DNA of 64,000 bases, taken from assembly GCF_023078835.1 (NCBI RefSeq), contig NZ_CP090898.1, positions 1,862,045 through 1,926,044 on the forward strand, written 5' to 3'. Both the position numbers and the translations under genes were made by a program. The stretch is from Synechococcus sp. NB0720_010 (GTDB taxonomy: Bacteria; Cyanobacteriota; Cyanobacteriia; PCC-6307; Cyanobiaceae). The first letter of the stretch is position 1. Every line of letters begins with the position of its first letter. The notes beneath the pieces were generated by a model, which was not told the origin of the DNA, did not search any database, and saw nothing but the letters and a program-made list of their open reading frames with translations. Below are positions 1 to 64,000 of the stretch, one piece after another.

Positions 1-781
1 AGATGGGGGTTGGGCCCTCCATCGCGTCCGGCAGCCAAACGTGCAGCGGGAACTGGGCCGACTTGGCCATCGGACCCATGAAGACCAGTAGGCAGAGCAG
101 GATCGCGATGCCGTTGGAGACGCTGCCGGCGCTGATGGCCTCTTGCAGGCGCACCCCGATCTCTTCAAAGCCGAAGCTGCCGGTGGCCCAGAACAGGCCG
201 AGGATGCCCAGCAGCAGGCCGAAGTCACCGACGCGGTTCACCACAAAGGCTTTCTGGGCGGCATTGGCGGCGCCATCGCGGTCGTACCAGAAGCCCACCA
301 GCAGGTAGGAGCACATGCCCACCAGCTCCCAGAAGACATAGATCTGGAGCAGGTTGGGGCTGATCACCAGGCCCAGCATCGAGCTGCTGAAGAGGGCGAG
401 GTAGGTGAAAAAGCGGACATAGCCCTTGTCGTGGGCCATGTAGCCATCGGAGTAGATCATCACCAGCACGGCGATGGTCGTCACCAGCGAGAGCATGACG
501 GCGCCGAGCGCGTCGACGCGGAAGCCCATCTCCAAGGTGAAGGCCCCGGCGCTGGCCCAGTCGAAGAGCACCTCTGTGGCCCCGGCGCCCGCCAGCTGCT
601 GGGCGAGAACGGCGTAACTCAAGACCGCCGCGGCTCCGACACAGCTGATCAACAGCAGTGCAACCGGTTTGCGCAGGCGGTTGACCGTGCGGTTAAAGCT
701 GATCAGCCCCAGGCCAACGATCGCGGCCCCGATCAGCGGGAGCACCGGGATGAGCCAGGCGAGTTCGGCGGGCGACGGCAT
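1..781 (-). CDS. ndhF: NAD(P)H-quinone oxidoreductase subunit 5 (NdhF), N-terminal part
   Basis: Proton-pumping membrane subunit of the thylakoid NDH-1 complex, which carries cyclic electron flow and respiration. The ATG is at 781 on the minus strand (MPSPAELAWLIPVLPLIG) and about 260 codons stay open to the window edge, so the C-terminal part is missing. Hydrophobic helices follow one another, with the NuoL/NdhF-type stretches YSDGYMAHDKGYVRFFTY, WELVGMCSYLLVGFWY and KSAQFPLHVWLPDAMEGPTP. The last holds the conserved Lys-Ser and His of antiporter-like subunits. I call NdhF rather than NdhD from these N-terminal motifs; which NdhF paralogue it is cannot be settled from a fragment. Confidence 0.93.
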   Translation of the reverse strand, partial: MPSPAELAWLIPVLPLIGAAIVGLGLISFNRTVNRLRKPVALLLISCVGAAAVLSYAVLAQQLAGAGATEVLFDWASAGAFTLEMGFRVDALGAVMLSLVTTIAVLVMIYSDGYMAHDKGYVRFFTYLALFSSSMLGLVISPNLLQIYVFWELVGMCSYLLVGFWYDRDGAANAAQKAFVVNRVGDFGLLLGILGLFWATGSFGFEEIGVRLQEAISAGSVSNGIAILLCLLVFMGPMAKSAQFPLHVWLPDAMEGPTPI

Positions 782-827
782 CCGGCACTCAGGGAATCAG
801 GGCGAGTGTAGGCAGCCCCGTGGGCGC

Positions 828-1568
828 TTATCCCAGCCAGTGCGCGAGCCCTAATCGACTGAAGCCTGTCGCGGCAAGCCCGATGTAGCGGTGGGCCCAC
901 CAGAAGACGCCAACGGCGATGGCGATGCCCAGTTGGGCGGGCCTGAGGAATTCAGAGGCCACCAGCTGTTGACGTCCATCCAGCACCGCGCGGAAGGGAA
1001 CGATGGAGGTGCTGGCCCTGAGCTCCTCAAAGGCTTCGCCAAAACGGTTGCTGAGACGGCGATCACCGTTCCAAACGGCAAAGAGATGGTGGGCAATCAA
1101 GCCAAGGCAGGTCGCGACCATGAAGCTGCTGCCAATCCAGAGCAGATGGGTGCAGCACCAGAGGATCTGGCCAATGGCCTGGGGGTGGCGGCTGATGCGA
1201 ATGATGCCGGTGGCGTACATGCGCACCTGGGGCTTGAGGACCGCCGGGATCTCCAGCAGGTTGTAGGTCGCTGGGTAGAGGAAGAGAAAGGAGATGGCTG
1301 TTCCGACCCAGACCAGGGGCACGATCCAGGCCTGGTCCTGGAGATTCCAGAGCCGGATCCCGTCGTAGCGGTGGGCGAGGAAGTAACCGATCACCACCAC
1401 GGCAGAGGGAATGCTGACGGCGGCAAACAACAGCCGCCAGGCCCGCTCACCAATGCGCTCAGCCCCCCAGTACCGCAGAGAGGCCCCGCCGCTGTGGATG
1501 ACGGCGAAGACCAGGAGTAGAGCCAGCATCACCAGGCTGCTGTGGTGGAGGTGGCTGGCGCTGCTCAA
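828..1568 (-). CDS. NnrU-family membrane protein, probable 15-cis-zeta-carotene isomerase (Z-ISO)
   Basis: A 246-residue protein with about six hydrophobic segments. It carries the family signature RHPQAIGQILWCCTHLLW near residue 130, which matches the NnrU/Z-ISO family. Plant Z-ISO is a haem-containing membrane enzyme that isomerises the central 15-cis bond of tri-cis-zeta-carotene between the phytoene and zeta-carotene desaturase steps. Here the gene lies 2.2 kb from crtP-crtB, and crtQ is elsewhere in the window, so the carotenoid role is well supported by context. NnrU of denitrifiers shares the fold but has another role, so the exact substrate is inference. It lies upstream of ndhF on the same strand and diverges from rbcR. 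Confidence 0.8.
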   Translation of the reverse strand: MSSASHLHHSSLVMLALLLVFAVIHSGGASLRYWGAERIGERAWRLLFAAVSIPSAVVVIGYFLAHRYDGIRLWNLQDQAWIVPLVWVGTAISFLFLYPATYNLLEIPAVLKPQVRMYATGIIRISRHPQAIGQILWCCTHLLWIGSSFMVATCLGLIAHHLFAVWNGDRRLSNRFGEAFEELRASTSIVPFRAVLDGRQQLVASEFLRPAQLGIAIAVGVFWWAHRYIGLAATGFSRLGLAHWLG

Positions 1569-1671
1569 GGCTCAGGGTTGCTTCAGATCCAGTGGATTCT
1601 GGCCAAGCGCATGAACCCGCTGTTCGATCGACCTAGAGTTTTGATCCCCCCGCTGAACCGCAGCGCCCTGC
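1569..1671. promoter_or_regulatory. Divergent promoter region between Z-ISO-like gene and rbcR
   Basis: A 103-bp gap separates the divergent starts. LysR regulators often control such gaps and their own gene, so an RbcR operator could lie here. I see no convincing T-N11-A palindrome that stands out, so this is a positional suggestion only. Confidence 0.3.
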
Positions 1672-2637
1672 ATGGCTGATCTGCCGTTCACTCTTGATCA
1701 GCTGCGCATCCTGCGGGCGATCGCCAGCGAGGGCAGCTTTAAAAAGGCCGCCGACAGCCTCTACGTCACCCAGCCGGCGGTCTCCCTGCAGATCCAAAAC
1801 CTGGAGAAGCAGCTCAATGTCTCCCTGTTTGACCGGGGGGGACGCAAGGCCCAGTTGACCGAGGCCGGTCACCTGCTGCTGAGCTACTGCGACCGGATCC
1901 TGAGTCAGTGCCAAGAGGCCTGTCGCGCCCTGGATGACCTTCACAACCTCAAAGGCGGCTCCTTGATTGTTGGTGCGAGCCAGACCACCGGCACCTATTT
2001 GATGCCGCGGATGATCGGCCTATTCCGCCAGAAATACCCCGAGGTGGCGGTTCAGTTGCAGGTGCACAGCACCCGCCGCACCGGCTGGAGCGTGGCCAAC
2101 GGCCAGATCGACCTGGCGATCATCGGCGGCGAGCTGCCCAGCGAGCTCAATGAACTGCTGCAGGTCATCCCCTATGCCAGCGATGAGCTGGCCCTGGTGC
2201 TTCCCACCAAGCACCCCTTGGCCCGCCTGCCGGAGCTCAGCAAGGACGACCTGTACAGGTTGGGCTTTGTCTCCCTGGATGCCCAGTCGACCACGCGCAA
2301 GATGGTGGACCAACTGCTGGCGCGCTCGGGCCTGGACGTCTCGCGCCTGAAGATTGAGATGGAGCTCAACTCGTTTGAGGCCATCAAGAACGCCGTGCAG
2401 AGCGGACTGGGTGCTGCGTTCCTGCCGGTGGTTTCGATCGAGCGGGAACTGGCGGCGGGCAACCTGCACCGTCCTGCCCTGGCGGATCTCTCCGTGCGCC
2501 GGCAGCTCAAGTTGATTACCCACCCGGCGCGCTACTGCTCGCGGGCCGCCGATGCCTTCCGCAAGGAAATCCTGCCGGTCTTTGCCAGCCCCGATAGCCC
2601 CCTGCGCCGGCCCATGCCGGAACCAGTAGAGGCCTAG
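1672..2637 (+). CDS. rbcR: LysR-type transcriptional regulator RbcR
   Basis: A 321-residue LysR regulator. The N-terminal winged helix-turn-helix (residues about 7-66) reads [18 protein letters not shown], then [20 protein letters not shown], the classic LysR DNA-reading helix. The periplasmic-binding-protein-like effector domain follows to about residue 300. The sequence is of the cyanobacterial and plastid RbcR/Ycf30 type, which regulates RuBisCO and other carbon-fixation genes. The effector (possibly NADPH or Calvin-cycle metabolites) is inferred from the family. The start is the ATG at 1672, 104 bp from the divergent Z-ISO-like gene. It converges on the DUF3172 gene with only 6 bp between the stops. 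Confidence 0.9.
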
Positions 2638-2643
2638 GAGGCC

Positions 2644-3263
2644 TCAGAACTGGTCGGCTTCAGGGGTGATGCCGGCGGCGTCATCGGCAACGCCCTTGGT
2701 GATGAATTTGTTCTCCGTGATGTCCGTCTGATAGACGCAGCGCACGATCGGCTGGTCTTTCACCGAGCCGATGTAGGCGAAGGTGTTCATCCGCTGTTTG
2801 CACTGGCGCATCTGCTCAGCGGTGACAGCCCCTTCCTTCTGCAGGACGCTCCAGTTCTCCCTTCTGATCACGCAGCCCGGCCGCAGTGCCGGTTGGGTGA
2901 CGAAGCTCGAGCTGGGGTTCATGGTCGTGTAGAGCTCGATGTCCATCACGAAGGCACTGGCGCCCCACTGCCGGCAGAACTCCGGATCGGGGACGGCCAT
3001 GTCCAGCTGCTGGGAGCTGGCGATGTTGCCCTGGTCCCCTTGGGTGTTACTGGAGATGCCGGTCCCGATGCCGATGCCGACCACCAGGACACCACCGAGC
3101 ACGGCCACCGTGCCCACGTTGAACTGAAAGCCCCCGCCACCACCAGGGGCGCCACCACCACCTGAGCCAGGTCCCCGGGGCCGGCCGCCACCGCGGCGCG
3201 GGTCCCCATAGCTCTCACGGCCGTAACCCTCGTCGTAGCTGCTGCGGCCGTAGCGGGAGCGGG

Positions 3264-3267
<4 letters not shown>
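2644..3267 (-). CDS. DUF3172 family protein
   Basis: A 207-residue protein of unknown function seen in cyanobacteria. It has an Arg/Tyr/Gly-rich N-terminus (residues 1-45, a run of glycine and proline), one hydrophobic membrane segment (about 49-70, [20 protein letters not shown]), then a soluble C-terminal domain with conserved cysteines ([33 protein letters not shown]). Its ATG overlaps the ndhM stop by four bases (ATGA), so the two are co-transcribed and translationally coupled. Coupling to ndhM suggests a thylakoid or envelope role but does not prove one. Confidence 0.8.
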
Positions 3268-5148
<1,881 letters not shown>

Positions 5149-5149
<1 letters not shown>

Positions 5150-6081
5150 TGGCGGCAGTGACAGCAACGGCTGATCTCTCCACCATTCCTTCCCTCGAGG
5201 AAGCTTTTGAAGCCTGCCGCCAGGAAACTGCGGAGTGGGCGAAGACCTTTTATCTGGGAACCCTGCTGATGCCCCCGGCCAAGCGCCGGGCCATCTGGGC
5301 GATTTACGTCTGGTGCCGGCGCACCGACGAGCTGATGGACAGCCCTGAGGCCATGGCCCGTCCTGTCGCAGAGCTTGCAGAACGTCTCGATCGTTGGGAG
5401 GAGCGCACCCGGGCGTTCTTCAAGGGCGAAATCCATGATGGCCTCGATCGCGTCATGGTCGACACCCTCGAGCGCTATCCCCAGCCGCTCCAGCCCTATC
5501 TGGACATGATCGAGGGGATGCGGATGGATCTGACGACGACGCGCTACGCGACCTTCGACGACCTCAAGCTCTATTGCTACCGCGTTGCAGGCACCGTCGG
5601 TCTGATGACGCAGGAGGTGATGGGCGTTGATCCGGCCTACACCTCCGCCCCTTGGAGTGATCCCCCGGACACCAGTGATGCGGCCGTTGCTTTGGGCATC
5701 GCCAACCAGCTGACGAACATTCTTCGGGATGTGGGTGAAGACCGGGGCCGCGGTCGGATCTACCTGCCCCAAGAGGATCTGCAGCGCTTTGGCTACAGCG
5801 AGGAGGAGTTGCTCGCTGGAACCCTCAACGACAGTTGGCGTGAGCTGATGCGCTTCCAGGTGGACCGTGCCCGTGAGTGGTTCGCCCGCTCAGAAGCCGG
5901 TGTGCGTTGGCTCGCCCCGGATGCCCGTTGGCCGGTCTGGGCCTCGTTGCGCCTCTACCGCGGCATCTTGGATGTCATTGAAGAGCTCGATTACGACGTC
6001 TTCAACCACCGCGCCTATGTGCCCCGCACGGGCAAGTTCCTGGACCTGCCCAAATCCTTTGTGATTGCTCAGGCGCGATGA
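5149..6081 (+). CDS. crtB: 15-cis-phytoene synthase (CrtB)
   Basis: Condenses two geranylgeranyl diphosphates to 15-cis-phytoene, the committed step of carotenoid synthesis. It is a 310-residue trans-isoprenyl synthase fold. The two Mg-binding aspartate motifs are present as DELMD (in WCRRTDELMD) and DVGED (in NQLTNILRDVGEDRGRG). The family motif YCYRVAGTVG lies between them. The ATG at 5149 overlaps the crtP stop, and a TTG one codon earlier is possible. The stop overlaps the start of the following TolC-like gene by four bases, so read-through of the operon into that gene is likely. Confidence 0.96.
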
Positions 6082-7655
6082 TGATGAGTCCGATGCGACG
6101 CCTCCTATCCCGCTTAGCACACCTCTGCGTCAGCGGTTGTGTGGCTGCACCGCTGTTGTCGGCATGGGGGGCGGAGCCCATCACCTTGCCCTCTGGCAAA
6201 GAGGTTGAAGGCTTGGGCGCCGGTTGGCCCGCGCGGCAGGCCACGGCGTTTCTCGATGCGGCTCCGATTCCCGCTGAGTTGCTCCAGAACCTGGATATGG
6301 CAACGGCGGTTCGCCTGGCCAATCAGCGCAATCCGGTGGTTCGGCAGAACTTTGATGATTTGCTGGTTACGCAAAATTCGCTTGGTGCTGCCTACGCCAC
6401 CTGGTGGCCGGTGATCAATGTTGATCTCAACGGTGGCCTCTATGGCGAGACCGCTTACTACAACTACCAAGGCGCTGTGAGCGGGGTTGGTAATCCCTAT
6501 GGCGGCACAGCAACGGCATTTAACGGCAGCTACTTCCAGAGCTTGAGCCAATTTGATGTCACATGGAATTTGTTCGATCCGGCAAGAACTCCGGCCATCT
6601 GGAAGAACAAATATCTGGTGCGGCAGGCCGTGGATTCCTATGTGATTGCACGCCGCGATAACCGTTTGCGTACGCAACAAGCCTTCATTGAGCTTCAGCG
6701 CGCGATGGCGCGAATCGAGACGAGTCGCGAGCTCGTTTCTAATGACAAGAGGTTGCTAGGGCTTGCGCAAGCGCGCGTTGCTCTTGGCGTGTCCTCCAAG
6801 TTGGAGATCGCCAAACAGACCACAGTTTTGAAGACCGATGAAGTTAATCTGGCTAATTCAGTAATTGATTCCGAAGTGGCCCAGGCCGATTTGGCTGAGC
6901 TATTGAGTGAATCTCGCGCCTCCATTCTTCGCCCTTCTAACCAGTTGGTGCCGTTGGGTTCGTGGACATCCGGCCTGGATGAAACCATCCAAGCGGCGAT
7001 GCAATATCGCAAGGTGATTGAACAGCAGTTGATGAATGTCGAGATCAATCAAGCCCAGGCACAGATTGATTTGTCTGTTTATCGCCCCACGGTTGCCTTG
7101 GTGAATTCGCTCTATTGGACCAAGGGTGTTGGCTATACGGCTGTGGGACCTCCTTGGGTCGCGGATGCCCAATCGGATCTGTGGAACGGATCCTCGTTGT
7201 TGCAACTCACCTTTCGGGGTTTTGATGGCGGTCAGGCCCGCATGACGGCACAGGCATCGATGAAGCGCGCAAAGGCGGCAGAAGCCGCCACGCTGCAGGC
7301 TGTGAATCAGGTGAGGCGGGATGTCCAGGCTTACTACGCCCAAGTGGTGCAAGGTCGCGAAGCGGTGCTGTTGGCTTCACAGCGCACCAATGCGGCCAGT
7401 AGTGCCTTGCGCCTGCAGTCGGTACGTTTCAGTGCCGGTTACGGCACCATCACCGATGTGGTGCAGGCACAGCAGGATCTCACTCAGGCGGTTGCTGATT
7501 ACATCGCGCAGTTGGCGGATTACAACGTGTCCTTGGTGAGTTTGGCCCGATCTAGTGGAATGACCTATGAGCCCGACCCGCAACTCGAGAAGCAGCTCGG
7601 TAATCCGCTCTCTCGCCTGCGCTTGCCCTCGCTTACGCGGCCGGTGGTGAATTGA
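6078..7655 (+). CDS. TolC-family outer membrane efflux protein
   Basis: A 525-residue outer membrane channel of the TolC type, the exit duct for ABC or RND exporters. A signal peptide covers about residues 1-31 (ending LSAWGAE). Then come two similar OEP repeats: MATAVRLANQRNPVVRQN opens the first, while QAYYAQVVQGREAVLLASQR and RFSAGYGTITDVVQAQQDL are the typical coiled-coil motifs of the second. Its start ATGATGATG overlaps the crtB stop. The nearest exporter is the DevBCA system at 13.8-16.6 kb, whose heterocyst relatives work with a TolC (HgdD), so it is the likely partner. Its base composition looks lower in GC than crtB, which hints at separate ancestry. Confidence 0.88.
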   Translation: MMMSPMRRLLSRLAHLCVSGCVAAPLLSAWGAEPITLPSGKEVEGLGAGWPARQATAFLDAAPIPAELLQNLDMATAVRLANQRNPVVRQNFDDLLVTQNSLGAAYATWWPVINVDLNGGLYGETAYYNYQGAVSGVGNPYGGTATAFNGSYFQSLSQFDVTWNLFDPARTPAIWKNKYLVRQAVDSYVIARRDNRLRTQQAFIELQRAMARIETSRELVSNDKRLLGLAQARVALGVSSKLEIAKQTTVLKTDEVNLANSVIDSEVAQADLAELLSESRASILRPSNQLVPLGSWTSGLDETIQAAMQYRKVIEQQLMNVEINQAQAQIDLSVYRPTVALVNSLYWTKGVGYTAVGPPWVADAQSDLWNGSSLLQLTFRGFDGGQARMTAQASMKRAKAAEAATLQAVNQVRRDVQAYYAQVVQGREAVLLASQRTNAASSALRLQSVRFSAGYGTITDVVQAQQDLTQAVADYIAQLADYNVSLVSLARSSGMTYEPDPQLEKQLGNPLSRLRLPSLTRPVVN

Positions 7656-9003
7656 TCCCGCGTGCTTGACGGCGAGTGCGCATCGCCTTAGCTCGCGAGC
7701 TGAGCTCATTGAAATGAGGGTCGTCGGTGATTGAGCGAACCTGACCGTGGAGTTCACGCTCGTTGATATTGATTTCCAGGGTTTGGATTCTTTCCTTGAA
7801 GCGGTCTTCGCGATCACCCACGGCCTCTGCCATTTGATTAAAGGCTTCCACCAGTCGCCCCAGCGCGTCGTCGCCGCTGTAAGCCAGCTTTAGGCGTGAA
7901 TCGCCACCAGCAATGGCATTGGCGCCATCAGCGAGTTTGCGCAGTTCTTTCTTGATTCCCTCTCCAATCTTCCATGCTGCGATCGCGCAGCCTGCAATCA
8001 AGAGTCCCGTTCCAATTAATAGGAAGGCAATCAGCTCAGTGGCTTCTTTGCGCAGTGGCGCCCAGGCGTTTTCGAGCTCACCATTGCTGATCTGCACTAC
8101 TGCCAGCCAATTCCAAAGAGGAAATCCGGCAACAAACACCCTGGATTCCTTGCTGTTCAGCTTTCGCTCGATGACCTCGTTCTTGAACTCCTTGGGAATT
8201 CCGCCCGACTGCATCAAGACGGTTTTGAGAACTTCGCAGGTTTGAGGTGTTGGTGTGGCGTAGTTGCAGAAGAGGCCTCCATTGGCACTGCGAGCAAAAA
8301 AGGCCACCCTGTGCTCTCGATAGGGCAACAGTTGACTGCTGGTTTGCAGGATGATCGACCCGGCATCGCTGGGCAGGCTTACTCCCAGCGCCAGGCGTGG
8401 CGGAGCTCCTTGATTGGAGAGGGCTTGCACCCGCGACATCTGCCAGGCATCGCCCCACTTCATCATGGTGTTGATGCCTGGATTGGTTTGATTCGCCTCG
8501 TTGATCAGTCCTTCGAGGTTCTTGGCAGCAGGTTTGGGTACGGTCCAGCCACGCGGCAATGCCTTGCCCTCGCTGGTGATGCCCGCCAGCCGTCTCCAGG
8601 TTCCGTCAGAACCTTTCAGAAATACGGAGGTTGACTCTTCGGGGCTGCGGAGTGGCTTCCAGAGCACCTGGGTGACACGCTCGGCGATTTCCGCCTTCGG
8701 CAGCGCTGTCCCTTTCCAGAGGAGTGTGCCCTTGGCATCCACACTCAGGGACTGCTGCAATTCAGTGGAGAGGGTGTTCACATCCCGTTCGAGTCCCTTG
8801 GCCAAGCGGTCGGTCGCGAGTGTCACGAACTCGCTGGCCGTTCTCATGTTGTTGAAATTGACCTCGTCAAATAGGCGCCCAAGATCGACCTTGGCGACCC
8901 TGGCCAAATCCATGATTGAGGCGGTTGAGAGCCCCAGAAAGAGTCCCAGGCCCACCAAGGGTCCGGTGACACCCAGGACCAGAAGGCGCACGGAGAGTCG
9001 CAT
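7633..9003 (-). CDS. Membrane sensor protein with Cache-like and HAMP domains, no output domain
   Basis: A 456-residue protein. One N-terminal membrane helix (about 7-30) leads into a large extracytoplasmic domain of some 290 residues resembling a Cache-type ligand sensor, including a CNYATPTPQTC segment. A second helix (about 325-347, TELIAFLLIGTGLLIAGCAIAAW) leads into a HAMP linker (LRKLADGANAIAGGDSRLKL, ALGRLVEAFNQMA), then a coiled coil and a short basic tail. There is no kinase, methyl-accepting or cyclase domain. The 3' end overlaps the TolC-like gene by 23 bp, tail to tail, and it diverges from the MinD-like gene. It may act by protein-protein contact; its ligand is unknown. Confidence 0.75.
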   Translation of the reverse strand: MRLSVRLLVLGVTGPLVGLGLFLGLSTASIMDLARVAKVDLGRLFDEVNFNNMRTASEFVTLATDRLAKGLERDVNTLSTELQQSLSVDAKGTLLWKGTALPKAEIAERVTQVLWKPLRSPEESTSVFLKGSDGTWRRLAGITSEGKALPRGWTVPKPAAKNLEGLINEANQTNPGINTMMKWGDAWQMSRVQALSNQGAPPRLALGVSLPSDAGSIILQTSSQLLPYREHRVAFFARSANGGLFCNYATPTPQTCEVLKTVLMQSGGIPKEFKNEVIERKLNSKESRVFVAGFPLWNWLAVVQISNGELENAWAPLRKEATELIAFLLIGTGLLIAGCAIAAWKIGEGIKKELRKLADGANAIAGGDSRLKLAYSGDDALGRLVEAFNQMAEAVGDREDRFKERIQTLEININERELHGQVRSITDDPHFNELSSRAKAMRTRRQARGINSPPAA

Positions 9004-9061
9004 GGATGGGCCTGGATCGGGCAGCTACTCCTAACATCCGTTCTGGACTTCCTCGGCGCCC

Positions 9062-9829
9062 ATGACCCGGATTCTTGCCATTCACTCGTTTCGTGGCGGC
9101 ACTGGGAAGTCGAACCTCACGGCCAATTTGGCGACCGCGATTGCCTTGAAGGGCAAAAAAGTAGCGATCTTCGACACAGATTTGGCCTCGCCAGGGGTGC
9201 ATGTTCTGTTTGGTTGCTCACCGCAGCCAGGACAGTGCACCCTCAACGATCACCTGCAGGGATCAGAAAGCATCCACGACTGTGCGCATGACGTGACGCC
9301 TGAGCAGGTCAGGCAAGCCCATGGTCGGCTCTGGTTGGTGCCGGCGGCGATGGAAAGCGATCGCATCGCTCGCTTGCTGCGGGAGGGCTATGAGGTTGAG
9401 AAGCTCAATGATGCCTTCTTTGAGCTTTCTGATCATCTCCATCTTGACTACGTTCTGGTGGATACTCACCCGGGTATCAATGAGGAAACATTGTTATCGG
9501 CTGCGATTGCTGACTGTCTGCTGATGATCATGCGACCCGACTCGCAGGACTACCTCGGGACGGCGGTCGCCATCGAAGTGGCAGAGCGCTTGGATGTTCC
9601 GGCGATCCGAATGGTGGTGAACAAACTCCCGGAACATTTCGATCAGCTGCAAGTCAAAGAACGCGTTGCTTCCAGCTACGACGTTCCCATCGGTGCAGTA
9701 CTACCCCTGAGTGACGATCTGTTGACGCTGGCCAGCGGCGGCCTGGCCTTGCTGACCTTCCCAACCCATCAGTGGAGCCAGGGTGTGCAAGAGCTCGCCG
9801 ATGAGTTGATGCTGCGGGTGCTGGCATAG
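9062..9829 (+). CDS. MinD/ParA-type P-loop ATPase
   Basis: A 255-residue ATPase of the ParA/MinD superfamily, which positions or regulates cargo by ATP-dependent dimerisation. The Walker A region reads HSFRGGTGKSN: the first position, usually the signature lysine of the deviant Walker A box, is Arg. Switch I (IFDTDLASPGVHVLFG) and Walker B (DYVLVDTHPGINEETL) are intact, as is the RPDSQDYLGTA loop. No clear C-terminal amphipathic MinD helix is seen. It starts a four-gene run with a small protein, a Rieske oxygenase and a VOC protein (gaps 11, 26 and 29 bp). The role in that operon is unknown; classical chromosome partitioning is unlikely since no ParB follows. Confidence 0.8.
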   Translation: MTRILAIHSFRGGTGKSNLTANLATAIALKGKKVAIFDTDLASPGVHVLFGCSPQPGQCTLNDHLQGSESIHDCAHDVTPEQVRQAHGRLWLVPAAMESDRIARLLREGYEVEKLNDAFFELSDHLHLDYVLVDTHPGINEETLLSAAIADCLLMIMRPDSQDYLGTAVAIEVAERLDVPAIRMVVNKLPEHFDQLQVKERVASSYDVPIGAVLPLSDDLLTLASGGLALLTFPTHQWSQGVQELADELMLRVLA

Positions 9830-9840
9830 GGCTAAATCTG

Positions 9841-10101
9841 GTGACTGATCTCACGTCGTTGCCCCAGGGGCCACTCACCATGAGCGCCCTGGTGGCTTTA
9901 GAGCCGGCTGGACTGCGTCGTTTGTTGAAGGGAGGGTTAAGACGCGGTTTGCATCGCGATGAGCTCGAGGCACTGCTCCAGGACGAGTGGCAGCTCAGCT
10001 GGGACTCTCCAGAGGCACGTGCTCTGCTTCAAGCGTTGTGTGATCGATCCTGGTTGCAGGCTTCCCCGGATGGGATGCTCTGGAAGACTCGTCTGGGCTG
10101 A
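9841..10101 (+). CDS. Small helical protein of unknown function
   Basis: An 86-residue reading frame starting at GTG 9841, 11 bp after the MinD-like stop and 26 bp before the Rieske gene. It is leucine- and arginine-rich (AGLRRLLKGGLRRGLHRDEL, then EARALLQALCDRSWLQ), with no membrane segment and no family I recognise. A winged-helix-like or adaptor fold is possible. Its place directly behind a ParA-like ATPase makes it a candidate partner, as small adaptors often follow such ATPases. That is inference from position only. Confidence 0.5.
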   Translation: MTDLTSLPQGPLTMSALVALEPAGLRRLLKGGLRRGLHRDELEALLQDEWQLSWDSPEARALLQALCDRSWLQASPDGMLWKTRLG

Positions 10102-10127
10102 ACACCCTCTGAACGCGGCTAACTCCT

Positions 10128-11177
10128 ATGCAGCTCCTCGATGCCTGGTACGTGGTGGCGCTGTCATCTGCAGTGGTGGCAGATCGTCCAACGGCCGTTC
10201 AGTTTCACGGTCAAAACTTTGTGCTCTGGCGTGATACGGACGGTCAGGTTGGGGTCCTTCCCGACCGTTGCCCCCATAAGGGTGCTTCTCTGAGCAGTGG
10301 CTCGATTCGAAACGGCCAGATCAGCTGCGGTTACCACGGTTGGTGCTTTGGCCGTCATGGACAGTGTTCGTCGATTCCTGCTCAGCACACCGGCGAGCCG
10401 ATGCCCCACAGGGCACAAACCCGTGCCATTCCTGCTCGTGAGGCCTATGGGTTTGTTTGGATCTGGTGGGCCCGTGACCCGTTGGCATCCCTAGAGAACC
10501 TGCCTCCTTTGCCAGAGGTTGGACCGCTTCCTGAGGATGCCGACCCCACTTGGCGCCATCTGGAAGGTGAAGTGGTCTGGCAGGCCAACTGGCTGCGGGT
10601 TCTTGAAGCCTTCATGGATCTCACCCATGCGCCATTTGTACATTCCGGCAGCTTTGGCGCCATGGCCGCCGATCAACTGATGCCAGAGGAGCATTGGGTG
10701 AGAGGCGACAGCCTTTATGAGCGCGTGTTGGCGCCTCGGGATCGTCACTACAGGGCGGATCAGGGCCGTGGCCTTCGCGCTTGGTTCAACAGTGATGCCA
10801 AGGAATCACCGGATGACACCAGTGCTGGAGCTGGGGTTCAACACATTCAGCTTTGGCTGGCCAATGTCTCGCTGGTGAGGGTGGTCTTTGGCGATTTCCA
10901 GATCTCCCTTTGTACGGCCCATGTGCCGATGGCTGATGGTCAGACGAGAAACCTGTGGAGGCATTTCCGCTCGTTTCTGCGCACTCCCCTTGCTGACGGC
11001 AACGCTCGCGGCCGCGTTGACCGCTTTATGGCTGAGGATCAGAGGGTGGTGGAGACCCTCACCCCGTTGCATCCCGATCTCGAGGGGCGTGGCGATTTGC
11101 TCTTGGCTAGTGATGCCATGACCCTCGGCTTGCGCAAATTGCTTCGGGAGAAACGCTCCGCCGGGCTGCTGCTCTGA
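10128..11177 (+). CDS. Rieske non-haem iron oxygenase
   Basis: A 349-residue terminal oxygenase of the Rieske type. The Rieske [2Fe-2S] ligands are CPHKGASL and CGYHGWCFG (Cys-X-His, 16 residues, Cys-X2-His). The mononuclear iron site is visible as NWLRVLEAFMDLTHAPFVH, the D-X2-H-X4-H pattern. Cyanobacterial relatives act on chlorophyll breakdown products, aromatic rings or lipids; no substrate can be named here. A separate ferredoxin reductase is not encoded nearby, so it may use host ferredoxin. It lies between the small protein and the VOC gene and is probably in one operon with them. Confidence 0.88.
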   Translation: MQLLDAWYVVALSSAVVADRPTAVQFHGQNFVLWRDTDGQVGVLPDRCPHKGASLSSGSIRNGQISCGYHGWCFGRHGQCSSIPAQHTGEPMPHRAQTRAIPAREAYGFVWIWWARDPLASLENLPPLPEVGPLPEDADPTWRHLEGEVVWQANWLRVLEAFMDLTHAPFVHSGSFGAMAADQLMPEEHWVRGDSLYERVLAPRDRHYRADQGRGLRAWFNSDAKESPDDTSAGAGVQHIQLWLANVSLVRVVFGDFQISLCTAHVPMADGQTRNLWRHFRSFLRTPLADGNARGRVDRFMAEDQRVVETLTPLHPDLEGRGDLLLASDAMTLGLRKLLREKRSAGLLL

Positions 11178-11206
11178 TCTGAATCAATCCTGATGCTGCA
11201 CGTGCC

Positions 11207-11635
11207 ATGACAACAACCTCTTCCACTGCTCTGCCCATCGAAGCGCTGGATCATGTGGCGCTCACCGTTCGTGATCCCCAGCGCTCCATGGCCTGGTATC
11301 AGGAGGTGCTCGGATTCCAGAGTGCTGCCATGGAGGGCTTGGATTCGGGGCCCCCATTCATTTTGCGCGTGGCTCCAGGTTGTTATTTGAACCTTTTCCC
11401 TGCTGATTCGGATCAGCCTGCTGGATCACCAGATCACAACACTCTGGCGATGCGTCATGTGGCCTTTCGTGTCACCTATCGCTGCATGGCTGAGGTGGAG
11501 GCCGAATTACAGAGCCGTCAGCAGGCCGTGATGGCCTTTGATTACGGACCACGCTGTCGCTCTCTGTTCATCACCGATCCCGATGGACACCAGCTTGAGC
11601 TGATCGGCTACGGAGACGGCGTGTTTACGGCCTGA
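11207..11635 (+). CDS. VOC (glyoxalase/dioxygenase) superfamily protein
   Basis: A 142-residue single-domain protein with two beta-alpha-beta-beta-beta modules. The first begins ALDHVALTVRDPQRSMAWYQ with a metal-ligand His; the second has RHVAFRV and ends ITDPDGHQLELIGYG, with the terminal ligand Glu. Members include glyoxalase I, fosfomycin-resistance enzymes and extradiol dioxygenases. Coming directly after a Rieske oxygenase, it could handle an oxidised product, but this is inference. Its 3' end overlaps the MFS gene on the other strand by 11 bp. Confidence 0.82.
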   Translation: MTTTSSTALPIEALDHVALTVRDPQRSMAWYQEVLGFQSAAMEGLDSGPPFILRVAPGCYLNLFPADSDQPAGSPDHNTLAMRHVAFRVTYRCMAEVEAELQSRQQAVMAFDYGPRCRSLFITDPDGHQLELIGYGDGVFTA

Positions 11636-12812
11636 GGGGCGCCGTGTGCTTGTTGCTTCTGAGACCTGGAGCACTGATGAGCAGGGCTGCAGCGGTTAGC
11701 ACCAAAGCGGCCTGCACTTGAAAGGTGCTTGCTGATCCGGTTTTGGCGTAGAGCTGTCCTGCCATCAAGGGACCCAGGAGTTGGGTGAGGCTCACGGCGG
11801 CTTGGGTCAGTCCGCCGAGGGCTCCCTGCTGATGCTCCTGAACGTGTTGCGACATCAGCGAGCGCAGTCCAGGGGTGCTGATGCCAACACCAGCTGCAAA
11901 GAGCAGTTGGGTGGCATAGAGCTCTCGACCTTGCTGAATCCCTGCCACACCAAACATCGCAACGGCAACGAGCAGTAACCCCGCCACCGAGAGGCGTTCC
12001 GCTTTGAAACGCTTGAGAAGCTTCGGCAGGAAGGCCCCCTGGATCACGGCAGCGACCACGCCCACGTAACAGAGAACGAGGCCAGCAGCTTGCGGCCCCC
12101 AGTTGAATCGGGTTTTGGCATCGAGCACGAAGATGCCCGTGAAAGCAGAGAATCCCAGATAGAAGAGGGCGTAGACAGCCAAGAGTCGCTGGAGCTCCCT
12201 TTGTTGAGGGCTGAAAAGTTTTAGCGGTGCCAGGGAACGCTCGTCCTCTGCCTTACTGCGCCGCGACTCCTGCAGTTGGCTCAGGAGGAGCCCAAGATTG
12301 GCGAGGCTGAACACAGCTGCTGCGAAGAATGGGGCTCGAGGATCCATCGACCCCAGCAAGCCCCCCAACGCAGGGCCGGCCACAAAGCCCAGTCCCAGGG
12401 AGGCTCCAAGAGCTCCGAAGCTCACGGTGCGCTGATCTCCGGGTTCAACAGAGTCGGCCACAATCGCTTGGGCCACAGCAAAGACCCCAGCGAAGGCTCC
12501 ATTGATGGCTTGCCAGATCATCAAGGATGTGAGGTCATTGGCCAGCGCTGAACCCAGCAGCGCAATGGTTGAGACCGCAACAGCTACCGCCAGAACAGGT
12601 TTGCGGCCATAGCGATCAGAGCAGTGTCCAATAATTGGCGCGCCTAAGAGTTGAAAACCTGCATAAATTGCGGTGACCTGGGTAATCGCAATGGCGTTGA
12701 ATGTGCCCGTGAGGTTGCCCACAAGGAAAGGCAAAACCGGCAAAAGCAGGCCAAAGCTGGCGGCATCCACGGCCACCACGAGGCACAGGGCGATCAAGGC
12801 GCGGCGATTCAT
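11625..12812 (-). CDS. MFS transporter, TetA/drug-efflux type
   Basis: A 395-residue major facilitator with about 12 membrane helices. MFS motif A between helices 2 and 3 reads GHCSDRYGRKPVL, and the helix-1 region LCLVVAVDAASFGLLLPVLP is typical of the TetA/DHA1 branch. It likely exports a small hydrophobic molecule by proton antiport. It is the last gene of the devBCA-hydrolase-MFS operon: its ATG overlaps the hydrolase stop by four bases. Together with the ABC exporter, this operon holds two export systems. Confidence 0.88.
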   Translation of the reverse strand: MNRRALIALCLVVAVDAASFGLLLPVLPFLVGNLTGTFNAIAITQVTAIYAGFQLLGAPIIGHCSDRYGRKPVLAVAVAVSTIALLGSALANDLTSLMIWQAINGAFAGVFAVAQAIVADSVEPGDQRTVSFGALGASLGLGFVAGPALGGLLGSMDPRAPFFAAAVFSLANLGLLLSQLQESRRSKAEDERSLAPLKLFSPQQRELQRLLAVYALFYLGFSAFTGIFVLDAKTRFNWGPQAAGLVLCYVGVVAAVIQGAFLPKLLKRFKAERLSVAGLLLVAVAMFGVAGIQQGRELYATQLLFAAGVGISTPGLRSLMSQHVQEHQQGALGGLTQAAVSLTQLLGPLMAGQLYAKTGSASTFQVQAALVLTAAALLISAPGLRSNKHTAPLRP

Positions 12813-13756
12813 GGCGTGGGGGATTCCATCCCTCGGTTCTCGTGCTGCTGCAAGGCCTGAGCCAGCAAGGGATTGACCACCTCTGGTGCCTCGTCATGGG
12901 GGCAGTGCCCCAGACCAGGTAGTTCCTCGATGCTGCGCACGCAGTCGAAACGCTCCCATCGCCGGGCTTCCTCGATCGGCTCCCAGGGGTCGCGTTGTCC
13001 CCAGAGCATGGCGACCGGTGCGTTCAGCTTGGCCAGAATTTCAGGTGCGATTTTGTCGTCGAACAGGTTGATGAAGCCTCTAAATGCTTCGCTGGCCCCC
13101 TCGCTGAGGGCCGGCTCCAGAAGGATCTGCACCAGTTCGTCATCAACGTTGCCTCCGGAGGGATAGGCCTGAAGCAGCACCTTGCGGATCACCCCCGGGC
13201 GGCAAAGGCTCTTGAACAGAGGGGTCGTAATCCAGCGCTTTCGTACCACCTGCTTCAGCAGAGGTCGTCCCCAGCGGCGCAAGGGTGGTTGCTCAGCGAG
13301 CCGTTTGTCATCCAGGGCTCGTTGGGCACAGTCAATGAGCACCACACCCTGGACGGGGCGTTGTTGCTGCTCCAGCTTCTCTGCGGCTGCCAAGGCCACA
13401 ACGCCGCCAATGGAATTCCCCACCAGTTGAACCGGCCCACCGATGTGCTGAACAACGAAATCAGCCACCTGTTGGGCCCACAGCTCAATCCCGTAGCGAA
13501 TGGCGTGCGCGTCGGCTGGCTCATCCCGCAGCCGCGATCTGGGTTTCGCACTGCCTCCAAAACCAATCAGGTCGATGGCATAAACGGTCCGGTTCGCTTG
13601 CAGCGCGGACACGTTGTGCCGCCAGTGCTCCTTGCAGGCTCCGAATCCATGGATCAGCAGCACGGGTGTTCCTGATGCTGTTGACGGGCAGGCCAGATAG
13701 CTCACCTCCATGCCCTCCCAGGTCCAGGTCTGCAGCCAGTCAGAGGGATACGTCAT
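12809..13756 (-). CDS. Alpha/beta hydrolase
   Basis: A 315-residue alpha/beta-hydrolase fold enzyme. The oxyanion-hole region is LLIHGFGACKEHWRHN, the nucleophile elbow is LVGNSIGGVVALA (Ser), the acid lies in AMLWGQRDPWEP (Asp), and the base in LPGLGHCPHDEAP (His). Cyanobacteria often carry such proteins for lipid, haloalkane or pigment-derived esters; the substrate is unknown. It overlaps both neighbours by ATGA (devA upstream, MFS downstream), so tight co-expression with the ABC exporter is evident. A role in modifying or releasing the exported compound is plausible. Confidence 0.85.
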   Translation of the reverse strand: MTYPSDWLQTWTWEGMEVSYLACPSTASGTPVLLIHGFGACKEHWRHNVSALQANRTVYAIDLIGFGGSAKPRSRLRDEPADAHAIRYGIELWAQQVADFVVQHIGGPVQLVGNSIGGVVALAAAEKLEQQQRPVQGVVLIDCAQRALDDKRLAEQPPLRRWGRPLLKQVVRKRWITTPLFKSLCRPGVIRKVLLQAYPSGGNVDDELVQILLEPALSEGASEAFRGFINLFDDKIAPEILAKLNAPVAMLWGQRDPWEPIEEARRWERFDCVRSIEELPGLGHCPHDEAPEVVNPLLAQALQQHENRGMESPTP

Positions 13757-14454
13757 GGTGTTTGTTGCCAGGGTTCGACTTTGCCGTCCTCGATCTGCCA
13801 GATGCGATCGGCTTCCTTCAGCAATCGCAAGTCATGGGTCACTAGCAGAACGGCACTGCCGCGGTTGCGGCAGAGCTCCCCGAGCAGTTCGACCACGTCC
13901 TGGCCCGACTGGCTGTCGAGCGAAGCTGTGGGTTCATCGGCAAGGATCAATTCAGGTTGAGGCGCCAGGGCGCGGGCAATGGCGACCCGTTGGCGTTGTC
14001 CACCAGATAGCTCTTCGGGGTAATGGTGCAGGCGATGGCTGAGCCCCACCGCTTCGAGCAGGTCGCAGGCGCGTGCTTCCCTTCGCTGAGGGTTCGGTTC
14101 GCTGAGTTGCAGGAGCAGTTGCACGTTCTGAAGCACTGTCAGTGAGGAGACGAGGTTGTGGCTTTGAAAGATGAAGCCGATGCGACGTCTGATCGCGACC
14201 CGTTGCCGTTCACCGGCACCCTTCAGTTCTTGCCCAAGAACCTGCAGCGATCCCTCCTCCACAGATCTCAACGCTCCTACCAGCGTGAGGAGAGTGCTCT
14301 TGCCGCTGCCGGAAGGTCCAACCAGCAAGGTCACTTCCCCTGCATGGACCTCAAAGTTGAGGCCGTGAAGAATCTCGCTGCGCAGTTCTCCTTCCCCGTA
14401 GTGGTGGCGTAGCTCTCGACTGACGATGACAGGTTGGAGTTGGGAGGCAGTCAT
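13753..14454 (-). CDS. devA: DevA-type ABC exporter ATP-binding protein
   Basis: A 233-residue ABC ATPase. Walker A is GPSGSGKST, the signature is LSGGQRQRVAIARAL, Walker B is LILADEPTASLD, and the switch His is in LLVTHDLRLL. The family is that of LolD/MacB/DevA, which powers the permease of the same operon from the cytoplasmic side. The gene follows devC by 17 bp and overlaps the hydrolase by ATGA. In heterocyst formers DevBCA exports envelope glycolipids. This organism is unlikely to make heterocysts, so the cargo must differ. Confidence 0.9.
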   Translation of the reverse strand: MTASQLQPVIVSRELRHHYGEGELRSEILHGLNFEVHAGEVTLLVGPSGSGKSTLLTLVGALRSVEEGSLQVLGQELKGAGERQRVAIRRRIGFIFQSHNLVSSLTVLQNVQLLLQLSEPNPQRREARACDLLEAVGLSHRLHHYPEELSGGQRQRVAIARALAPQPELILADEPTASLDSQSGQDVVELLGELCRNRGSAVLLVTHDLRLLKEADRIWQIEDGKVEPWQQTP

Positions 14455-14471
14455 TGCGGGGATAGCTGTGC

Positions 14472-15668
14472 TCAGAACACCGATGCGGGATCTGCATCTT
14501 TCAGGCGCCTAATCGCGATCGCGGAGGAAAGGGCGCAAACGGTCAAGGTGAGAATGCCAACCAGGGCTGTTTTTCCCGACGTCATTTCAATCCTGATGCC
14601 TGATGCTGAGGTCAAAAAGGCATACATTCCGGCGCTGATGAGCGTGGCCGGGATAAACGCTGAAACCCCAAGAAGGAAAGCCTCCTGCACGACAAGGATC
14701 AGGATGAAATTGTTAGCGAATCCCATGGCCTTCAGCGTTGCGTATTCCTTAAGGTGGTCGCTGACATCGGTGTAGAGAACCTGATAGACAACCACTCCGC
14801 CCACGAGTAGGCCCATGATTGTTCCAAAGCCAAAGATCACGCCGAAGGAGGAGGCTGTGTTCCAGTAATTCCGCTCCTGCTCGATCAGTTCTTCTTTGGT
14901 AAGCACCTGTAGCTCGGAGCCGAACATCTGCTTGAGGTTGAGCTGGATTCTCCCCAGGTCAGCATTGGGGCTCAATCGAATGAGGCCCAGGGAAATTTCC
15001 CCAGTATTGATTTGTCTATAGGCCAGTTGAATGGCTGTGCTGTCACTGCTGATTAGGTTGCTGTCGGCGGCAAACGTAGACCCCAGCTTGAAAAGTCCAA
15101 CAGCTCGGAATGTTTTGGAGAAATCCGAGAGGATTAGCTCTTGCATGCCATTGCTGGCAATGGCGGCAGCGATAGGGCCGCAATTGCGGTTCCCAAGGGC
15201 ATCAAAGAGCACATAATTTTGGGTCTTGAGCAGGTGGCTTTGCGCCAAGACTGGCTCAAGGTTGAGGACTCGTTGATCAGGGTCGTAACCAATGACTCGC
15301 AGGCTGGTGGGTTTGACGCCACCAAGCTTCTGGACATTGACGTTTGCTACGTAGAGCGGAATCGTGCTGGCAACACCCTCAACCCCAAGGGCGTTGTATA
15401 GCTGGGACTGGGGAAATTGCTGGAAGTTTCCACTGTTCAGAGTCGCAGGGCTAATCAGAACAAGATCTGTGTCCAGAGCTTCGTAAAAGGTGGTTGCACT
15501 GCTGAGCAATCCAGATTGGAAGCCGAGCTGCATGTACATCAGCAGCGCGGCAAATCCGATGCCGGTGACCGCCACGAGGTAGCGGACTGGTTGCCGTTTC
15601 AGCTGCAGCCAGGCAAGCGGCAGGTCGGCCAGGTTCAGGCCATCAATAGCCTGACGCCAGTTGATCAT
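14472..15668 (-). CDS. devC: DevC-type ABC exporter permease
   Basis: A 398-residue permease with four membrane helices: one at about 30-50, a large periplasmic domain of some 220 residues, then three C-terminal helices. The segment YQVLYTDVSDHLKEYATLKA before the third helix is a hallmark of DevC/FtsX-type permeases. The start overlaps the devB stop by ATGA. A count of the bases at 15001-15060 gives 27 G+C of 60, against 42 of 60 in a sample line of cca (18661-18720), so composition differs from the core genes and transfer is possible. Confidence 0.9.
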   Translation of the reverse strand: MINWRQAIDGLNLADLPLAWLQLKRQPVRYLVAVTGIGFAALLMYMQLGFQSGLLSSATTFYEALDTDLVLISPATLNSGNFQQFPQSQLYNALGVEGVASTIPLYVANVNVQKLGGVKPTSLRVIGYDPDQRVLNLEPVLAQSHLLKTQNYVLFDALGNRNCGPIAAAIASNGMQELILSDFSKTFRAVGLFKLGSTFAADSNLISSDSTAIQLAYRQINTGEISLGLIRLSPNADLGRIQLNLKQMFGSELQVLTKEELIEQERNYWNTASSFGVIFGFGTIMGLLVGGVVVYQVLYTDVSDHLKEYATLKAMGFANNFILILVVQEAFLLGVSAFIPATLISAGMYAFLTSASGIRIEMTSGKTALVGILTLTVCALSSAIAIRRLKDADPASVF

Positions 15669-16594
15669 GGATTAAAACGCACTGTGACGTTCAATCCGGC
15701 GAGATTGGCTAGGCCACGCTGCTGTTCTGGATCGAGGTCAAGTTTGACCAGCACCACGCGGGCATTCACATCGTTGTTGGAGTCGGTCGCGAAGAGGTCG
15801 CGATCGGACACTTTGCCAATAATTGAGCTCAGCCGGGCTTGACGTTCGCCCGCAAAGCCTCCGGTCTCCGCCTTGATGCTGGCGCCTTGACCAATGCGAA
15901 GCCGCGCAACATCGGTTTGAAAGACCTGTGCCCATACCTGCATCCGGCCGGTGCGGCCGATCACAGCCAGACCGTTTGTGGTCTCTTTCATCCCAGGCCA
16001 GCTGTAGATGCGGATCAGTCGGCCATCAAGGGGAGAGCGGATTTCTGCTGATTGCAGCTGCCGTTGGGTTTCATCGAGGGCTGCCCTGGCGCCTCCGATG
16101 TCGGCTTCCTTGGTGATGATGCTGGCTGTGGTGCGGGCCAATTCCTCCTCGGAGATCGCGCCATCGGCATACAGCTGTTTTCCGCGGCTCTGGCTCACCT
16201 TGAGGTACGGCAGCAAGGCTTTGGTGGAATTCAGCTTGGCCTGGGCCTGCTTCACAGCGGCCTCGAGCTGGGGGTAGCTGCTCAGTCGGGCCATGAGTTC
16301 ACCCTTGCTCAGCTCGGCACCTTCATCGACGAACCATTGATCCACCACCTCGTTCCCACCGGAGATCCCTGAGGGCACAGAAAGGGTCACAAAGCCTCCG
16401 TAGGGGGTCAGGCGACCCAGGGCTGTGACCTGTTGGATGAGAGGGGCTGGGGGCTTGGGCTTGGGCTTGGGTTTGAACGTCTGCCAGCCGACAAGGCCAG
16501 CGGCAACAACCGCTACGGCCATCAGCACACGTGGTTGCCGCAGGCGGTCGACGGCGCTCATCCCGGATGGGTGCTTGGGATGAAGGCCTGCCAT
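15665..16594 (-). CDS. devB: DevB-type periplasmic adaptor (HlyD/MacA family)
   Basis: Membrane fusion protein that links the inner-membrane ABC permease to a TolC channel. It has one N-terminal membrane helix (VLMAVAVVAAGLVGWQTF), a Lys-Pro repeat (KPKPKPKPP), then the barrel-sandwich start TALGRLTPYGGFVTLSVPSG, a coiled-coil hairpin (QLEAAVKQAQAKLNSTKALL onward) and a beta-barrel end. I place the start at ATG 16594; a TTG at 16615 would add seven residues and an internal ATG at 16561 would remove eleven. The three genes devB-devC-devA overlap or nearly touch. The TolC partner is probably the 6078 gene. Confidence 0.85.
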   Translation of the reverse strand: MAGLHPKHPSGMSAVDRLRQPRVLMAVAVVAAGLVGWQTFKPKPKPKPPAPLIQQVTALGRLTPYGGFVTLSVPSGISGGNEVVDQWFVDEGAELSKGELMARLSSYPQLEAAVKQAQAKLNSTKALLPYLKVSQSRGKQLYADGAISEEELARTTASIITKEADIGGARAALDETQRQLQSAEIRSPLDGRLIRIYSWPGMKETTNGLAVIGRTGRMQVWAQVFQTDVARLRIGQGASIKAETGGFAGERQARLSSIIGKVSDRDLFATDSNNDVNARVVLVKLDLDPEQQRGLANLAGLNVTVRFNP

Positions 16595-16617
16595 GGTCGG
16601 TTTTGGCTCGAGCAACT

Positions 16618-16637
16618 GTAGGGGGCAATGCCCCTAC
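16618..16637. promoter_or_regulatory. Perfect inverted repeat between devB and the CNMP-binding gene
   Basis: Seven-base arms GTAGGGG and CCCCTAC with a six-base loop lie between two divergent starts and include the ATG of the rightward gene. It could be an operator serving both directions or a hairpin masking the start codon of the rightward mRNA. Only the symmetry is directly seen. Confidence 0.45.
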
Positions 16638-17188
16638 GATCTGGTCAGTTTTGGCGGCTTGTGGGGTCGATGCAGCGGATCACTGTCCCGTCTGGTGATT
16701 ACGTCTACAAGGTGGACGATCCGAGTTCCAGCATCTTTGTCGTGAAGACAGGGAAGGTGGAGATCACAACCACCTATCCCGAAACCGGTGCAGGGGTGGA
16801 TGCCTCCCACGGTCCCGGTCACATCTTTGGGGAAGTGGAAGTCATCGATGGACGGGCGCGCTCATCCAGCGCCAGGGCCGTGGTGACTACGGACCTGATG
16901 CGGATCGAGCGGGAGGAGTTGATGGATTTGCTCTACGAGCACCCAGAAAAGAGTTTGCTGATCGGCAAAAGTGCTTTTGAGCGCTTGAAAGAGCTCTACA
17001 GCGAAGAGTCACTGGATTCTGATCTAGCCCGTTTGCGTGAAGAGCTGGAGATCTCGATCCGTGATGCTGTGGTGGCCCATGAATCGCGTGTCGTTAAAAG
17101 CCACAACGGCATGGCTGCGATTGGGGTCCCGATTGTCCTGATGATTGCTTTGGCCGTGGGCGCCTACTGGTTTTTCCATCGCTCTTGA
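16628..17188 (+). CDS. Membrane-anchored cyclic-nucleotide-binding-domain protein
   Basis: A 186-residue protein with a CAP-like effector-binding domain (about 5-120): RITVPSGDYVYKVDDPSSSI, FVVKTGKVEI, then the phosphate-cassette region GHIFGEVEVIDGRARSSSAR. A coiled-coil-like linker (about 120-155) follows. One C-terminal membrane helix (about 160-182, AIGVPIVLMIALAVGAYWFF) ends the protein. There is no DNA-binding domain, so it is not a CRP regulator. It diverges from devB with 33 bp between the starts. ATG 16628 keeps the short helix before the first strand; ATG 16670 is the alternative. Ligand and target are unknown. Confidence 0.75.
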   Translation: MPLRSGQFWRLVGSMQRITVPSGDYVYKVDDPSSSIFVVKTGKVEITTTYPETGAGVDASHGPGHIFGEVEVIDGRARSSSARAVVTTDLMRIEREELMDLLYEHPEKSLLIGKSAFERLKELYSEESLDSDLARLREELEISIRDAVVAHESRVVKSHNGMAAIGVPIVLMIALAVGAYWFFHRS

Positions 17189-17249
17189 GCACGCACCTCA
17201 TGCCCGCGCTTGAATCAACCGACTCTGTTGAGCACTATCCCCGCCGCTG

Positions 17250-17426
17250 ATGAAGCAAATCCCCAACGCTGAAGACAAGAAAGCTGCCTTGGATGCGTTT
17301 CGTGAGCAGATGGCTCACGAGGTGGAGGAGGGCATCGAGCACCATGAAGCCTCGATGACGAAGATGGGCTTCCTGTTCCTCGGCATCTTCATTGCGGTGA
17401 TCGCAATAGCAGCGCTGCTGCCTTGA
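17250..17426 (+). CDS. Small single-pass membrane protein (58 aa)
   Basis: ATG at 17250, TGA ending at 17426. The N-terminal half is charged and helical (AEDKKAALDAFREQMAHEVE, then EGIEHHEASM), and the C-terminal half is one membrane helix (MGFLFLGIFIAVIAIAALLP). Codon use and the charge-then-helix layout look real. I do not recognise a family. It converges on the RRM gene, and the hairpin at 17442-17478 lies between them. Confidence 0.6.
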   Translation: MKQIPNAEDKKAALDAFREQMAHEVEEGIEHHEASMTKMGFLFLGIFIAVIAIAALLP

Positions 17427-17441
17427 GTTGAGGTCTTGGCG

Positions 17442-17478
17442 AAAAAAATCCCCGGAGGGCGATTCGCCGGCTCCGGGG
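17442..17478 (-). terminator. Rho-independent terminator of the RRM gene
   Basis: Near-continuous stem with outer arms CCCCGGAG (17450-17457) and CTCCGGGG (17471-17478) plus the inner pair GGCGA/TCGCC. Seven A's at 17442-17448 form the U-tract when read on the minus strand. It sits 36 bp after the RRM stop. Confidence 0.85.
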
Positions 17479-17513
17479 CTCTAGTGACTTTCTGAAATTG
17501 CGAAGAGTGCTGA

Positions 17514-17942
17514 TCAGACCGCAGCCTTTTGGTTGTCCAGCAGACCCTTGAGCTTGGCCAGTTCGCCAGCCCAGCGGGGGTCGGGAGCACCCTCTTCCAC
17601 GGTGTCGCGGTGGACGACCTTGTTGACGGCCTTGCGGGCCACGGCGGGGCCAGCGCCGCCGCCGGGACGGCGATCATTGCCACCGCGGCGGTCATCACGG
17701 CGCTCGGAGCGCTCGATGCGGAGGGCGTTGCCGCCGAACTCACGGCCATTGAGCTGCTCGATCACCGCATCAGCGACCTTCTCGTCGTTGACGTTGGCGA
17801 AACCGAAACCGCGGCCAGCGCCGGTTTCACGGTCCTGAACAGCCTTGAAGCGGACGCCTTCACCAACGCTGGAGAACAGAGCCTCGAGCTCCTTGTTATC
17901 GAAGCTCTGGGGCAGGTTGCCAACGTAAAGACGAACGCTCAT
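17514..17942 (-). CDS. RRM-type RNA-binding protein
   Basis: A 142-residue cyanobacterial Rbp protein with one RNA recognition motif (about 1-82). RNP2 is LYVGNL and RNP1 is GRGFGFANV, with the aromatic residues needed for RNA stacking. An Arg/Gly/Asp-rich linker follows (about 83-100), then a C-terminal tail with EEGAPDPRWAGELAKLKGLL. Relatives are often cold-induced and some help place thylakoid mRNAs. Monocistronic structure is suggested by the strong terminator and a 164-bp upstream gap before cca. Confidence 0.92.
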   Translation of the reverse strand: MSVRLYVGNLPQSFDNKELEALFSSVGEGVRFKAVQDRETGAGRGFGFANVNDEKVADAVIEQLNGREFGGNALRIERSERRDDRRGGNDRRPGGGAGPAVARKAVNKVVHRDTVEEGAPDPRWAGELAKLKGLLDNQKAAV

Positions 17943-18106
17943 GGGACGAGAGAGAGAAGAAAAAGGTTTTGGTTCTGGCTGGTCGGGGGTGAATCACGAA
18001 GCGGCTGCACCGAACCCGACAGCGGAGTTCAATCGGCGACCTACGGCGTAATGCTGTGCCCTAACTGGCTGAATTCAGGTCGTTGATAACGCCTTTCACT
18101 GTGAAG

Positions 18107-19324
18107 TTAATCACGGCGGGTGTCCCTCTCCAGCCATTGGCGCGCACGTTCGAGGGCTTCCGCTGTGCCATCAAGGCGGCCAAAGGCCTGCTCCAGCATC
18201 AAGAACTGCAGTAGGGATCCCAGTTGGGGGGAGGCTTTCAGGCCTAATTCCTGCTGCAGTTGATCACCATTGATGGCCGGTCTTGGATGAAAAAGCCGGT
18301 CCTCAGGGTCTCGCCAGCGCCGCAGCCAGGCCTTGGCCGCTGGGGCGGGCCAGTGCAGCAGCAGGGCTGGCAGATCGCTGCTGAGGTCGCGGTGGAGTTG
18401 CAGTCGCTCCGCTTCCTCGAGGGCCTCGGCGTGTTCGGCGGGGTTTTGGGCCCCCAGCCGCTGCTGCCAATGGCGCAGGCGCTGCACCCGCTGTTGCAGC
18501 TTGCGGCTGCTCTTGAGCTGCTGCAGGCCTGGGCCATCCAGAACCGCGGCCATGCGAGCCAACGGCAAGGCCTCCTGGCACTCCTGCTCGCTGAGGCCCC
18601 TGCTTGAGGCCTGCTCGGCCGTGAGCGGCGTCAGGGGAGCCAGGGCAGGGCAGGGGGCCAGCAGCCCCCAATCCAGGCAGCGCTGCAGTCCCTGCTGCCC
18701 CTGGGGGCTTTGGCAGAGCTTCTCCAGTTCCGCCAGGACGCGCTCCCCGGCCACGCTGCTGAGGCGCTCCCTGTGCCGCTGAATCCAACCCGCGGTGGTG
18801 TCATCCAGCTCAAACTCCAGCTCGCTCGCCAGGCGGACCCCCCGCAGCAGGCGCAGGGGGTCATCCAGCAGGTTGCGTTCCGCCAGGGCCACCAGCTGAC
18901 GGCGCTGCAGATGCTCCAGGCCCCCATGGGGGTCCACCAGCTGGTCCCGTTGGGCCAGCGGCAGGGCCATGGCATTGACGCTGTAGTCCCGGCGCTTTAG
19001 GTCGTCAGCGAGGCTCTGGCCTTCGCGGCGCGCCAGATCCACGCTCCAGCCGCGGATTACCAGCCGGCCGATGTCACGCTCGGCGTCCAGCACCACAGGA
19101 CTGCCGCCAAAGCGCTTGCTGAGCGTCTTGCATAGGGCGATGGCGCCGTCCGCCACCACCAGGTCGAGGTCGGGGGCCGGACCCAGGCGGTTCAACAGGG
19201 CATCGCGGACCGCTCCCCCCACCAAGGCGGCATCGGCGGGAAAGGCGGAGAGGGGGACCGGCCAGTCCTCAGCGCGCAGGACACTCCAGGCCACTGCCGC
19301 TGCAGAACCGCCAGAGCCGGGCAC
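18107..19324 (-). CDS. cca: CCA tRNA nucleotidyltransferase / poly(A) polymerase family
   Basis: Class II nucleotidyltransferase that adds or repairs the 3' CCA of tRNAs. The catalytic head has ALVGGAVRDALLNRL (GG and RD of motif A) and DLDLVV with the metal-binding aspartates. RRDYSVNAMA and LLRGVRLASELEFEL are further family motifs. The open frame extends to 19360, but an ATG there would lie inside the divergent ycf34. I therefore choose GTG 19324, and a still later start is possible. It may be a CC- or A-adding half enzyme; I cannot tell which from sequence alone. Confidence 0.85.
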   Translation of the reverse strand: MPGSGGSAAAVAWSVLRAEDWPVPLSAFPADAALVGGAVRDALLNRLGPAPDLDLVVADGAIALCKTLSKRFGGSPVVLDAERDIGRLVIRGWSVDLARREGQSLADDLKRRDYSVNAMALPLAQRDQLVDPHGGLEHLQRRQLVALAERNLLDDPLRLLRGVRLASELEFELDDTTAGWIQRHRERLSSVAGERVLAELEKLCQSPQGQQGLQRCLDWGLLAPCPALAPLTPLTAEQASSRGLSEQECQEALPLARMAAVLDGPGLQQLKSSRKLQQRVQRLRHWQQRLGAQNPAEHAEALEEAERLQLHRDLSSDLPALLLHWPAPAAKAWLRRWRDPEDRLFHPRPAINGDQLQQELGLKASPQLGSLLQFLMLEQAFGRLDGTAEALERARQWLERDTRRD

Positions 19325-19352
19325 AATGAGCCCATCTGCGCTGACGCTGGAG

Positions 19353-19604
19353 ATGTGCATCTGCGTGGACTGCCGCTGGGTCGACCAGTGCCAGGCCTAC
19401 CACGCAGTGGAGCGTCAGCACGGCGCTGCCCATCTCTGCGCAGCGCCGCAGTTCATCCCCAGCGAACCCAAGATTCACGTTCAGGTCAGGGAGCTGGGCT
19501 CCACGGACGTGGGCGTTGAGTGGGACGTGCGCGCCTGCGGCAGTTTTGAGCTCGAGCGGGGCCGCTGGCAGCGGCTCTGTCCTGGGGAGTTACTGCCCAC
19601 ATGA
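19353..19604 (+). CDS. ycf34: Ycf34 family iron-sulfur protein
   Basis: An 83-residue protein. The opening MCICVDCRWVDQCQAYHAVE matches Ycf34 of plastids and cyanobacteria, with clustered cysteines that bind an Fe-S cluster in the Synechocystis protein, where it is reported to affect photosynthetic electron transport. I begin at ATG 19353, where family homology starts; ATG 19326 would add nine residues. The stop overlaps the tsaB start by ATGA. It diverges from cca with almost no space, so their promoters must overlap the neighbouring coding sequence. Confidence 0.9.
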   Translation: MCICVDCRWVDQCQAYHAVERQHGAAHLCAAPQFIPSEPKIHVQVRELGSTDVGVEWDVRACGSFELERGRWQRLCPGELLPT

Positions 19605-20233
19605 GCGAACCCTCCTTGCTGCTGGCGTTGCACAGCTCAAGCGAAACCCTGGGGGTCGGTCTCTGCGATCTCCAGCAGGAGGGCGCGCCTCCCCAATGCG
19701 CCAGCTTCCCCTTGGGGCGTCAGCTCTCCAATGCATTGCTCCCCTGCGTGGAGGAGCTGCTGCCCGCCGAGCGTTGGCCTCAGTTGGCTCGGATTGTGGT
19801 CGCTACCGGTCCCGGAGGCTTTACCGGAACACGCCTCAGTGTGGTCCTGGCGCGCACCTTGGCCCAGCAGCTGCAGATTCCCCTGCACGGTTTCAGCAGC
19901 TTTTTGCTGATCGCACGTCGCCTGGCGGCGTCCGGGGCCTTCCAGCCGGATCAGCCCCAGTTCTGGTTGCAGCAAACCCTGCCGCGCCGGGGGATTGTGG
20001 CGGGGGCCTACCGCTTGGATGCCTCAGCCCTGGGGGGGATCGACGAATGCGTGGAACCGCGTCTGTTTAAGCCCGATGAGGCCGGGCCGGGCGGTGTCGA
20101 GGCCCACGTTGAGGCGGAGGCCGATGTGCTGCAGCTGCTGACCCTGGGGCGGCTGGCCCATGCAGCGGCAATGCCCGGGCCCTGGAGCACGGTGCTGCCG
20201 CTCTATCCCACCAGCCCGGTGGAGGGCGGATGA
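19601..20233 (+). CDS. tsaB: tRNA threonylcarbamoyladenosine biosynthesis protein TsaB
   Basis: Actin-like ASKHA protein that forms the TsaB-TsaD complex for the t6A37 modification of ANN-decoding tRNAs. It has 210 residues. The opening LLALHSSSETLGVGLCDLQ is the phosphate-1-like region, and VVATGPGGFTGTRLSVVLAR is the diagnostic YeaZ/TsaB signature. It overlaps ycf34 upstream and the DUF218 gene downstream by ATGA each. Confidence 0.92.
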   Translation: MSEPSLLLALHSSSETLGVGLCDLQQEGAPPQCASFPLGRQLSNALLPCVEELLPAERWPQLARIVVATGPGGFTGTRLSVVLARTLAQQLQIPLHGFSSFLLIARRLAASGAFQPDQPQFWLQQTLPRRGIVAGAYRLDASALGGIDECVEPRLFKPDEAGPGGVEAHVEAEADVLQLLTLGRLAHAAAMPGPWSTVLPLYPTSPVEGG

Positions 20234-20871
20234 CCCAGGCCCATCGTCAGACCGAATCCCGGCCCCGCAGGAGGCGCCGTCGCCCCCGTCGCCGCGGCAG
20301 GGCTCGGCGCCTGCTGCTGCTGGCAGCCTTGTGCGCGGTTGCTTGGAGTAGCCGAGGACTGGTCTTCCCGGCGCTGCCTCCACCGCAGTTGGTGCTGGTC
20401 CTCGGCGGCGATGTGGAGCGGGAGCGGGTTGGGGCCGAGGTCGCCAAGCGCGATGGCCTGCCGGTCATGGTCAGCGGCGGCAGTAATCCGGAGTACGCCC
20501 ACTGGTTATTCCGCGGTCGCGGCCTCGATGACACGCGAGTCCTGCTGGATTACCGGGCCACCGACACCCTGAGCAACTTCACCTCTGTGGTGGATGACCT
20601 CAAGCGCTCCAAGATCCGCCACGTGGTCCTGGTAACCAGCAGTGACCACATGGACCGGGCCCTGATGGTGGGACGCGTTGTGGCGGGGAGCCGCGGGATC
20701 GGGCTGACGCCGTTGGCCGTGCCCTGCGGTGAGCGCTGTGTCCCTGAGGACTGGCGCAAGGTCTGGGGTGATGGGCTGCGGGCGGCCCTCTGGGTGGTGA
20801 GTGGCCGGGACCTCAGGGACTGGGCGGCAGAGCGTTTTGGTCCGCTGCTGGAGGAAGTGCGGGGTCGCTGA
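20230..20871 (+). CDS. YdcF/SanA-like DUF218 protein
   Basis: A 213-residue protein. A very basic N-terminus (about 10-27, mostly Arg) leads to one membrane helix (RLLLLAALCAVAWSSRGLVF). The DUF218 domain follows, with LVLVLGGDVERERVGAEVAK and VMVSGGSNPEY, then a conserved His in SSDHMDRALMVGR. DUF218 proteins are linked to cell-envelope barrier functions, but their chemistry is unclear. It overlaps tsaB by ATGA and the plsC gene on the other strand by 59 bp, which is an unusually long convergent overlap. Confidence 0.8.
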   Translation: MTQAHRQTESRPRRRRRRPRRRGRARRLLLLAALCAVAWSSRGLVFPALPPPQLVLVLGGDVERERVGAEVAKRDGLPVMVSGGSNPEYAHWLFRGRGLDDTRVLLDYRATDTLSNFTSVVDDLKRSKIRHVVLVTSSDHMDRALMVGRVVAGSRGIGLTPLAVPCGERCVPEDWRKVWGDGLRAALWVVSGRDLRDWAAERFGPLLEEVRGR

Positions 20872-21565
20872 TCAGGCCTTGATCCAGCAGGGCATTGATC
20901 TGGGCCTGGCAGGCGGCCGTGGCTTGATCGAGATCCGCCCGCTTGCGGCTGGCCGGCGGCGGGATCGGCGTGCCAATGCGGATGTGGACGGGCAGTAAGC
21001 GCGCCGTGCGTGAGCCGGTGCCCAGGGCGCGGTGACTGTTGATGATCGCGACGGGCAGCAGGGGGACGCCGGCGCGGGCGGCCAGTAGGGCCGCACCGGG
21101 CTGGGGGTTGTTGACCCGGCCGTCGGCCTGGCGGGTGCCATCAATAAAAACGCCGGTGGCCCAGCCCTGATCGAGGCGATCGGTGGCGGTGCGGATGGCT
21201 TCGCGGTCGCTGGCGCCGCGGGAGACCGGATAGGCCCCGCAGGCGCGGATGATCGGTCCCAGCAGTGGAATCTTGAACAGTTCTGCCTTGGCCATGAAGG
21301 CCACGGGGCGCCCCAGGGCATGCCCGAGCAGGGGTGGATCGAGGTGCGAGCCGTGGTTGGCCACCACCACCAGGGCGCCTTCCATCGGCACATGGGCGTT
21401 GCCGGCGGTGCGCCCGCGGAACAGCAGCCGGTAGATCGGGAACACCAGCAGATAGCTCACCAGGCGGTAGGTGAGGCTCGGCCGCGGGGTGCGGATCAGG
21501 GCCGGTGGTTCGGCGGGTTTGCGGCGGCGGAGGACGCGTTTGACCGCCTTGACGGGGCGATTCAC
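20813..21565 (-). CDS. plsC: 1-acyl-sn-glycerol-3-phosphate acyltransferase (PlsC)
   Basis: Adds the second acyl chain in phosphatidic acid synthesis at the membrane. It has 250 residues. Block I is VVANHGSHLDPPLLG with the catalytic HX4D, and block III is FIDGTRQADGR, a variant of the FPEGTRS motif. One N-terminal hydrophobic stretch (about 32-50) is present. It is the last gene of plsX-fabH-fabD-plsC and overlaps fabD by ATGA, matching its place in glycerolipid start-up. Confidence 0.92.
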   Translation of the reverse strand: MNRPVKAVKRVLRRRKPAEPPALIRTPRPSLTYRLVSYLLVFPIYRLLFRGRTAGNAHVPMEGALVVVANHGSHLDPPLLGHALGRPVAFMAKAELFKIPLLGPIIRACGAYPVSRGASDREAIRTATDRLDQGWATGVFIDGTRQADGRVNNPQPGAALLAARAGVPLLPVAIINSHRALGTGSRTARLLPVHIRIGTPIPPPASRKRADLDQATAACQAQINALLDQGLISDPALPPAADQNALPPSP

Positions 21566-22452
21566 AGCCCCAGGTCGGCGGCGGTGGCGATCTGCGCGTT
21601 GGTGATGCCTTCGGTGCTGCGTTTGATCAGGCCGCTGAGGACGTTCCCCGGTCCGATCTCCACGGCGGTGCTGATGCCGGCGGCGGTCATGGCCTCCATC
21701 GTTTCGCGCCAGCGCACCCCTGTGGTCATCTGACTGCGCAGGCGTGCCTTGAGCGCCGCACCGCTGGTCTCAGGGGTGGGGTCGGTGTTGCTCAGGACCG
21801 GGATCGAGGCGTCGGCGAAGCTGACCTCCTCCAGGGTGGCGGCGAAGGCCGAGGCGGCCTGCTCCATGAAAGGCGAGTGGAAGGCGCCACTGACCGCCAG
21901 GGGGATCGCTCGCTTGCACTTCAGCTGGCTGCTGACGCTGTTGACGGCCTCAGGGCTGCCTGAGAGGACCACCTGGGCACTGCTGTTGTCGTTGGCAATC
22001 ACCACGCCTTCGGTGGCATGGACCAGGGCTTCGAGTTCGCCGCGGTCAAAGCCCATGACGGCGGTCATCGCGCCGCCGCCGGCGGCGGCCATCAGCTCGC
22101 TGCGGGTCTTCATCAGCTGGATACCCGTTGCGGCATCGAACACGCCGGCCGCATAGAGGGCCACCAGTTCGCCGAGGCTGTGGCCAGCCACCAGGTTGGC
22201 GCTTCGGCCCTGGGCCTTCAGGCCATCCACCAGCAGGCTTTCCACCACAAACAGTGCGGGTTGGGTGTTGCGGGTGTCGCCCAGATCGCTGAGCTCGCCC
22301 TCGGCTTCGCCGTTGCAGATCGCCAGCAGGTCGCGGCCCAGCAGGGTGGATGCGGCCTCAAAACGCTCCTTGGCTCCTGGGAGTTCCAGGACCCCCGCGG
22401 CCATGCCCACCTTCTGAGAGCCCTGTCCAGGGAAAACCCAGGCGTTACCCAT
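21562..22452 (-). CDS. fabD: Malonyl-CoA:ACP transacylase (FabD)
   Basis: Loads malonate onto ACP for fatty-acid synthesis. It has 296 residues. It opens with AWVFPGQGSQKVGMAAG, carries the nucleophile in VAGHSLGELVALYAAG (Ser) and the catalytic His in VSGAFHSPFM. All are standard for FabD. It follows fabH by 28 bp and overlaps plsC by four bases. Confidence 0.96.
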   Translation of the reverse strand: MGNAWVFPGQGSQKVGMAAGVLELPGAKERFEAASTLLGRDLLAICNGEAEGELSDLGDTRNTQPALFVVESLLVDGLKAQGRSANLVAGHSLGELVALYAAGVFDAATGIQLMKTRSELMAAAGGGAMTAVMGFDRGELEALVHATEGVVIANDNSSAQVVLSGSPEAVNSVSSQLKCKRAIPLAVSGAFHSPFMEQAASAFAATLEEVSFADASIPVLSNTDPTPETSGAALKARLRSQMTTGVRWRETMEAMTAAGISTAVEIGPGNVLSGLIKRSTEGITNAQIATAADLGL

Positions 22453-22480
22453 GGCCGCGCATTGAAGTGACCGGGGGAGC

Positions 22481-23539
22481 CTACGCGGGGCCCTTCCAGC
22501 GCAACAGGGCTCCGCCCCAGCTCAGTCCAGCGCCAAAGCCACTGCTGGCGATCAGGTCACCGGGTTGAACGCGGCCATCCTTGACGGCCTCGTCCAGCAT
22601 CAAGGGAATGGTGGCGGCAGAGGTGTTGCCGTAGTTGCTCAGGTTGCTGAGCACCCGCTCGTGGGGAATCTTGAAGCGATCGGCCACCGCATCGAGGATG
22701 CGCTGGTTGGCCTGGTGCAGCAGCAGCCAGTTGAGTTGCTCTGCTTCGGTTCCGGTGTCCTCCAGTAGCTCCTTCAGGACGGCGGGGACTTCGCGCACGG
22801 CGAACTTGTAGACCTCCTGGCCGTTCATCCGCAGGGGCTCAAAGCCACCCTGCTGGGCACTGACCCCGTCGAGGACCGGGTGATGGCTGTCGGTCTGAGC
22901 GAGGGTTAGGCAGCCATTGCGACTGCCATCGGAGCGCATCTGGAAGCCCAGCAGGCCGTCCTGGTCGGCGGGGCAGGCTTCGACGGCCACGGCAGCGGCG
23001 GCATCACCGAAGAGCACGCAGGTGGTGCGGTCGTCCCAGTCCACCCATCGGCTGAGCTGATCGGCGCCGATCACCAGGGCCCGGCGCATGGCACCGCTGC
23101 GCAGGTATTGGCCGGCGGTGATCAGGGCAAAGAGGAAGCCACTGCAGGCGGCGGTGAGGTCAAAGGCCACCGCGTTTTTGGCGCCGAGGGCACCTTGAAC
23201 CCGGGGGGCTGTGCCAAAGAGATCGTCGGGGCTGGAGGTGGCCATCAGGATCAGGTCCAGATCCTCCGGTTGCCAACCGGCATGCTCCAGGGCGGCCTCA
23301 GCTGCGCGCGTCGCAATGACGGTCAGGGGTTCATCGGCATTGCAGATGCGCCGTGCGCCGATGCCCGTGCGGGTGCGGATCCACTCGTCGCTGGTGTCGA
23401 CTCGGGTGCTGAGTTGTTCGTTGCTAACCCGGTTCACTGGCACAGCACTGCCGCACCCCACCAGGGCCATGCCCCAGGGGGTCCCGGCTTTGGCAGCGCT
23501 GGTCATATGGCCTGGCCCGAGACGGTGGGGGTCAGTCAA
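22481..23539 (-). CDS. fabH: Beta-ketoacyl-ACP synthase III (FabH)
   Basis: Condenses acetyl-CoA with malonyl-ACP to start fatty-acid elongation. The catalytic triad is visible: Cys in DLTAACSGFLFALITAG, His in WLLLHQANQRILDAV, and Asn in LSNYGNTSAATIPLML. It has 352 residues from ATG 23539, which overlaps the plsX stop. The family core begins at about residue 24 (MALVGCGSAVPVNRVSNEQL), so starts at internal ATGs are also possible. Confidence 0.96.
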   Translation of the reverse strand: MTDPHRLGPGHMTSAAKAGTPWGMALVGCGSAVPVNRVSNEQLSTRVDTSDEWIRTRTGIGARRICNADEPLTVIATRAAEAALEHAGWQPEDLDLILMATSSPDDLFGTAPRVQGALGAKNAVAFDLTAACSGFLFALITAGQYLRSGAMRRALVIGADQLSRWVDWDDRTTCVLFGDAAAAVAVEACPADQDGLLGFQMRSDGSRNGCLTLAQTDSHHPVLDGVSAQQGGFEPLRMNGQEVYKFAVREVPAVLKELLEDTGTEAEQLNWLLLHQANQRILDAVADRFKIPHERVLSNLSNYGNTSAATIPLMLDEAVKDGRVQPGDLIASSGFGAGLSWGGALLRWKGPA

Positions 23540-24897
23540 CCACAGGCAATGGTTTCGTTTTCGGCTTCGCTGAGGCGGTGCAGGTCGTCCATCACGCCGT
23601 GGTTTGCAGCGGAATGGGCGATGCGCAGGGCGCTGACCACCGAGAGCGCTTTGCTGCTGCCGTGGCCGATGACGCAGACCCCATTGACCCCGAGGAGCAG
23701 TGCGCCGCCGTGTTCGGCATGGTCGAGGCGTTTCTTGATCCGCCGCAGGTTGCTCATCAAGAAGGCGGAGCCGACCTTGCCGCGCCGGCCGCGGGGGAGT
23801 TCGGCCTTGAGCACATCCAACAGGACACTGCCCACGCTTTCCAGGAACTTCAACAGCACGTTGCCGGTGAAGCCGTCGCAGACGACCACATCAAAGTCAC
23901 CGGAGAGGACGTCGCGGCCCTCGCAGTTGCCGGCAAAGCGGAAGCGGGTTTCAGCCGCCATCAGGGGATAGGTCTTGAGGGCCTGGTCGTTGCCCTTGCA
24001 CTCCTCCTCGCCGATGTTCAGCAGGCCGATGCGGGGCTCTTGGACCTGCAGGACATCGCGGCTGTAGATGTTCCCCAGGAGAGCCCACTGGTGCAGGTAG
24101 CTGGGCTTGGCGTCCATGTTGGCGCCGACATCGAGCACCAGCACCTGCTGAGCGGGATCTTTGGTGGGGAAGAGGGCGCCAATGGCCGGGCGATCGATGC
24201 CCTTGAGCCGTCCCAGCCGGAAGATGGCTGAGGCCATCACCGCCCCGGAGTTGCCGGCGGAGTAGACGGCCGTGGCCTCTCCGGCTTTCACCAGATCCAT
24301 GGCCATGTTGATGCTGGCGTCACGCTTCTTGCGCACCACCGTGGCCTCTTCGTTCATGCCCACCGAAGGGCCACTGGGAACCAGTGCAATCAGGCCCTTT
24401 TGTTGCGCTTCGCTCAGTTCCTCGCCCAGCTCGAGTTCGGCAACGGCCGCCTCCACAGCGGCGGTTTCAGCTACGAACTTCACTCGCACGGGCAGCAGGC
24501 GGACGGCCCGCAGGCAGCCTTCGAGGATCGGACCGGGGGCATAGTCGCCGCCCATGCCGTCAACGGCGACCCAGAGCCGATCGGCATCGTTGATGGCTTC
24601 ACCATCGACACCACCCACGCCCTGCTGCAGGCGCCGGAGGGGGTCAAAGACCAGGGGCTGTAGCACCGTATTGGCGGCTGCACCGGCAGCTCCAGCCGCC
24701 GTTCCCGCCGTGGTGACGACGGAGCCCGCCATCGAGCCCGCTGCCGTGCCGGCTGCGGAGGCTGAACCCACCAAGCTGGTCACGGCCGCATTGCGGCGAT
24801 ACCAAATCACCAGCCGCCGTATGGCTTTCGGGCGGTTTCGGCGGTTTGAGGCGCCTTGGCCCGTCGCGTCAGTTGGATTCTGGGGCAACGGCTTCAA
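23536..24897 (-). CDS. plsX: Phosphate acyltransferase PlsX with long N-terminal extension
   Basis: Makes acyl-phosphate from acyl-ACP for the PlsX/PlsY route to lysophosphatidic acid. The family core starts near residue 105 (RLWVAVDGMGGDYAPGPILE) and runs to the end, with VVRKKRDASINMAMDLVK and CDGFTGNVLLKFLESVGS. The first 100 or so residues are extra: a basic piece with WYRR and then a long Ala/Gly/Ser/Thr-rich stretch (about 40-75). It looks like a membrane-associating or amphipathic segment. The annotated ATG overlaps the rpaB end by 29 bp; a shorter start is possible but no good ATG lies at the core. Confidence 0.9.
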   Translation of the reverse strand: MKPLPQNPTDATGQGASNRRNRPKAIRRLVIWYRRNAAVTSLVGSASAAGTAAGSMAGSVVTTAGTAAGAAGAAANTVLQPLVFDPLRRLQQGVGGVDGEAINDADRLWVAVDGMGGDYAPGPILEGCLRAVRLLPVRVKFVAETAAVEAAVAELELGEELSEAQQKGLIALVPSGPSVGMNEEATVVRKKRDASINMAMDLVKAGEATAVYSAGNSGAVMASAIFRLGRLKGIDRPAIGALFPTKDPAQQVLVLDVGANMDAKPSYLHQWALLGNIYSRDVLQVQEPRIGLLNIGEEECKGNDQALKTYPLMAAETRFRFAGNCEGRDVLSGDFDVVVCDGFTGNVLLKFLESVGSVLLDVLKAELPRGRRGKVGSAFLMSNLRRIKKRLDHAEHGGALLLGVNGVCVIGHGSSKALSVVSALRIAHSAANHGVMDDLHRLSEAENETIACG

Positions 24898-25618
24898 CGA
24901 TGCGTTGGAACAGATAGCCGGTGCCGCGAGCCGTGAGGATCAGCTCGGGGTTGGCCGGATCGTCTTCCAGTTTGGAGCGCAGCCGGGAGATATGAACATC
25001 CACCACCCGGGTATCCACATGGCGCTCCGGGGTATAACCCCAGACCTCCTTGAGGATTTCGCCGCGGCTGAAGGGTTCGCCGCTGCGGCCCACCAGCAGC
25101 TCCAGCAGGCTGAATTCCATGCCGGTCAGGCGAATGCGCTCATCGCCGCGGAAGACTTGGCGCTTGTTGGTGTCGATCCGGATTTCGTTGATTTGGATGA
25201 CGCCTGAATTGGGGATCCCGGCAGCGCCCTCCTTATCGATCCGGCGCAGCACGCAGCGGATGCGGGCTTCGAGCTCTTTGGGGCTGAAGGGTTTGACGAC
25301 GTAGTCGTCGGCACCGAGCTCGAGGCCAGTGATGCGGTCGGCCACGTCCCCGAGGGCCGTCAACATCACGATCGGAACGTCGGATTCCTTGCGCAGTTCC
25401 TGGCAGACGCCGTAGCCGTCCAGCTTGGGCATCATCACGTCCAGCACCACCAGGTCCGGGTTGGTGTTGCGGAAGGCCTCCAGTGCCTCTTGGCCGTCGC
25501 AGGCGGTGACCACCTGGTAGCCAATCATCGAGAGGCGTGTTTCCAGGATGCGGCGGATGCTGGCCTCGTCATCCACGACCAGAATCGTTTCCTTGGCTGG
25601 AGCGGAGGAGGCCGTCAT
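24869..25618 (-). CDS. rpaB: OmpR-type response regulator RpaB
   Basis: Essential light and redox-stress regulator that binds HLR1 sites near high-light and photosystem genes. It has about 249 residues from ATG 25618 (MTASSAPAKETILVVDDEAS). The receiver has the phospho-acceptor in DLVVLDVMMPKLDGYGVC, and the switch Lys is in VVKPFSPKELEARIRCVLRR. The C-terminal winged helix ends RVVDVHISRLRSKLEDDP and TARGTGYLF. The longer open frame upstream (to 25708) lacks family similarity. Its gene diverges from radA and precedes plsX. Confidence 0.94.
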   Translation of the reverse strand: MTASSAPAKETILVVDDEASIRRILETRLSMIGYQVVTACDGQEALEAFRNTNPDLVVLDVMMPKLDGYGVCQELRKESDVPIVMLTALGDVADRITGLELGADDYVVKPFSPKELEARIRCVLRRIDKEGAAGIPNSGVIQINEIRIDTNKRQVFRGDERIRLTGMEFSLLELLVGRSGEPFSRGEILKEVWGYTPERHVDTRVVDVHISRLRSKLEDDPANPELILTARGTGYLFQRIVEAVAPESN

Positions 25619-25742
25619 TGCGCCAGTCTGGGTGGCCGTAACTAAGTGATTAGACCTACTGAAGAGGTCTGGCGGGGTTCGTGATCGACGAAACCCCACA
25701 TTCGTCATACACCGTCTTCATCCCTCTGCCCGATTCAGGCCT

Positions 25743-27185
25743 TTGGCACGCACCACCAGCACCTACGTCTGCCAGAGCTGCGGAGCCCAGACCCGGCAGT
25801 TTTTTGGCCGCTGCTCCAGTTGCGGCAGCTGGAACAGCCTGGTGGAGCAGTCCGCCCCCGCCAGCGACAACCGTCGCCGCCGGCCGGTGGTGGCCAGTGA
25901 GGCCGATGCTCCGATGCCCGCCGCGCCGCGCCGCTCCGAGCCCATCGCGGCCGTTGGCGATCGCCCCTTGCAGCGCCTGGCCAGTGGCTACAGCGAGTTT
26001 GACCGCGTTCTTGGCGGCGGATTGGTGCCGGGTTCACTGGTGCTGTTGGGCGGTGACCCCGGCATCGGCAAGAGCACGCTGCTGCTGCAGAGCGCCCAGG
26101 CGATGGCGGCCCGCCATTCCGTTCTCTATGTGAGTGCGGAGGAGTCGGCCCAGCAGGTGAAGCTCCGCTGGCGCCGGCTGGCGGAGGAGCAAGGGGAGCT
26201 CCCTCCTCCAAAAGAAGACGCTGCTGGGCTGCAGCTCCTGGCGGAGACAGACCTGGAGTTGGTTCTGCAGGAGCTGGAGGCGCTGCGGCCGGCCGTGGCT
26301 GTGATCGACAGCATCCAGGCACTGCACGACGGCGAACTGGGCAGTGCCCCAGGATCCGTGGCCCAGGTGCGGGAATGTGCCGCCGCCCTAGCGCGGATCG
26401 CCAAGCGTCAGAACACGGCGCTTTTGCTGGTGGGCCATGTCACCAAAGAAGGCATGTTGGCGGGACCGAAGGTGCTGGAGCACCTGGTGGATGCGGTCCT
26501 GACCTTTGAGGGGGATCGTTTCGCAAGCCATCGCTTGCTGCGGGCGGTGAAAAACCGCTTTGGCGCAACCCATGAATTGGGGGTGTTTGAGATGCGCGGC
26601 CAGGGCCTGGCCCAGGTGCTCAACCCCAGCGAGCTGTTTTTGGGCAGCGATGAACCCAGCGCAGGAACGGCGACGATCGTGGCCTGCGAGGGCACCCGGC
26701 CACTGGTGGTGGAACTGCAGTCCCTGGTCAGCACCACCAGTTACGCCAGCCCCCGCCGCACCGCCACAGGAATCGGCACCAACCGGCTCCACCAGATCCT
26801 GGCGGTCCTGGAGAAGCACCTGGGGCTGCCCCTCTCCCGCTTCGACTGCTACTTGGCCGTGGCCGGTGGCTTGGACGTGGAGGAGCCCGCGGCTGATCTG
26901 GGCGTGGCGGCCGCTGTGGTGGCGAGCTACCGCGATCTGACCCTGCCTCCGGGCACGGTTCTAGTGGGTGAGTTGGGTCTGGGCGGCCAGTTGCGTCCCG
27001 TGGGGCAGCTGGAGCAGCGCCTGCAGGAGGCGGCTCGCTTGGGCTTCAACCGGGCTGTGGTCCCCAAGGGCTCCGGCTTGGGTCGGCTGGCGGCCGGCTT
27101 GGACCTACAACTTCACGAGGCGGGGAGCGTCGCTGAAGCCCTGGTGGCGGCCCTGGGGGTGAACCCCGCCGATGACAGGGCTTAA
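25743..27185 (+). CDS. radA: DNA repair protein RadA/Sms
   Basis: RecA-like ATPase that processes recombination intermediates. It has 480 residues from TTG 25743. An N-terminal four-Cys zinc finger (YVCQSCGAQTRQFFGRCSSC) is followed by the RecA core with Walker A LLGGDPGIGKSTLLLQ, the RadA-specific motif LLRAVKNRFGATHELGVFEM, and a C-terminal Lon-like domain with LGLPLSRFDCYLAVAGGLDV. The TTG start is forced because the zinc finger begins nine residues later and no ATG is near. Confidence 0.95.
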   Translation: MARTTSTYVCQSCGAQTRQFFGRCSSCGSWNSLVEQSAPASDNRRRRPVVASEADAPMPAAPRRSEPIAAVGDRPLQRLASGYSEFDRVLGGGLVPGSLVLLGGDPGIGKSTLLLQSAQAMAARHSVLYVSAEESAQQVKLRWRRLAEEQGELPPPKEDAAGLQLLAETDLELVLQELEALRPAVAVIDSIQALHDGELGSAPGSVAQVRECAAALARIAKRQNTALLLVGHVTKEGMLAGPKVLEHLVDAVLTFEGDRFASHRLLRAVKNRFGATHELGVFEMRGQGLAQVLNPSELFLGSDEPSAGTATIVACEGTRPLVVELQSLVSTTSYASPRRTATGIGTNRLHQILAVLEKHLGLPLSRFDCYLAVAGGLDVEEPAADLGVAAAVVASYRDLTLPPGTVLVGELGLGGQLRPVGQLEQRLQEAARLGFNRAVVPKGSGLGRLAAGLDLQLHEAGSVAEALVAALGVNPADDRA

Positions 27186-27200
27186 TCCCCCAACGTCGAC

Positions 27201-27722
27201 TCAGAAGTAGACGTCAACGCTGCCGCGGCCGCTGGTCTTGAGCCAGTTCTGGGCTTCGATGTAGTTGTTGGGTGCCAGACGGATGGCCTTGCCCCAGAAG
27301 TCCGCCGCCAGATCAAAGCGGCGATCGGCTTCATCCCTCTCGCCCTGCTCTTCGGCGATGGAGCCCAGGTGGTGGTGAATCACCGCCATGTTGTTCAGCG
27401 CCTGGGGCATCTTGCCGTTGAGATCCAGGGCCTGGCCGTAGTGCTCGAGAGCCTTTTCGTGCTCGCCATTGCTGGCAAACACCAGGGCCATGTTGTAGAG
27501 GATGAAGGCCTTGTCGTTGGGGTCTTCCTCAAGCTTGAGCGCTTCGGCGTAGTTGTCCAGCGCTTCGGCGTATTCACCGTCCGCCTGGGCGCTCATGCCA
27601 TCGCGGTAGTACGCAAACGCTTCTTTGGCCCGTTGGTTGGTGGGCAGCACCTTGAGGATCAGGTCCGCCATCACCGTGAAGCTCTTGTCGATGAAGTTGT
27701 CGTTGCGCTGGGAGCGGGGCAC
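27201..27722 (-). CDS. ycf3: Photosystem I assembly protein Ycf3
   Basis: TPR chaperone for photosystem I assembly at the thylakoid. Starting at GTG 27722, the protein is 173 residues and begins [20 protein letters not shown], the usual length and start of the family; a GTG at 27731 would add three residues. The three TPRs are clear ([60 protein letters not shown]). It converges on radA with a 15-bp gap. Confidence 0.95.
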
Positions 27723-27822
27723 GGCTTGCACCTGAGCTTCGTCGCCCCATCCTGACTTGTGCCCTGCGGATCAGGGGAGAACCGTGAGAACTCCCTAGCC
27801 TGGGGCTCCTCTCTGTGTCTTC

Positions 27823-30174
27823 GTGTCTCCAGAGCTCGAGCCAGCAGCCCAGCCGGTGGCGCCGCTCTTGCTGGATGTGGAGGGCATGAAGTGCGGCGGT
27901 TGTGTCCGCGCGGTGGAACAGCGCTTGCTGGCCCAACCCGGAGTGCGGCAGGCCAGCGTGAATTTGCTCAACCGGACGGCCTGGGTGGGACTGGACCCCG
28001 ACGTCCAGGAACCAGCCCAGCCCTTAATTGAGGCCCTGGCGGCGATGGGCTACTCCGCCGCGTTGCGGAGCCTCGATGACGAGGACCGGCCCTTGAGCCT
28101 GGCGCAGCGGCAGCAACAGTTCAGTTGGTGGCAGCGCTGGCGCCAGCTGATGGTGGCGCTTCTGCTGCTCGTGTTCTCGGTCTTCGGGCACCTGGCGGAA
28201 GCCGGTCAGCTGCCCCTTGCCCCCCTGGCGGACATTCGCCTGCATGCGCTGGTGGCGACCGCGGCTCTGCTGCTGCCGGGGCGCCCGATCTTGGTTCAGG
28301 GTTGGCGTTCCGCCTGGGCCGGTGCCCCGGGAATGGACACCCTGGTGGGCTTGGGGATGGGCAGTGCCTACCTCGCGAGCCTGGTGGCCTTGCTCTGGCC
28401 GGCGGTTGGCTGGCAGTGCTTCTTCAACGAGCCGGTGATGCTGCTGGGCTTCGTTTTGATGGGGCGTTTCCTCGAGGAGCGGGCACGCTTTCGCACCGGA
28501 CGGGCGCTGCAGGAGTTGGCCCGTTTGCAACCGGATCAGGCTCTGCTGGTGTTGGGCAGTGGCGCTCAGGTGCGGCTCGAGCCGGTGCGCGTCGGCGCCC
28601 TGCGCCCGGGGGATCGCCTGCGGCTGCTGCCGGGGGATCGGGTCCCGGTGGACAGCCGCGTGCTCGAGGGCAAGTCGAGCTTGGATGTCTCCAGCCTGAC
28701 CGGTGAACCCCTGCCGTTGCTGGCGGGTGTCGGTCAGGAGCTCGCGGCGGGTTCCTTGAATCTGCAGGCGACCCTGGAGCTTGAGGTGCTGCGCCCCGGC
28801 CGCGAGAGCGCCGTGGCGCGAATCATTGCTTTGGTGGAAAGCGCTCAGGCCCGCAAGGCGCCGATTCAAACCCTCACCGATCGGGTGGCGGGGCGCTTCA
28901 GCGTCGTGGTGATGCTGTTGGCCCTGGGCACGTTCTTGTTCTGGTGGTTGATTGGCGCCCAGCTCTGGCCGCACGTCTTAAGCGCTGCACCGGCACTCCA
29001 CCAGCACGGCGGGCACCGCAGCCTGGGCTTGGCGGCTGAAACACCGTTTGTCCTGGGACTTCAGCTCAGCATCGCGGTCCTGGTGGTGGCCTGCCCTTGC
29101 GCCTTGGGACTGGCGACGCCAACGGCCATCACCGTGGGGAGTGGCCGGGCCGCGCGTTCGGGGGTGCTGTTTCGCGGTGGCGATGTGATCGAGGCGGCCT
29201 CCCGTCTGGGCACGCTCTTCTTTGACAAGACGGGGACGCTGACGGTCGGTCGCCCCACGGTGCGGGCCGTGATGCTGGCTGACCCTGGCGGCAGCGAATC
29301 GACCCTGATTCAGCTGGCGGCCAGCCTGGAGGCGCAGACCCGTCACCCTCTGGCCCATGCCCTGTTGCAGCGGGCGCAGCAGCTGGAGCTCCCGCTGCTC
29401 GAGGTGAGCGAAGCCAGCACCCTGGCTGGCGATGGCGTGCAAGCCCAGGTCACGGGCCATGGCCTGGCTCGGGTGGGACGACCAGCCTGGTTGCTCCAGG
29501 AGGGAGTGGAGATGGCCGAGGAGCATCGGCTGTGGTGGAGCGCGCAGGAAGAGCAGGGTGCGACGGTTGTGGCGGTCGCCACAAGTCAGTTGCAGGGCCT
29601 GATCGCCCTGGATGATCAGCCGCGTGGGGATGCTCCAGAGGCCCTGGCCCAGCTGCGCTCCATGGGACTGCGGTTGGGGTTGTTGAGCGGCGACCGCCAG
29701 GCGCCTGTGCGGCACCTGGCCAGCCAGTTGGGCTTGCCGCAAGAGGAGTTGGCCTGGGAACTGCTGCCGCAGCAGAAGCTGGAGCGGATCGATCAGGCAC
29801 GTTCGGCCTCGAGCGGACCGGTGGGGATGGTGGGAGATGGCATTAATGACGCACCGGCCTTGGCCGCGGCAGACCTGGGTATAGCCGTTGGAACGGGAAC
29901 CCAGATCGCCATCGATACCGCTGATTTGGTGGTGCTCGGCGAACGCCTGGAGGCGATCCCGATGGCGCTACGGCTCGCGCGTCAAACCATGGCCAAGGTG
30001 AGGCAAAACCTGATTTGGGCCTTTGGCTACAACCTGGTGGTGTTGCCCATCGCCGCCGGGGTGCTCCTGCCAGGCTTTGGCGTCGTGCTGTCACCCCCGC
30101 TGGCAGCTCTGTTGATGGCAATGAGCTCAATCACTGTTGTCGTGAACGCACTGTTGTTGGGGCGCCATGACTAG
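27823..30174 (+). CDS. Copper-type P1B-ATPase
   Basis: A 783-residue heavy-metal ATPase. An N-terminal HMA domain holds the metal-binding EGMKCGGCVRAVE (GMxCxxC). The transmembrane CPC ion site is VLVVACPCALGLATPTA, the phosphorylated Asp lies in FFDKTGTLTVGRP, and the hinge is MVGDGINDAPALAAADLGI. In cyanobacteria such pumps (CtaA, PacS) move copper toward the thylakoid for plastocyanin and cytochrome oxidase. The ycf3-ATPase-tmk-holB order favours CtaA, but I cannot separate the two safely. GTG 27823 is the start. It overlaps tmk by 8 bp. Confidence 0.9.
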   Translation: MSPELEPAAQPVAPLLLDVEGMKCGGCVRAVEQRLLAQPGVRQASVNLLNRTAWVGLDPDVQEPAQPLIEALAAMGYSAALRSLDDEDRPLSLAQRQQQFSWWQRWRQLMVALLLLVFSVFGHLAEAGQLPLAPLADIRLHALVATAALLLPGRPILVQGWRSAWAGAPGMDTLVGLGMGSAYLASLVALLWPAVGWQCFFNEPVMLLGFVLMGRFLEERARFRTGRALQELARLQPDQALLVLGSGAQVRLEPVRVGALRPGDRLRLLPGDRVPVDSRVLEGKSSLDVSSLTGEPLPLLAGVGQELAAGSLNLQATLELEVLRPGRESAVARIIALVESAQARKAPIQTLTDRVAGRFSVVVMLLALGTFLFWWLIGAQLWPHVLSAAPALHQHGGHRSLGLAAETPFVLGLQLSIAVLVVACPCALGLATPTAITVGSGRAARSGVLFRGGDVIEAASRLGTLFFDKTGTLTVGRPTVRAVMLADPGGSESTLIQLAASLEAQTRHPLAHALLQRAQQLELPLLEVSEASTLAGDGVQAQVTGHGLARVGRPAWLLQEGVEMAEEHRLWWSAQEEQGATVVAVATSQLQGLIALDDQPRGDAPEALAQLRSMGLRLGLLSGDRQAPVRHLASQLGLPQEELAWELLPQQKLERIDQARSASSGPVGMVGDGINDAPALAAADLGIAVGTGTQIAIDTADLVVLGERLEAIPMALRLARQTMAKVRQNLIWAFGYNLVVLPIAAGVLLPGFGVVLSPPLAALLMAMSSITVVVNALLLGRHD

Positions 30175-30811
30175 GCGGGGTCGTTTTCTGGTCCTGGAGG
30201 GCATCGACGGCTGTGGCAAGACCACCCAGATCGAAGCCCTGAAGCAGTGGTTGCCCAGCAGCGGCTTGATGCCGGAGGGGGCGCAGTTGCTGGTGACCCG
30301 AGAGCCAGGTGGCACGGCCTTGGGCCAGGCCCTGCGCCAACTGCTGCTGCATCCGCCTGGGGACGCCGCCCCGGAGTCCACGGCGGAGTTGCTCCTCTAC
30401 GCGGCCGATCGCGCTCAGCACGTTCAGCAGCGCATCGCTCCGGCCCTGGAGGCCGGCCACTGGGTGCTGAGCGATCGCTTTGTGGGGTCGACGGCGGCCT
30501 ATCAGGGCTACGGCCGCGGCCTCTCCTTGGCGTTGATTGAGCAGCTGGCTGGAATCGCGACCGCCGGGCTGGAACCCGATCTCACGGCCTTGCTGGAGAT
30601 CCCCTTGGCGGAGTCCCTGCGCCGCCGAGGCCATCGCCCGGCCGATCGCATCGAAGCCAGCGGCGAGGCCTTCCTGGCCCGGGTCTGTGCTGGTTTCACG
30701 GCCTTGGCCCAGCAATACGGCTGGTGCCGCATTGAGGCCAGCCAATCGCCAGAGGCAGTCAGCGCAGCCCTGCAGGCCGCCATCCAAGCCACCTGCACCA
30801 GCGATGGCTGA
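30167..30811 (+). CDS. tmk: Thymidylate kinase
   Basis: Phosphorylates dTMP to dTDP. It has 214 residues. The P-loop is FLVLEGIDGCGKTTQIEAL, the dTMP-binding DR motif is VLSDRFVGSTAAYQGYGRGL, and LVTREPGGTALGQALRQLLL carries the substrate-binding arginines. It overlaps the P-ATPase (8 bp) upstream and holB (8 bp) downstream. Confidence 0.96.
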   Translation: MTRRGRFLVLEGIDGCGKTTQIEALKQWLPSSGLMPEGAQLLVTREPGGTALGQALRQLLLHPPGDAAPESTAELLLYAADRAQHVQQRIAPALEAGHWVLSDRFVGSTAAYQGYGRGLSLALIEQLAGIATAGLEPDLTALLEIPLAESLRRRGHRPADRIEASGEAFLARVCAGFTALAQQYGWCRIEASQSPEAVSAALQAAIQATCTSDG

Positions 30812-31760
30812 GCTGTTTGACGATCTGCTGGGGCAGCCCCAGGCGGTGGCCCTTCTGACTGCGGGACTGCAGCACCAGCGTCTGGCTCCGGCCTATCTCT
30901 TTTGCGGTCCCGACGGAGTGGGTCGTCGTCTGGCGGCATTGCGCTTCCTGGAGGGAGTGATTGCTGGGCTGGATGGCTCCCCTTCGGTGAGGCGTCGGCT
31001 GCAGGACGGCAACCATCCCGATTTGCTGTGGGTGGAGCCCACCTACTCCGACAAGGGTCAGCTGGTGCCGGCATCCCAGGCGGAGGCCTCCGGCGTGAGT
31101 CGCAAGGCGCCCCCCCAGTTGCGCCTCGAGCAGGTCCGGGCCGTGTCGCAGTTTTTGGCCCGCCGACCGGTGGAGTCCCCCCGCTGCCTGGTGGTGATGG
31201 AGACCGTGGAGGCGATGGCCGAGGGCGCTGCCAATGCCCTGCTGAAGACCCTGGAGGAGCCCGGCGACGGGATGTTGATCCTGCTGACGGCCTCTCCGGA
31301 TCGGCTGCTCAGCACGATTCGCTCCCGCTGCCAGTCGATCGCCTTCGCGCGGCTTGAACCCCAATTGCTGGAGGCGGTGCTGCAGCGCCATGGCCACGGG
31401 GGAATGGCCCAGGCCGGTGACCCGCCGGAGCTGCTGGAACTCGCGGCCGGCTCCCCAGGTGCCCTGCTGGAGCAACGGGCCCAATGGCAGGCCTTGCCGG
31501 AGGGCTTGGCCGAGCGTTGCAGCGCTTTTTCAGGCGGCGATGCAGCGCAGACCCCGCTGGTGGCCCTCTCCTTGGCCCGGGACCTGTGTGAGGCTCTGGA
31601 TGTGGAGCAGCAGCTCTGGTTGTTGAACTGGTGGCAGCTGCGTCTCTGGCGTCAACGCCAGGATTCAGTCCCCTTGAAGCGCCTGGAGCAGCTCAGGGGG
31701 CAGCTGCGCAGCTACGTGCAACCGCGCTTGGCCTGGGAGGTGGCGTTGCTGTCGCTTTAG
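30804..31760 (+). CDS. holB: DNA polymerase III subunit delta' (HolB)
   Basis: Clamp-loader subunit. It has 318 residues from ATG 30804 ([18 protein letters not shown]). The AAA+ core is seen in [20 protein letters not shown] (a degenerate P-loop), [40 protein letters not shown] and the SRC-type arginine motif in [12 protein letters not shown]. The frame is open far upstream of 30804 but that part lies over tmk. It converges on rpaA with a four-base overlap. Confidence 0.93.
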
Positions 31761-32527
31761 GCGGCCGTGCGCCGGTTGTCGCGGGCCTGCTGCACCAGTT
31801 GGGCCAGCTCCTCTTGATGGTCTCCGCTGGGGAGCTCTAGGCAGTAGCCAGCGCCGTAGACGGTCTTGATGAAGCGAGGTTTGCGGGGATCGGGCTCGAG
31901 CTTGGTGCGCAGGTGACGGACGTGGACGCGGATCGTTTCGATGTCGTCGTCGGGCTCGTAGCCCCAGACCTCTTTGAGAATCAGTGAGGGGGCCACGGTC
32001 TGGCCATGGCGCTGCAGCAGGCAGTGGAGCAGTTCGAACTCCAGGTGCGTCAGCCGCACGGGCTCGTCAAACCAGATCGCCTCAAAGCGCTCGGGGACGA
32101 GTGTCAGGCAGCCGTAGTTGAGGATTTCGTTGTGCTTGGTCGAGAGCGGCGCGCGATCGGAGCGGCGCAGGAGCGCTTTGATCCGCACCAGGAGCTCTTC
32201 GAGGTCAAACGGCTTCGCGAGGTAGTCGTCTGCACCGGAGTTGAAGCCGCTGACCTTGTCTTTGGTGCTCCCTAGGGCGGTGAGCATCAGCACCGGGATG
32301 CGGGAGGTGCGCTCATCGCGCCGGAGTCGCTGGCAGAGGGTCAGACCGTCGACCTTGGGCAGCATCAGATCCAGCAGGACCAGATCGGGGGTGTACTGCA
32401 GGGCCAGTGCTTGGCCTTTGATGCCGTCCTCGGCCCGCTGCACGTCGAAGCCGCTGTGCTCCAGGTGTCCGGCCACAAGCTCGCGCATGTCGCCGTCGTC
32501 TTCGATCAGCAGGATGCAGGGCTTCAT
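31757..32527 (-). CDS. rpaA: OmpR-type response regulator RpaA
   Basis: Master output regulator of the Kai circadian clock, phosphorylated by SasA and dephosphorylated with CikA help. It has 256 residues. The receiver has the phospho-acceptor in [18 protein letters not shown] and the switch Lys in [20 protein letters not shown]. The winged helix has [39 protein letters not shown] and the end [13 protein letters not shown]. The [20 protein letters not shown] stretch marks RpaA rather than RpaB. Confidence 0.92.
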
Positions 32528-32602
32528 GACTGGCTCCTCGGTAAACGGGGTCGCGGTTGCAGTGAAGGGCCGAAGTTCACCGTCGGTATTCTCCGCGGCT
32601 TT

Positions 32603-32618
32603 TTGTGCTTCTGCACAA
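32603..32618. promoter_or_regulatory. Palindrome upstream of rpaA
   Basis: Perfect half-sites TTGTGC and GCACAA with four bases between, 76 to 91 bp before the rpaA ATG. The form resembles a dimeric repressor or activator site. It does not match the NtcA (GTA-N8-TAC) or LexA patterns known to me. The regulator is unknown. Confidence 0.4.
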
Positions 32619-32794
32619 CATTGCTTCGCCTTGGCTTTGGCCTCTCGGCCAGCTGGCTTCAGTGCTGGAGACGGATCTGGGTAAATCGCCTCGGATCGCT
32701 CGGGTCTGAATCTTCAGCTTTTCTTTCGTCTTCTGGGTTGCGATTCCGGGTCGTTTGTTGTGAAGCGATTGCTGGCTTGAGATCAATGGCCAGC

Positions 32795-32824
32795 AAAAAG
32801 CCCCAGCCATGGGGCTGGGGCTTT
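32795..32824 (-). terminator. Terminator of tRNA-Asn
   Basis: On the minus strand, the stem AGCCCCAGCC / GGCTGGGGCT with a four-base CCAT loop is followed by five U's. It lies just after the tRNA 3' end, as expected. Confidence 0.85.
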
Positions 32825-32830
32825 GAGAAA

Positions 32831-32902
32831 CTCCCCGGGCGGGATTCGAACCTGCGACCAATCGATTAACAGTCGACCGCTCTACCGCTGAGCTACCGAG
32901 GA
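32831..32902 (-). tRNA. trnN: tRNA-Asn (GTT anticodon)
   Basis: A 72-nt cloverleaf on the minus strand. The acceptor TCCTCGG pairs with CCGGGGA, followed by discriminator G. The D arm is GCTCAGCGGTAGAGC, the anticodon loop CTGTTAA carries GTT, and the T arm is GCAGGTTCGAATCCCGC. CCA is not encoded, as usual in cyanobacteria. Confidence 0.96.
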
Positions 32903-32935
32903 ATGATCCCTGTCGGGACCCGAAGAACATACCTT

Positions 32936-33631
32936 TCAGCCCTTCCTCGTCGCAAGGGGCCTGAGCTGGTTCTGGAGGGTTGTGCCGGCTTGCCAGGGAC
33001 CGATGCTGCCCCGTTCCATCAGCGCGGCACCGTCGCACCAGTTCAGTTCCTCCAGTCGGTGCGTGATCCAGAGGGCGGTGATGGGTTGCTCGCCGCGGTG
33101 GCAGAGCTGATGGATCAGGTTGATGACTTCCTGTTGGCTGGTCTCATCGAGTAGGGCGGTGGGCTCGTCGAGCAGCAGCAGCTGGGCGTCGCTCGCCAGC
33201 GCTCCGGCGATCGCCAGGCGTTGCTTCTGGCCCCCACTGAGGCTGTGGATGGGGCGTTGGCGAAAGCCCCCAAGGCCCACCTGCTGGAGTGCATGGGTGA
33301 CGCGCTCCAGCCGTTCGCTGCTCGGCAGATGGCTGGGAAGCGAGAGCTCGATGTCGCTGCCGCAGCTGGGCAGCAGCAGCTGGTGATCGGGGTTTTGGAA
33401 CACCAAGGCCGGCTTGAGGGGGCGCTGCAGTTGGCCCTCGCTTGGCTCCAGCAGGCCGGCGATCAAGCGCAGCAGCGTGCTTTTGCCGCAGCCATTGCCG
33501 CCCACCAGCATCCAGAGGCCCGGGCGAGGAATGGAGAAGCTGCAGTGGTTGAGGGCGCGATGGCCGGTCGGCCAGGTGAAACCCAGTCGATCGGCCAGGA
33601 GAGCGGGCTGCCCTCCGCCTGCCTCAGCCAT
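32936..33631 (-). CDS. ABC transporter ATP-binding protein, CbiO/ECF-like
   Basis: A 231-residue ATPase from ATG 33631. Walker A is [13 protein letters not shown], the Q-loop region [20 protein letters not shown] is typical of energy-coupling-factor ATPases (the QNPDxQ motif), the signature is [15 protein letters not shown], and Walker B is [13 protein letters not shown]. The QNPDHQ motif points to vitamin or metal uptake by an ECF transporter, whose membrane parts are not in this window. The extended frame to 33706 overlaps the UPF0367 gene by more and is less likely. Confidence 0.87.
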
Positions 33632-33887
33632 CGAAGCTGAAGCCAGGGCGCTTGCTGCCGCCACCGAGGCTGGATTTTTCGTAGGTCTGAACGGCCACGA
33701 CCTCACTGGTCAGCAGGCTGATGCGCTTGCTCTCTTCTTTTTCGCAGGTCAGCTCCAGCAGGCGGGGCTGGCCGGACTCCATGGCCTGTTTGATCTGGTT
33801 GTAGAGATCCTGCGCGGCGCTTTGCTCCTTGCGCTGGACCGCGACGGGCATCGGGCTCAGCTTCAACGAGAGCTCAATTACAAACAC
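33624..33887 (-). CDS. UPF0367 family protein
   Basis: An 87-residue conserved cyanobacterial protein. It opens [20 protein letters not shown], has [19 protein letters not shown] in the middle, and ends [20 protein letters not shown], the conserved Gly-rich and RPGF tail. Function is unknown. It lies divergent to psbD and overlaps the ABC ATPase by 8 bp, so the two are co-transcribed. Confidence 0.9.
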
Positions 33888-34059
33888 AGGAGCAGAGTTT
33901 CAAGCAGGCTCCACTCTGGCGAACCGGCGCACCGGCTGCTGTTGGCCTGAGTACATCTACTCATTCGCTCCTTGGTCGCGATGGAAATTGCCCCAGGGCT
34001 CGCCGCCAGCTGCGCGTTACCCGTACAGTGCGCGTGTAACGCTTCATGAAGCCGCTCTC
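33888..34059. promoter_or_regulatory. Divergent promoter region UPF0367 / psbD
   Basis: 172 bp between the starts. It should hold the light-responsive psbD promoter and 5' untranslated region. I found no clear tandem HLR1 repeat, but an inverted repeat lies just upstream of the psbD start (separate entry). Confidence 0.5.
34014..34042 (+). promoter_or_regulatory. Inverted repeat in the psbD leader
   Basis: Arms GCGTTAC (34014-34020) and GTAACGC (34036-34042) are perfect complements separated by 15 bp, ending 17 bp before the psbD ATG. It could fold in the mRNA leader near the ribosome site or act as a protein-binding site. Confidence 0.45.
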
Positions 34060-35115
34060 ATGACGATCGCTGTAGGGCGCGCGCCGCAGCGGGGATGGTT
34101 CGACGTCCTCGATGACTGGCTCAAGCGCGACCGCTTCGTTTTTGTCGGGTGGTCGGGTCTGCTCCTGTTCCCCACTGCCTATCTGGCACTGGGTGGCTGG
34201 CTGACCGGCACCACCTTTGTCACCTCCTGGTACACCCACGGCATTGCCAGCTCCTATCTGGAGGGCTGCAACTTCCTCACCGCTGCGGTGAGCAGCCCGG
34301 CTGATGCCATGGGCCACTCTCTCCTTCTGCTCTGGGGCCCAGAAGCCCAGGGCGATTTCGTGCGCTGGTGCCAGCTCGGCGGCCTGTGGACCTTCGTGGC
34401 CCTGCACGGCGCCTTCTCCCTGATCGGCTTCATGCTGCGTCAGTTCGAGATTGCCCGTCTGGTCGGCATTCGTCCCTACAACGCCATCGCCTTCTCCGGC
34501 CCGATTGCGGTGTTCGTCAGTGTTTTCCTGATGTACCCCCTCGGCCAGAGCAGCTGGTTCTTCGCTCCGAGCTTCGGCGTGGCAGCGATCTTCCGCTTCC
34601 TGCTGTTCCTCCAGGGCTTCCACAACTGGACCCTGAACCCCTTCCACATGATGGGCGTGGCCGGCATCCTCGGCGGCGCTCTGCTGTGCGCCATCCACGG
34701 CGCCACGGTGGAGAACACGCTGTTTGAGGACAGCGAGCAGGCCAACACCTTCAAGGCGTTTGAGCCCACACAGGAAGAAGAGACCTATTCGATGGTCACC
34801 GCCAACCGCTTCTGGAGCCAGATCTTCGGGATCGCGTTCTCCAACAAGCGCTGGCTGCACTTCTTCATGCTGTTCGTGCCCGTCATGGGCCTCTGGACCA
34901 GCTCCATCGGCATCATTGGCCTGGCCCTCAACCTGCGTGCCTACGACTTCGTGTCGCAGGAGATCCGCGCTGCTGAGGACCCCGAGTTCGAGACCTTCTA
35001 CACGAAGAACATTCTTCTGAACGAAGGCCTGCGCGCCTGGATGGCCCCCGCGGACCAACCGCACGAAAACTTCGTCTTCCCTGAAGAGGTTCTGCCCCGC
35101 GGCAACGCCCTCTGA
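34060..35115 (+). CDS. psbD: Photosystem II D2 protein
   Basis: Reaction-centre subunit binding P680, pheophytin and the QA plastoquinone. It has 351 residues from ATG 34060 ([20 protein letters not shown]), the standard length. The QA/iron region has [20 protein letters not shown] and [17 protein letters not shown], with the iron-ligand histidines. The C-terminus [17 protein letters not shown] is complete. psbC normally overlaps the psbD end in the psbDC operon; here a terminator follows 40 bp after the stop, so this is a solitary copy. The open frame upstream of 34060 is non-coding leader. Confidence 0.97.
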
Positions 35116-35155
35116 TTCAAATGGTTTGACATCTCACGCCTGGCGTGGACACCCT

Positions 35156-35180
35156 GCGCCCCTTCGGGGGCGCTTTTTTA
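35156..35180 (+). terminator. Terminator of psbD
   Basis: Stem GCGCCCC / GGGGCGC with a TTCG tetraloop, followed by six T's. It lies 40 bp after the psbD stop and shows that no psbC is co-transcribed. Confidence 0.92.
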
Positions 35181-35185
35181 TTGCC

Positions 35186-36784
35186 CTAATCGAAGGTCAG
35201 CTGTTCATGGACAAAGCCGCTGGGGTCCCACCAACCCAGATCGGCTGAGCGATAGGCCAGCACGTTGAACATGCCGCGCATGTGGTGATAGCTGATGTGG
35301 CAGTGGAAGGCCCAGATGCCTGGGTGGATGGCATCAAAGGCAATGCGGCAGCTGCCGCCCTTGGGCACCAGCACGGTGTCGCGCATCGGACCGGAGAACG
35401 GCTGCCCGTTGATTTCGATCACCTGGAATTCATGGCCATGCAGGTGCATCGGATGGCCCATCGGGGTTTCGTTGCTGAAGACCATCTCCACCCGTTGTCC
35501 CTCCTCGACCCAGTAGGGATCGCGGTAGGGATAAAAGCGATCGTTGAGGCCCCAGCGGTACTGCGGGGCGGGGCCGGTGAGCGCCACGGGAATGGTGTTG
35601 TCCGCCGGTTTCTTGGGGAGGGGTTGCTGTGCCTTGAGTTGCTTGTCCTGGGTGAAGTCCAGGCGTCCGGTCCACTGCTGGGTTTGCGGGGCCAGGTTCG
35701 GGATCGCCTGTCCGGGCGCTGTACGTAGGACGACGCCACAGCGCAGGTTGCTCTGCTCGCCGCAGGCCAGCAGCGGGAAAACCCCCGGCGTCTCCGGCAG
35801 GCGGATCCGCAGGGTGAGCCGTTGGGCGATGGCCAGCTGGAACACCGAACCGCGGATCGGCTCCACCGGGTTGGCGTCGGTGCGCAGGAGTTCTCCCTCC
35901 AGCTCGCCGAGGTCCAGGAAGAAGTTCATGAAGGCGCTGGCGGCGATCCAGCGAATGGCCACGGTCTCCCCGGGTCGGGCCTCGATCACCTGGGGTGCGT
36001 CCAGGCTGCGCTCGTTGGCCAGCAGGGCGTCATAGACCACATCCGGCAGCATCAAGCGCCCGGGTTTGCGCTGCCAGCTGAAGCTCTCGGCTGCTGCATC
36101 CCATTGCTGCGTAAGCAGGGGCCGAGGCTGCTGCCAATCAAAGTTTTGGAGCGAGCGGGCCATGGCGGTGTCGCCGCCCCGCTTGCCGGAGACGATGTTG
36201 CTGAGGATGGTGTTGGCCGGTGTGAAGCTGAAATCCCTCAGGGTGACCGTGACGGTTTGGTCCGCCCATTGCTCCTGTTCCTCGCTGAGGATCACGAAGG
36301 GCTCAGCGACAAAGCTCTGGGTTTGCAAGCCGTAGTGGGAATGCATCCAGAAGGTGCCGTCCTGCTGGAGCGGGTAATGGATGCGTTGGCGCTCCCCCGG
36401 CGGGATGGGGGGTTGGGTGACATAGGGCACCCCATCCATCGGATTGGGAAGGATCAGACCATGCCAATGAATGGTGGTGGGAACCGGCAGTCGGTTTACC
36501 AGCTCCAGATTGACGCCGGCCTCCCGGCTGGTGGTGTACCCCCGTTCCCCAGTGACCTGTCGAATGCAGCCCCGCTCCACTTGTCGCCCCAGCACGGTGA
36601 TGGGTGCGGTGGTGATTTCCAGAACGGTGGTGGCTGGATTGGTGGGCACCTGGAAGGTGGCCTGGCCGATGAATCGGCTCCAACTGCTCTTGGCTTTGGC
36701 CTGGGCTTGCTTGAGCAGCTCCAGTGCCGTGCCCCCAAAGGCGGCCCCCAGCAGTCCGAGCTGGAGTAAGGCGCGACGACGCAT
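35186..36784 (-). CDS. Multicopper oxidase
   Basis: A 532-residue laccase-like enzyme, exported by a probable N-terminal signal (RRRALLQLGLLGAAFGGTAL). All four copper-binding blocks are present: TTIHWHGLILPNPMDG, FWMHSHYGLQTQ, HPMHLHGHEFQV and WAFHCHISYHHMRGM. The last gives the type-1 copper Cys and His with axial Met. Relatives oxidise phenols, Cu(I), Fe(II) or Mn(II) in the periplasm. Its substrate is not known. It converges on psbD across the terminator. Three-domain length is normal for the family. Confidence 0.93.
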   Translation of the reverse strand: MRRRALLQLGLLGAAFGGTALELLKQAQAKAKSSWSRFIGQATFQVPTNPATTVLEITTAPITVLGRQVERGCIRQVTGERGYTTSREAGVNLELVNRLPVPTTIHWHGLILPNPMDGVPYVTQPPIPPGERQRIHYPLQQDGTFWMHSHYGLQTQSFVAEPFVILSEEQEQWADQTVTVTLRDFSFTPANTILSNIVSGKRGGDTAMARSLQNFDWQQPRPLLTQQWDAAAESFSWQRKPGRLMLPDVVYDALLANERSLDAPQVIEARPGETVAIRWIAASAFMNFFLDLGELEGELLRTDANPVEPIRGSVFQLAIAQRLTLRIRLPETPGVFPLLACGEQSNLRCGVVLRTAPGQAIPNLAPQTQQWTGRLDFTQDKQLKAQQPLPKKPADNTIPVALTGPAPQYRWGLNDRFYPYRDPYWVEEGQRVEMVFSNETPMGHPMHLHGHEFQVIEINGQPFSGPMRDTVLVPKGGSCRIAFDAIHPGIWAFHCHISYHHMRGMFNVLAYRSADLGWWDPSGFVHEQLTFD

Positions 36785-36976
36785 TCGCAGCTGCTGTGCT
36801 GCTGGTTCTCTAGCCAGGGCGGGCGGTGTTGTCGCATCCGCAACGCCGTTCTTGGGTCAGCCTCGATAGGATTTGCGAGATCCGTTAGCAGTGATGTGGC
36901 GGCGCAGAACCCTTCGGGCGGAAGCGTTGCCGGATGCATTGCCGGCTAACAACAACCCCCACAGGAGGAGGTGCCC

Positions 36977-37030
36977 GTGTCCCACAGTTGTAAGAAGCAG
37001 GGTCTGCTGATCGCGGAGAACGCCGGCTGA
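36977..37030 (+). CDS. Possible 17-residue peptide ORF
   Basis: GTG 36977 lies eight bases after a perfect AGGAGG (36963-36968). The encoded peptide is MSHSCKKQGLLIAENAG, ending in TGA at 37030. Strong ribosome sites are scarce in this genome, so its presence is notable. Length is too short for any homology claim. Coding is uncertain. Confidence 0.35.
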   Translation: MSHSCKKQGLLIAENAG

Positions 37031-37086
37031 TTTCGGCGCCTCGTTCCTAGATCAAACGGTTCCGCGTCAGAGCGGACCCGGCGAGA

Positions 37087-37124
37087 GCCCCCGGTTCCTT
37101 TCGAGGAATCGGGGGCATCGTTTT
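37087..37124 (+). terminator. Long UUCG hairpin with short T-tract
   Basis: A 13-bp stem: GCCCCCG/CGGGGGC below and GTTCCT/AGGAAT above (one G-T pair), closing a TTCG loop, then ATCGTTTTG. Read rightward it resembles a Rho-independent terminator. The leftward side has no T-run, so it does not serve the multicopper oxidase side. Confidence 0.65.
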
Positions 37125-37135
37125 GACTGGTGCCC

Positions 37136-38083
37136 TCAGCGTGATTGCGCGGCTCGGCTGAGATCCGGTTGGCGCATCAGCGCCAGGACTCCGACTAGGC
37201 AGGGGATGGCGAGGGTGCAGAGACGAAGCAGCAGCGTCACCGCCAGGGCCTGGGAGCGATCGGCCCCGTAGAGCATCGCCAGGCCAATCGAGGTGGCCTC
37301 ACTGGTGCCCAAACCTGCCGGCAGCAGCGAGATCACCCCGCCGAGGCCGGTCGCGGTGCGGATCACGGCGGTTTGGTGCAGGCTCAGCTCAACGCCCAGG
37401 GCGTGATACAGCGCCACCAGCAGGCCTGCCTCGATCATCCAGCAGACGCAGGCCAGCAGGGTGCCGGCGATCAGGGGCTTGGGTTTCATCAACTGGCGCA
37501 TCCGGCCCATGGCCAGCAGCGCTTCCCGCAGCAGCCGAATCAGGCCGTTCCAGCGTTGATGCAGGGGCAAACTCTCGAGCCAATGCTCCAGGCGCCGCAG
37601 GACCCGCGGGTGGGTCAACACCCAGCCACCGACCCCGAGGACCGCCAGGCCAATCAGCATGGCGATCCAGACCTGCTCCCCAAGGCCCCAGCTGAGCACC
37701 AGTAGCGCACTGGCGAGATCCGCCAGGCGCTCGGCCAAGGTGATGCCCACACCCACGGTCAGCGGGAAGCCGTGGCGCCGCTGCAGCCAGAGGCCGCGCA
37801 CCGCCTCGCCGCTGCGGCCGGGGGCTGCAATCAAGGCCAGGCCTGCGGCGTAGATCTTTGCGGCGGGTTTCAGGGACAGGGGAAAGCCCAGTTGGCGCAG
37901 GTAATAGGACCAGCGCCCGATCAGCACCAGATGGCTACCCAGGCAGATGGCGGGCGCCAGGATCCACCAGCGCCAGTGCAGTTGCCCCAGGGTCGCGCTG
38001 ACCTCCTGGATTCCAAAGGCCGTGGTCAGTCCGAGGTAAATCGCTAGGGCTGCGACCAACCCAAAGAGCCAACGGCGCCGCAT
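37136..38083 (-). CDS. YbhN / lysylphosphatidylglycerol synthase TM-domain family protein
   Basis: A 315-residue membrane protein of the UPF0104/YbhN family with about seven or eight helices. Family stretches are AAPGRSGEAVRGLWL and TATGLGGVISLLPAGLGTSE. Such proteins are proposed lipid flippases or aminoacyl-lipid transfer partners; the tRNA-dependent synthase half of MprF is absent. I start at ATG 38083, which overlaps the stop of the upstream gene by ATGA. An earlier in-frame start (38122) would overlap much more. Confidence 0.85.
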   Translation of the reverse strand: MRRRWLFGLVAALAIYLGLTTAFGIQEVSATLGQLHWRWWILAPAICLGSHLVLIGRWSYYLRQLGFPLSLKPAAKIYAAGLALIAAPGRSGEAVRGLWLQRRHGFPLTVGVGITLAERLADLASALLVLSWGLGEQVWIAMLIGLAVLGVGGWVLTHPRVLRRLEHWLESLPLHQRWNGLIRLLREALLAMGRMRQLMKPKPLIAGTLLACVCWMIEAGLLVALYHALGVELSLHQTAVIRTATGLGGVISLLPAGLGTSEATSIGLAMLYGADRSQALAVTLLLRLCTLAIPCLVGVLALMRQPDLSRAAQSR

Positions 38084-39477
38084 CAGGGAATGAACCGCAA
38101 CTTGCGGGCGGCATAGAGACACATCTGACCCAGGATCAGGCCTTCTTTGACGTGGGCGATGTTCGAGCTCCCGTAGCTGCGCTCTTGGTAGCGAACTGGG
38201 ACCTCCACGATCTTCAGGTTCAACTTGCTGGCGCCAAACAGCAGGTCAAAGTCTCCAAAGGGGTCGAAGTCACCGAAGTAACTGCGACCGGCCTTGAGCC
38301 GTTCGTAGTCGTCCTTCCAGATCACCTTCGTGCCGCAGAGGGTGTCCTTGAGCCGTTGACGCAGCAACCAGGAGAAGGCGGCGGCAAAAAAGCGGTTGGC
38401 TGCCGTGTTCAGCGGTGGCATCGCCTCCCAGCTGCGGGGGTAGACCAGGCGGCAGCCGTTGACGAACTCCCCGCGTCCATCGGCCATGGCCTGGGCGAAG
38501 CGCGGCAGATCCTCCGGCCTGACGGTCAGATCGGCATCGAGGATCATCAGCACATCCCCCTCGGCCTGATCAAAGCCCAGCCAGACCGCATCGGCTTTGC
38601 CCTTGCCGGTCTGGCGGAATTTCTTCAGGCGCATCGGGCCTTGGTAGGTCGCGCAGACCCGCTCGATCTCCTCCCAGGTGTTGTCGGAGGAATGCCCCTC
38701 GACAAAGATCACCTCGGTGAAGCGGCCCAGTTCCGGCAACCGCTCAATCGCCGGTGCGATGTTTCCGGCTTCGTTGCGGGCCGGGATGACCACGCTGACG
38801 CTGGGGTTCTGGCGCTGCTGACGGGCCGGCCGGGCCACCATCCAATGGGTCAGCCCCAGGTTGTCGATCAGCGGCAGTTGGCTCAGCCAACGGTTCGCCA
38901 AGGGGGTGATCAAGGGAATCTGGCGCGGGACCAAGCAGCGCTGGCCCTCTTTGAGCACCTCCCAGCTCGCAAGATCCAGCAGGTTGCGGACGTCGTTGGG
39001 GGTCAGCCAGCTCTCGGGCGGTTGCGGTTGCCGTTGACCCAGGCGCTCGGCGGTCTTCAGTAGCGGTTGCCAGAGCCAATTGTGGAAACTCACCACCAGG
39101 CGTGTACGCGGGTGGCAAAAGGCCTCGAGCCGCTCCAGCACTCCTTGCACGTCCTGCAGCGTGTTCAGGGTGTTCGGCAGCAGGATCACATCGAACGGCT
39201 GGGTTTCGCCGATGGACGCCGGGGTCATCGTCTCGGCGTTGGTCGCCAGGATCCGGAGCTCCGGGTGCCGCTCGCGGGCAACAGCGGCGACATCTGGATC
39301 CAGCTCGATGCCCACCCCATGGGCCGGTTGCAGATGGGCCAGCAGATCGCCGCTGCCGCAGCCCACCTCCAGCACCCGCAGGCCCGGTGGCACCAGCAGT
39401 TGGTGCAGACGCTCCAGGTCGGCGTAATAGGTGCGGTTGCGCTGGCGGAAGTGGATCTGCTGGCTCGGGGCGGTCAT
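38083..39477 (-). CDS. Fusion of SAM-dependent methyltransferase and family 2 glycosyltransferase
   Basis: A 464-residue two-domain protein. The N-terminal half (about 1-220) is a class I methyltransferase with motif I LRVLEVGCGSGDLLAHL and FDVILLPNTLNTLQDV. The C-terminal half (about 225-464) is a GT2 enzyme of the dolichol-phosphate-mannose synthase type: VSVVIPARNEAGNIAPAIER, the DxD site in DVLMILDADLTVRPEDL, and the acceptor region CGTKVIWKDDYERL. It probably glycosylates a polyprenyl phosphate, feeding the GT39 enzymes encoded just upstream. It overlaps both neighbours by ATGA. Confidence 0.88.
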   Translation of the reverse strand: MTAPSQQIHFRQRNRTYYADLERLHQLLVPPGLRVLEVGCGSGDLLAHLQPAHGVGIELDPDVAAVARERHPELRILATNAETMTPASIGETQPFDVILLPNTLNTLQDVQGVLERLEAFCHPRTRLVVSFHNWLWQPLLKTAERLGQRQPQPPESWLTPNDVRNLLDLASWEVLKEGQRCLVPRQIPLITPLANRWLSQLPLIDNLGLTHWMVARPARQQRQNPSVSVVIPARNEAGNIAPAIERLPELGRFTEVIFVEGHSSDNTWEEIERVCATYQGPMRLKKFRQTGKGKADAVWLGFDQAEGDVLMILDADLTVRPEDLPRFAQAMADGRGEFVNGCRLVYPRSWEAMPPLNTAANRFFAAAFSWLLRQRLKDTLCGTKVIWKDDYERLKAGRSYFGDFDPFGDFDLLFGASKLNLKIVEVPVRYQERSYGSSNIAHVKEGLILGQMCLYAARKLRFIP

Positions 39478-41870
39478 GAACGAAGCAGGTGGAGGGTCTG
39501 GGGCAGATCCAGGCGCAGGGCACTGGCCACGATGCGCAGGGTGCGCAGGGTGGAGTTGTTGGGGCTCATCTTCGCTGCTTGATCCAGCGCGACCTGCGCT
39601 TGGGCGGGCCGAAAGCGATAAAGCTCCACGACTCCAAGCCCCAGCAGTGCATTCGGATTGGAGGGATCCAGGGCCTTGATCTGGGTCAAGGTCTGCGCCG
39701 CATCGTCGGCGTGGCGCTGCAGGGCCTGGGCTAGAGCCAGGCTGTAGAGGTCGTTCAGGTCACCGGGATCGTCCTGGAGCCGGGCCCGCAGGATCGTCTC
39801 GGCGTCGCTCAAATAGACCTGCTCCGGGTCGCTTTGGTTGAGCTGTCCGACCTTGGAGAAGAGGCTGTCCAGTTCGCCGCGGCGCAGTTGTCCCCCCAGC
39901 TGACGCAGCAGGGCGACGCGGTTGGCCGTGCGTTCACCGGGATCGCCCTGCCTGGGTTGGAGCAGCACTGCTTGATCGGCCGGCAGCTGGACGGCCTGCC
40001 GCTGGCCATTGGCCTTCAGCAGTTGCAGCTCAGCGCTCCAGGCCCCGTCGCTGTTGGCACCGTCACTCAGGGCCAGCTGTTGCTGAACTTCGAGGCATCC
40101 CTTGGGTAAGCGCAGCAGGCCCTGGCCCAGGGCCTGGTCGGCTTCGAGCCGTTGCTCCCCTTGGCGCAGGGTCAGCAGCAGCTTGGATCCCTGCAGGGTG
40201 GCGCTGGGCCCTGAGACCCGGACATCCAGGCCACCTGGAATCGCCGTGATCGAGCCGCTGAGCTTGGCCGGGCAGCTGATCGCTGCGGTGCGCACGCTCA
40301 GTTGCTTGCGGCGCAGCAGTTGCGCCTGGCTGCCATCGGGCAGGGGCCAGCTGCCCACCTGCTCGAAGTGGGGCGAGTTCTGCAGCAGTTCGCTTTGGCG
40401 GGCCTGCCGCTCATCGCTCATCACCCCCTGGTCTCCGCCTTTGCGGAGGAACCAGTCGAAGTTGCTGAGTTCTTCCTCCAGTCGCTCCTTGGGGGCCACG
40501 GTCTGGCGGGCGGCCAGGCGGAACTGCTGGCGCCGTCCCTCGGCTTCGAGGTTGAAGGCGTTGAGGCCTTCACTGTCCGGGAGCACCGCCAGGGTCGAGA
40601 GCTGATTGGGGCTGGTGCTGCGGACGCGGGCCACGATCGCCTCGATGGGCCAGCCCCCCTGGGGGTTGGGGCGGTGGGGCGGAAAGCTGCTGAGCTTGGG
40701 TCCCCAGCCGAATTGGCTCCAGAGCGCCCCCAGCAGCGCGACCAGCACCAGCGCCCCCTGCCAAAGGGGTGCCCAGCGGCGCTCGACGCTGGCGACGATC
40801 AAGGCCAAGGCAATGGCCAGCTGCGGCAGCAGGGGCAGGACGAAGCGGAAGTCCTTGCTGGTCATCAGGATGCAGATCAGCAGTCCCCCCAGGGGAAAGC
40901 TCAGCCACCAGATCAGCCAGGTCTTGTCTGGGTGGAGTTGCGGTCTGCGCTCCACCAGCGCGATGACTCCGCCCACCAGCACCAGCGCCGTCAGGCTGCT
41001 GCCCAGCATTGCCGGCAGCAATTTCAGGTAGTAGAGCCAACCCTCCAGGCTGTTGGCCTCCAGGCCGTCCTGGTAGGCGACCCCCCACTGGCGGGCCTTG
41101 TTGATGGTGCTCAGGATGGTCAGCCAGTTCTGGCTGAACCAGGGCCAGACCAGGAGCCAGGCGATGACGCTGGCCGTGGCGCCGTGCAGCAAAGGCCGCC
41201 ATTGGCCGCGCCGCGCCGCGCGCAGGCCCCCGATCAGGAACAGCAGCAGGGGGAGCCAGAGCAGCACCAAGCCCGTCGGCCGGGTCAGGGCCACCAGCCC
41301 CAGTCCGATTCCGCTGAGGACGGTCCAGAGCCAGCGACGGCCGGCTACAAACCAGCGCCGCTGGCTCAGGATCCACCAGCTGCCGGTCATGACCGCCGTC
41401 AGGCTCAGGTCGATCAGGTAGTCGGTGCGTTGATTCAGCAGGGCCGGGGCTGTCGCCACAAACAGGGCGGCCCAGAGCCCCGCGTGGCGGCTGTGCAGTT
41501 GCCGGCCTTGGCCGTAGCAGCTCAGCAGCAGGATCCCGTTGAAGACGGCGCCGGAGGCCATAGCACTGCTGAAGCTCGGGCCGAGCAGCTGCAGAACGGG
41601 TGCACTGAGCACGTAGGTCAGCGGGCCGCGGTAGCTGGGGGCCTGGGCCCAGAGGCTGTGCCACCAGTCCCCGCTCCAGGGGGCCGGCTGGCTCAGGACC
41701 TGCCAGACCCCCAGGGCACGGCTGAGGTGATCGCCTTGGTCCCAGGCCGGCGGGGCCTGGTGCTGCTGAATCCAAAGGCCGTCCAGCAGCAGGCAGAGCA
41801 GCCACAGGGCCAGCAGCAGCAGGCCATCGCGCCGGTTCAGTTGCCGCTGGGGCTGCGTACCAAGGTCCAT
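39474..41870 (-). CDS. GT39/ArnT-like membrane glycosyltransferase with C-terminal TPR domain
   Basis: A 798-residue protein. About 11-12 membrane helices fill the first 420 residues, typical of polyprenyl-phosphate-sugar-dependent transferases. The first loop carries AWDQGDHLSRALGVW, the region of the catalytic acids. A non-membrane part of about 270 residues follows, then TPR-like repeats at the C-terminus (DLYSLALAQALQRHADDAAQ, ALLGLGVVELYRFRPAQAQV). It likely transfers a lipid-linked sugar to an envelope target on the periplasmic side. It overlaps the second GT39 gene by 34 bp. Confidence 0.8.
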   Translation of the reverse strand: MDLGTQPQRQLNRRDGLLLLALWLLCLLLDGLWIQQHQAPPAWDQGDHLSRALGVWQVLSQPAPWSGDWWHSLWAQAPSYRGPLTYVLSAPVLQLLGPSFSSAMASGAVFNGILLLSCYGQGRQLHSRHAGLWAALFVATAPALLNQRTDYLIDLSLTAVMTGSWWILSQRRWFVAGRRWLWTVLSGIGLGLVALTRPTGLVLLWLPLLLFLIGGLRAARRGQWRPLLHGATASVIAWLLVWPWFSQNWLTILSTINKARQWGVAYQDGLEANSLEGWLYYLKLLPAMLGSSLTALVLVGGVIALVERRPQLHPDKTWLIWWLSFPLGGLLICILMTSKDFRFVLPLLPQLAIALALIVASVERRWAPLWQGALVLVALLGALWSQFGWGPKLSSFPPHRPNPQGGWPIEAIVARVRSTSPNQLSTLAVLPDSEGLNAFNLEAEGRRQQFRLAARQTVAPKERLEEELSNFDWFLRKGGDQGVMSDERQARQSELLQNSPHFEQVGSWPLPDGSQAQLLRRKQLSVRTAAISCPAKLSGSITAIPGGLDVRVSGPSATLQGSKLLLTLRQGEQRLEADQALGQGLLRLPKGCLEVQQQLALSDGANSDGAWSAELQLLKANGQRQAVQLPADQAVLLQPRQGDPGERTANRVALLRQLGGQLRRGELDSLFSKVGQLNQSDPEQVYLSDAETILRARLQDDPGDLNDLYSLALAQALQRHADDAAQTLTQIKALDPSNPNALLGLGVVELYRFRPAQAQVALDQAAKMSPNNSTLRTLRIVASALRLDLPQTLHLLRS

Positions 41871-43435
41871 GGGGCCAGATCATCGCCCGAGGCCAGGGGG
41901 ATCAGCTCGCGATTGGCGGAATCCTGCAGGGCCGCTGTCTCAATCCAGGCCAAGCGGCCTGGCTCCAGCGCCGCCGCGCTCTCCACCTTTGCTCCCAACT
42001 GTGGTGTCCCCAGGGCCAGCAGGATCAGCTGGGCATGGGCCTCGCCGCTCAGGGGGCTGCCGCTGATGACCGCGACCGGTTCTGCGGCCAGCAGCGGTTG
42101 GATCGCGCCATCGCTGAGGGCCTGGCGCAGCGCTGGAGAACGATCGCTGAACAGGCCCCCCTGCACCAGCAGGCTCAGGGCCAGCCAGGGGCCGATCAAC
42201 ACGGCGGCCAGGACGCGTTTCGGGGTCCGTTGCTGGGGCAGCATCGCCCAGCTCAGGCCCAGGGCCAGGGCCGCCAGACCCAGCAGCGCTGGCGCCAGGG
42301 GCGGGATCTCGACTTGGAGCAGGTTTCCGGGGAGCAGCACCAGCGCCCCGGCCAGGCAGAGCAACAGCCCAAGGCCCGCGACGCTCCAGGCGATGGCCCG
42401 CGGCCGGGCGATGCCGGATTGCGCGAACAGCCGCAGGCCGCTGGCGGCCCAGATCGCCAGAAAGGGCGTGAGCTGCAGGCCGTAGTAGGGCGTCTTGGTG
42501 CGGAAGCAACTCAGCAGCAGCAGTAGACCGAGCGGATAGATCAGCAGCAGCAGCCCCTGCTCCGAGCGCCAGCGCCTCATGCCCCAGACCAGCCCGGCGA
42601 GTGCCACCAGGCTCCAGGGCGCGCAGTTGGCTGGGATGTTCCAGAAGTAATAGAGGGGACCGGCGCTGTAGACGTCGCTTTCCGAGAGGAACAGCAGCTT
42701 GTCCAGCAGTCCTCCGACGACGCCAGCCCCGTAGTGCTGCAGGCTCAGGCCTAGCCAGAGCCCGACGGGCAGCCAGCCCAGCAGAAGCCCGGACCAGAAG
42801 GCGGCTGAGCGCAGCAGGACACGCCGCCGCAACAGCAGGAAGGGCAGCAGGGCCAGCACCGGTAGGGCGACCATGAAGCCCTTGATCAAAAAGGCGGGTC
42901 CCAGCCAGGCCCCCGCGGCGAAGCTCCAGCCGCGGGACCGTTTGTCTGCTCGAAGCAGGGCCAGGCCCCCCAGCAGTTCGAGCGCCAGTAGGGGCATGTC
43001 CTGGCTGGCCAGGTGGGCGTAGTTAATAAAAAGTGGTGTGAGCGCCAGCACGGCGGCACTGAGCCAGCCCAGTCCTGGGCCCAGCAGGCGATGGGCCAGG
43101 CCTGCGGTGAACACCAGAGCCAGGGCAGCCGCGAGCAGGGAGGGCAGGTGCGCGGCCCAGCTGCTGGCACCGAAAAGCTGCTGGCTGCTGGCGATCAGCC
43201 ACTGCAAACCGACCGTGCGATCAAACAGCGGTTGATCCCACCAGAGGGGCGCGAGCCACTGGCCGCTCTCTTGGATCCAGCGGGCCTGGAGGGCGTAGTA
43301 GCCCTCGTCATGGGCCAGGTAGCTGCGGGGCGCAATGCTCAGCAGCAGCGGCATAAACGGCAAAGTGCGCCAGCACAAAAAGAGTGCGTTGGTATACGAA
43401 AACAACCCTGCTTTGTATCTCTTGTTACTAGTCAT
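41837..43435 (-). CDS. GT39/ArnT-like membrane glycosyltransferase
   Basis: About 532 residues from ATG 43435 (MTSNKRYKAGLFSYTNALFL). Many membrane helices follow. The first loop reads APRSYLAHDEGYYALQARW, whose acidic pair is the ArnT/PMT catalytic site, and the later loop has RTKTPYYGLQLTPFLAIW. It probably adds a lipid-linked sugar to lipid or protein in the periplasm. It heads the four-gene operon down to the YbhN-like gene. The extended start at 43450 is also possible. Confidence 0.85.
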   Translation of the reverse strand: MTSNKRYKAGLFSYTNALFLCWRTLPFMPLLLSIAPRSYLAHDEGYYALQARWIQESGQWLAPLWWDQPLFDRTVGLQWLIASSQQLFGASSWAAHLPSLLAAALALVFTAGLAHRLLGPGLGWLSAAVLALTPLFINYAHLASQDMPLLALELLGGLALLRADKRSRGWSFAAGAWLGPAFLIKGFMVALPVLALLPFLLLRRRVLLRSAAFWSGLLLGWLPVGLWLGLSLQHYGAGVVGGLLDKLLFLSESDVYSAGPLYYFWNIPANCAPWSLVALAGLVWGMRRWRSEQGLLLLIYPLGLLLLLSCFRTKTPYYGLQLTPFLAIWAASGLRLFAQSGIARPRAIAWSVAGLGLLLCLAGALVLLPGNLLQVEIPPLAPALLGLAALALGLSWAMLPQQRTPKRVLAAVLIGPWLALSLLVQGGLFSDRSPALRQALSDGAIQPLLAAEPVAVISGSPLSGEAHAQLILLALGTPQLGAKVESAAALEPGRLAWIETAALQDSANRELIPLASGDDLAPWTLVRSPSGN

Positions 43436-43533
43436 TGCAGGTTGTGGCACACCCGATGTTTCTGGCTAGGGGGTCGGTTCCACATCATCGCCGGGGGCCT
43501 TGTGCCCTTCTCCTCGTTTTGGTGTGAGGACCA

Positions 43534-45321
43534 ATGAAACTGTTCCAGAAGCTTCTTCTGGCGCCTGCAGCTCTGGGCCTTCTGGCTCCCGTTGCTGCAA
43601 ACGCCGCTGACGTCAACATCGCTGGCCTGAGCCAGTACGGCACCGAAGAGCAGGTGACTTCGATCACCCAGTTCTCCGACGTGCAGCCCACCGACTGGGC
43701 CTATCAGGCACTGAGCAACCTGATCGAGCGCTACGGCTGCGTCGCTGGCTACCCCAACGGCACCTACCGCGGCAACCGTGCGATGACCCGCTATGAAGCG
43801 GCCGCACTGCTGAACGCTTGCCTCGACCGGATCACTGAGGTGACCGACGAGCTGAAGCGCCTGATGAAGGAATTCGAGCGTGAGCTGGCTGTGCTCCGCG
43901 GCCGCGTGGACGGCCTCGAGGCCCGCGTGGGCGAACTGGAAGCAACCCAGTTCTCCACCACCACCAAGCTGCGTGGTCTGGCCACCTTCGTGGTGGGCGG
44001 TAACAGCTTCAGCGGCACCCAGTACGGCAATCCTGTCAACACTGTGACCCTGCCTGGTGGTGTGGGTGGCTTCGGCACTGCTCCGGGAATCGTCACTCCA
44101 ACTGCTTCTTCTGGGTTGACCGCTGACGGCCTGCCTATGAATCCCAACCAGGCAAATGCTGTCCTGGGGATTCCTAACTCTCAGTCGAACCGTCGCACCC
44201 TTGGCGCAACGACTTTTAACTACGACGTCCGCCTGATTCTGGACTCCAGCTTCACGGGCAGCGATCTTCTTCGCACCGTCCTGCGTGCCGGCAACTTCCT
44301 CGGGGCTAACGGCTCTGCTTACGGACAAGGTTTGACCTTCCTCGAAACTGCGTTTGAGGAGCCCGCTGGTGACAACGTTGTCGGCATCAACCGACTTTTT
44401 TATAACTTCCCAGTTGGGAAGAGCTTCAGTGTCACGGTCGGTCCGCGAGTCCGCGTTGATGATGCTGGCATGCTCGGCATGTGGCCCAGCGTCTATCCCG
44501 CTGACACGGTCCTCGACTTCTTCACTTATGCAGGCTCGCCTGGCGCTTACAACCTGAATGGTTTCGGCGGTGGTGCTGGTCTCACCTACAGCGACGTTCT
44601 CGGTGCCAAGGGCGTGACCCTCAGCACCAACTACGTCTCCTCTAACGCTGGTGACGGCAACCCCAATAACGGCGGACTCATGACTGAGGGGTCCTCCTCG
44701 GCATCCGTTACTCAGTTGGCCTATACCGGGGGTAAGTTCCCCGTGATTGGTGGTAGCGCCTGGGGTCTGGCAGCTGCATACACCTATGCCCAAAACATGG
44801 GTCTTCCTTCAGGCACGATTCTCGCTACGAGGTTCGGAACTGCAGGTAGCAATAACAGTGTCGGTATCAGCGGATACTGGGTCCCCGAGAACACCGGTTG
44901 GATTCCTTCGGTCAGCACTGGTTGGGGCACCACCGCTAGTGAGTCATCGACCATCTGGAACAACACCAAATGGGCTCGAAGCAACTCTTGGTACCTTGGT
45001 CTCCAGTGGCCTGACACCTTCGTGAAGGGCAATGACCTTGGCATGGCCGTTGGTCAGGCTCCCTTCATGACGACCAACGGTGGTGGTAACAGCACCGATG
45101 GTTATGCCAAGGTCGCGGGTACTAACGGCAACCTCGACTCCAACTACATGTGGGAGTGGTGGTACAAGTTCCAGGTGACCGACAACATCACCGTGACCCC
45201 GGCTCTGTACTACATCCAGAACTACGACGGTCAGATCGGCAAGATCAACATCAGCAATGGCCAATACAATGCTTCCAGCAATGTGTTCGGCGGCCTGCTG
45301 AAGACCACCTTCAAGTTCTGA
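43534..45321 (+). CDS. SLH-domain outer membrane porin, copy 1 (OprB/Som type)
   Basis: A 595-residue porin. The signal peptide is residues 1-24 (LLAPVAANA, cut before ADVN). The SLH domain (about 44-105, QFSDVQPTDWAYQALSNLIE and NGTYRGNRAMTRYEAAALLN) binds the peptidoglycan-linked polymer. A short coiled coil (about 105-136) acts as a periplasmic spacer. The rest is a beta-barrel ending in LLKTTFKF with the terminal Phe that marks outer-membrane insertion. It likely passes small solutes or ions. It has its own terminator. Confidence 0.93.
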   Translation: MKLFQKLLLAPAALGLLAPVAANAADVNIAGLSQYGTEEQVTSITQFSDVQPTDWAYQALSNLIERYGCVAGYPNGTYRGNRAMTRYEAAALLNACLDRITEVTDELKRLMKEFERELAVLRGRVDGLEARVGELEATQFSTTTKLRGLATFVVGGNSFSGTQYGNPVNTVTLPGGVGGFGTAPGIVTPTASSGLTADGLPMNPNQANAVLGIPNSQSNRRTLGATTFNYDVRLILDSSFTGSDLLRTVLRAGNFLGANGSAYGQGLTFLETAFEEPAGDNVVGINRLFYNFPVGKSFSVTVGPRVRVDDAGMLGMWPSVYPADTVLDFFTYAGSPGAYNLNGFGGGAGLTYSDVLGAKGVTLSTNYVSSNAGDGNPNNGGLMTEGSSSASVTQLAYTGGKFPVIGGSAWGLAAAYTYAQNMGLPSGTILATRFGTAGSNNSVGISGYWVPENTGWIPSVSTGWGTTASESSTIWNNTKWARSNSWYLGLQWPDTFVKGNDLGMAVGQAPFMTTNGGGNSTDGYAKVAGTNGNLDSNYMWEWWYKFQVTDNITVTPALYYIQNYDGQIGKINISNGQYNASSNVFGGLLKTTFKF

Positions 45322-45366
45322 TCCAGAACGCTTAGCGGCCACTCCTCACGCACTTGGCCTCTTCGA

Positions 45367-45390
45367 CCCCGGCTTCGGCCGGGGTTTTTT
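45367..45390 (+). terminator. Terminator after porin copy 1
   Basis: Stem CCCCGGC / GCCGGGG with a TTCG loop and six T's, 46 bp after the stop. Confidence 0.92.
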
Positions 45391-45561
45391 CATGGCAATT
45401 GATCTTTGAGCGCTACAGCACATTGCGGGCCCATGAGGGGTGTGTCTCGATACAGGGCGGAGCAGTGACTGGCACATTCCCTGTTCATGGGAATCCGTTT
45501 GTCGGCCATTTTGTGCTCGCGATCACATTTGGTCGTATTCCTCGTTTTGGTGTGAGGACCA
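45391..45561. promoter_or_regulatory. Upstream region of porin copy 2
   Basis: 171 bp between terminator 1 and the second porin start. It ends in the shared leader. An inverted repeat ATTCCC (45476-45481) with GGGAAT (45489-45494) is the only other symmetry noted. Its sequence is unlike the upstream region of copy 3, so the copies may be regulated separately. Confidence 0.45.
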
Positions 45562-47415
45562 ATGAAACTGTTCCAGAAGCTTCTTCTGGCGCCTGCAGCT
45601 CTGGGCCTTCTGGCTCCTGTTGCTGCAAACGCCGCTGATGTCAACATCGCTGGCCTGAGCCAGTACGGCACCGAAGAGCAGGTGACTTCGATCACCCAGT
45701 TCTCCGACGTGCAGCCCACCGACTGGGCTTATCAGGCACTGAGCAACCTGATCGAGCGCTACGGCTGCGTCGCTGGCTACCCCAACGGCACTTACCGCGG
45801 CAACCGTGCGATGACCCGCTATGAAGCGGCCGCACTGCTGAACGCTTGCCTCGACCGGATCACTGAGGTGACCGACGAGCTGAAGCGCCTGATGAAGGAA
45901 TTCGAGCGTGAGCTGGCTGTGCTCCGCGGCCGCGTGGACGGCCTCGAAGCCCGCGTGGGCGAACTGGAAGCAACCCAGTTCTCCACCACCACCAAGCTGC
46001 GTGGTCAGGCCACCTTCGTGCTGGGCGCCAACAGCTTTGGCGGTACTCAGTACGGCAACCAGGTCAATCTCAAGCTTCCCGGAGCTGCCGGCCGTTTGAT
46101 CAACGCCGTCCCTGGTGGCGTTCAGGTTGATCCTCGTGCCTTCGGCGCAACCGCAACCGTCAACGGTGCGCAAGTTGACGCTGGCAATGCACTGATTGGT
46201 ATCAATCAGGGCGCTCTCGCCGAGATCGGTACTCCTCAGTACAACAAGGCCAACTACGGCGCGACCGTCTTCAACTACGACGTTCGTCTGAACTTCGACA
46301 CCAGCTTCACCGGCAAGGACCTGCTCCGCACCACCCTGCGTAGCGGCAACTTCTTCGGCAACGGCACCACCGGCATCAGCCCCTACGGCATCGGTCTCAC
46401 CTTCCTGGAGGTGGCCACCAACTCCGCCAACGTTGCGAACACGGTTGAAGTCAACCGCTTGTTCTACAACTTCCCCGTCGGCAAGAGCTTCAGCGTGACC
46501 GCTGGCGCCCTGGTCCGCATGGACGACGCTGGCATGCTCGGCATGTGGCCCAGCGTTTACCCCGCTGACACCGTCCTCGACTTCTTCACCTACGCCGGTG
46601 CACCTGGCGCTTACAACACCGGTGGTGGCCTCGGCTCCGGTGCTGGTTTCACCTACAACGACGTGCTCGGTGCCAAGGGCGTGACCCTCAGCACCAACTA
46701 TGTGTCGGCTAACGGCAATGTTGGTAACCCCAACGTTGGCGGCGGCGGCATCATGACCGAGGGCTCCAGCAGCACCTCTGTGACCCAGCTGGGCTTCACC
46801 GGTGACAAGGCTCCCCTGGTTGGTGGTAGCGCATGGGGCTTCGCGGCCGCCTACGCCTACAGCCAGAACATGGCTCTGCCCGTCGGCACTCCTCTGGCTC
46901 TGACCACCGGCGTTGGCGCGCTGGGTCAAGGTGTCTCCAGCAACAACGTTGGCCTCAGTGGCTACTGGGTGCCTGAGAACACCGGTTGGATTCCTTCCGT
47001 CAGCACCGGTTGGGGCATCACCAGCTTCAACCTGAACACACCCAAGAACAATGTTCTGGGTCTGAATACCACCCGGAACCCTCAGGCCAACTCCTGGTAT
47101 GTGGGTCTGCAGTGGCCTGACACCTTCGTGAAGGGCAACGATCTGGGTATGGCCGTTGGTCAGGCTCCGTTCATCACCAAGAACGCCGGTGGCAACACCT
47201 CCAGCCTCTCGGGTATCAACGGAAACCTCGACTCCAACTACATGTGGGAGTGGTGGTACAAGTTCCAGGTCACCGACAACATCACCGTGACCCCCGCTCT
47301 GTACTACATCAACAACTACGGCGGTCAGCTCGGCAAGATCAACATCTCGAATGGCTCTTATAGCGCCAAGAACGATGTGTTCGGCGGCCTGCTGAAGACC
47401 ACCTTCAAGTTCTGA
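45562..47415 (+). CDS. SLH-domain outer membrane porin, copy 2
   Basis: A 617-residue porin with the same layout as copy 1. Residues 1-148 are identical to copy 1, and the end (YMWEWWYKFQVTDNITVTPA to LLKTTFKF) is nearly so. The middle of the barrel differs, mainly in loop regions (about 165-235 and 375-460), where insertions such as NAVPGGVQVDPRAFGATATV appear. Those variable loops would face the outside. Codon use is the most biased of the three copies, as in a highly expressed gene. Confidence 0.93.
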   Translation: MKLFQKLLLAPAALGLLAPVAANAADVNIAGLSQYGTEEQVTSITQFSDVQPTDWAYQALSNLIERYGCVAGYPNGTYRGNRAMTRYEAAALLNACLDRITEVTDELKRLMKEFERELAVLRGRVDGLEARVGELEATQFSTTTKLRGQATFVLGANSFGGTQYGNQVNLKLPGAAGRLINAVPGGVQVDPRAFGATATVNGAQVDAGNALIGINQGALAEIGTPQYNKANYGATVFNYDVRLNFDTSFTGKDLLRTTLRSGNFFGNGTTGISPYGIGLTFLEVATNSANVANTVEVNRLFYNFPVGKSFSVTAGALVRMDDAGMLGMWPSVYPADTVLDFFTYAGAPGAYNTGGGLGSGAGFTYNDVLGAKGVTLSTNYVSANGNVGNPNVGGGGIMTEGSSSTSVTQLGFTGDKAPLVGGSAWGFAAAYAYSQNMALPVGTPLALTTGVGALGQGVSSNNVGLSGYWVPENTGWIPSVSTGWGITSFNLNTPKNNVLGLNTTRNPQANSWYVGLQWPDTFVKGNDLGMAVGQAPFITKNAGGNTSSLSGINGNLDSNYMWEWWYKFQVTDNITVTPALYYINNYGGQLGKINISNGSYSAKNDVFGGLLKTTFKF

Positions 47416-47495
47416 TCCAGAACAACTGGGGCTCTCTCCTCACACTTATGAGCCCCACTTTCTTCTCACACACTGTCCTCAAAGACCTCGATCAA

Positions 47496-47519
47496 CCCCG
47501 GCAATCGCCGGGGTTTTTT
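47496..47519 (+). terminator. Terminator after porin copy 2
   Basis: Stem CCCCGGC / GCCGGGG with an AATC loop and six T's. It is a near-copy of terminator 1. Confidence 0.92.
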
Positions 47520-47670
47520 ATTGGCTGGATCCCAGGATGTGAGCGCTGCTGTCCAGTGGCGTTGCATTTGATACCTCGCCGCGTGCCCTCTGCTGATGCG
47601 CCGCTCTGGTCGGCGAATAGGGTTGCGCTTCGTCCCCTTAATTGGGGCTCCTCGTTTGGTGTGAGGACCA
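47520..47670. promoter_or_regulatory. Upstream region of porin copy 3
   Basis: 151 bp between terminator 2 and the third porin. It ends in the shared leader, one T shorter. No other site was recognised. Confidence 0.4.
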
Positions 47671-49323
47671 ATGAAACTGTTCCAGAAGCTTCTTCTGGCG
47701 CCTGCGGCTCTGGGCCTTCTGGCTCCTGTTGCTGCAAACGCCGCTGATGTCAACATCGCCGGCCTGAGCGCTTACAGCAGCCAGGACCAGGTCACCTCGA
47801 TCACCCAGTTCTCCGATGTGCAGCCCACCGACTGGGCCTATCAGGCACTGAGCAACCTGATCGAGCGCTACGGCTGCGTCGCTGGCTACCCCAACGGCAC
47901 CTACCGCGGCAACCGTGCGATGACCCGCTATGAAGCGGCCGCACTGCTGAACGCTTGCCTCGACCGGATCACTGAGGTGACCGACGAGCTGAAGCGCCTG
48001 ATGAAGGAATTCGAGCATGAGCTCGCCATCACCCGGGGCCGTGTCGATGGCCTTGAGGCCAAGGTTGGTGAACTGCAGGCGACCCAGTTCTCCACCACCA
48101 CCAAGTTGCGTGGCTACAGTCGATTCGTTGTTGGTGCGAATAGCTTCACCGGCACGAATACGGCCGCTGGTGATGCAGGAACTCCCTACACAACGGCGTT
48201 TAAAAAAGCCACCGTTGGTGCCACCACGTTTAACTACGACCAGCGCCTCTATCTCGATACCAGCTTCACCGGTAAGGACCTGCTCCGCACCCTCTTGCGT
48301 GCTGGTAATTTCCAAGAAAGCGCCTACAACTACGGTCTGCTCAAGCTGGATCCGGCCTTCCAGGAACAGGCTGGTGCCAACGTTGTTGGCGTGAACCGTC
48401 TCTTCTACGCCTTCCCTGTGGGAGAGAAGCTCAAGTTCAACGTGGGTGCTCGGGTTCGTATTGACGACCCCGGCATGCTCGCCATCGGCGTTCCCTCGGT
48501 CTACAAGCCGGGTCTGCTGGACTTCTTCACCCGCGCGGGCTCCCCTGGCGTCTACAACAAGAGCGGTTTCGGCGCCGGCTTCGGTGGCACCTACAAAAAG
48601 CTGCTTGGCATCAAGGGCCTCGCCATCAGCAGCAACTACGTCTCCGCTGATGGGTCCGACGGCAACCCCAGCACCGGCGGCATCATGACCAATGGCTCCA
48701 ACAGCGTCTCGGTGACGCAGTTGGGTTACCTGGGTCAGAACACCCCGCTGATCGGCGGCAACTACGCCATCGCGGCGGCCTACACCTACGCCCAGAACTC
48801 CAAGCTGCACCGCGCCACTCCCTACGGCTTTGACGTCGGCCGCACCGGCGCCAACAACAGTTATGGCGTCAGCGGTTACTGGATCCCCGAGAACACCGGT
48901 TGGATCCCGACCGTGAGCCTCGGCTGGGGTTCCACCAACGCCGAGAACGCCACCTTCCGCGGTATCCCCTACCGCACCGATAACTGGGCCAAGACTCAGT
49001 CCTGGATGGTTGGCCTGCAGTGGAACGATGCGCTGCGCAAGGGCAACAAGGCCGGCATGGCCGTCGGTCAGGCCCCCTACGTGAGCGACAACGGCGGCGG
49101 CTCTATCGGCACCGTCGCTGGCGCTAGCACCCCGATGGACTCCAACACCATGTGGGAGTGGTGGTACGAGTACCAGGTCTCCGACAACATCTCGGTCAAG
49201 CCAGCGCTGTACTACATCAACAACCTCGACGGTCAGTACGGCAAGTACAACACCAGCAGCGGTGCCTACAACGCCAAGGACAACGTCTTTGGCGGCCTGG
49301 TGATGACCACCTTCCGCTTCTGA
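47671..49323 (+). CDS. SLH-domain outer membrane porin, copy 3
   Basis: A 550-residue porin, the shortest and most diverged copy. The signal peptide, SLH domain and coiled coil are shared, with small changes (GLSAYSSQDQ, EFEHELAITRGRVDG). The barrel is clearly different in sequence but keeps framework motifs such as YWIPENTGWIPTVSLGWG and TMWEWWYEYQVSDNISVKPA. It ends GGLVMTTFRF, again with the terminal Phe. The barrel difference suggests another solute preference. Confidence 0.93.
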   Translation: MKLFQKLLLAPAALGLLAPVAANAADVNIAGLSAYSSQDQVTSITQFSDVQPTDWAYQALSNLIERYGCVAGYPNGTYRGNRAMTRYEAAALLNACLDRITEVTDELKRLMKEFEHELAITRGRVDGLEAKVGELQATQFSTTTKLRGYSRFVVGANSFTGTNTAAGDAGTPYTTAFKKATVGATTFNYDQRLYLDTSFTGKDLLRTLLRAGNFQESAYNYGLLKLDPAFQEQAGANVVGVNRLFYAFPVGEKLKFNVGARVRIDDPGMLAIGVPSVYKPGLLDFFTRAGSPGVYNKSGFGAGFGGTYKKLLGIKGLAISSNYVSADGSDGNPSTGGIMTNGSNSVSVTQLGYLGQNTPLIGGNYAIAAAYTYAQNSKLHRATPYGFDVGRTGANNSYGVSGYWIPENTGWIPTVSLGWGSTNAENATFRGIPYRTDNWAKTQSWMVGLQWNDALRKGNKAGMAVGQAPYVSDNGGGSIGTVAGASTPMDSNTMWEWWYEYQVSDNISVKPALYYINNLDGQYGKYNTSSGAYNAKDNVFGGLVMTTFRF

Positions 49324-49343
49324 TTGTCCTCAGATCACCCCGG

Positions 49344-49371
49344 GCCCTCCGCCTTTGGCGGGGGGCTTTTT
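49344..49371 (+). terminator. Terminator after porin copy 3
   Basis: A ten-pair stem GCCCTCCGCC / GGCGGGGGGC (one T-G pair) with a TTT loop and five T's, 20 bp after the stop. Confidence 0.9.
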
Positions 49372-49408
49372 GCTGTTTAAGGATGGGTGCAGCTCTGGCC
49401 TGAGATGC

Positions 49409-50095
49409 ATGCCCCAGTCCGCCCGCGATCCCTATGCGGTGCTCGGTGTGGCGGCTTCAGCCAGTGGCGCGGAGATCAAGGCGGCCTACCGGGCTTTGGT
49501 CAAACAGCACCACCCCGATGCCGGGGGAGATGAAGAGGTGATCCTGGCGATCAATGCGGCCTGGGAGGTCCTGCGGGATCGGGAGCGCCGCGCTGAACAC
49601 GACCGCCACCGCGTCGTCAGCAGCCATGAATCCACGGTGCGCTCCGCAGCGGCGGGTCGGGCGGCCCGCAAGGCCACGGCGGAATCAGCCCGCGGTGATG
49701 AGGCCCTGCTGCTCTGGTTGCAGACGGTCTACGGCCCCATCGACCGCTTGCTGGGTCAGGTGATCAATCCCTTCCCCGCTGAATTCAAGGCGCTCTCGGC
49801 CGACCCCTACGACGACCAGCTGATGGAGGCCTTCTGCAGCTACCTCGAGCAGAGCCAGGCCAAGCTCGAGAAGGTGGAGACGCTCTATCGCTCCATGGCC
49901 GCACCGGCCTCAGCCCAGGGATTCAGCCTCAGCGTTTATCACTGCCTCTCCCAGGTCAAGGACGCCGTGGTCGAACTGGAGCGCTACACCATGGGCTACG
50001 TGGACAACTACCTCCACGACGGCCGCGAGATGTTGCGGGAAGCCAAGCACCGGCGAACCAGGCTGCAGGCGGAGCGCCGGCGACTGGACCTTTAG
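49409..50095 (+). CDS. J-domain protein
   Basis: A 228-residue DnaJ-like protein from ATG 49409. The N-terminal J domain (about 6-65) reads DPYAVLGVAASASGAEIKAA, with the HPD loop in VKQHHPDAGGDEE, so it can stimulate an Hsp70. The remaining 160 residues are helical and lack the zinc finger and client domains of DnaJ. A late segment (YTMGYVDNYLHDGREMLREA) may contact a specific client. It overlaps ndhO by four bases, tail to tail. Confidence 0.88.
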   Translation: MPQSARDPYAVLGVAASASGAEIKAAYRALVKQHHPDAGGDEEVILAINAAWEVLRDRERRAEHDRHRVVSSHESTVRSAAAGRAARKATAESARGDEALLLWLQTVYGPIDRLLGQVINPFPAEFKALSADPYDDQLMEAFCSYLEQSQAKLEKVETLYRSMAAPASAQGFSLSVYHCLSQVKDAVVELERYTMGYVDNYLHDGREMLREAKHRRTRLQAERRRLDL

Positions 50096-50316
50096 TTGAA
50101 GGCTTCCAGCTGATCCAGCCGCAGCCAGACATCGGGCACCGGACGGCGATAGCGCAGTTGGGCGTAGTCCCCCTTCACCAGCAGCACCTCAGCCGGACCC
50201 TCGAAGAGGTAGTCCGGTGCGGTGGTGTCGCTGGCCTTGGACTCGAGGCTGCCGCCGTAGGCCGCGCGATTCACCTTCACCAGGGCGCCTTTCTTGATGG
50301 CGGTCGCTTCGGCCAT
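50092..50316 (-). CDS. ndhO: NAD(P)H-quinone oxidoreductase subunit O (NdhO)
   Basis: A 74-residue small subunit of the NDH-1 peripheral arm, specific to oxygenic phototrophs. It starts at ATG 50316 (MAEATAIKKGALVKVNRAAY) and ends RRPVPDVWLRLDQLEAFN, both typical of NdhO. The longer open frame upstream has no such similarity. It diverges from the epimerase gene with 90 bp between. Confidence 0.94.
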   Translation of the reverse strand: MAEATAIKKGALVKVNRAAYGGSLESKASDTTAPDYLFEGPAEVLLVKGDYAQLRYRRPVPDVWLRLDQLEAFN

Positions 50317-50406
50317 GGCAACGAGGTCGGGTAGCCGCCAGGCTAGTTCCCGCTCGGAGATCCAGAGGGTCCCTAGCCTTGGCCCCAGTTCAAGGGCTCG
50401 TGGCGC

Positions 50407-51336
50407 GTGCGGATTCTGCTGGTGGGGTGCAGTGGTTTTGTCGGCCGGGCCCTGGTGCCGCAGCTGCTCGCGGCGGGCCATCAATTGGTGCTGCTCAGCC
50501 GCTCCAGCGCACCTCTGGCGGCCGTGCGGTCCCCCCAACTGCAGCGTCTTCAGGCGGACCCCGCTCAGGCGGCCACCTGGCAGTTGCCCGCGGTGCAAGA
50601 GGCCCTGGCCTCCAGTGAGGCGGTGATCAACCTGGCGGGTGAGCCCATCGCCGAGAAACGTTGGAGCGACGCCCACCGGGCCCTGCTCAGCAGCAGCCGC
50701 ATCCACACCACCCGTGCCCTGGTGGCTGCCATGCAGGCGCTCCCCGAAGGCCAGCGCCCCCAGACCCTGATCAGTGGCTCGGCCATCGGCTACTACGGCA
50801 CCAGCGAGACCGGGCGCTTCAGCGAAACCAGCCCCGCGGGCAGTGACTTCCTGGCCGGGCTCTGCCAGGCCTGGGAGAAGGAAGCCGAGGCGGCCTCAAG
50901 CTTTGCTCGCGTGGTGGTTCTGCGAATCGGGATTGTCCTCGGCGCCGACGGCGGTGCCCTGGGCAAGATGCTGCCGGTCTTCCGGATGGGCTTTGGCGGA
51001 CCGATTGGCAACGGCCAGCAGTGGATGAGCTGGATCACCCGCCAGGACCTCTGCCGCCTGATCGCCGAGGCCCTGGCCAATCCCGCCTATCAGGGTGCCT
51101 ACAACGCCGTGGCCCCAGCCCCCTGCAGCATGGCCCGCTTCGCGGCGGCCCTCGGTCAGGCCCTCGGGCGCCCCAGCCTGCTGCCGGTGCCAGCGCCGAT
51201 CCTGCAGCTGCTGCTCGGCGATGGAGCCAAGGTGGTGCTCGAGGGTCAGCAGGTCCTGCCGGAGCGCCTGCAGCAGCAGGGTTTTGTCTTTGAAGACGGG
51301 GAGCTCAGCGCTGCTCTCGAGCGCGCCACCACTTGA
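50407..51336 (+). CDS. TIGR01777-type NAD(P)-dependent epimerase
   Basis: A 309-residue short-chain dehydrogenase/epimerase-like protein from GTG 50407. The dinucleotide motif is ILLVGCSGFVGRALVPQL. The active-site region is LISGSAIGYYGTSETGRFSE, the family motif GSAxGYYG. The loop GEPIAEKRWSDAHRALLSSS is also typical. Its biological substrate is unknown; in some species it influences cell division. It overlaps the membrane gene on the other strand by 32 bp. Confidence 0.9.
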   Translation: MRILLVGCSGFVGRALVPQLLAAGHQLVLLSRSSAPLAAVRSPQLQRLQADPAQAATWQLPAVQEALASSEAVINLAGEPIAEKRWSDAHRALLSSSRIHTTRALVAAMQALPEGQRPQTLISGSAIGYYGTSETGRFSETSPAGSDFLAGLCQAWEKEAEAASSFARVVVLRIGIVLGADGGALGKMLPVFRMGFGGPIGNGQQWMSWITRQDLCRLIAEALANPAYQGAYNAVAPAPCSMARFAAALGQALGRPSLLPVPAPILQLLLGDGAKVVLEGQQVLPERLQQQGFVFEDGELSAALERATT

Positions 51337-51580
51337 GCGCCCAGCCCAGGATCCCGCTGAGGATCGCCGCTCCCATCAGCAGTCCGATGGCTGGGGTGAA
51401 GAGCGGCTCCCAGAGGCTCTGAAACAGGTTCAGGGGCCCCTCAATGCCGCGGCTGTGGCAGACCACCGCCACACCAAACCAGATGGCGCCGGCGATCACC
51501 ACGAAGACGTCCGCCACCAGCACCGCATCCAGATAGCCCTTGAGGCGTTGGCCGGTGCTGGGTGGGGTCGCTTCAGCCAT
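51305..51580 (-). CDS. Small two-helix membrane protein
   Basis: A 91-residue protein with two membrane helices (about 22-42, AVLVADVFVVIAGAIWFGVA, and about 62-84, LFTPAIGLLMGAAILSGILG). I do not recognise a named family. Its start overlaps the glycosyltransferase-like gene upstream by 8 bp, so it belongs to that leftward operon. Confidence 0.75.
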   Translation of the reverse strand: MAEATPPSTGQRLKGYLDAVLVADVFVVIAGAIWFGVAVVCHSRGIEGPLNLFQSLWEPLFTPAIGLLMGAAILSGILGWALKWWRAREQR

Positions 51581-52796
51581 GGCGCTGCGCCAGACGCTCC
51601 AACAAATCAGCGCTCATCTTGGCGGCACCGCCGCCGCTGCCGATCCGCTCCTCGCCAAGCTGCCGCAGTTCCTCATGCCAGCGCTGATCGCTCAGTAGTC
51701 GGTTCAGCAGTTGCTCCAGTAGCTCAGCGGTGCCCCGCAGTTGCGCCTCGCTTCCCCCACTGCCGGGGGCACAGAACAGTCCCGGCCCCAGTAGACGCCG
51801 CTGGGCCTCCGCGAAGTTCTCAGTGAATTGCGGACCCTCTCCGACGAGCTGCAGCACCGGCTTGCCCAGCCCTACGCATTGCTCGGCAGCGGTTCCGGTC
51901 ATCGAGAGCAGCAGGTCGCACTGTTGGATCACGGCGGCGAAGCGCCCCCACTCCAGTTGCAGGTGCAGGGGGCCCCGCTGCAGGCTGCAGCGGCTGCTGC
52001 TCTCGAGCTCCAGACGCCAGCCCAGGCGACTGGCCAGGGGGGCGACCTCCTGGGGCGTCAGTTTGCCCACCAGGGCTGCGTGTAATCCCAGCCGCTGCGG
52101 CGGACGCAGGGCTTCAGGCAGGCGCTCGAGCACCCGCAGCATCAGCTCCAGGTTGTGCAGGGCCTCCGGCAGGCGGCTGCCGGGCAGCAGCCCTAGCCGC
52201 TGGCGCGGGGCACCGGCGAGGCCTTCGCTGGCGCCCAGGGCTCCATCAAAGAAGGGGTTGCCAAAAAACTGCACCGGCCGCTGCAGCTGTTCACTGAGGT
52301 CGCTTGCGGTCAGCTGATCGCGGCTGTAGATCGCCAGCGAGCGCTTGGACTTCAGGCAGCCTCCGCAGGGCCAGGGCAGCTGCAGGCGTCCCTCGTAGTG
52401 ACTGGAGTAGGCCACCAGGTACGTCGCCATCGGCCTGCGGCTCAACCAGGCCGCCAGCACTGGGATGACATCGCCCACCACCAGGATCAGGTCGTAGCGA
52501 TGGCCAATCCGCAGCAATAGCAGCAGCCGGCTGAGCAGGTAGAGCACCTGCCCTTGCACGACCTCGGTGATGCGTCCGATCAGGCTGGTGTAGCCCAGGC
52601 CTCCAGTGCTGTATTCGCGGGTCTTGCCGCGCGTGGTGATGCCCGCCTGGACGTAGGCCTGGCCGTGGCCCACCAGGGGCAGCGCTTCAACGCTGCAGCC
52701 CTGCTGTTGGAGAGCCGTGCCGATCAGGGCACCGCTGAGGTCTTCGCCGTGGCCGTTGCTCAGCAGCAGAACGCGCCGCTGACCCTGCTGATCCAT
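51573..52796 (-). CDS. Lipid-A-disaccharide-synthase-related protein (TIGR03492 type)
   Basis: A 407-residue GT-B-type protein. It opens RVLLLSNGHGEDLSGALIG, has VVGDVIPVLAAWLSRRPMAT in the N-terminal domain and LLSMTGTAAEQCVGLGKPVL in the C-terminal sugar-nucleotide domain, like LpxB and MurG. It is not a standard LpxB, and its acceptor is unknown; an envelope glycolipid is plausible. ATG 52796 shares its A with the stop of the upstream TPR gene (TGATG). The ORF could extend five codons to 52811. Confidence 0.85.
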   Translation of the reverse strand: MDQQGQRRVLLLSNGHGEDLSGALIGTALQQQGCSVEALPLVGHGQAYVQAGITTRGKTREYSTGGLGYTSLIGRITEVVQGQVLYLLSRLLLLLRIGHRYDLILVVGDVIPVLAAWLSRRPMATYLVAYSSHYEGRLQLPWPCGGCLKSKRSLAIYSRDQLTASDLSEQLQRPVQFFGNPFFDGALGASEGLAGAPRQRLGLLPGSRLPEALHNLELMLRVLERLPEALRPPQRLGLHAALVGKLTPQEVAPLASRLGWRLELESSSRCSLQRGPLHLQLEWGRFAAVIQQCDLLLSMTGTAAEQCVGLGKPVLQLVGEGPQFTENFAEAQRRLLGPGLFCAPGSGGSEAQLRGTAELLEQLLNRLLSDQRWHEELRQLGEERIGSGGGAAKMSADLLERLAQRHG

Positions 52797-53218
52797 CAAC
52801 CGTGCAGCCAAGCTTTGACCTTCTGCAGGGCCTGCCAGTCGGGGCGACGGGCCAGGCCATCGGCGATGGAGTTGTCCAGTTCTTCGCCGATCTCAGGGGC
52901 CATCAGCCGCACGCGCTGCACCAGTTCGATGTGCTCTCGAACGCCTTTGACGTTGTTCTCGAGCATCGCCAGGCTCAAGTTGATCCGGGCCTGGGGGTCC
53001 TGGGGGTTGAGCTTGACCGCCATCCGGGCCGAGCGCAGGGCCGTTTGCGCCTGGTTGTCCAGCAGTTGCAGCCAGGCCAGGCAGGTCCAGCCCGCAGACA
53101 GCCGAGGGTCCTGTTGGGTGATCTCCTGGAAACTGGCGATCACCTCAGACAGCGGAGCGCCCTCGTTGTAGCTCTTCAGGGCCTGCTCAAACAGAGAGGG
53201 CGCGTCAGTGGCGGTCAT
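52796..53218 (-). CDS. Tetratricopeptide-repeat protein
   Basis: A 140-residue soluble helical protein. Two or three TPR-like repeats are seen (SAGWTCLAWLQLLDNQAQTA and PQARINLSLAMLENNVKGVR), with the final part PDWQALQKVKAWLHG. No catalytic residues. Probably a protein-protein scaffold. It is coupled to the following LpxB-like gene. Confidence 0.8.
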   Translation of the reverse strand: MTATDAPSLFEQALKSYNEGAPLSEVIASFQEITQQDPRLSAGWTCLAWLQLLDNQAQTALRSARMAVKLNPQDPQARINLSLAMLENNVKGVREHIELVQRVRLMAPEIGEELDNSIADGLARRPDWQALQKVKAWLHG

Positions 53219-53266
53219 GGCGGAGGGCGTGCCGTTTCGTGAGCTCAGATTCGCACCCGAGGGGGA

Positions 53267-53671
53267 TCAGACCGCGAAGGAGCTGCCGCAGCCGCAGGTT
53301 TGGGTGGCGTTGGGGTTGGTGAAGTTGAAGCCCCCACCGATGAGCGCGCTGGAGAAGTCCAGCTGCATTCCATAGATGTAGAGGAGGCTCTTGGGGTCGC
53401 TCACCACGGTGAAGCTGGGGGCGCCGCTGGGCTCGTAGATGTAGCGCTCATCGTCCTCGCGGATCTCGCTGCCATCGATGAAATCCATCGTGTAGCTCAT
53501 GCCGCTGCAGCCGCCGGAGCGCACGCCGACGCGGAGCACCTTCCCCTCCCCTTGGGCCGGAAGCAGGGTCGCCAGCTGCTTCATCGCCGGCTCGGTGATC
53601 AGGATTCCCTTGCCGTCCTTGCCGGTGTGGGTCGCGACTGGAGTGGCGGTCTCGCTGGTCATCGGGGCCAT
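53267..53671 (-). CDS. A-type iron-sulfur carrier protein (IscA/SufA/ErpA family)
   Basis: About 134 residues from ATG 53671. The three conserved cysteines are in VRSGGCSGMSYTMDF and TQTCGCGSSF, the family C-X(n)-C-G-C pattern, with the barrel motif LDFSSALIGGGFNF between them. It delivers Fe-S clusters or iron to apo-proteins. The open frame to 53755 adds a non-conserved Gly-rich tail. ATG 53662 is also possible. It diverges from crtQ. Confidence 0.92.
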   Translation of the reverse strand: MAPMTSETATPVATHTGKDGKGILITEPAMKQLATLLPAQGEGKVLRVGVRSGGCSGMSYTMDFIDGSEIREDDERYIYEPSGAPSFTVVSDPKSLLYIYGMQLDFSSALIGGGFNFTNPNATQTCGCGSSFAV

Positions 53672-53757
53672 GCCTATGCCCCCACTGTATGGAGGCTCTC
53701 CTCCCCCTGCCGAGACGCCCGTCTCCATAGAGTCACCCCATTCGTGGGAGAACAAGG

Positions 53758-55233
53758 GTGCGGGTCGCCATCGTGGGTGCGGGTCTGGCCGGATTGGCGG
53801 CGGCGGTGGATCTGGTGGAGGCTGGCCACCAGGTGGACCTCTATGAGGCGCGCCCGTTCATGGGCGGCAAGGTCGGCAGCTGGGTGGATGACGGCGGCAA
53901 CCACATTGAGATGGGCCTGCACGTCTTCTTCTTTAACTACGCCAATCTCTTCGCCCTGCTGCGCAAGGTGGGGGCGATCGACAATCTGCTGCCCAAGGAC
54001 CACACCCACCTGTTCGTCAATTCGGGTGGGGATCTGCGGGAGCTGGATTTCCGCTTTGCCCTCGGCGCGCCCTTCAATGGCCTGAAGGCCTTCTTCACCA
54101 CGCCGCAGCTCGACTGGCTGGACAAGCTGCGCAATGCCCTGGCCCTGGGCACCAGCCCGATCGTCCGCGGCCTGGTGGATTACGAGGGGGCGATGAAGGT
54201 GATTCGCGACCTCGATCGCATCAGCTTCCAGCAGTGGTTCCTGGGCCATGGCGGCAGCGAGCAGAGCATTCGCCGGATGTGGAATCCGATCGCCTATGCC
54301 CTGGGCTTCATCGACTGTGAGGCGATCTCGGCCCGCTGCATGCTGACCATCTTCATGATGTTCGCGGCCAAAACCGAGGCCTCCAAGCTCAACCTGCTCA
54401 AGGGCTCGCCCCACCGCTGGCTCACCGGCCCGATCCTCGAGTACATCCAGGAGCGGGGCGCGCGTTTGCATCTGCGCCACCGGGTGACCGAGGTCCAGTT
54501 TGAAGAGGTCGCCGGCGAGACCCGCGTTACCGGCTTGACCCTCGGCACCCCTGACGGTGATCTCAAGGTCGAGGCCGACACCTACCTGGCGGCCTGCGAT
54601 GTCCCTGGTATTCAGCGGATGGTGCCTGAGTCCTGGCGCCGTTGGCCTCTGTTCGACAACCTCTACAAGCTCGAGGCGGTGCCGGTCGCCACGGTTCAAC
54701 TCCGCTACGACGGCTGGGTGACCGAACTGGGTGATTCCCCCATGGCCGAGGCCGCCCGCCGGGATGTGGCCCGTCCCGCCGGTTTGGACAACCTGCTCTA
54801 CACAGCGGATGCGGACTTCAGCTGCTTCGCCGACCTGGCCCTGGCCAGTCCGGTGGATTACCGCAAGGAGGGGGTGGGTTCCCTGCTGCAGTGCGTCCTG
54901 ACCCCCGGCGATCCCTGGATTCCCAAGAAAACAGAGGAGATCGTCGCGGCGACCGACGCCCAGGTCCGGCGCCTGTTCCCCTCGGCTAAAAACCTGAACC
55001 TGGTCTGGAGCAACGTCGTCAAGTTGGCCCAGTCCCTCTACCGCGAGGCCCCGGGGATGGAGCCCTACCGCCCGGACCAGAGCACGCCGGTCACCAACTT
55101 CTTCATGGCCGGTAGTTACACCAAGCAGGACTACATCGATTCGATGGAAGGCGCCACCATGAGTGGGCGTCTTGCCGCTGCCGCGATCCTGGGTCGTCAG
55201 GCGGAGCTGGCCACCAATGCATCCGTTGCCTAG
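53758..55233 (+). CDS. crtQ: Zeta-carotene desaturase (CrtQ/ZDS)
   Basis: Plant-type FAD desaturase that turns 9,9'-di-cis-zeta-carotene into prolycopene. It has 491 residues from GTG 53758, where the FAD motif [20 protein letters not shown] begins. ZDS-type marks are [20 protein letters not shown] and the C-terminal [20 protein letters not shown]. It is paralogous to crtP at 3.8 kb but has the ZDS consensus [15 protein letters not shown] rather than [15 protein letters not shown]. It is followed by an SRPBCC gene 5 bp later. Confidence 0.95.
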
Positions 55234-55238
55234 AGACC

Positions 55239-55694
55239 ATGGGCCGTTGGCTTGAACACAGCGTCACCACTGAGGTGAAGGCCCCCGCCGAGCGGGTCTG
55301 GGCGGTCTGGAGTGACCTGGAGGCTATGCCCCGTTGGATGAACTGGATTGAGTCCGTCACCACCGAAGCCGGGGACCCCGATCTCACCGACTGGACCCTG
55401 GCGGCCCAGGGATTTCGCTTCCATTGGAAGGCGCGGATTACCGAGCGCGTGGAGGCCCAGCAGCTCCATTGGGAATCCGTCGGCGGCCTGCCCACCAAGG
55501 GGGCCGTTCGCTTCTATCCCCAGGGCGGCGAGACCACGGCCGTGAAGCTCAGCGTCAGTTACGAGCTGCCGGGGGTGTTGGCGCCGCTGATGGATGCCTC
55601 CATCCTGGGGGGGATCGTGACCAAGGAGCTCCAGGCCAACCTGGATCGCTTCCGCGATCTCGTCCAGAGCGGCTATGGCCAAGAGGCGCACTAA
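55239..55694 (+). CDS. SRPBCC/START-like cyclase-dehydrase family protein
   Basis: A 151-residue helix-grip protein. It opens LEHSVTTEVKAPAERVWAVW and has DLEAMPRWMNWIESVTTE, typical of the Polyketide_cyc family, and a long C-terminal helix. Such proteins bind hydrophobic ligands. Directly following crtQ, it could bind a carotenoid or lipid, but that is inference. Its 3' end overlaps the lipoprotein gene by 20 bp. Confidence 0.82.
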   Translation: MGRWLEHSVTTEVKAPAERVWAVWSDLEAMPRWMNWIESVTTEAGDPDLTDWTLAAQGFRFHWKARITERVEAQQLHWESVGGLPTKGAVRFYPQGGETTAVKLSVSYELPGVLAPLMDASILGGIVTKELQANLDRFRDLVQSGYGQEAH

Positions 55695-56175
55695 CCCACT
55701 GACTGCGGTCCTGCCTGTGCTGCTGGCTTTGGCGGCCTGCGGCACAGGTGAGAGCAGCACGGCGCCCTCTGCCCCGGGAACGGCGATTCCCCCCGCCCGC
55801 GCCTCAGAGCCGACGCCGCTCACCCCATCGCCGGGCTTCATCGCGATGCCGAGCGCCCAGCAGGTGGTTCAGGCCCAACCCCATGGCCGCATTGACCCCT
55901 TCGCGCCGGTCACGGCTGCGCCGGCGAGCACCCCAAGCGAGACCCCCGAGGCGGATCTGCAGCTCACGGGCCTGATCGGCAGTGGCCGCAGCGCCCAGGC
56001 CTTGGTCTCCCTAGGTGGCCAGAGCGGCACGGTCTGTATCGGCCGCCAGGGCCTCTGCCCGGGCTCCGGTCTGCCGGCCCTGCTGCCCCCGGGCTGGACC
56101 GTGACGGGTATTGATTTAGGGCGCGGTCAGCTGCGCCTGAACCAGGCCGGTCAGCAGCGGGTGCTCAGTCTTTAA
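55675..56175 (+). CDS. Probable lipoprotein of unknown function
   Basis: A 166-residue protein. An N-terminal signal with lipobox LLALAAC (Cys about residue 22) would anchor it to a membrane. A Pro/Ser/Thr-rich linker follows (about 25-65). The HGRIDPFAPV motif and a small C-terminal beta domain with two cysteines (TVCIGRQGLC) remain. The DPFxP motif recalls PilP-type pilus lipoproteins, but similarity elsewhere is not evident. It converges on hemD with an 11-bp overlap. Confidence 0.65.
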   Translation: MAKRRTNPLTAVLPVLLALAACGTGESSTAPSAPGTAIPPARASEPTPLTPSPGFIAMPSAQQVVQAQPHGRIDPFAPVTAAPASTPSETPEADLQLTGLIGSGRSAQALVSLGGQSGTVCIGRQGLCPGSGLPALLPPGWTVTGIDLGRGQLRLNQAGQQRVLSL

Positions 56176-56950
56176 GGGCGAGGGAACAGGCGGCCACGAG
56201 CCCATCGAGGTCATGGGGGTTGGCCTCCGCATCAACGCGCCCCAGGAGCGCCTGGAGTGTTTTTGAGGTTTGCGGGCCAATCGAAATCAGTCGCACCCGC
56301 TCCAGCGGCTCCCTCCAGTTCTCGCCGAACTGCTGCTCCAGCAGTTGGATGGTGTGTTGCACGGTCTTGCCGCTGCTGAAGGTGATGGCATCGACTCGTC
56401 CCTCGGCCAGGGCCGTGGCGGTGGCCGCAGGCAGCGCTTCGGGGCAGCGCGATTCGTAGGCCGCCACTTCCACCACCCGTGCTCCGGCCTCGCCAAAGGC
56501 TTCCGCCAGCAGGGTCCGTCCACCGCTCTGGACCCGCGGCAGCAGCAGCCGGAGGCCCCAGCCGGAGACAGGGAAATGCTCAATCAGGCTGTCGGCGACG
56601 AAGGCCGGCGGCACGAAATCAGCGGCCGCCCCCAGCTCATCGAGGCGCGCCGCTGTTTTGCGGCCGACCGCGGCGATCTTGAGGCTGCTGGGCCGCCGGG
56701 CCAGGCTGCTGCCCTGGCGCTGCAGCCGCTGCTCCACGGCATCGACCCCATTGCTGCTGGAGACGATCAGCCAGTGGAACTCCTCGAGCTCCGCCAGGGC
56801 GTCATCGAGGGGGCCCCACTCATCGGGTGGGCCAATCACCAGGGCAGGGAGATCGAGGACGCTGGCTCCCGCCTGCTCGAAGAGCTGCCGGGCCGTCCCC
56901 AGTTGCTGCTCAGCCCGAGTGACCGCGATGGTGCGTCCCTGGAGCGCCAT
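56165..56950 (-). CDS. hemD: Uroporphyrinogen-III synthase
   Basis: Closes and inverts ring D of hydroxymethylbilane on the way to haem, chlorophyll and phycobilins. It has 261 residues. It begins LQGRTIAVTRAEQQLGTARQ, has IVSSSNGVDAVEQRLQ in the middle, and the late motif AITFSSGKTVQHTIQLLEQQ and LISIGPQTSKTLQALLG. These are the weak but typical HemD landmarks. It follows the TPR glycosyltransferase by 3 bp. Confidence 0.9.
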   Translation of the reverse strand: MALQGRTIAVTRAEQQLGTARQLFEQAGASVLDLPALVIGPPDEWGPLDDALAELEEFHWLIVSSSNGVDAVEQRLQRQGSSLARRPSSLKIAAVGRKTAARLDELGAAADFVPPAFVADSLIEHFPVSGWGLRLLLPRVQSGGRTLLAEAFGEAGARVVEVAAYESRCPEALPAATATALAEGRVDAITFSSGKTVQHTIQLLEQQFGENWREPLERVRLISIGPQTSKTLQALLGRVDAEANPHDLDGLVAACSLALKD

Positions 56951-56953
56951 CCC

Positions 56954-58147
56954 TCAGCCCTCGAGCTTGACCAGTTCTCCGGCTTGCTTGTGCAGCCGCT
57001 GGGCCTCCTGGGTGCGTCCCTGGTCAATCAGCAGTTGGATCGCCTCACGGAAGCTGCCGCGGGAACCATCGATGTCGCCGCCCAGCAAGAGGGCGACGGC
57101 CAGGTTCTGGTGGGTTTCGGCATGGCCGGGATTGACCCGTTTGGCTTCGCGGTAGGCCTCCAGGGCCCCGGCGAGATTGCCCTGTTTGCGGCGGATCAGG
57201 CCGAGGTTGTACCAGCCCAGTCCGATCTCAGGGGCGACGCGGGTGGCGCGGGCGCTGAGGGCTTCCGCCTCCTCCAGCTGTCCGAGCTGCAGCAGCAGGG
57301 CCGACAGGTTCAGCTGGGCCGCCAGGTTCAGCCGCGGTGCCAGGGGGATCTCCAGGGCTTGGCGGTAGTAGCGCTCCGCTTGCTGGGGGTCGCGGCTGGC
57401 TTCCGCGAGGGCCAGGTGCAGCAGCAGCTCGTAGCGCTCCGGTTGGGCTTCGCTTGGGCAGTTCGCCAGGCCCTCCTGCAGCAGCTTCAGGCCCCGCTCG
57501 AGGTTGCCTTCGGCGACCTCCAGGCTGCCCAACTTGGCGCAGGCATAGGGGTCGCCGGGACGGCTCTGCAGCTCGGCCTCCATCGCCTGGCGCAACCGCT
57601 CGGGTTTGTTGCCTTGAGCCAAGAGCTCTGGGCGGTAGCCGTCGTGATCGATGGCGGGCTCGGAGCAGTCGGCGATGCGCCACTGCGGCTCTTCCTTGAG
57701 CAGTTCTGCCACGCTGTCGTCAATCATCGAGTGATAGGCCCGGCTCCAGCAGATGCGCGGATGGCGGCGGAAGAGCCGACTGACGTTGGAGTAGGGCGAC
57801 TGGATCGCGCCGCGCTCATGGCGCAGCAGGTTGATCACCAGCACATCCGGTTGCGCCATGAGGGCCCGCAGGGGCTTCCAGGCCTCCGGTTTGAGCCGTT
57901 CATCGGCGTCCAGCACCAGCACCCAGTCGCCTTGCACCATCTCGAGCGCTTGGTTGCGGGCGGGGGCAAAGTCCCCGGGCCACTCGATCGCCTCCACCCG
58001 GGCACCGGCGGCCTGGGCCAAGGCGACGGTGTTGTCCTTGGAGCCGGTGTCCACCACCACCAGCTCATCGGCAAAGCCTTGGACGGACCGCAGGCAGTCC
58101 TCGATTTGTCCGGCTTCATCCCGAACGATCATCGAGAGGCTGAGCAT
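56954..58147 (-). CDS. Family 2 glycosyltransferase with TPR repeats
   Basis: A 397-residue protein. The N-terminal GT2 domain (about 1-190) has LSMIVRDEAGQIEDCLRSVQ, the DxD-type site GDWVLVLDADERLKPEAW, and FAPARNQALEMVQ. The C-terminal half holds TPRs (PYACAKLGSLEVAEGNLERG, LGWYNLGLIRRKQGNLAGAL, HAETHQNLAVALLLGGDIDG). Its acceptor is unknown; cytoplasmic protein or envelope glycan are both possible. Confidence 0.87.
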   Translation of the reverse strand: MLSLSMIVRDEAGQIEDCLRSVQGFADELVVVDTGSKDNTVALAQAAGARVEAIEWPGDFAPARNQALEMVQGDWVLVLDADERLKPEAWKPLRALMAQPDVLVINLLRHERGAIQSPYSNVSRLFRRHPRICWSRAYHSMIDDSVAELLKEEPQWRIADCSEPAIDHDGYRPELLAQGNKPERLRQAMEAELQSRPGDPYACAKLGSLEVAEGNLERGLKLLQEGLANCPSEAQPERYELLLHLALAEASRDPQQAERYYRQALEIPLAPRLNLAAQLNLSALLLQLGQLEEAEALSARATRVAPEIGLGWYNLGLIRRKQGNLAGALEAYREAKRVNPGHAETHQNLAVALLLGGDIDGSRGSFREAIQLLIDQGRTQEAQRLHKQAGELVKLEG

Positions 58148-58200
58148 GGTGGGTGCCGGCGGCCGCAGAAGACGGCCCGAGGCTAGTGGCAGTGGCTCGC

Positions 58201-59790
58201 TTAGTCGGTAAAGCCGCCCTCCAGCGCCGCCTCGGGCAACCCCAGGGCCGCGAGCACCTGAGCCTGGGCCTGGGGCATCTGCGCCGGGCTGTAGGCGGCG
58301 GGTAGATCCGGCGGCAGGAGGTGTTCGAGGGCCTGCCAGAGGTAGGGACTGCCGTAGACCGCCAGAGCAGCCAGGCGCTGGGCCGCCAGCAGTTGTCGCA
58401 CCACCTGGGGCCAGGGTTCATCGCCGCCGGCACTGCCGCGGAAGGGATTCCCCCGCACCAGCAGTTGCAGCAGGACCGGGCCGTCCGGCAGGCGATCCAA
58501 AGCCAGAGGTGCCTCGGGGTCTGGGTTCCAGGGGCTGGGGCTACGGGCGTCGATCAGCCGTGCCTCGTAGCCAAGGGCGGCGGGCCGCAGCAGGGCCGGG
58601 GCCACCAGGGGCAGCTGCGGCGCGTTGAGTTGGTTGTCCAGTCGGATCAGGTTCAGCCCCGGTCCGGGGGGCAGCTGGCCCGGTCCTTGGCGAATCAGGC
58701 TGAGGGCAAGCAGTTCAGCGCTCAGCTGCCGCTCGCCCGGGCTGATCAGCTGCTCCAGCGGTTCCTGGGCAGGCGAGCAGCGGGCCAGGGCCTCCCGGCG
58801 TCGCTGGAGGCTGGCGTCCACGTGCGCTTGGCTGATCCGGCCGCTCTGGACCGCGTCGACCAGTCCATCGAGCGCCTCCTGGGCATTGGCGGGCATCAGG
58901 ATCAGATCAGCCCCCGCTTCAAAGGCCAGAACGGCCGCTTCGGCGCTGCCGTGGTGCTGGCTGATCGCCTCCATCACCAGCGCGTCGGTTACCACCAGGC
59001 CTTGGAAGCCCAGGTCCCCCCGCAGCAGCTGAGTCAGGACGGCCTTAGACAGGGTGGCCGGGCGCTTCGGGTCCAGGGCCGGCAGGCGCAGGTGGGCGGT
59101 CATGACCGAGGCGACCCCAGCGGCAATCGCCTGTTGAAACGGCGGGAGTTCGATCTGATCCAGCCGCCCTCGGTCGTGGGGCAGCTCGGGTAATTCCAGG
59201 TGGGAGTCGCAGCTGGTGTCGCCATGGCCGGGGAAGTGCTTGGCGCAGGCCAGTACCCCTTCGTCCTGGCAGCCCCGCACAAACGCCGCCGCCAGGGCCC
59301 CGGCCGTGCGCGCTGTTTCCCCCCAGGCCCGCACGTTGATGACCGGGTTGCTTGGGTTGTTGTTGACGTCGCAGACCGGCCCCAGGACCCAGTTCAACCC
59401 CAGCAGTCGCGCCTGCCGGCCGGTGCAGCGGCCGTAGCCCTCGGCCAGGGCCTCGGCCCGTTGCGGCTTCCGCTGATGCAGCCCACCCAGGGCCAGGGGA
59501 GGAGCGAGCCAACTGGCCCCTTCAAAGCGCTGGCCGACCCCCTCCTCCACATCGGCGCAGAGCAGCAGGGGTTCGGCGGCCCAGCCTTGAAGTTGCTCAC
59601 AGCGCAGCCGCAGCTCTTCGGCGCTGCCCCCCAGCAGGATCACCCCGCCAACGCCTTCACCCAGGAGCTGGCGCAGTTCTGCGTTGCTCAGTTCCCAGCG
59701 GGGATAGCGGCGTTGATGGTCCCGGGCATGGCCGCTGCCGCGAACCACCAGCAGGCTCGCCAGCTGCCGCCGGAGCTCAGAAGCCTCCAT
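58201..59790 (-). CDS. nagZ: Beta-N-acetylhexosaminidase, GH3 (NagZ-like)
   Basis: Family 3 glycoside hydrolase of peptidoglycan recycling. It has 529 residues. The NagZ motif is [20 protein letters not shown], with the catalytic His/Asp loop, and the nucleophile Asp lies in [18 protein letters not shown]. The C-terminal 190 residues form a second, less conserved domain, longer than in proteobacterial NagZ. It overlaps rbfA by 14 bp. Confidence 0.88.
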
Positions 59791-60187
59791 CCTCCTGTTG
59801 GCCGGTGCCTTCAGGAACCTCGCCGCGCTCTTGGCGCTTCTCCTCGAGTTGGTTGAGCAGACCGAGCACCGAGGTGCCCTTTTCGATGCCGCGATCCAAC
59901 TGGAAGATCACCTCTGGGGTGCGGCGCATGTTCAGGCGACGGCCGAGCTCCCCTTTGACGTAGTTCGAAGCCGAGCGCAGGCCCTCGAGGGCTTGCTGCT
60001 GCACCTCGGCGCTGCCGTAGACGCTGACAAAAATCTTGCAGTGCTGGAGATCGCCGGCGACATCCACATTGGTGATGCTCACCATCCCCAGGCTGACCCG
60101 CTCGTCCTTGATGCCGGTGACGAGGAGTTCACTGACCTCCCGCCGGATCAGAGCGGCCACGCGTTCTACGCGACGACCTTGCGCCAT
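59777..60187 (-). CDS. rbfA: Ribosome-binding factor A
   Basis: 30S maturation factor. It has 136 residues. The KH-type fold is marked by [40 protein letters not shown] and [20 protein letters not shown]. It lies two bases behind the ycf33 gene and overlaps nagZ, in one leftward operon. Confidence 0.95.
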
Positions 60188-60189
60188 GG

Positions 60190-60396
60190 CTATGCGATGA
60201 CCTCTGGAGTCACCATGGCACGCAGGATCAGGGTCAGGCTCAGCAGACCGCTCACCAGGGCGCCGATCAGGGCGACGGCTGTCACGGGATTGCTGCGGCG
60301 CTGGGCCAGGGGTTCCAGGACGGAGTTGGCGACGCCAAGCCCGAACGCGATCAGATAGCGCGGGTAGCGCGTGACGTTCAGAAAAAAGTCCCGCAT
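60190..60396 (-). CDS. ycf33: Ycf33 / DUF751 family membrane protein
   Basis: A 68-residue protein from ATG 60396. The opening [20 protein letters not shown] is the DUF751/Ycf33 consensus. One helix at about 13-30 and a second at about 40-60 are likely. Function unknown; it is kept in plastids and cyanobacteria, and Ycf33 has been discussed in cyclic electron flow. The longer open frame to 60450 lacks conservation. Confidence 0.88.
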
Positions 60397-60476
60397 GGGG
60401 GCTGGGGCGCTGATCAAAGAGTGCTGGCTACTCTGCCGCCAAAGGGGCACTCGCTGCCGCGCGATCCGATCGATTG

Positions 60477-61187
60477 ATGCTGGAGCTCCATCAGTTCCGC
60501 CATTCCGCCTTCTGCGAGAAGGTCCGTTTGCTGCTCGCCTTCAAGCAGCTGAGCTTCACCCCCATTGAGGTCACGCCCGGTGTTGGTCAGGTGGACCTCT
60601 ACCGGCTGTCGGGGCAGCGCCAGGTGCCGGTCCTGGTGGATGGCAGTGAAGTGATTGCCGATTCCACGGCCATCGCCCTGCACCTGGAGCAGAAGCACCC
60701 CGATCCGGCGCTGCTGCCCAGTGATCCGGCCCAGCGGGCCCAGGTGATGCTGCTGGAGGACTGGGCCGACACGGCCCTCGCGGCAGGTGCGCGCATGGCC
60801 CTGGTGCAGGCCGCCGCCATCGATCCGGTGCTCCGCGATGGCCTGCTGCCGGAGGCCACCCCGTCGCCCTTGCGTTCCTTGGTGGGTGCCCTGCCGGGCG
60901 GGGTGCTGAGCGGTGTGGGTCAGGTGCTCGATCAGCAGGTGCTGCAGCAACTGCGCAGCAGCCTTGAGCAGCTCACGGCCCTGGTGCAGGCCCAGCCCTA
61001 CCTGGTGGGTGATCAGCTGAGCCTGGCCGATCTGGCCGTGATCGCCCAGCTGTCCTTGATCAAGTTCCCCAGCTCCGCCGGGAGCCCCCTGGCGGGACGC
61101 GGGGTGGCGGGGCTGGCCGACGATCCCCGTCTGGAATCCCTCTGGCTCTGGCGCGATCGCCTCGGCCTGCAGCTGGGACGTCCCTAG
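60477..61187 (+). CDS. Glutathione S-transferase family protein
   Basis: A 236-residue protein from ATG 60477. The N-terminal thioredoxin-like domain begins LELHQFRHSAFCEKVRLLLA (Ser and Cys near the active position) and has the cis-Pro in GQRQVPVLVDGSEVIADSTA. The C-terminal helical domain has YLVGDQLSLADLAVIAQLSL, the GST N-capping motif. Substrate unknown. It overlaps the next gene on the other strand by four bases. Confidence 0.88.
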   Translation: MLELHQFRHSAFCEKVRLLLAFKQLSFTPIEVTPGVGQVDLYRLSGQRQVPVLVDGSEVIADSTAIALHLEQKHPDPALLPSDPAQRAQVMLLEDWADTALAAGARMALVQAAAIDPVLRDGLLPEATPSPLRSLVGALPGGVLSGVGQVLDQQVLQQLRSSLEQLTALVQAQPYLVGDQLSLADLAVIAQLSLIKFPSSAGSPLAGRGVAGLADDPRLESLWLWRDRLGLQLGRP

Positions 61188-61828
61188 GGCTGGCGCTCGA
61201 GCAGCAGCGTTCCACTCCAGCTGCGCTGGGCCTCGGCCCGGAGGCCATCGGCGGGGGAGCCGTAGCTGACCTGCCATTGCCTGGCTTCGATGCGATCGGC
61301 ATCGATCCGGGCGTAGCGGCTGAGGGTCTCCACTTGGCTGACCCGCGGGTCGCCGGGGCCATGCAGCACCTGCAGGCTGAGTTCATCCGCCAGAAACTGC
61401 TCCTGGGGTTGCTGCTCGCTGCGGCGGCCGATGACGGTGGACTCCAACGACTGATCCCCGCTCAAATCCGCCAATTGACGGTTGGGGTTCTGCGGATCGT
61501 TGCGAACCCGCTGCAGCTGATCGCCCAGCAGGGCGCGACCGACGGACCCGGCATTGAAGGCGCGATCGCCAACGATCCGCCCGGCGTCATCTTTGACGAA
61601 GCGCACGGCGTACTGAATCTCAGGCTCCGCGCCGCTGAGATCGCGGCTGGTGGCGCTCCAGTCCCCTTCAAACCAGGCGGGGTAGATCAGATCGCGTCGC
61701 CCAGGCCGCGGCAGCGGCGCCGGCAGACTCCACTGCGGCCAGTTCTCCAGGCGTTGTTCCAGGGTTGAGGCCGCCACAGCGGGGAGGCTTCCGCTCAGCA
61801 GCACCAGCAGGATCAGGGCGAGCGGCAT
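61184..61828 (-). CDS. Exported protein of unknown function (DUF6816-like)
   Basis: A 214-residue protein with a signal peptide (about 1-20, LALILLVLLSGSLPAVAA). The mature part has YPAWFEGDWSATSRDLSGAE and VRFVKDDAGRIVGDRAFNAG, then a probable beta-barrel lipocalin-like fold. I believe it belongs to a cyanobacterial/plastid lumen family but cannot name it with certainty. It probably acts in the thylakoid lumen or periplasm. Confidence 0.7.
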   Translation of the reverse strand: MPLALILLVLLSGSLPAVAASTLEQRLENWPQWSLPAPLPRPGRRDLIYPAWFEGDWSATSRDLSGAEPEIQYAVRFVKDDAGRIVGDRAFNAGSVGRALLGDQLQRVRNDPQNPNRQLADLSGDQSLESTVIGRRSEQQPQEQFLADELSLQVLHGPGDPRVSQVETLSRYARIDADRIEARQWQVSYGSPADGLRAEAQRSWSGTLLLERQP

Positions 61829-61877
61829 CGCTGGGCACGTGGCAGGCTGCCTTTGATCCTGCCGCCTGGACGGCCTG

Positions 61878-62147
61878 ATGTCCGATCCCCTGATCCGCGA
61901 GCTGGATCACTACGTGGTGCTGGAGCCAGGGGCCCCCCAGCAACTGCTCACAGCCGAGGAGACCTTGGCTTGGTTGGAGCGCCAACTGCACTCCCTCGAG
62001 GCCATTCCCGAGGACCTCTCAGGCCTGGGCTCGACGACGGATCAGGCCCAGCGGCTGCTGGAGACGGCCTGTGAGTTGGAGCTTCAGCCGGGGATCACGG
62101 TGCAGTGGTTTGCGATCCGCCTGGAGCCACCTGGGGCGTCTAGTTAG
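61878..62147 (+). CDS. Chlororespiratory reduction protein 7 (CRR7) homologue
   Basis: An 89-residue protein. The pattern LDHYVVLEPGAPQQLLTAEE, a helical middle (STTDQAQRLLETACELELQP) and ITVQWFAIRLEPP fit the CRR7 family, whose plant member is needed for chloroplast NDH assembly. That fits the other NDH-1 genes in the window. It converges on aroK with a four-base overlap. Confidence 0.85.
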   Translation: MSDPLIRELDHYVVLEPGAPQQLLTAEETLAWLERQLHSLEAIPEDLSGLGSTTDQAQRLLETACELELQPGITVQWFAIRLEPPGASS

Positions 62148-62767
62148 TTGATGGAGGTTCCCACCTCGCCGGCGTCACTGGTGACCTGCAGTTGACCCAG
62201 GGGTGGTGCTGTGCGCTCCTTGATGATCGAGGGCAGCGCCTCAAGGATTTGCTGGGCCACCTGCTCGGCCGGACGTCCGTCCTGAAGGATCTGTAGATCG
62301 GCCTGGGCGTAGAGGGGGCGGCGCTCGGCCATCAGGTTGGCGAGGCGTTCGGCGCGGTCCTCCGCTTCCATCAGGGGCCGGGGAGTTGGGTCGGCCTCGA
62401 GGCGCGCCAGCAGGATCGCGTCGGGGGCATCCAGCCAGATCACGACCCCTTGGTGCAGCTCGCCCCAGTTGGCCGGCTGGGTCACGACACCGCCGCCGGT
62501 TGCCACCACGAGGGAATGCCAGGAGGCGATTTGGTTGAGCACCGCTGACTCCAGGGCGCGAAAGCCAGCCTCGCCCTCGCCGGCGAAAATCTCGGGAATG
62601 GAGCGCCCCGCCACCTGTTCCAGGCTGGTGTCGGCGTCCAGGAAGCGGTAGTCCAGGGCCTCGGCGAGGTGCCGGCCCACGCTGCTTTTGCCGCTGCCCA
62701 TCATCCCCACCAGATAGAGGTTCAGGCCCTCCAGTCGCTGCCGCAGCTGGACTCGGGTGTCCTCCAT
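62144..62767 (-). CDS. aroK: Shikimate kinase
   Basis: Phosphorylates shikimate in chorismate synthesis. It has 207 residues from ATG 62767 (MEDTRVQLRQRLEGLNLYLV). The P-loop is VGMMGSGKSSVGRHLAEAL, the shikimate-binding Asp and Arg are in YRFLDADTSLEQ and AGFRALESAVL, and the GGG loop is VVATGGGVVTQP. An earlier ATG at 62827 would overlap the divergent PTPS start. Confidence 0.94.
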   Translation of the reverse strand: MEDTRVQLRQRLEGLNLYLVGMMGSGKSSVGRHLAEALDYRFLDADTSLEQVAGRSIPEIFAGEGEAGFRALESAVLNQIASWHSLVVATGGGVVTQPANWGELHQGVVIWLDAPDAILLARLEADPTPRPLMEAEDRAERLANLMAERRPLYAQADLQILQDGRPAEQVAQQILEALPSIIKERTAPPLGQLQVTSDAGEVGTSIN

Positions 62768-62825
62768 CGGTTCGCCATCGCAAGCACCAACATTCTTAAG
62801 ATGCGACCAACCGTTACTCGCTGTC

Positions 62826-63782
62826 ATGACTCCGCCAGTGATGGCGGCGCCTCCGGCGAGCCCGGTGTCCGTCGTCTCCTCTGCCCCCCACGGTCAGGGC
62901 CGGCCCTGCGTGATCACGCGCCGGGCCACCTTCAGCTCCAGCCATCGCTATTGGCTGCCTGAGTTGAGTCCGGAGCAGAACGCAGCCCAGTTCGGACCCT
63001 GCAGCCTGGCCCCGGGCCACGGCCACAACTATGAGTTGATCGTCGCCATGGGTGGCGGGCTCGATGCCAACGGCATGGTGCTCAACCTCTCGGACGTGAA
63101 GCACGCCATTCGCGAGCAGGTCACCGCCCAGCTCGACTTCCGCAGCCTGAACGAGGCCTGGCCGGAATTCGATTTGAGCCGTCCCGAGGGGATCCTGCCC
63201 ACCACCGAGGCCCTGGTTCTGGCCATCTGGAAGCGCCTGGCGCCCCACCTGCCCCTGATGGGGCTCCGTCTTTACGAAACCGACAAGCTCTGGGCCGATG
63301 TGCTCGGCGATTCCATGGAAGCCTTCCTAACAATCCGCACCCACTTCGCGGCAGCCCACCGCCTGGCCCGACCGGAGCTGAGCTTCGAGGAGAACACCGC
63401 GATCTACGGCAAGTGCGCTCGGCCCCATGGCCACGGCCACAACTACCTGCTGGACATCACCGTTCGGGGTGCCATTGACCCCCGCACCGGCATGGTCTGC
63501 GACCTCTCGGCCCTGCAGACAGCGGTGGATGAGCTGGTGGTGGAGCCCTTTGACCACACCTTCTTGAACAAGGACGTCGAGCACTTCTCCAGCACGGTTC
63601 CCACGGCGGAGAACATTGCACTGCATATCGCCGATCTGCTCCAGGCCCCCGTGGCGGCCCTGGGGGCTTCGCTCCACAAGATCCGTCTTCAGGAGAGCCC
63701 GAACAACGCCGCTGAGGTGTTCGCAGAGGTGCCCCAGCTGGGCATGAACCCCCAGGCCCTCGAAGCCCTTGCCGGCGCCTGA
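62826..63782 (+). CDS. Tandem-domain 6-pyruvoyltetrahydropterin synthase / 6-carboxytetrahydropterin synthase family
   Basis: A 318-residue protein with two PTPS domains where most members have one. Domain 1 (about 28-165) has ATFSSSHRYW and APGHGHNYELIV. Domain 2 (about 168-300) has THFAAAHRL, YGKCARPHGHGHNYLLDI, PFDHTFLN and IRLQESPNN. Both keep the three zinc histidines. Only domain 2 has the usual catalytic His (FDHTFLN); the matching place in domain 1 reads LDFRSLN. The enzyme acts on dihydroneopterin triphosphate for pterin or queuosine synthesis. ATG 62841 is an alternative start. Confidence 0.88.
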   Translation: MTPPVMAAPPASPVSVVSSAPHGQGRPCVITRRATFSSSHRYWLPELSPEQNAAQFGPCSLAPGHGHNYELIVAMGGGLDANGMVLNLSDVKHAIREQVTAQLDFRSLNEAWPEFDLSRPEGILPTTEALVLAIWKRLAPHLPLMGLRLYETDKLWADVLGDSMEAFLTIRTHFAAAHRLARPELSFEENTAIYGKCARPHGHGHNYLLDITVRGAIDPRTGMVCDLSALQTAVDELVVEPFDHTFLNKDVEHFSSTVPTAENIALHIADLLQAPVAALGASLHKIRLQESPNNAAEVFAEVPQLGMNPQALEALAGA

Positions 63783-64000
63783 GCTTCGGCTGGTTCTGGC
63801 GATCAGCCTGGACGGCCGGCTCGCCCCCGCCGCTGGTGGTGCGGCCCAACTCGGAGGAACGGGAGACCGCCGTGTCCTGGAGGAGGCCCTGGCTTGGGCG
63901 GATGGTGCCCTGGTCGGCGGCAGGACCATCCGCCAACACGGCTGCACCTGCCTGATTCGTGATGCCGACCTGCTGGAGCAGCGTCAGCAGCAGGGGCGGC
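63769..64000 (+). CDS. RibD C-terminal-domain reductase, N-terminal part
   Basis: The window ends inside this frame; about 77 residues are visible. From TTG 63769 it reads LPAPELRLVLAISLDGRLAP, then GGAAQLGGTGDRRVLEEALA and GALVGGRTIRQHGCTCLI. This is the dihydrofolate-reductase-like fold of RibD reductases (the ISLDGRLA strand and the VGGRTIR loop). Overlap with the PTPS stop implies one operon, suggesting joint pterin/flavin-type chemistry. The exact start is not certain. Confidence 0.75.
   Translation, partial: MPAPELRLVLAISLDGRLAPAAGGAAQLGGTGDRRVLEEALAWADGALVGGRTIRQHGCTCLIRDADLLEQRQQQGR

Follow-up and report, generated by a model that had tools for sequence, protein, structure and literature searches.

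The window analyzed here, the whole stretch of 64,000 nucleotides, contains a 351-bp gap (36785-37135) flanked by two ORFs that read leftward, a multicopper oxidase gene at 35186-36784 and a gene at 37136-38122 for a Pfam LPG_synthase_TM protein. The photosystem II gene psbD ends at 35115, 1.8 kb upstream of the RNA described below, and the oxidase gene lies between them. A first-pass annotation had placed in this gap an independent, rightward structured RNA with a short ORF, and its description of the letters is accurate: AGGAGG at 36963-36968 stands eight bases ahead of a GTG (36977-36979), the frame that follows reads MSHSCKKQGLLIAENAG, 17 residues, up to a TGA (37028-37030), and a UUCG-capped stem of 13 pairs (37087-37116) is followed by ATCGTTTT, at a site that a terminator scan also lists. 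Several GC-rich hairpins appear as described when the gap is folded. The larger claim, of an independent RNA with a translated-looking ORF, is also upheld by comparison with relatives, in that a TANNNT box, the ribosome site, start and stop, and stem covariation are all conserved.

From these features we predict a stand-alone rightward unit of ~246 nt at ~36879-37124, with a transcription start expected near 36879 (Table 1). The -10 box is placed by comparison; a scan for a consensus -35/-10 pair found none. The terminator scan lists four sites in 701 bases (two places, each twice) versus a mean of 0.6 in shuffled sequence, and the strand over 36860-37130 folds better than 200 of 200 dinucleotide shuffles (z -3.46).

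Table 1. Features of the predicted rightward unit and of the nearby psbD gene, in window positions.
Feature	Position	Strand	Basis or remark
psbD (photosystem II D2)	34060..35115	+	Pfam Photo_RC for 34063-35112
-10 box TAGGAT (TANNNT)	36867..36872	+	model position kept in 65 of 74 distinct family copies
5' hairpin	36884..36950	+	GTTAGC 36884-36889 pairs with GCTAAC 36945-36950; inner stem continues
Ribosome site GGAGGAGGTG	36964..36973	+	sequence; 71 of 74 distinct family copies
17-codon ORF, GTG start, TGA stop, MSHSCKKQGLLIAENAG	36977..37030	+	family comparison
Long hairpin, 5' arm coding	37000..37079	+	predicted for the window; homologous helices in distant relatives
Long hairpin, outer pairing	GGGTCTGCT 37000-37008 with AGCGGACCC 37071-37079	+	
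Long hairpin, inner pairing	CGCGGA 37012-37017 with TCCGCG 37061-37066	+	
Alternative 3' hairpin GGTTCCGC/GCGGACC	37058..37078	+	inferred; expected when a ribosome keeps the ORF open
Terminator: stem with GA/A inner loop, then TTTT	37080..37124	+	terminator scan; helix 7

Used as a blastn query, the gap matched 26 of 60 relatives, which fall in 8 of 36 genera; identity over the matched parts is 72 to 81% in the seven other genera of the family. A covariance search among relatives, as the first-pass annotation had proposed, was made with a model (R1) built from 25 sequences; it found matches in 39 of 59 genera and in 203 of 400 family genomes, and for genomes of good quality the figure was 146 of 251. 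The window's own genome has one match, and with the five best candidates per genome scored, two matches were obtained in four of the 203 matched genomes and one in each of the remainder. Among the family genomes without a match are incomplete genomes as well as complete but small genomes (1.6 to 1.9 Mb), the small ones being, to judge by size, probably Prochlorococcus. R1 was applied to 77 of 102 family loci, leaving out repeat fetches, one cut-off locus (L016), and weak, split, or second-copy matches (L077, L082-L085, L111, and L112), and this gave 74 distinct copies, chosen by the model and not by their ORF. At one of the omitted loci (L111, genome G080), a second, weaker copy lies ~5 kb from the main one, at ~1519-1776 on the minus strand; its ribosome site is gone and its frame stops after two codons, and much of the 3' part remains.

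The earlier proposal depended on stems and an ORF that relatives share, and both are conserved. When the family alignment is fitted to R1, a procedure that favors structure, 97.5% of cells are paired, and 27 of 49 pairs have both partners changed in at least one copy. None of 500 shuffles attains these values, and with partners shifted by one to three columns pairing is 38 to 50%. The unfitted alignment (A1, from which L018 is omitted) has both sides changed in 16 of the 49 predicted pairs. By helix, the 5' hairpin (helix 1) has 95.4% of cells paired and both-sided change in 12 of 13 pairs, the long hairpin (helices 3-5) has 97.6 to 98.2% paired and 9 of 19 pairs changed on both sides, and the terminator (helix 7) has 99.9% paired.

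Weak R1 matches outside the family were taken as loci L101-L110 and aligned. L110 (E 0.097) was dropped because no such element was visible in the locus, and L109 was omitted from alignment A3. Of 59 class genomes, 12 contain an exact pattern drawn from the distant matches, and none contains the reversed pattern. A second model, R2, comprises 16 distant sequences and none from the family; it finds a match in 112 of 120 genera and in 201 of 242 class genomes, or in 188 of 225 when only those of good quality are counted, so conservation reaches beyond the picocyanobacteria, the scope originally proposed. Within the window, R2 gives a single match at E up to 1, covering 36948-37124 on the plus strand (E 2.3e-9); since the model was built without family sequences, the window element is homologous with the distant ones. 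R2 misses some family genomes that R1 matches, for example, G134 and G156. With laxer filters, 29 of 40 genomes chosen for weak or missing matches had a match at E of 1 or below; several of these matches lie near E 0.2 and are probably due to chance.

R2 was also run on 41 distant loci, a biased sample made up of the 30 best R2 matches and 11 earlier loci, which held 39 distinct copies. Here 98.0% of cells are paired, and both partners have changed in 18 of 45 pairs, which none of 500 shuffles attains; with shifted partners, pairing is 32 to 55%. In helix 2, where one arm is coding, all 7 pairs show both-sided change. At the 3' ends of L170 and L174, an unrelated long hairpin takes the place of the usual terminator. 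Four further loci (L176-L179) keep, mid-locus, the ribosome site and the start of an ORF of 22 to 28 aa, with DSSK in three of the four; their 3' structured part is unrecognizable, and in two of them the ORF is closely followed by another, short stem that resembles a terminator. Because these loci keep the ribosome site and ORF start without a recognizable 3' structure, the structure appears not always to be needed, and they speak against a role that is purely structural.

The ORF is 17 codons long in 73 of the 74 distinct family copies, starting with ATG (41) or GTG (33) and ending with TGA (68), TAG (4), or TAA (2). The exception, L025, has a one-base deletion that cuts the ORF to 10 codons, and its surrounding RNA is kept. 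All 39 distinct distant copies likewise have an ORF, which encodes 23 aa in 36 copies, 24 aa in two, and 17 aa in one, with stops TAA (24), TAG (13), and TGA (2); the ribosome site AGGAGGTGATG occurs in 32 of the 39, and six distant loci (L104, L159, L161, L168, L173, and L175) also have an ORF of only 17 codons. In short and long forms alike, the ORF runs up one arm of the long hairpin and stops near the apex. The distance from start to GGGTC among 46 distinct distant ORFs is 23 nt in 40, 26 nt in four, and 20 nt in one, with one unmeasured; the measured indels therefore keep the frame. An accidental ORF is thus disfavored, since the stop position is fixed with three stop types and the indels are frame-keeping.

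A comparison of silent with coding substitutions, suggested at first pass as a check on the 17 codons, gave no evidence of protein-type selection in the family: among single-base codon differences in 52 distinct 17-codon ORFs, the silent fraction was 0.209 in frame versus 0.298 and 0.255 in the shifted frames. For 32 distinct 23-codon distant ORFs it was 0.329 in frame versus 0.230 and 0.240, a signal driven mainly by codons 9-15 (0.478 versus 0.220 and 0.126); these fractions, in both sets, are descriptive only because sequence pairs are not independent. The distant values are some sign of protein-type selection. N-terminal residues around SSK also recur among the distant relatives, and third positions, too, are invariant in some distant codons (GGT, CTG, and GCT in 32 of 32 ORFs). 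In the family, constraint seems to fall on RNA pairing and on translation as such more than on the peptide.

When the ORF is held unpaired in folding calculations, the 3' arm forms a small hairpin in five of five family sequences (the window, L013, L017, L022, and L024), and four distant sequences give various refolds with no single conserved one. Covariation lends the alternative 3' hairpin weak support, with 98.1% of cells paired versus 97.1% in shuffles and columns shared with the long hairpin. A start-codon hairpin, GCCCAUG/CAUGGGU, predicted in 12 distant sequences, where it would compete with GGGUC/GACCC, was left out of the main model, as 0 of its 7 pairs change on both sides.

Neighboring genes were counted for elements in which the ORF could be located automatically. 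In 24 of 57 distinct distant elements psbD lies upstream in the same orientation, always within 500 nt (45 of the elements have at least 500 nt of upstream sequence); it does so in 26 of the 72 distinct family elements as well, at less than 500 nt in 18 cases (58 have at least 500 nt). A pterin-4a-carbinolamine dehydratase gene, identified at L101 as Pfam PF01329, lies downstream on the same strand for 23 of the 57 distant elements (20 within 500 nt) and 3 of the 72 family elements. Neither gene was seen on the opposite strand in the 57 distant and 72 family elements. The order psbD, RNA, pterin dehydratase looks ancestral, and the oxidase gene of the window looks like an insertion because in other members, L004 and L013 among them, psbD directly precedes the RNA. 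At L101-L103, the pterin dehydratase gene starts within ~25 nt of the terminator T run on the same strand, a spacing that would allow read-through control there.

At gathering score, an Rfam search of the window matched only a tRNA, elsewhere in the window; with the limit relaxed to E 10, the gap gave three matches (E 0.89 to 1.2), each scoring far under the gathering threshold of its family, and nine distant loci gave three weak matches, none to a cyanobacterial family. The gap was unmatched in phage records, as were two exact patterns in viral contigs. The element outside the marine lineage is very probably ncl0160, first identified in Synechocystis 6803, the match being by published description and not by sequence (PMC4734099). 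The portion of that paper drawn on here describes 83 homologs spread across the phylum, with a ribosome site, an ATG or GTG start, a conserved peptide of 23-25 aa, and the stops TAA (47), TAG (34), and TGA (2); it gives no function, and its authors excluded the marine lineage. Our distant set, with ORFs of 23-24 aa, has the same stop preference, and 38 of its 39 distinct copies fall within the published peptide length; the phylum-wide spread holds for the window element as well, and so, among its family copies, does the ATG or GTG start with a ribosome site. As its 17 codons, shared by 73 of 74 family copies, differ from the 23-25 aa described, we file the window element as a variant or homolog of ncl0160 and not as a plain member. 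A search of mostly open papers for the name ncl0160 returned PMC4734099 alone.

Other published RNAs were compared through the relevant parts of their descriptions. Yfr103, likewise structured, occurs in marine Synechococcus and some Prochlorococcus, and its strain range overlaps that of the element. By description it measures 290-328 nt (PMC5069720) versus ~246 nt from the expected 5' end here, and it has seven paralogs in strain CC9605 versus at most two matches per listed genome in our search; it was set aside. Yfr6 and Yfr9 of Prochlorococcus resemble the element in length (240-290 nt), internal short ORF, and strong structure and were likened by their own authors to dual-function RNAs; their ORFs measure 33 and 44 aa, and Yfr6 was detected in MED4 and SS120 and not in WH 8102 or MIT 9313 (PMC1242208, PMC2518516); both RNAs were set aside. 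Dual-function RNAs of the SgrS/SgrT type also join a small ORF and a structured part on one RNA (PMC2518516, PMC5126843), whereas here the ORF sits inside the main hairpin. No further match to the element was found in the parts of PMC3219970, PMC5126843, and PMC12589917 that were used. SyR1 and SyR2, which adjoin fabF and apcC, were also set aside. The marine 17-codon form, the covarying structure, and the psbD neighborhood were not found in the literature searched, mostly open papers; transcript lists elsewhere may include the RNA. Attenuators of the trp leader type also have a short ORF within a hairpin whose fold depends on the ribosome. The window element differs from them in that the gene downstream of its terminator reads leftward, leaving none on the same strand.

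Sequence comparison thus finds the promoter box, ribosome site, short ORF, long hairpin, and terminator conserved together. We tentatively read the RNA as the picocyanobacterial branch of a wider cyanobacterial RNA that acts as a translation-gated regulatory or dual-function RNA. A ribosome would load on the strong site, run to the stop near the apex, and melt the long hairpin; the freed 3' arm would refold into its own small hairpin, and this refolding would alter the action or lifetime of the RNA. The signal would lie in translation itself more than in the exact peptide. Against this gating stand the structure loss in L176-L179, the protein-type signal in distant ORFs, the weak covariation of the alternative hairpin, and the varied distant refolds. 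It is nonetheless, in our estimate, the likeliest single mechanism, followed by a plain mRNA for a small protein.

Such an mRNA, which we consider somewhat unlikely, would encode 17 aa here and 23-24 aa in most distant relatives, and its stems would serve stability or translation control. The conserved ribosome site, start, frame, and stop fit it, as do the recurring residues of the SSK region, kept in three of the four loci without the 3' structure, and the silent fraction in distant codons 9-15 (0.48 versus 0.22 and 0.13); it is harder to reconcile with the missing excess of silent changes in the family, the invariant distant third positions, the tail lost in six distant loci, and the ORF of only 10 codons in L025. 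If, instead, the RNA was ORF-independent and purely non-coding, which of all these readings we hold least probable, the dominance of RNA-level constraint in the family would follow naturally, but an ORF of 17 codons, opened by either of two start codons and closed by any of three stops, would hardly persist in 73 of 74 distinct copies, nor would measured indels keep the frame.

The gene order suggests a further possibility: situated between psbD and the gene after it (pterin dehydratase, for instance), the RNA may be an attenuator or processing element that acts in cis and that became stand-alone in the window's lineage. Same-strand psbD upstream (24/57 distant, 26/72 family) and same-strand pterin dehydratase downstream (23/57, 3/72), with neither gene ever on the opposite strand, speak for it. 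We regard it as improbable all the same, given that the downstream gene is oppositely oriented in the window and many relatives, that the RNA has its own conserved -10 box, and that it persists without either neighbor at many loci. Fixed stop, frame, and covarying long hairpin are, for their part, features that a ribosome-binding decoy would not need, and they make it very improbable that the RNA merely ties up or senses free 30S subunits through its near-perfect ribosome site; that site, which reads GGAGGAGGTG in 71 of the 74 family copies and AGGAGGTGATG in 32 of the 39 distant ones, is presumably a close match to the 16S 3' end.

No function for this RNA was stated in the literature searched, mostly open papers. 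A mostly single-copy structured RNA in 112 of 120 sampled genera that is absent from Rfam represents a clear gap. The psbD neighborhood hints that the target may be photosystem II supply. In its broadest form, which we offer as rather speculative and unlikely as it stands, the RNA would be a translation sensor of most cyanobacteria. A passing ribosome would switch it between two folds and in this way adjust the supply of photosystem II (D2) or some other core process; the peptide would be largely a by-product, and its tail could therefore be lost in several lineages. The comparative map marks the codons, stems, and stop positions to change, and the frequent adjacency to psbD makes the link to photosystem II testable.
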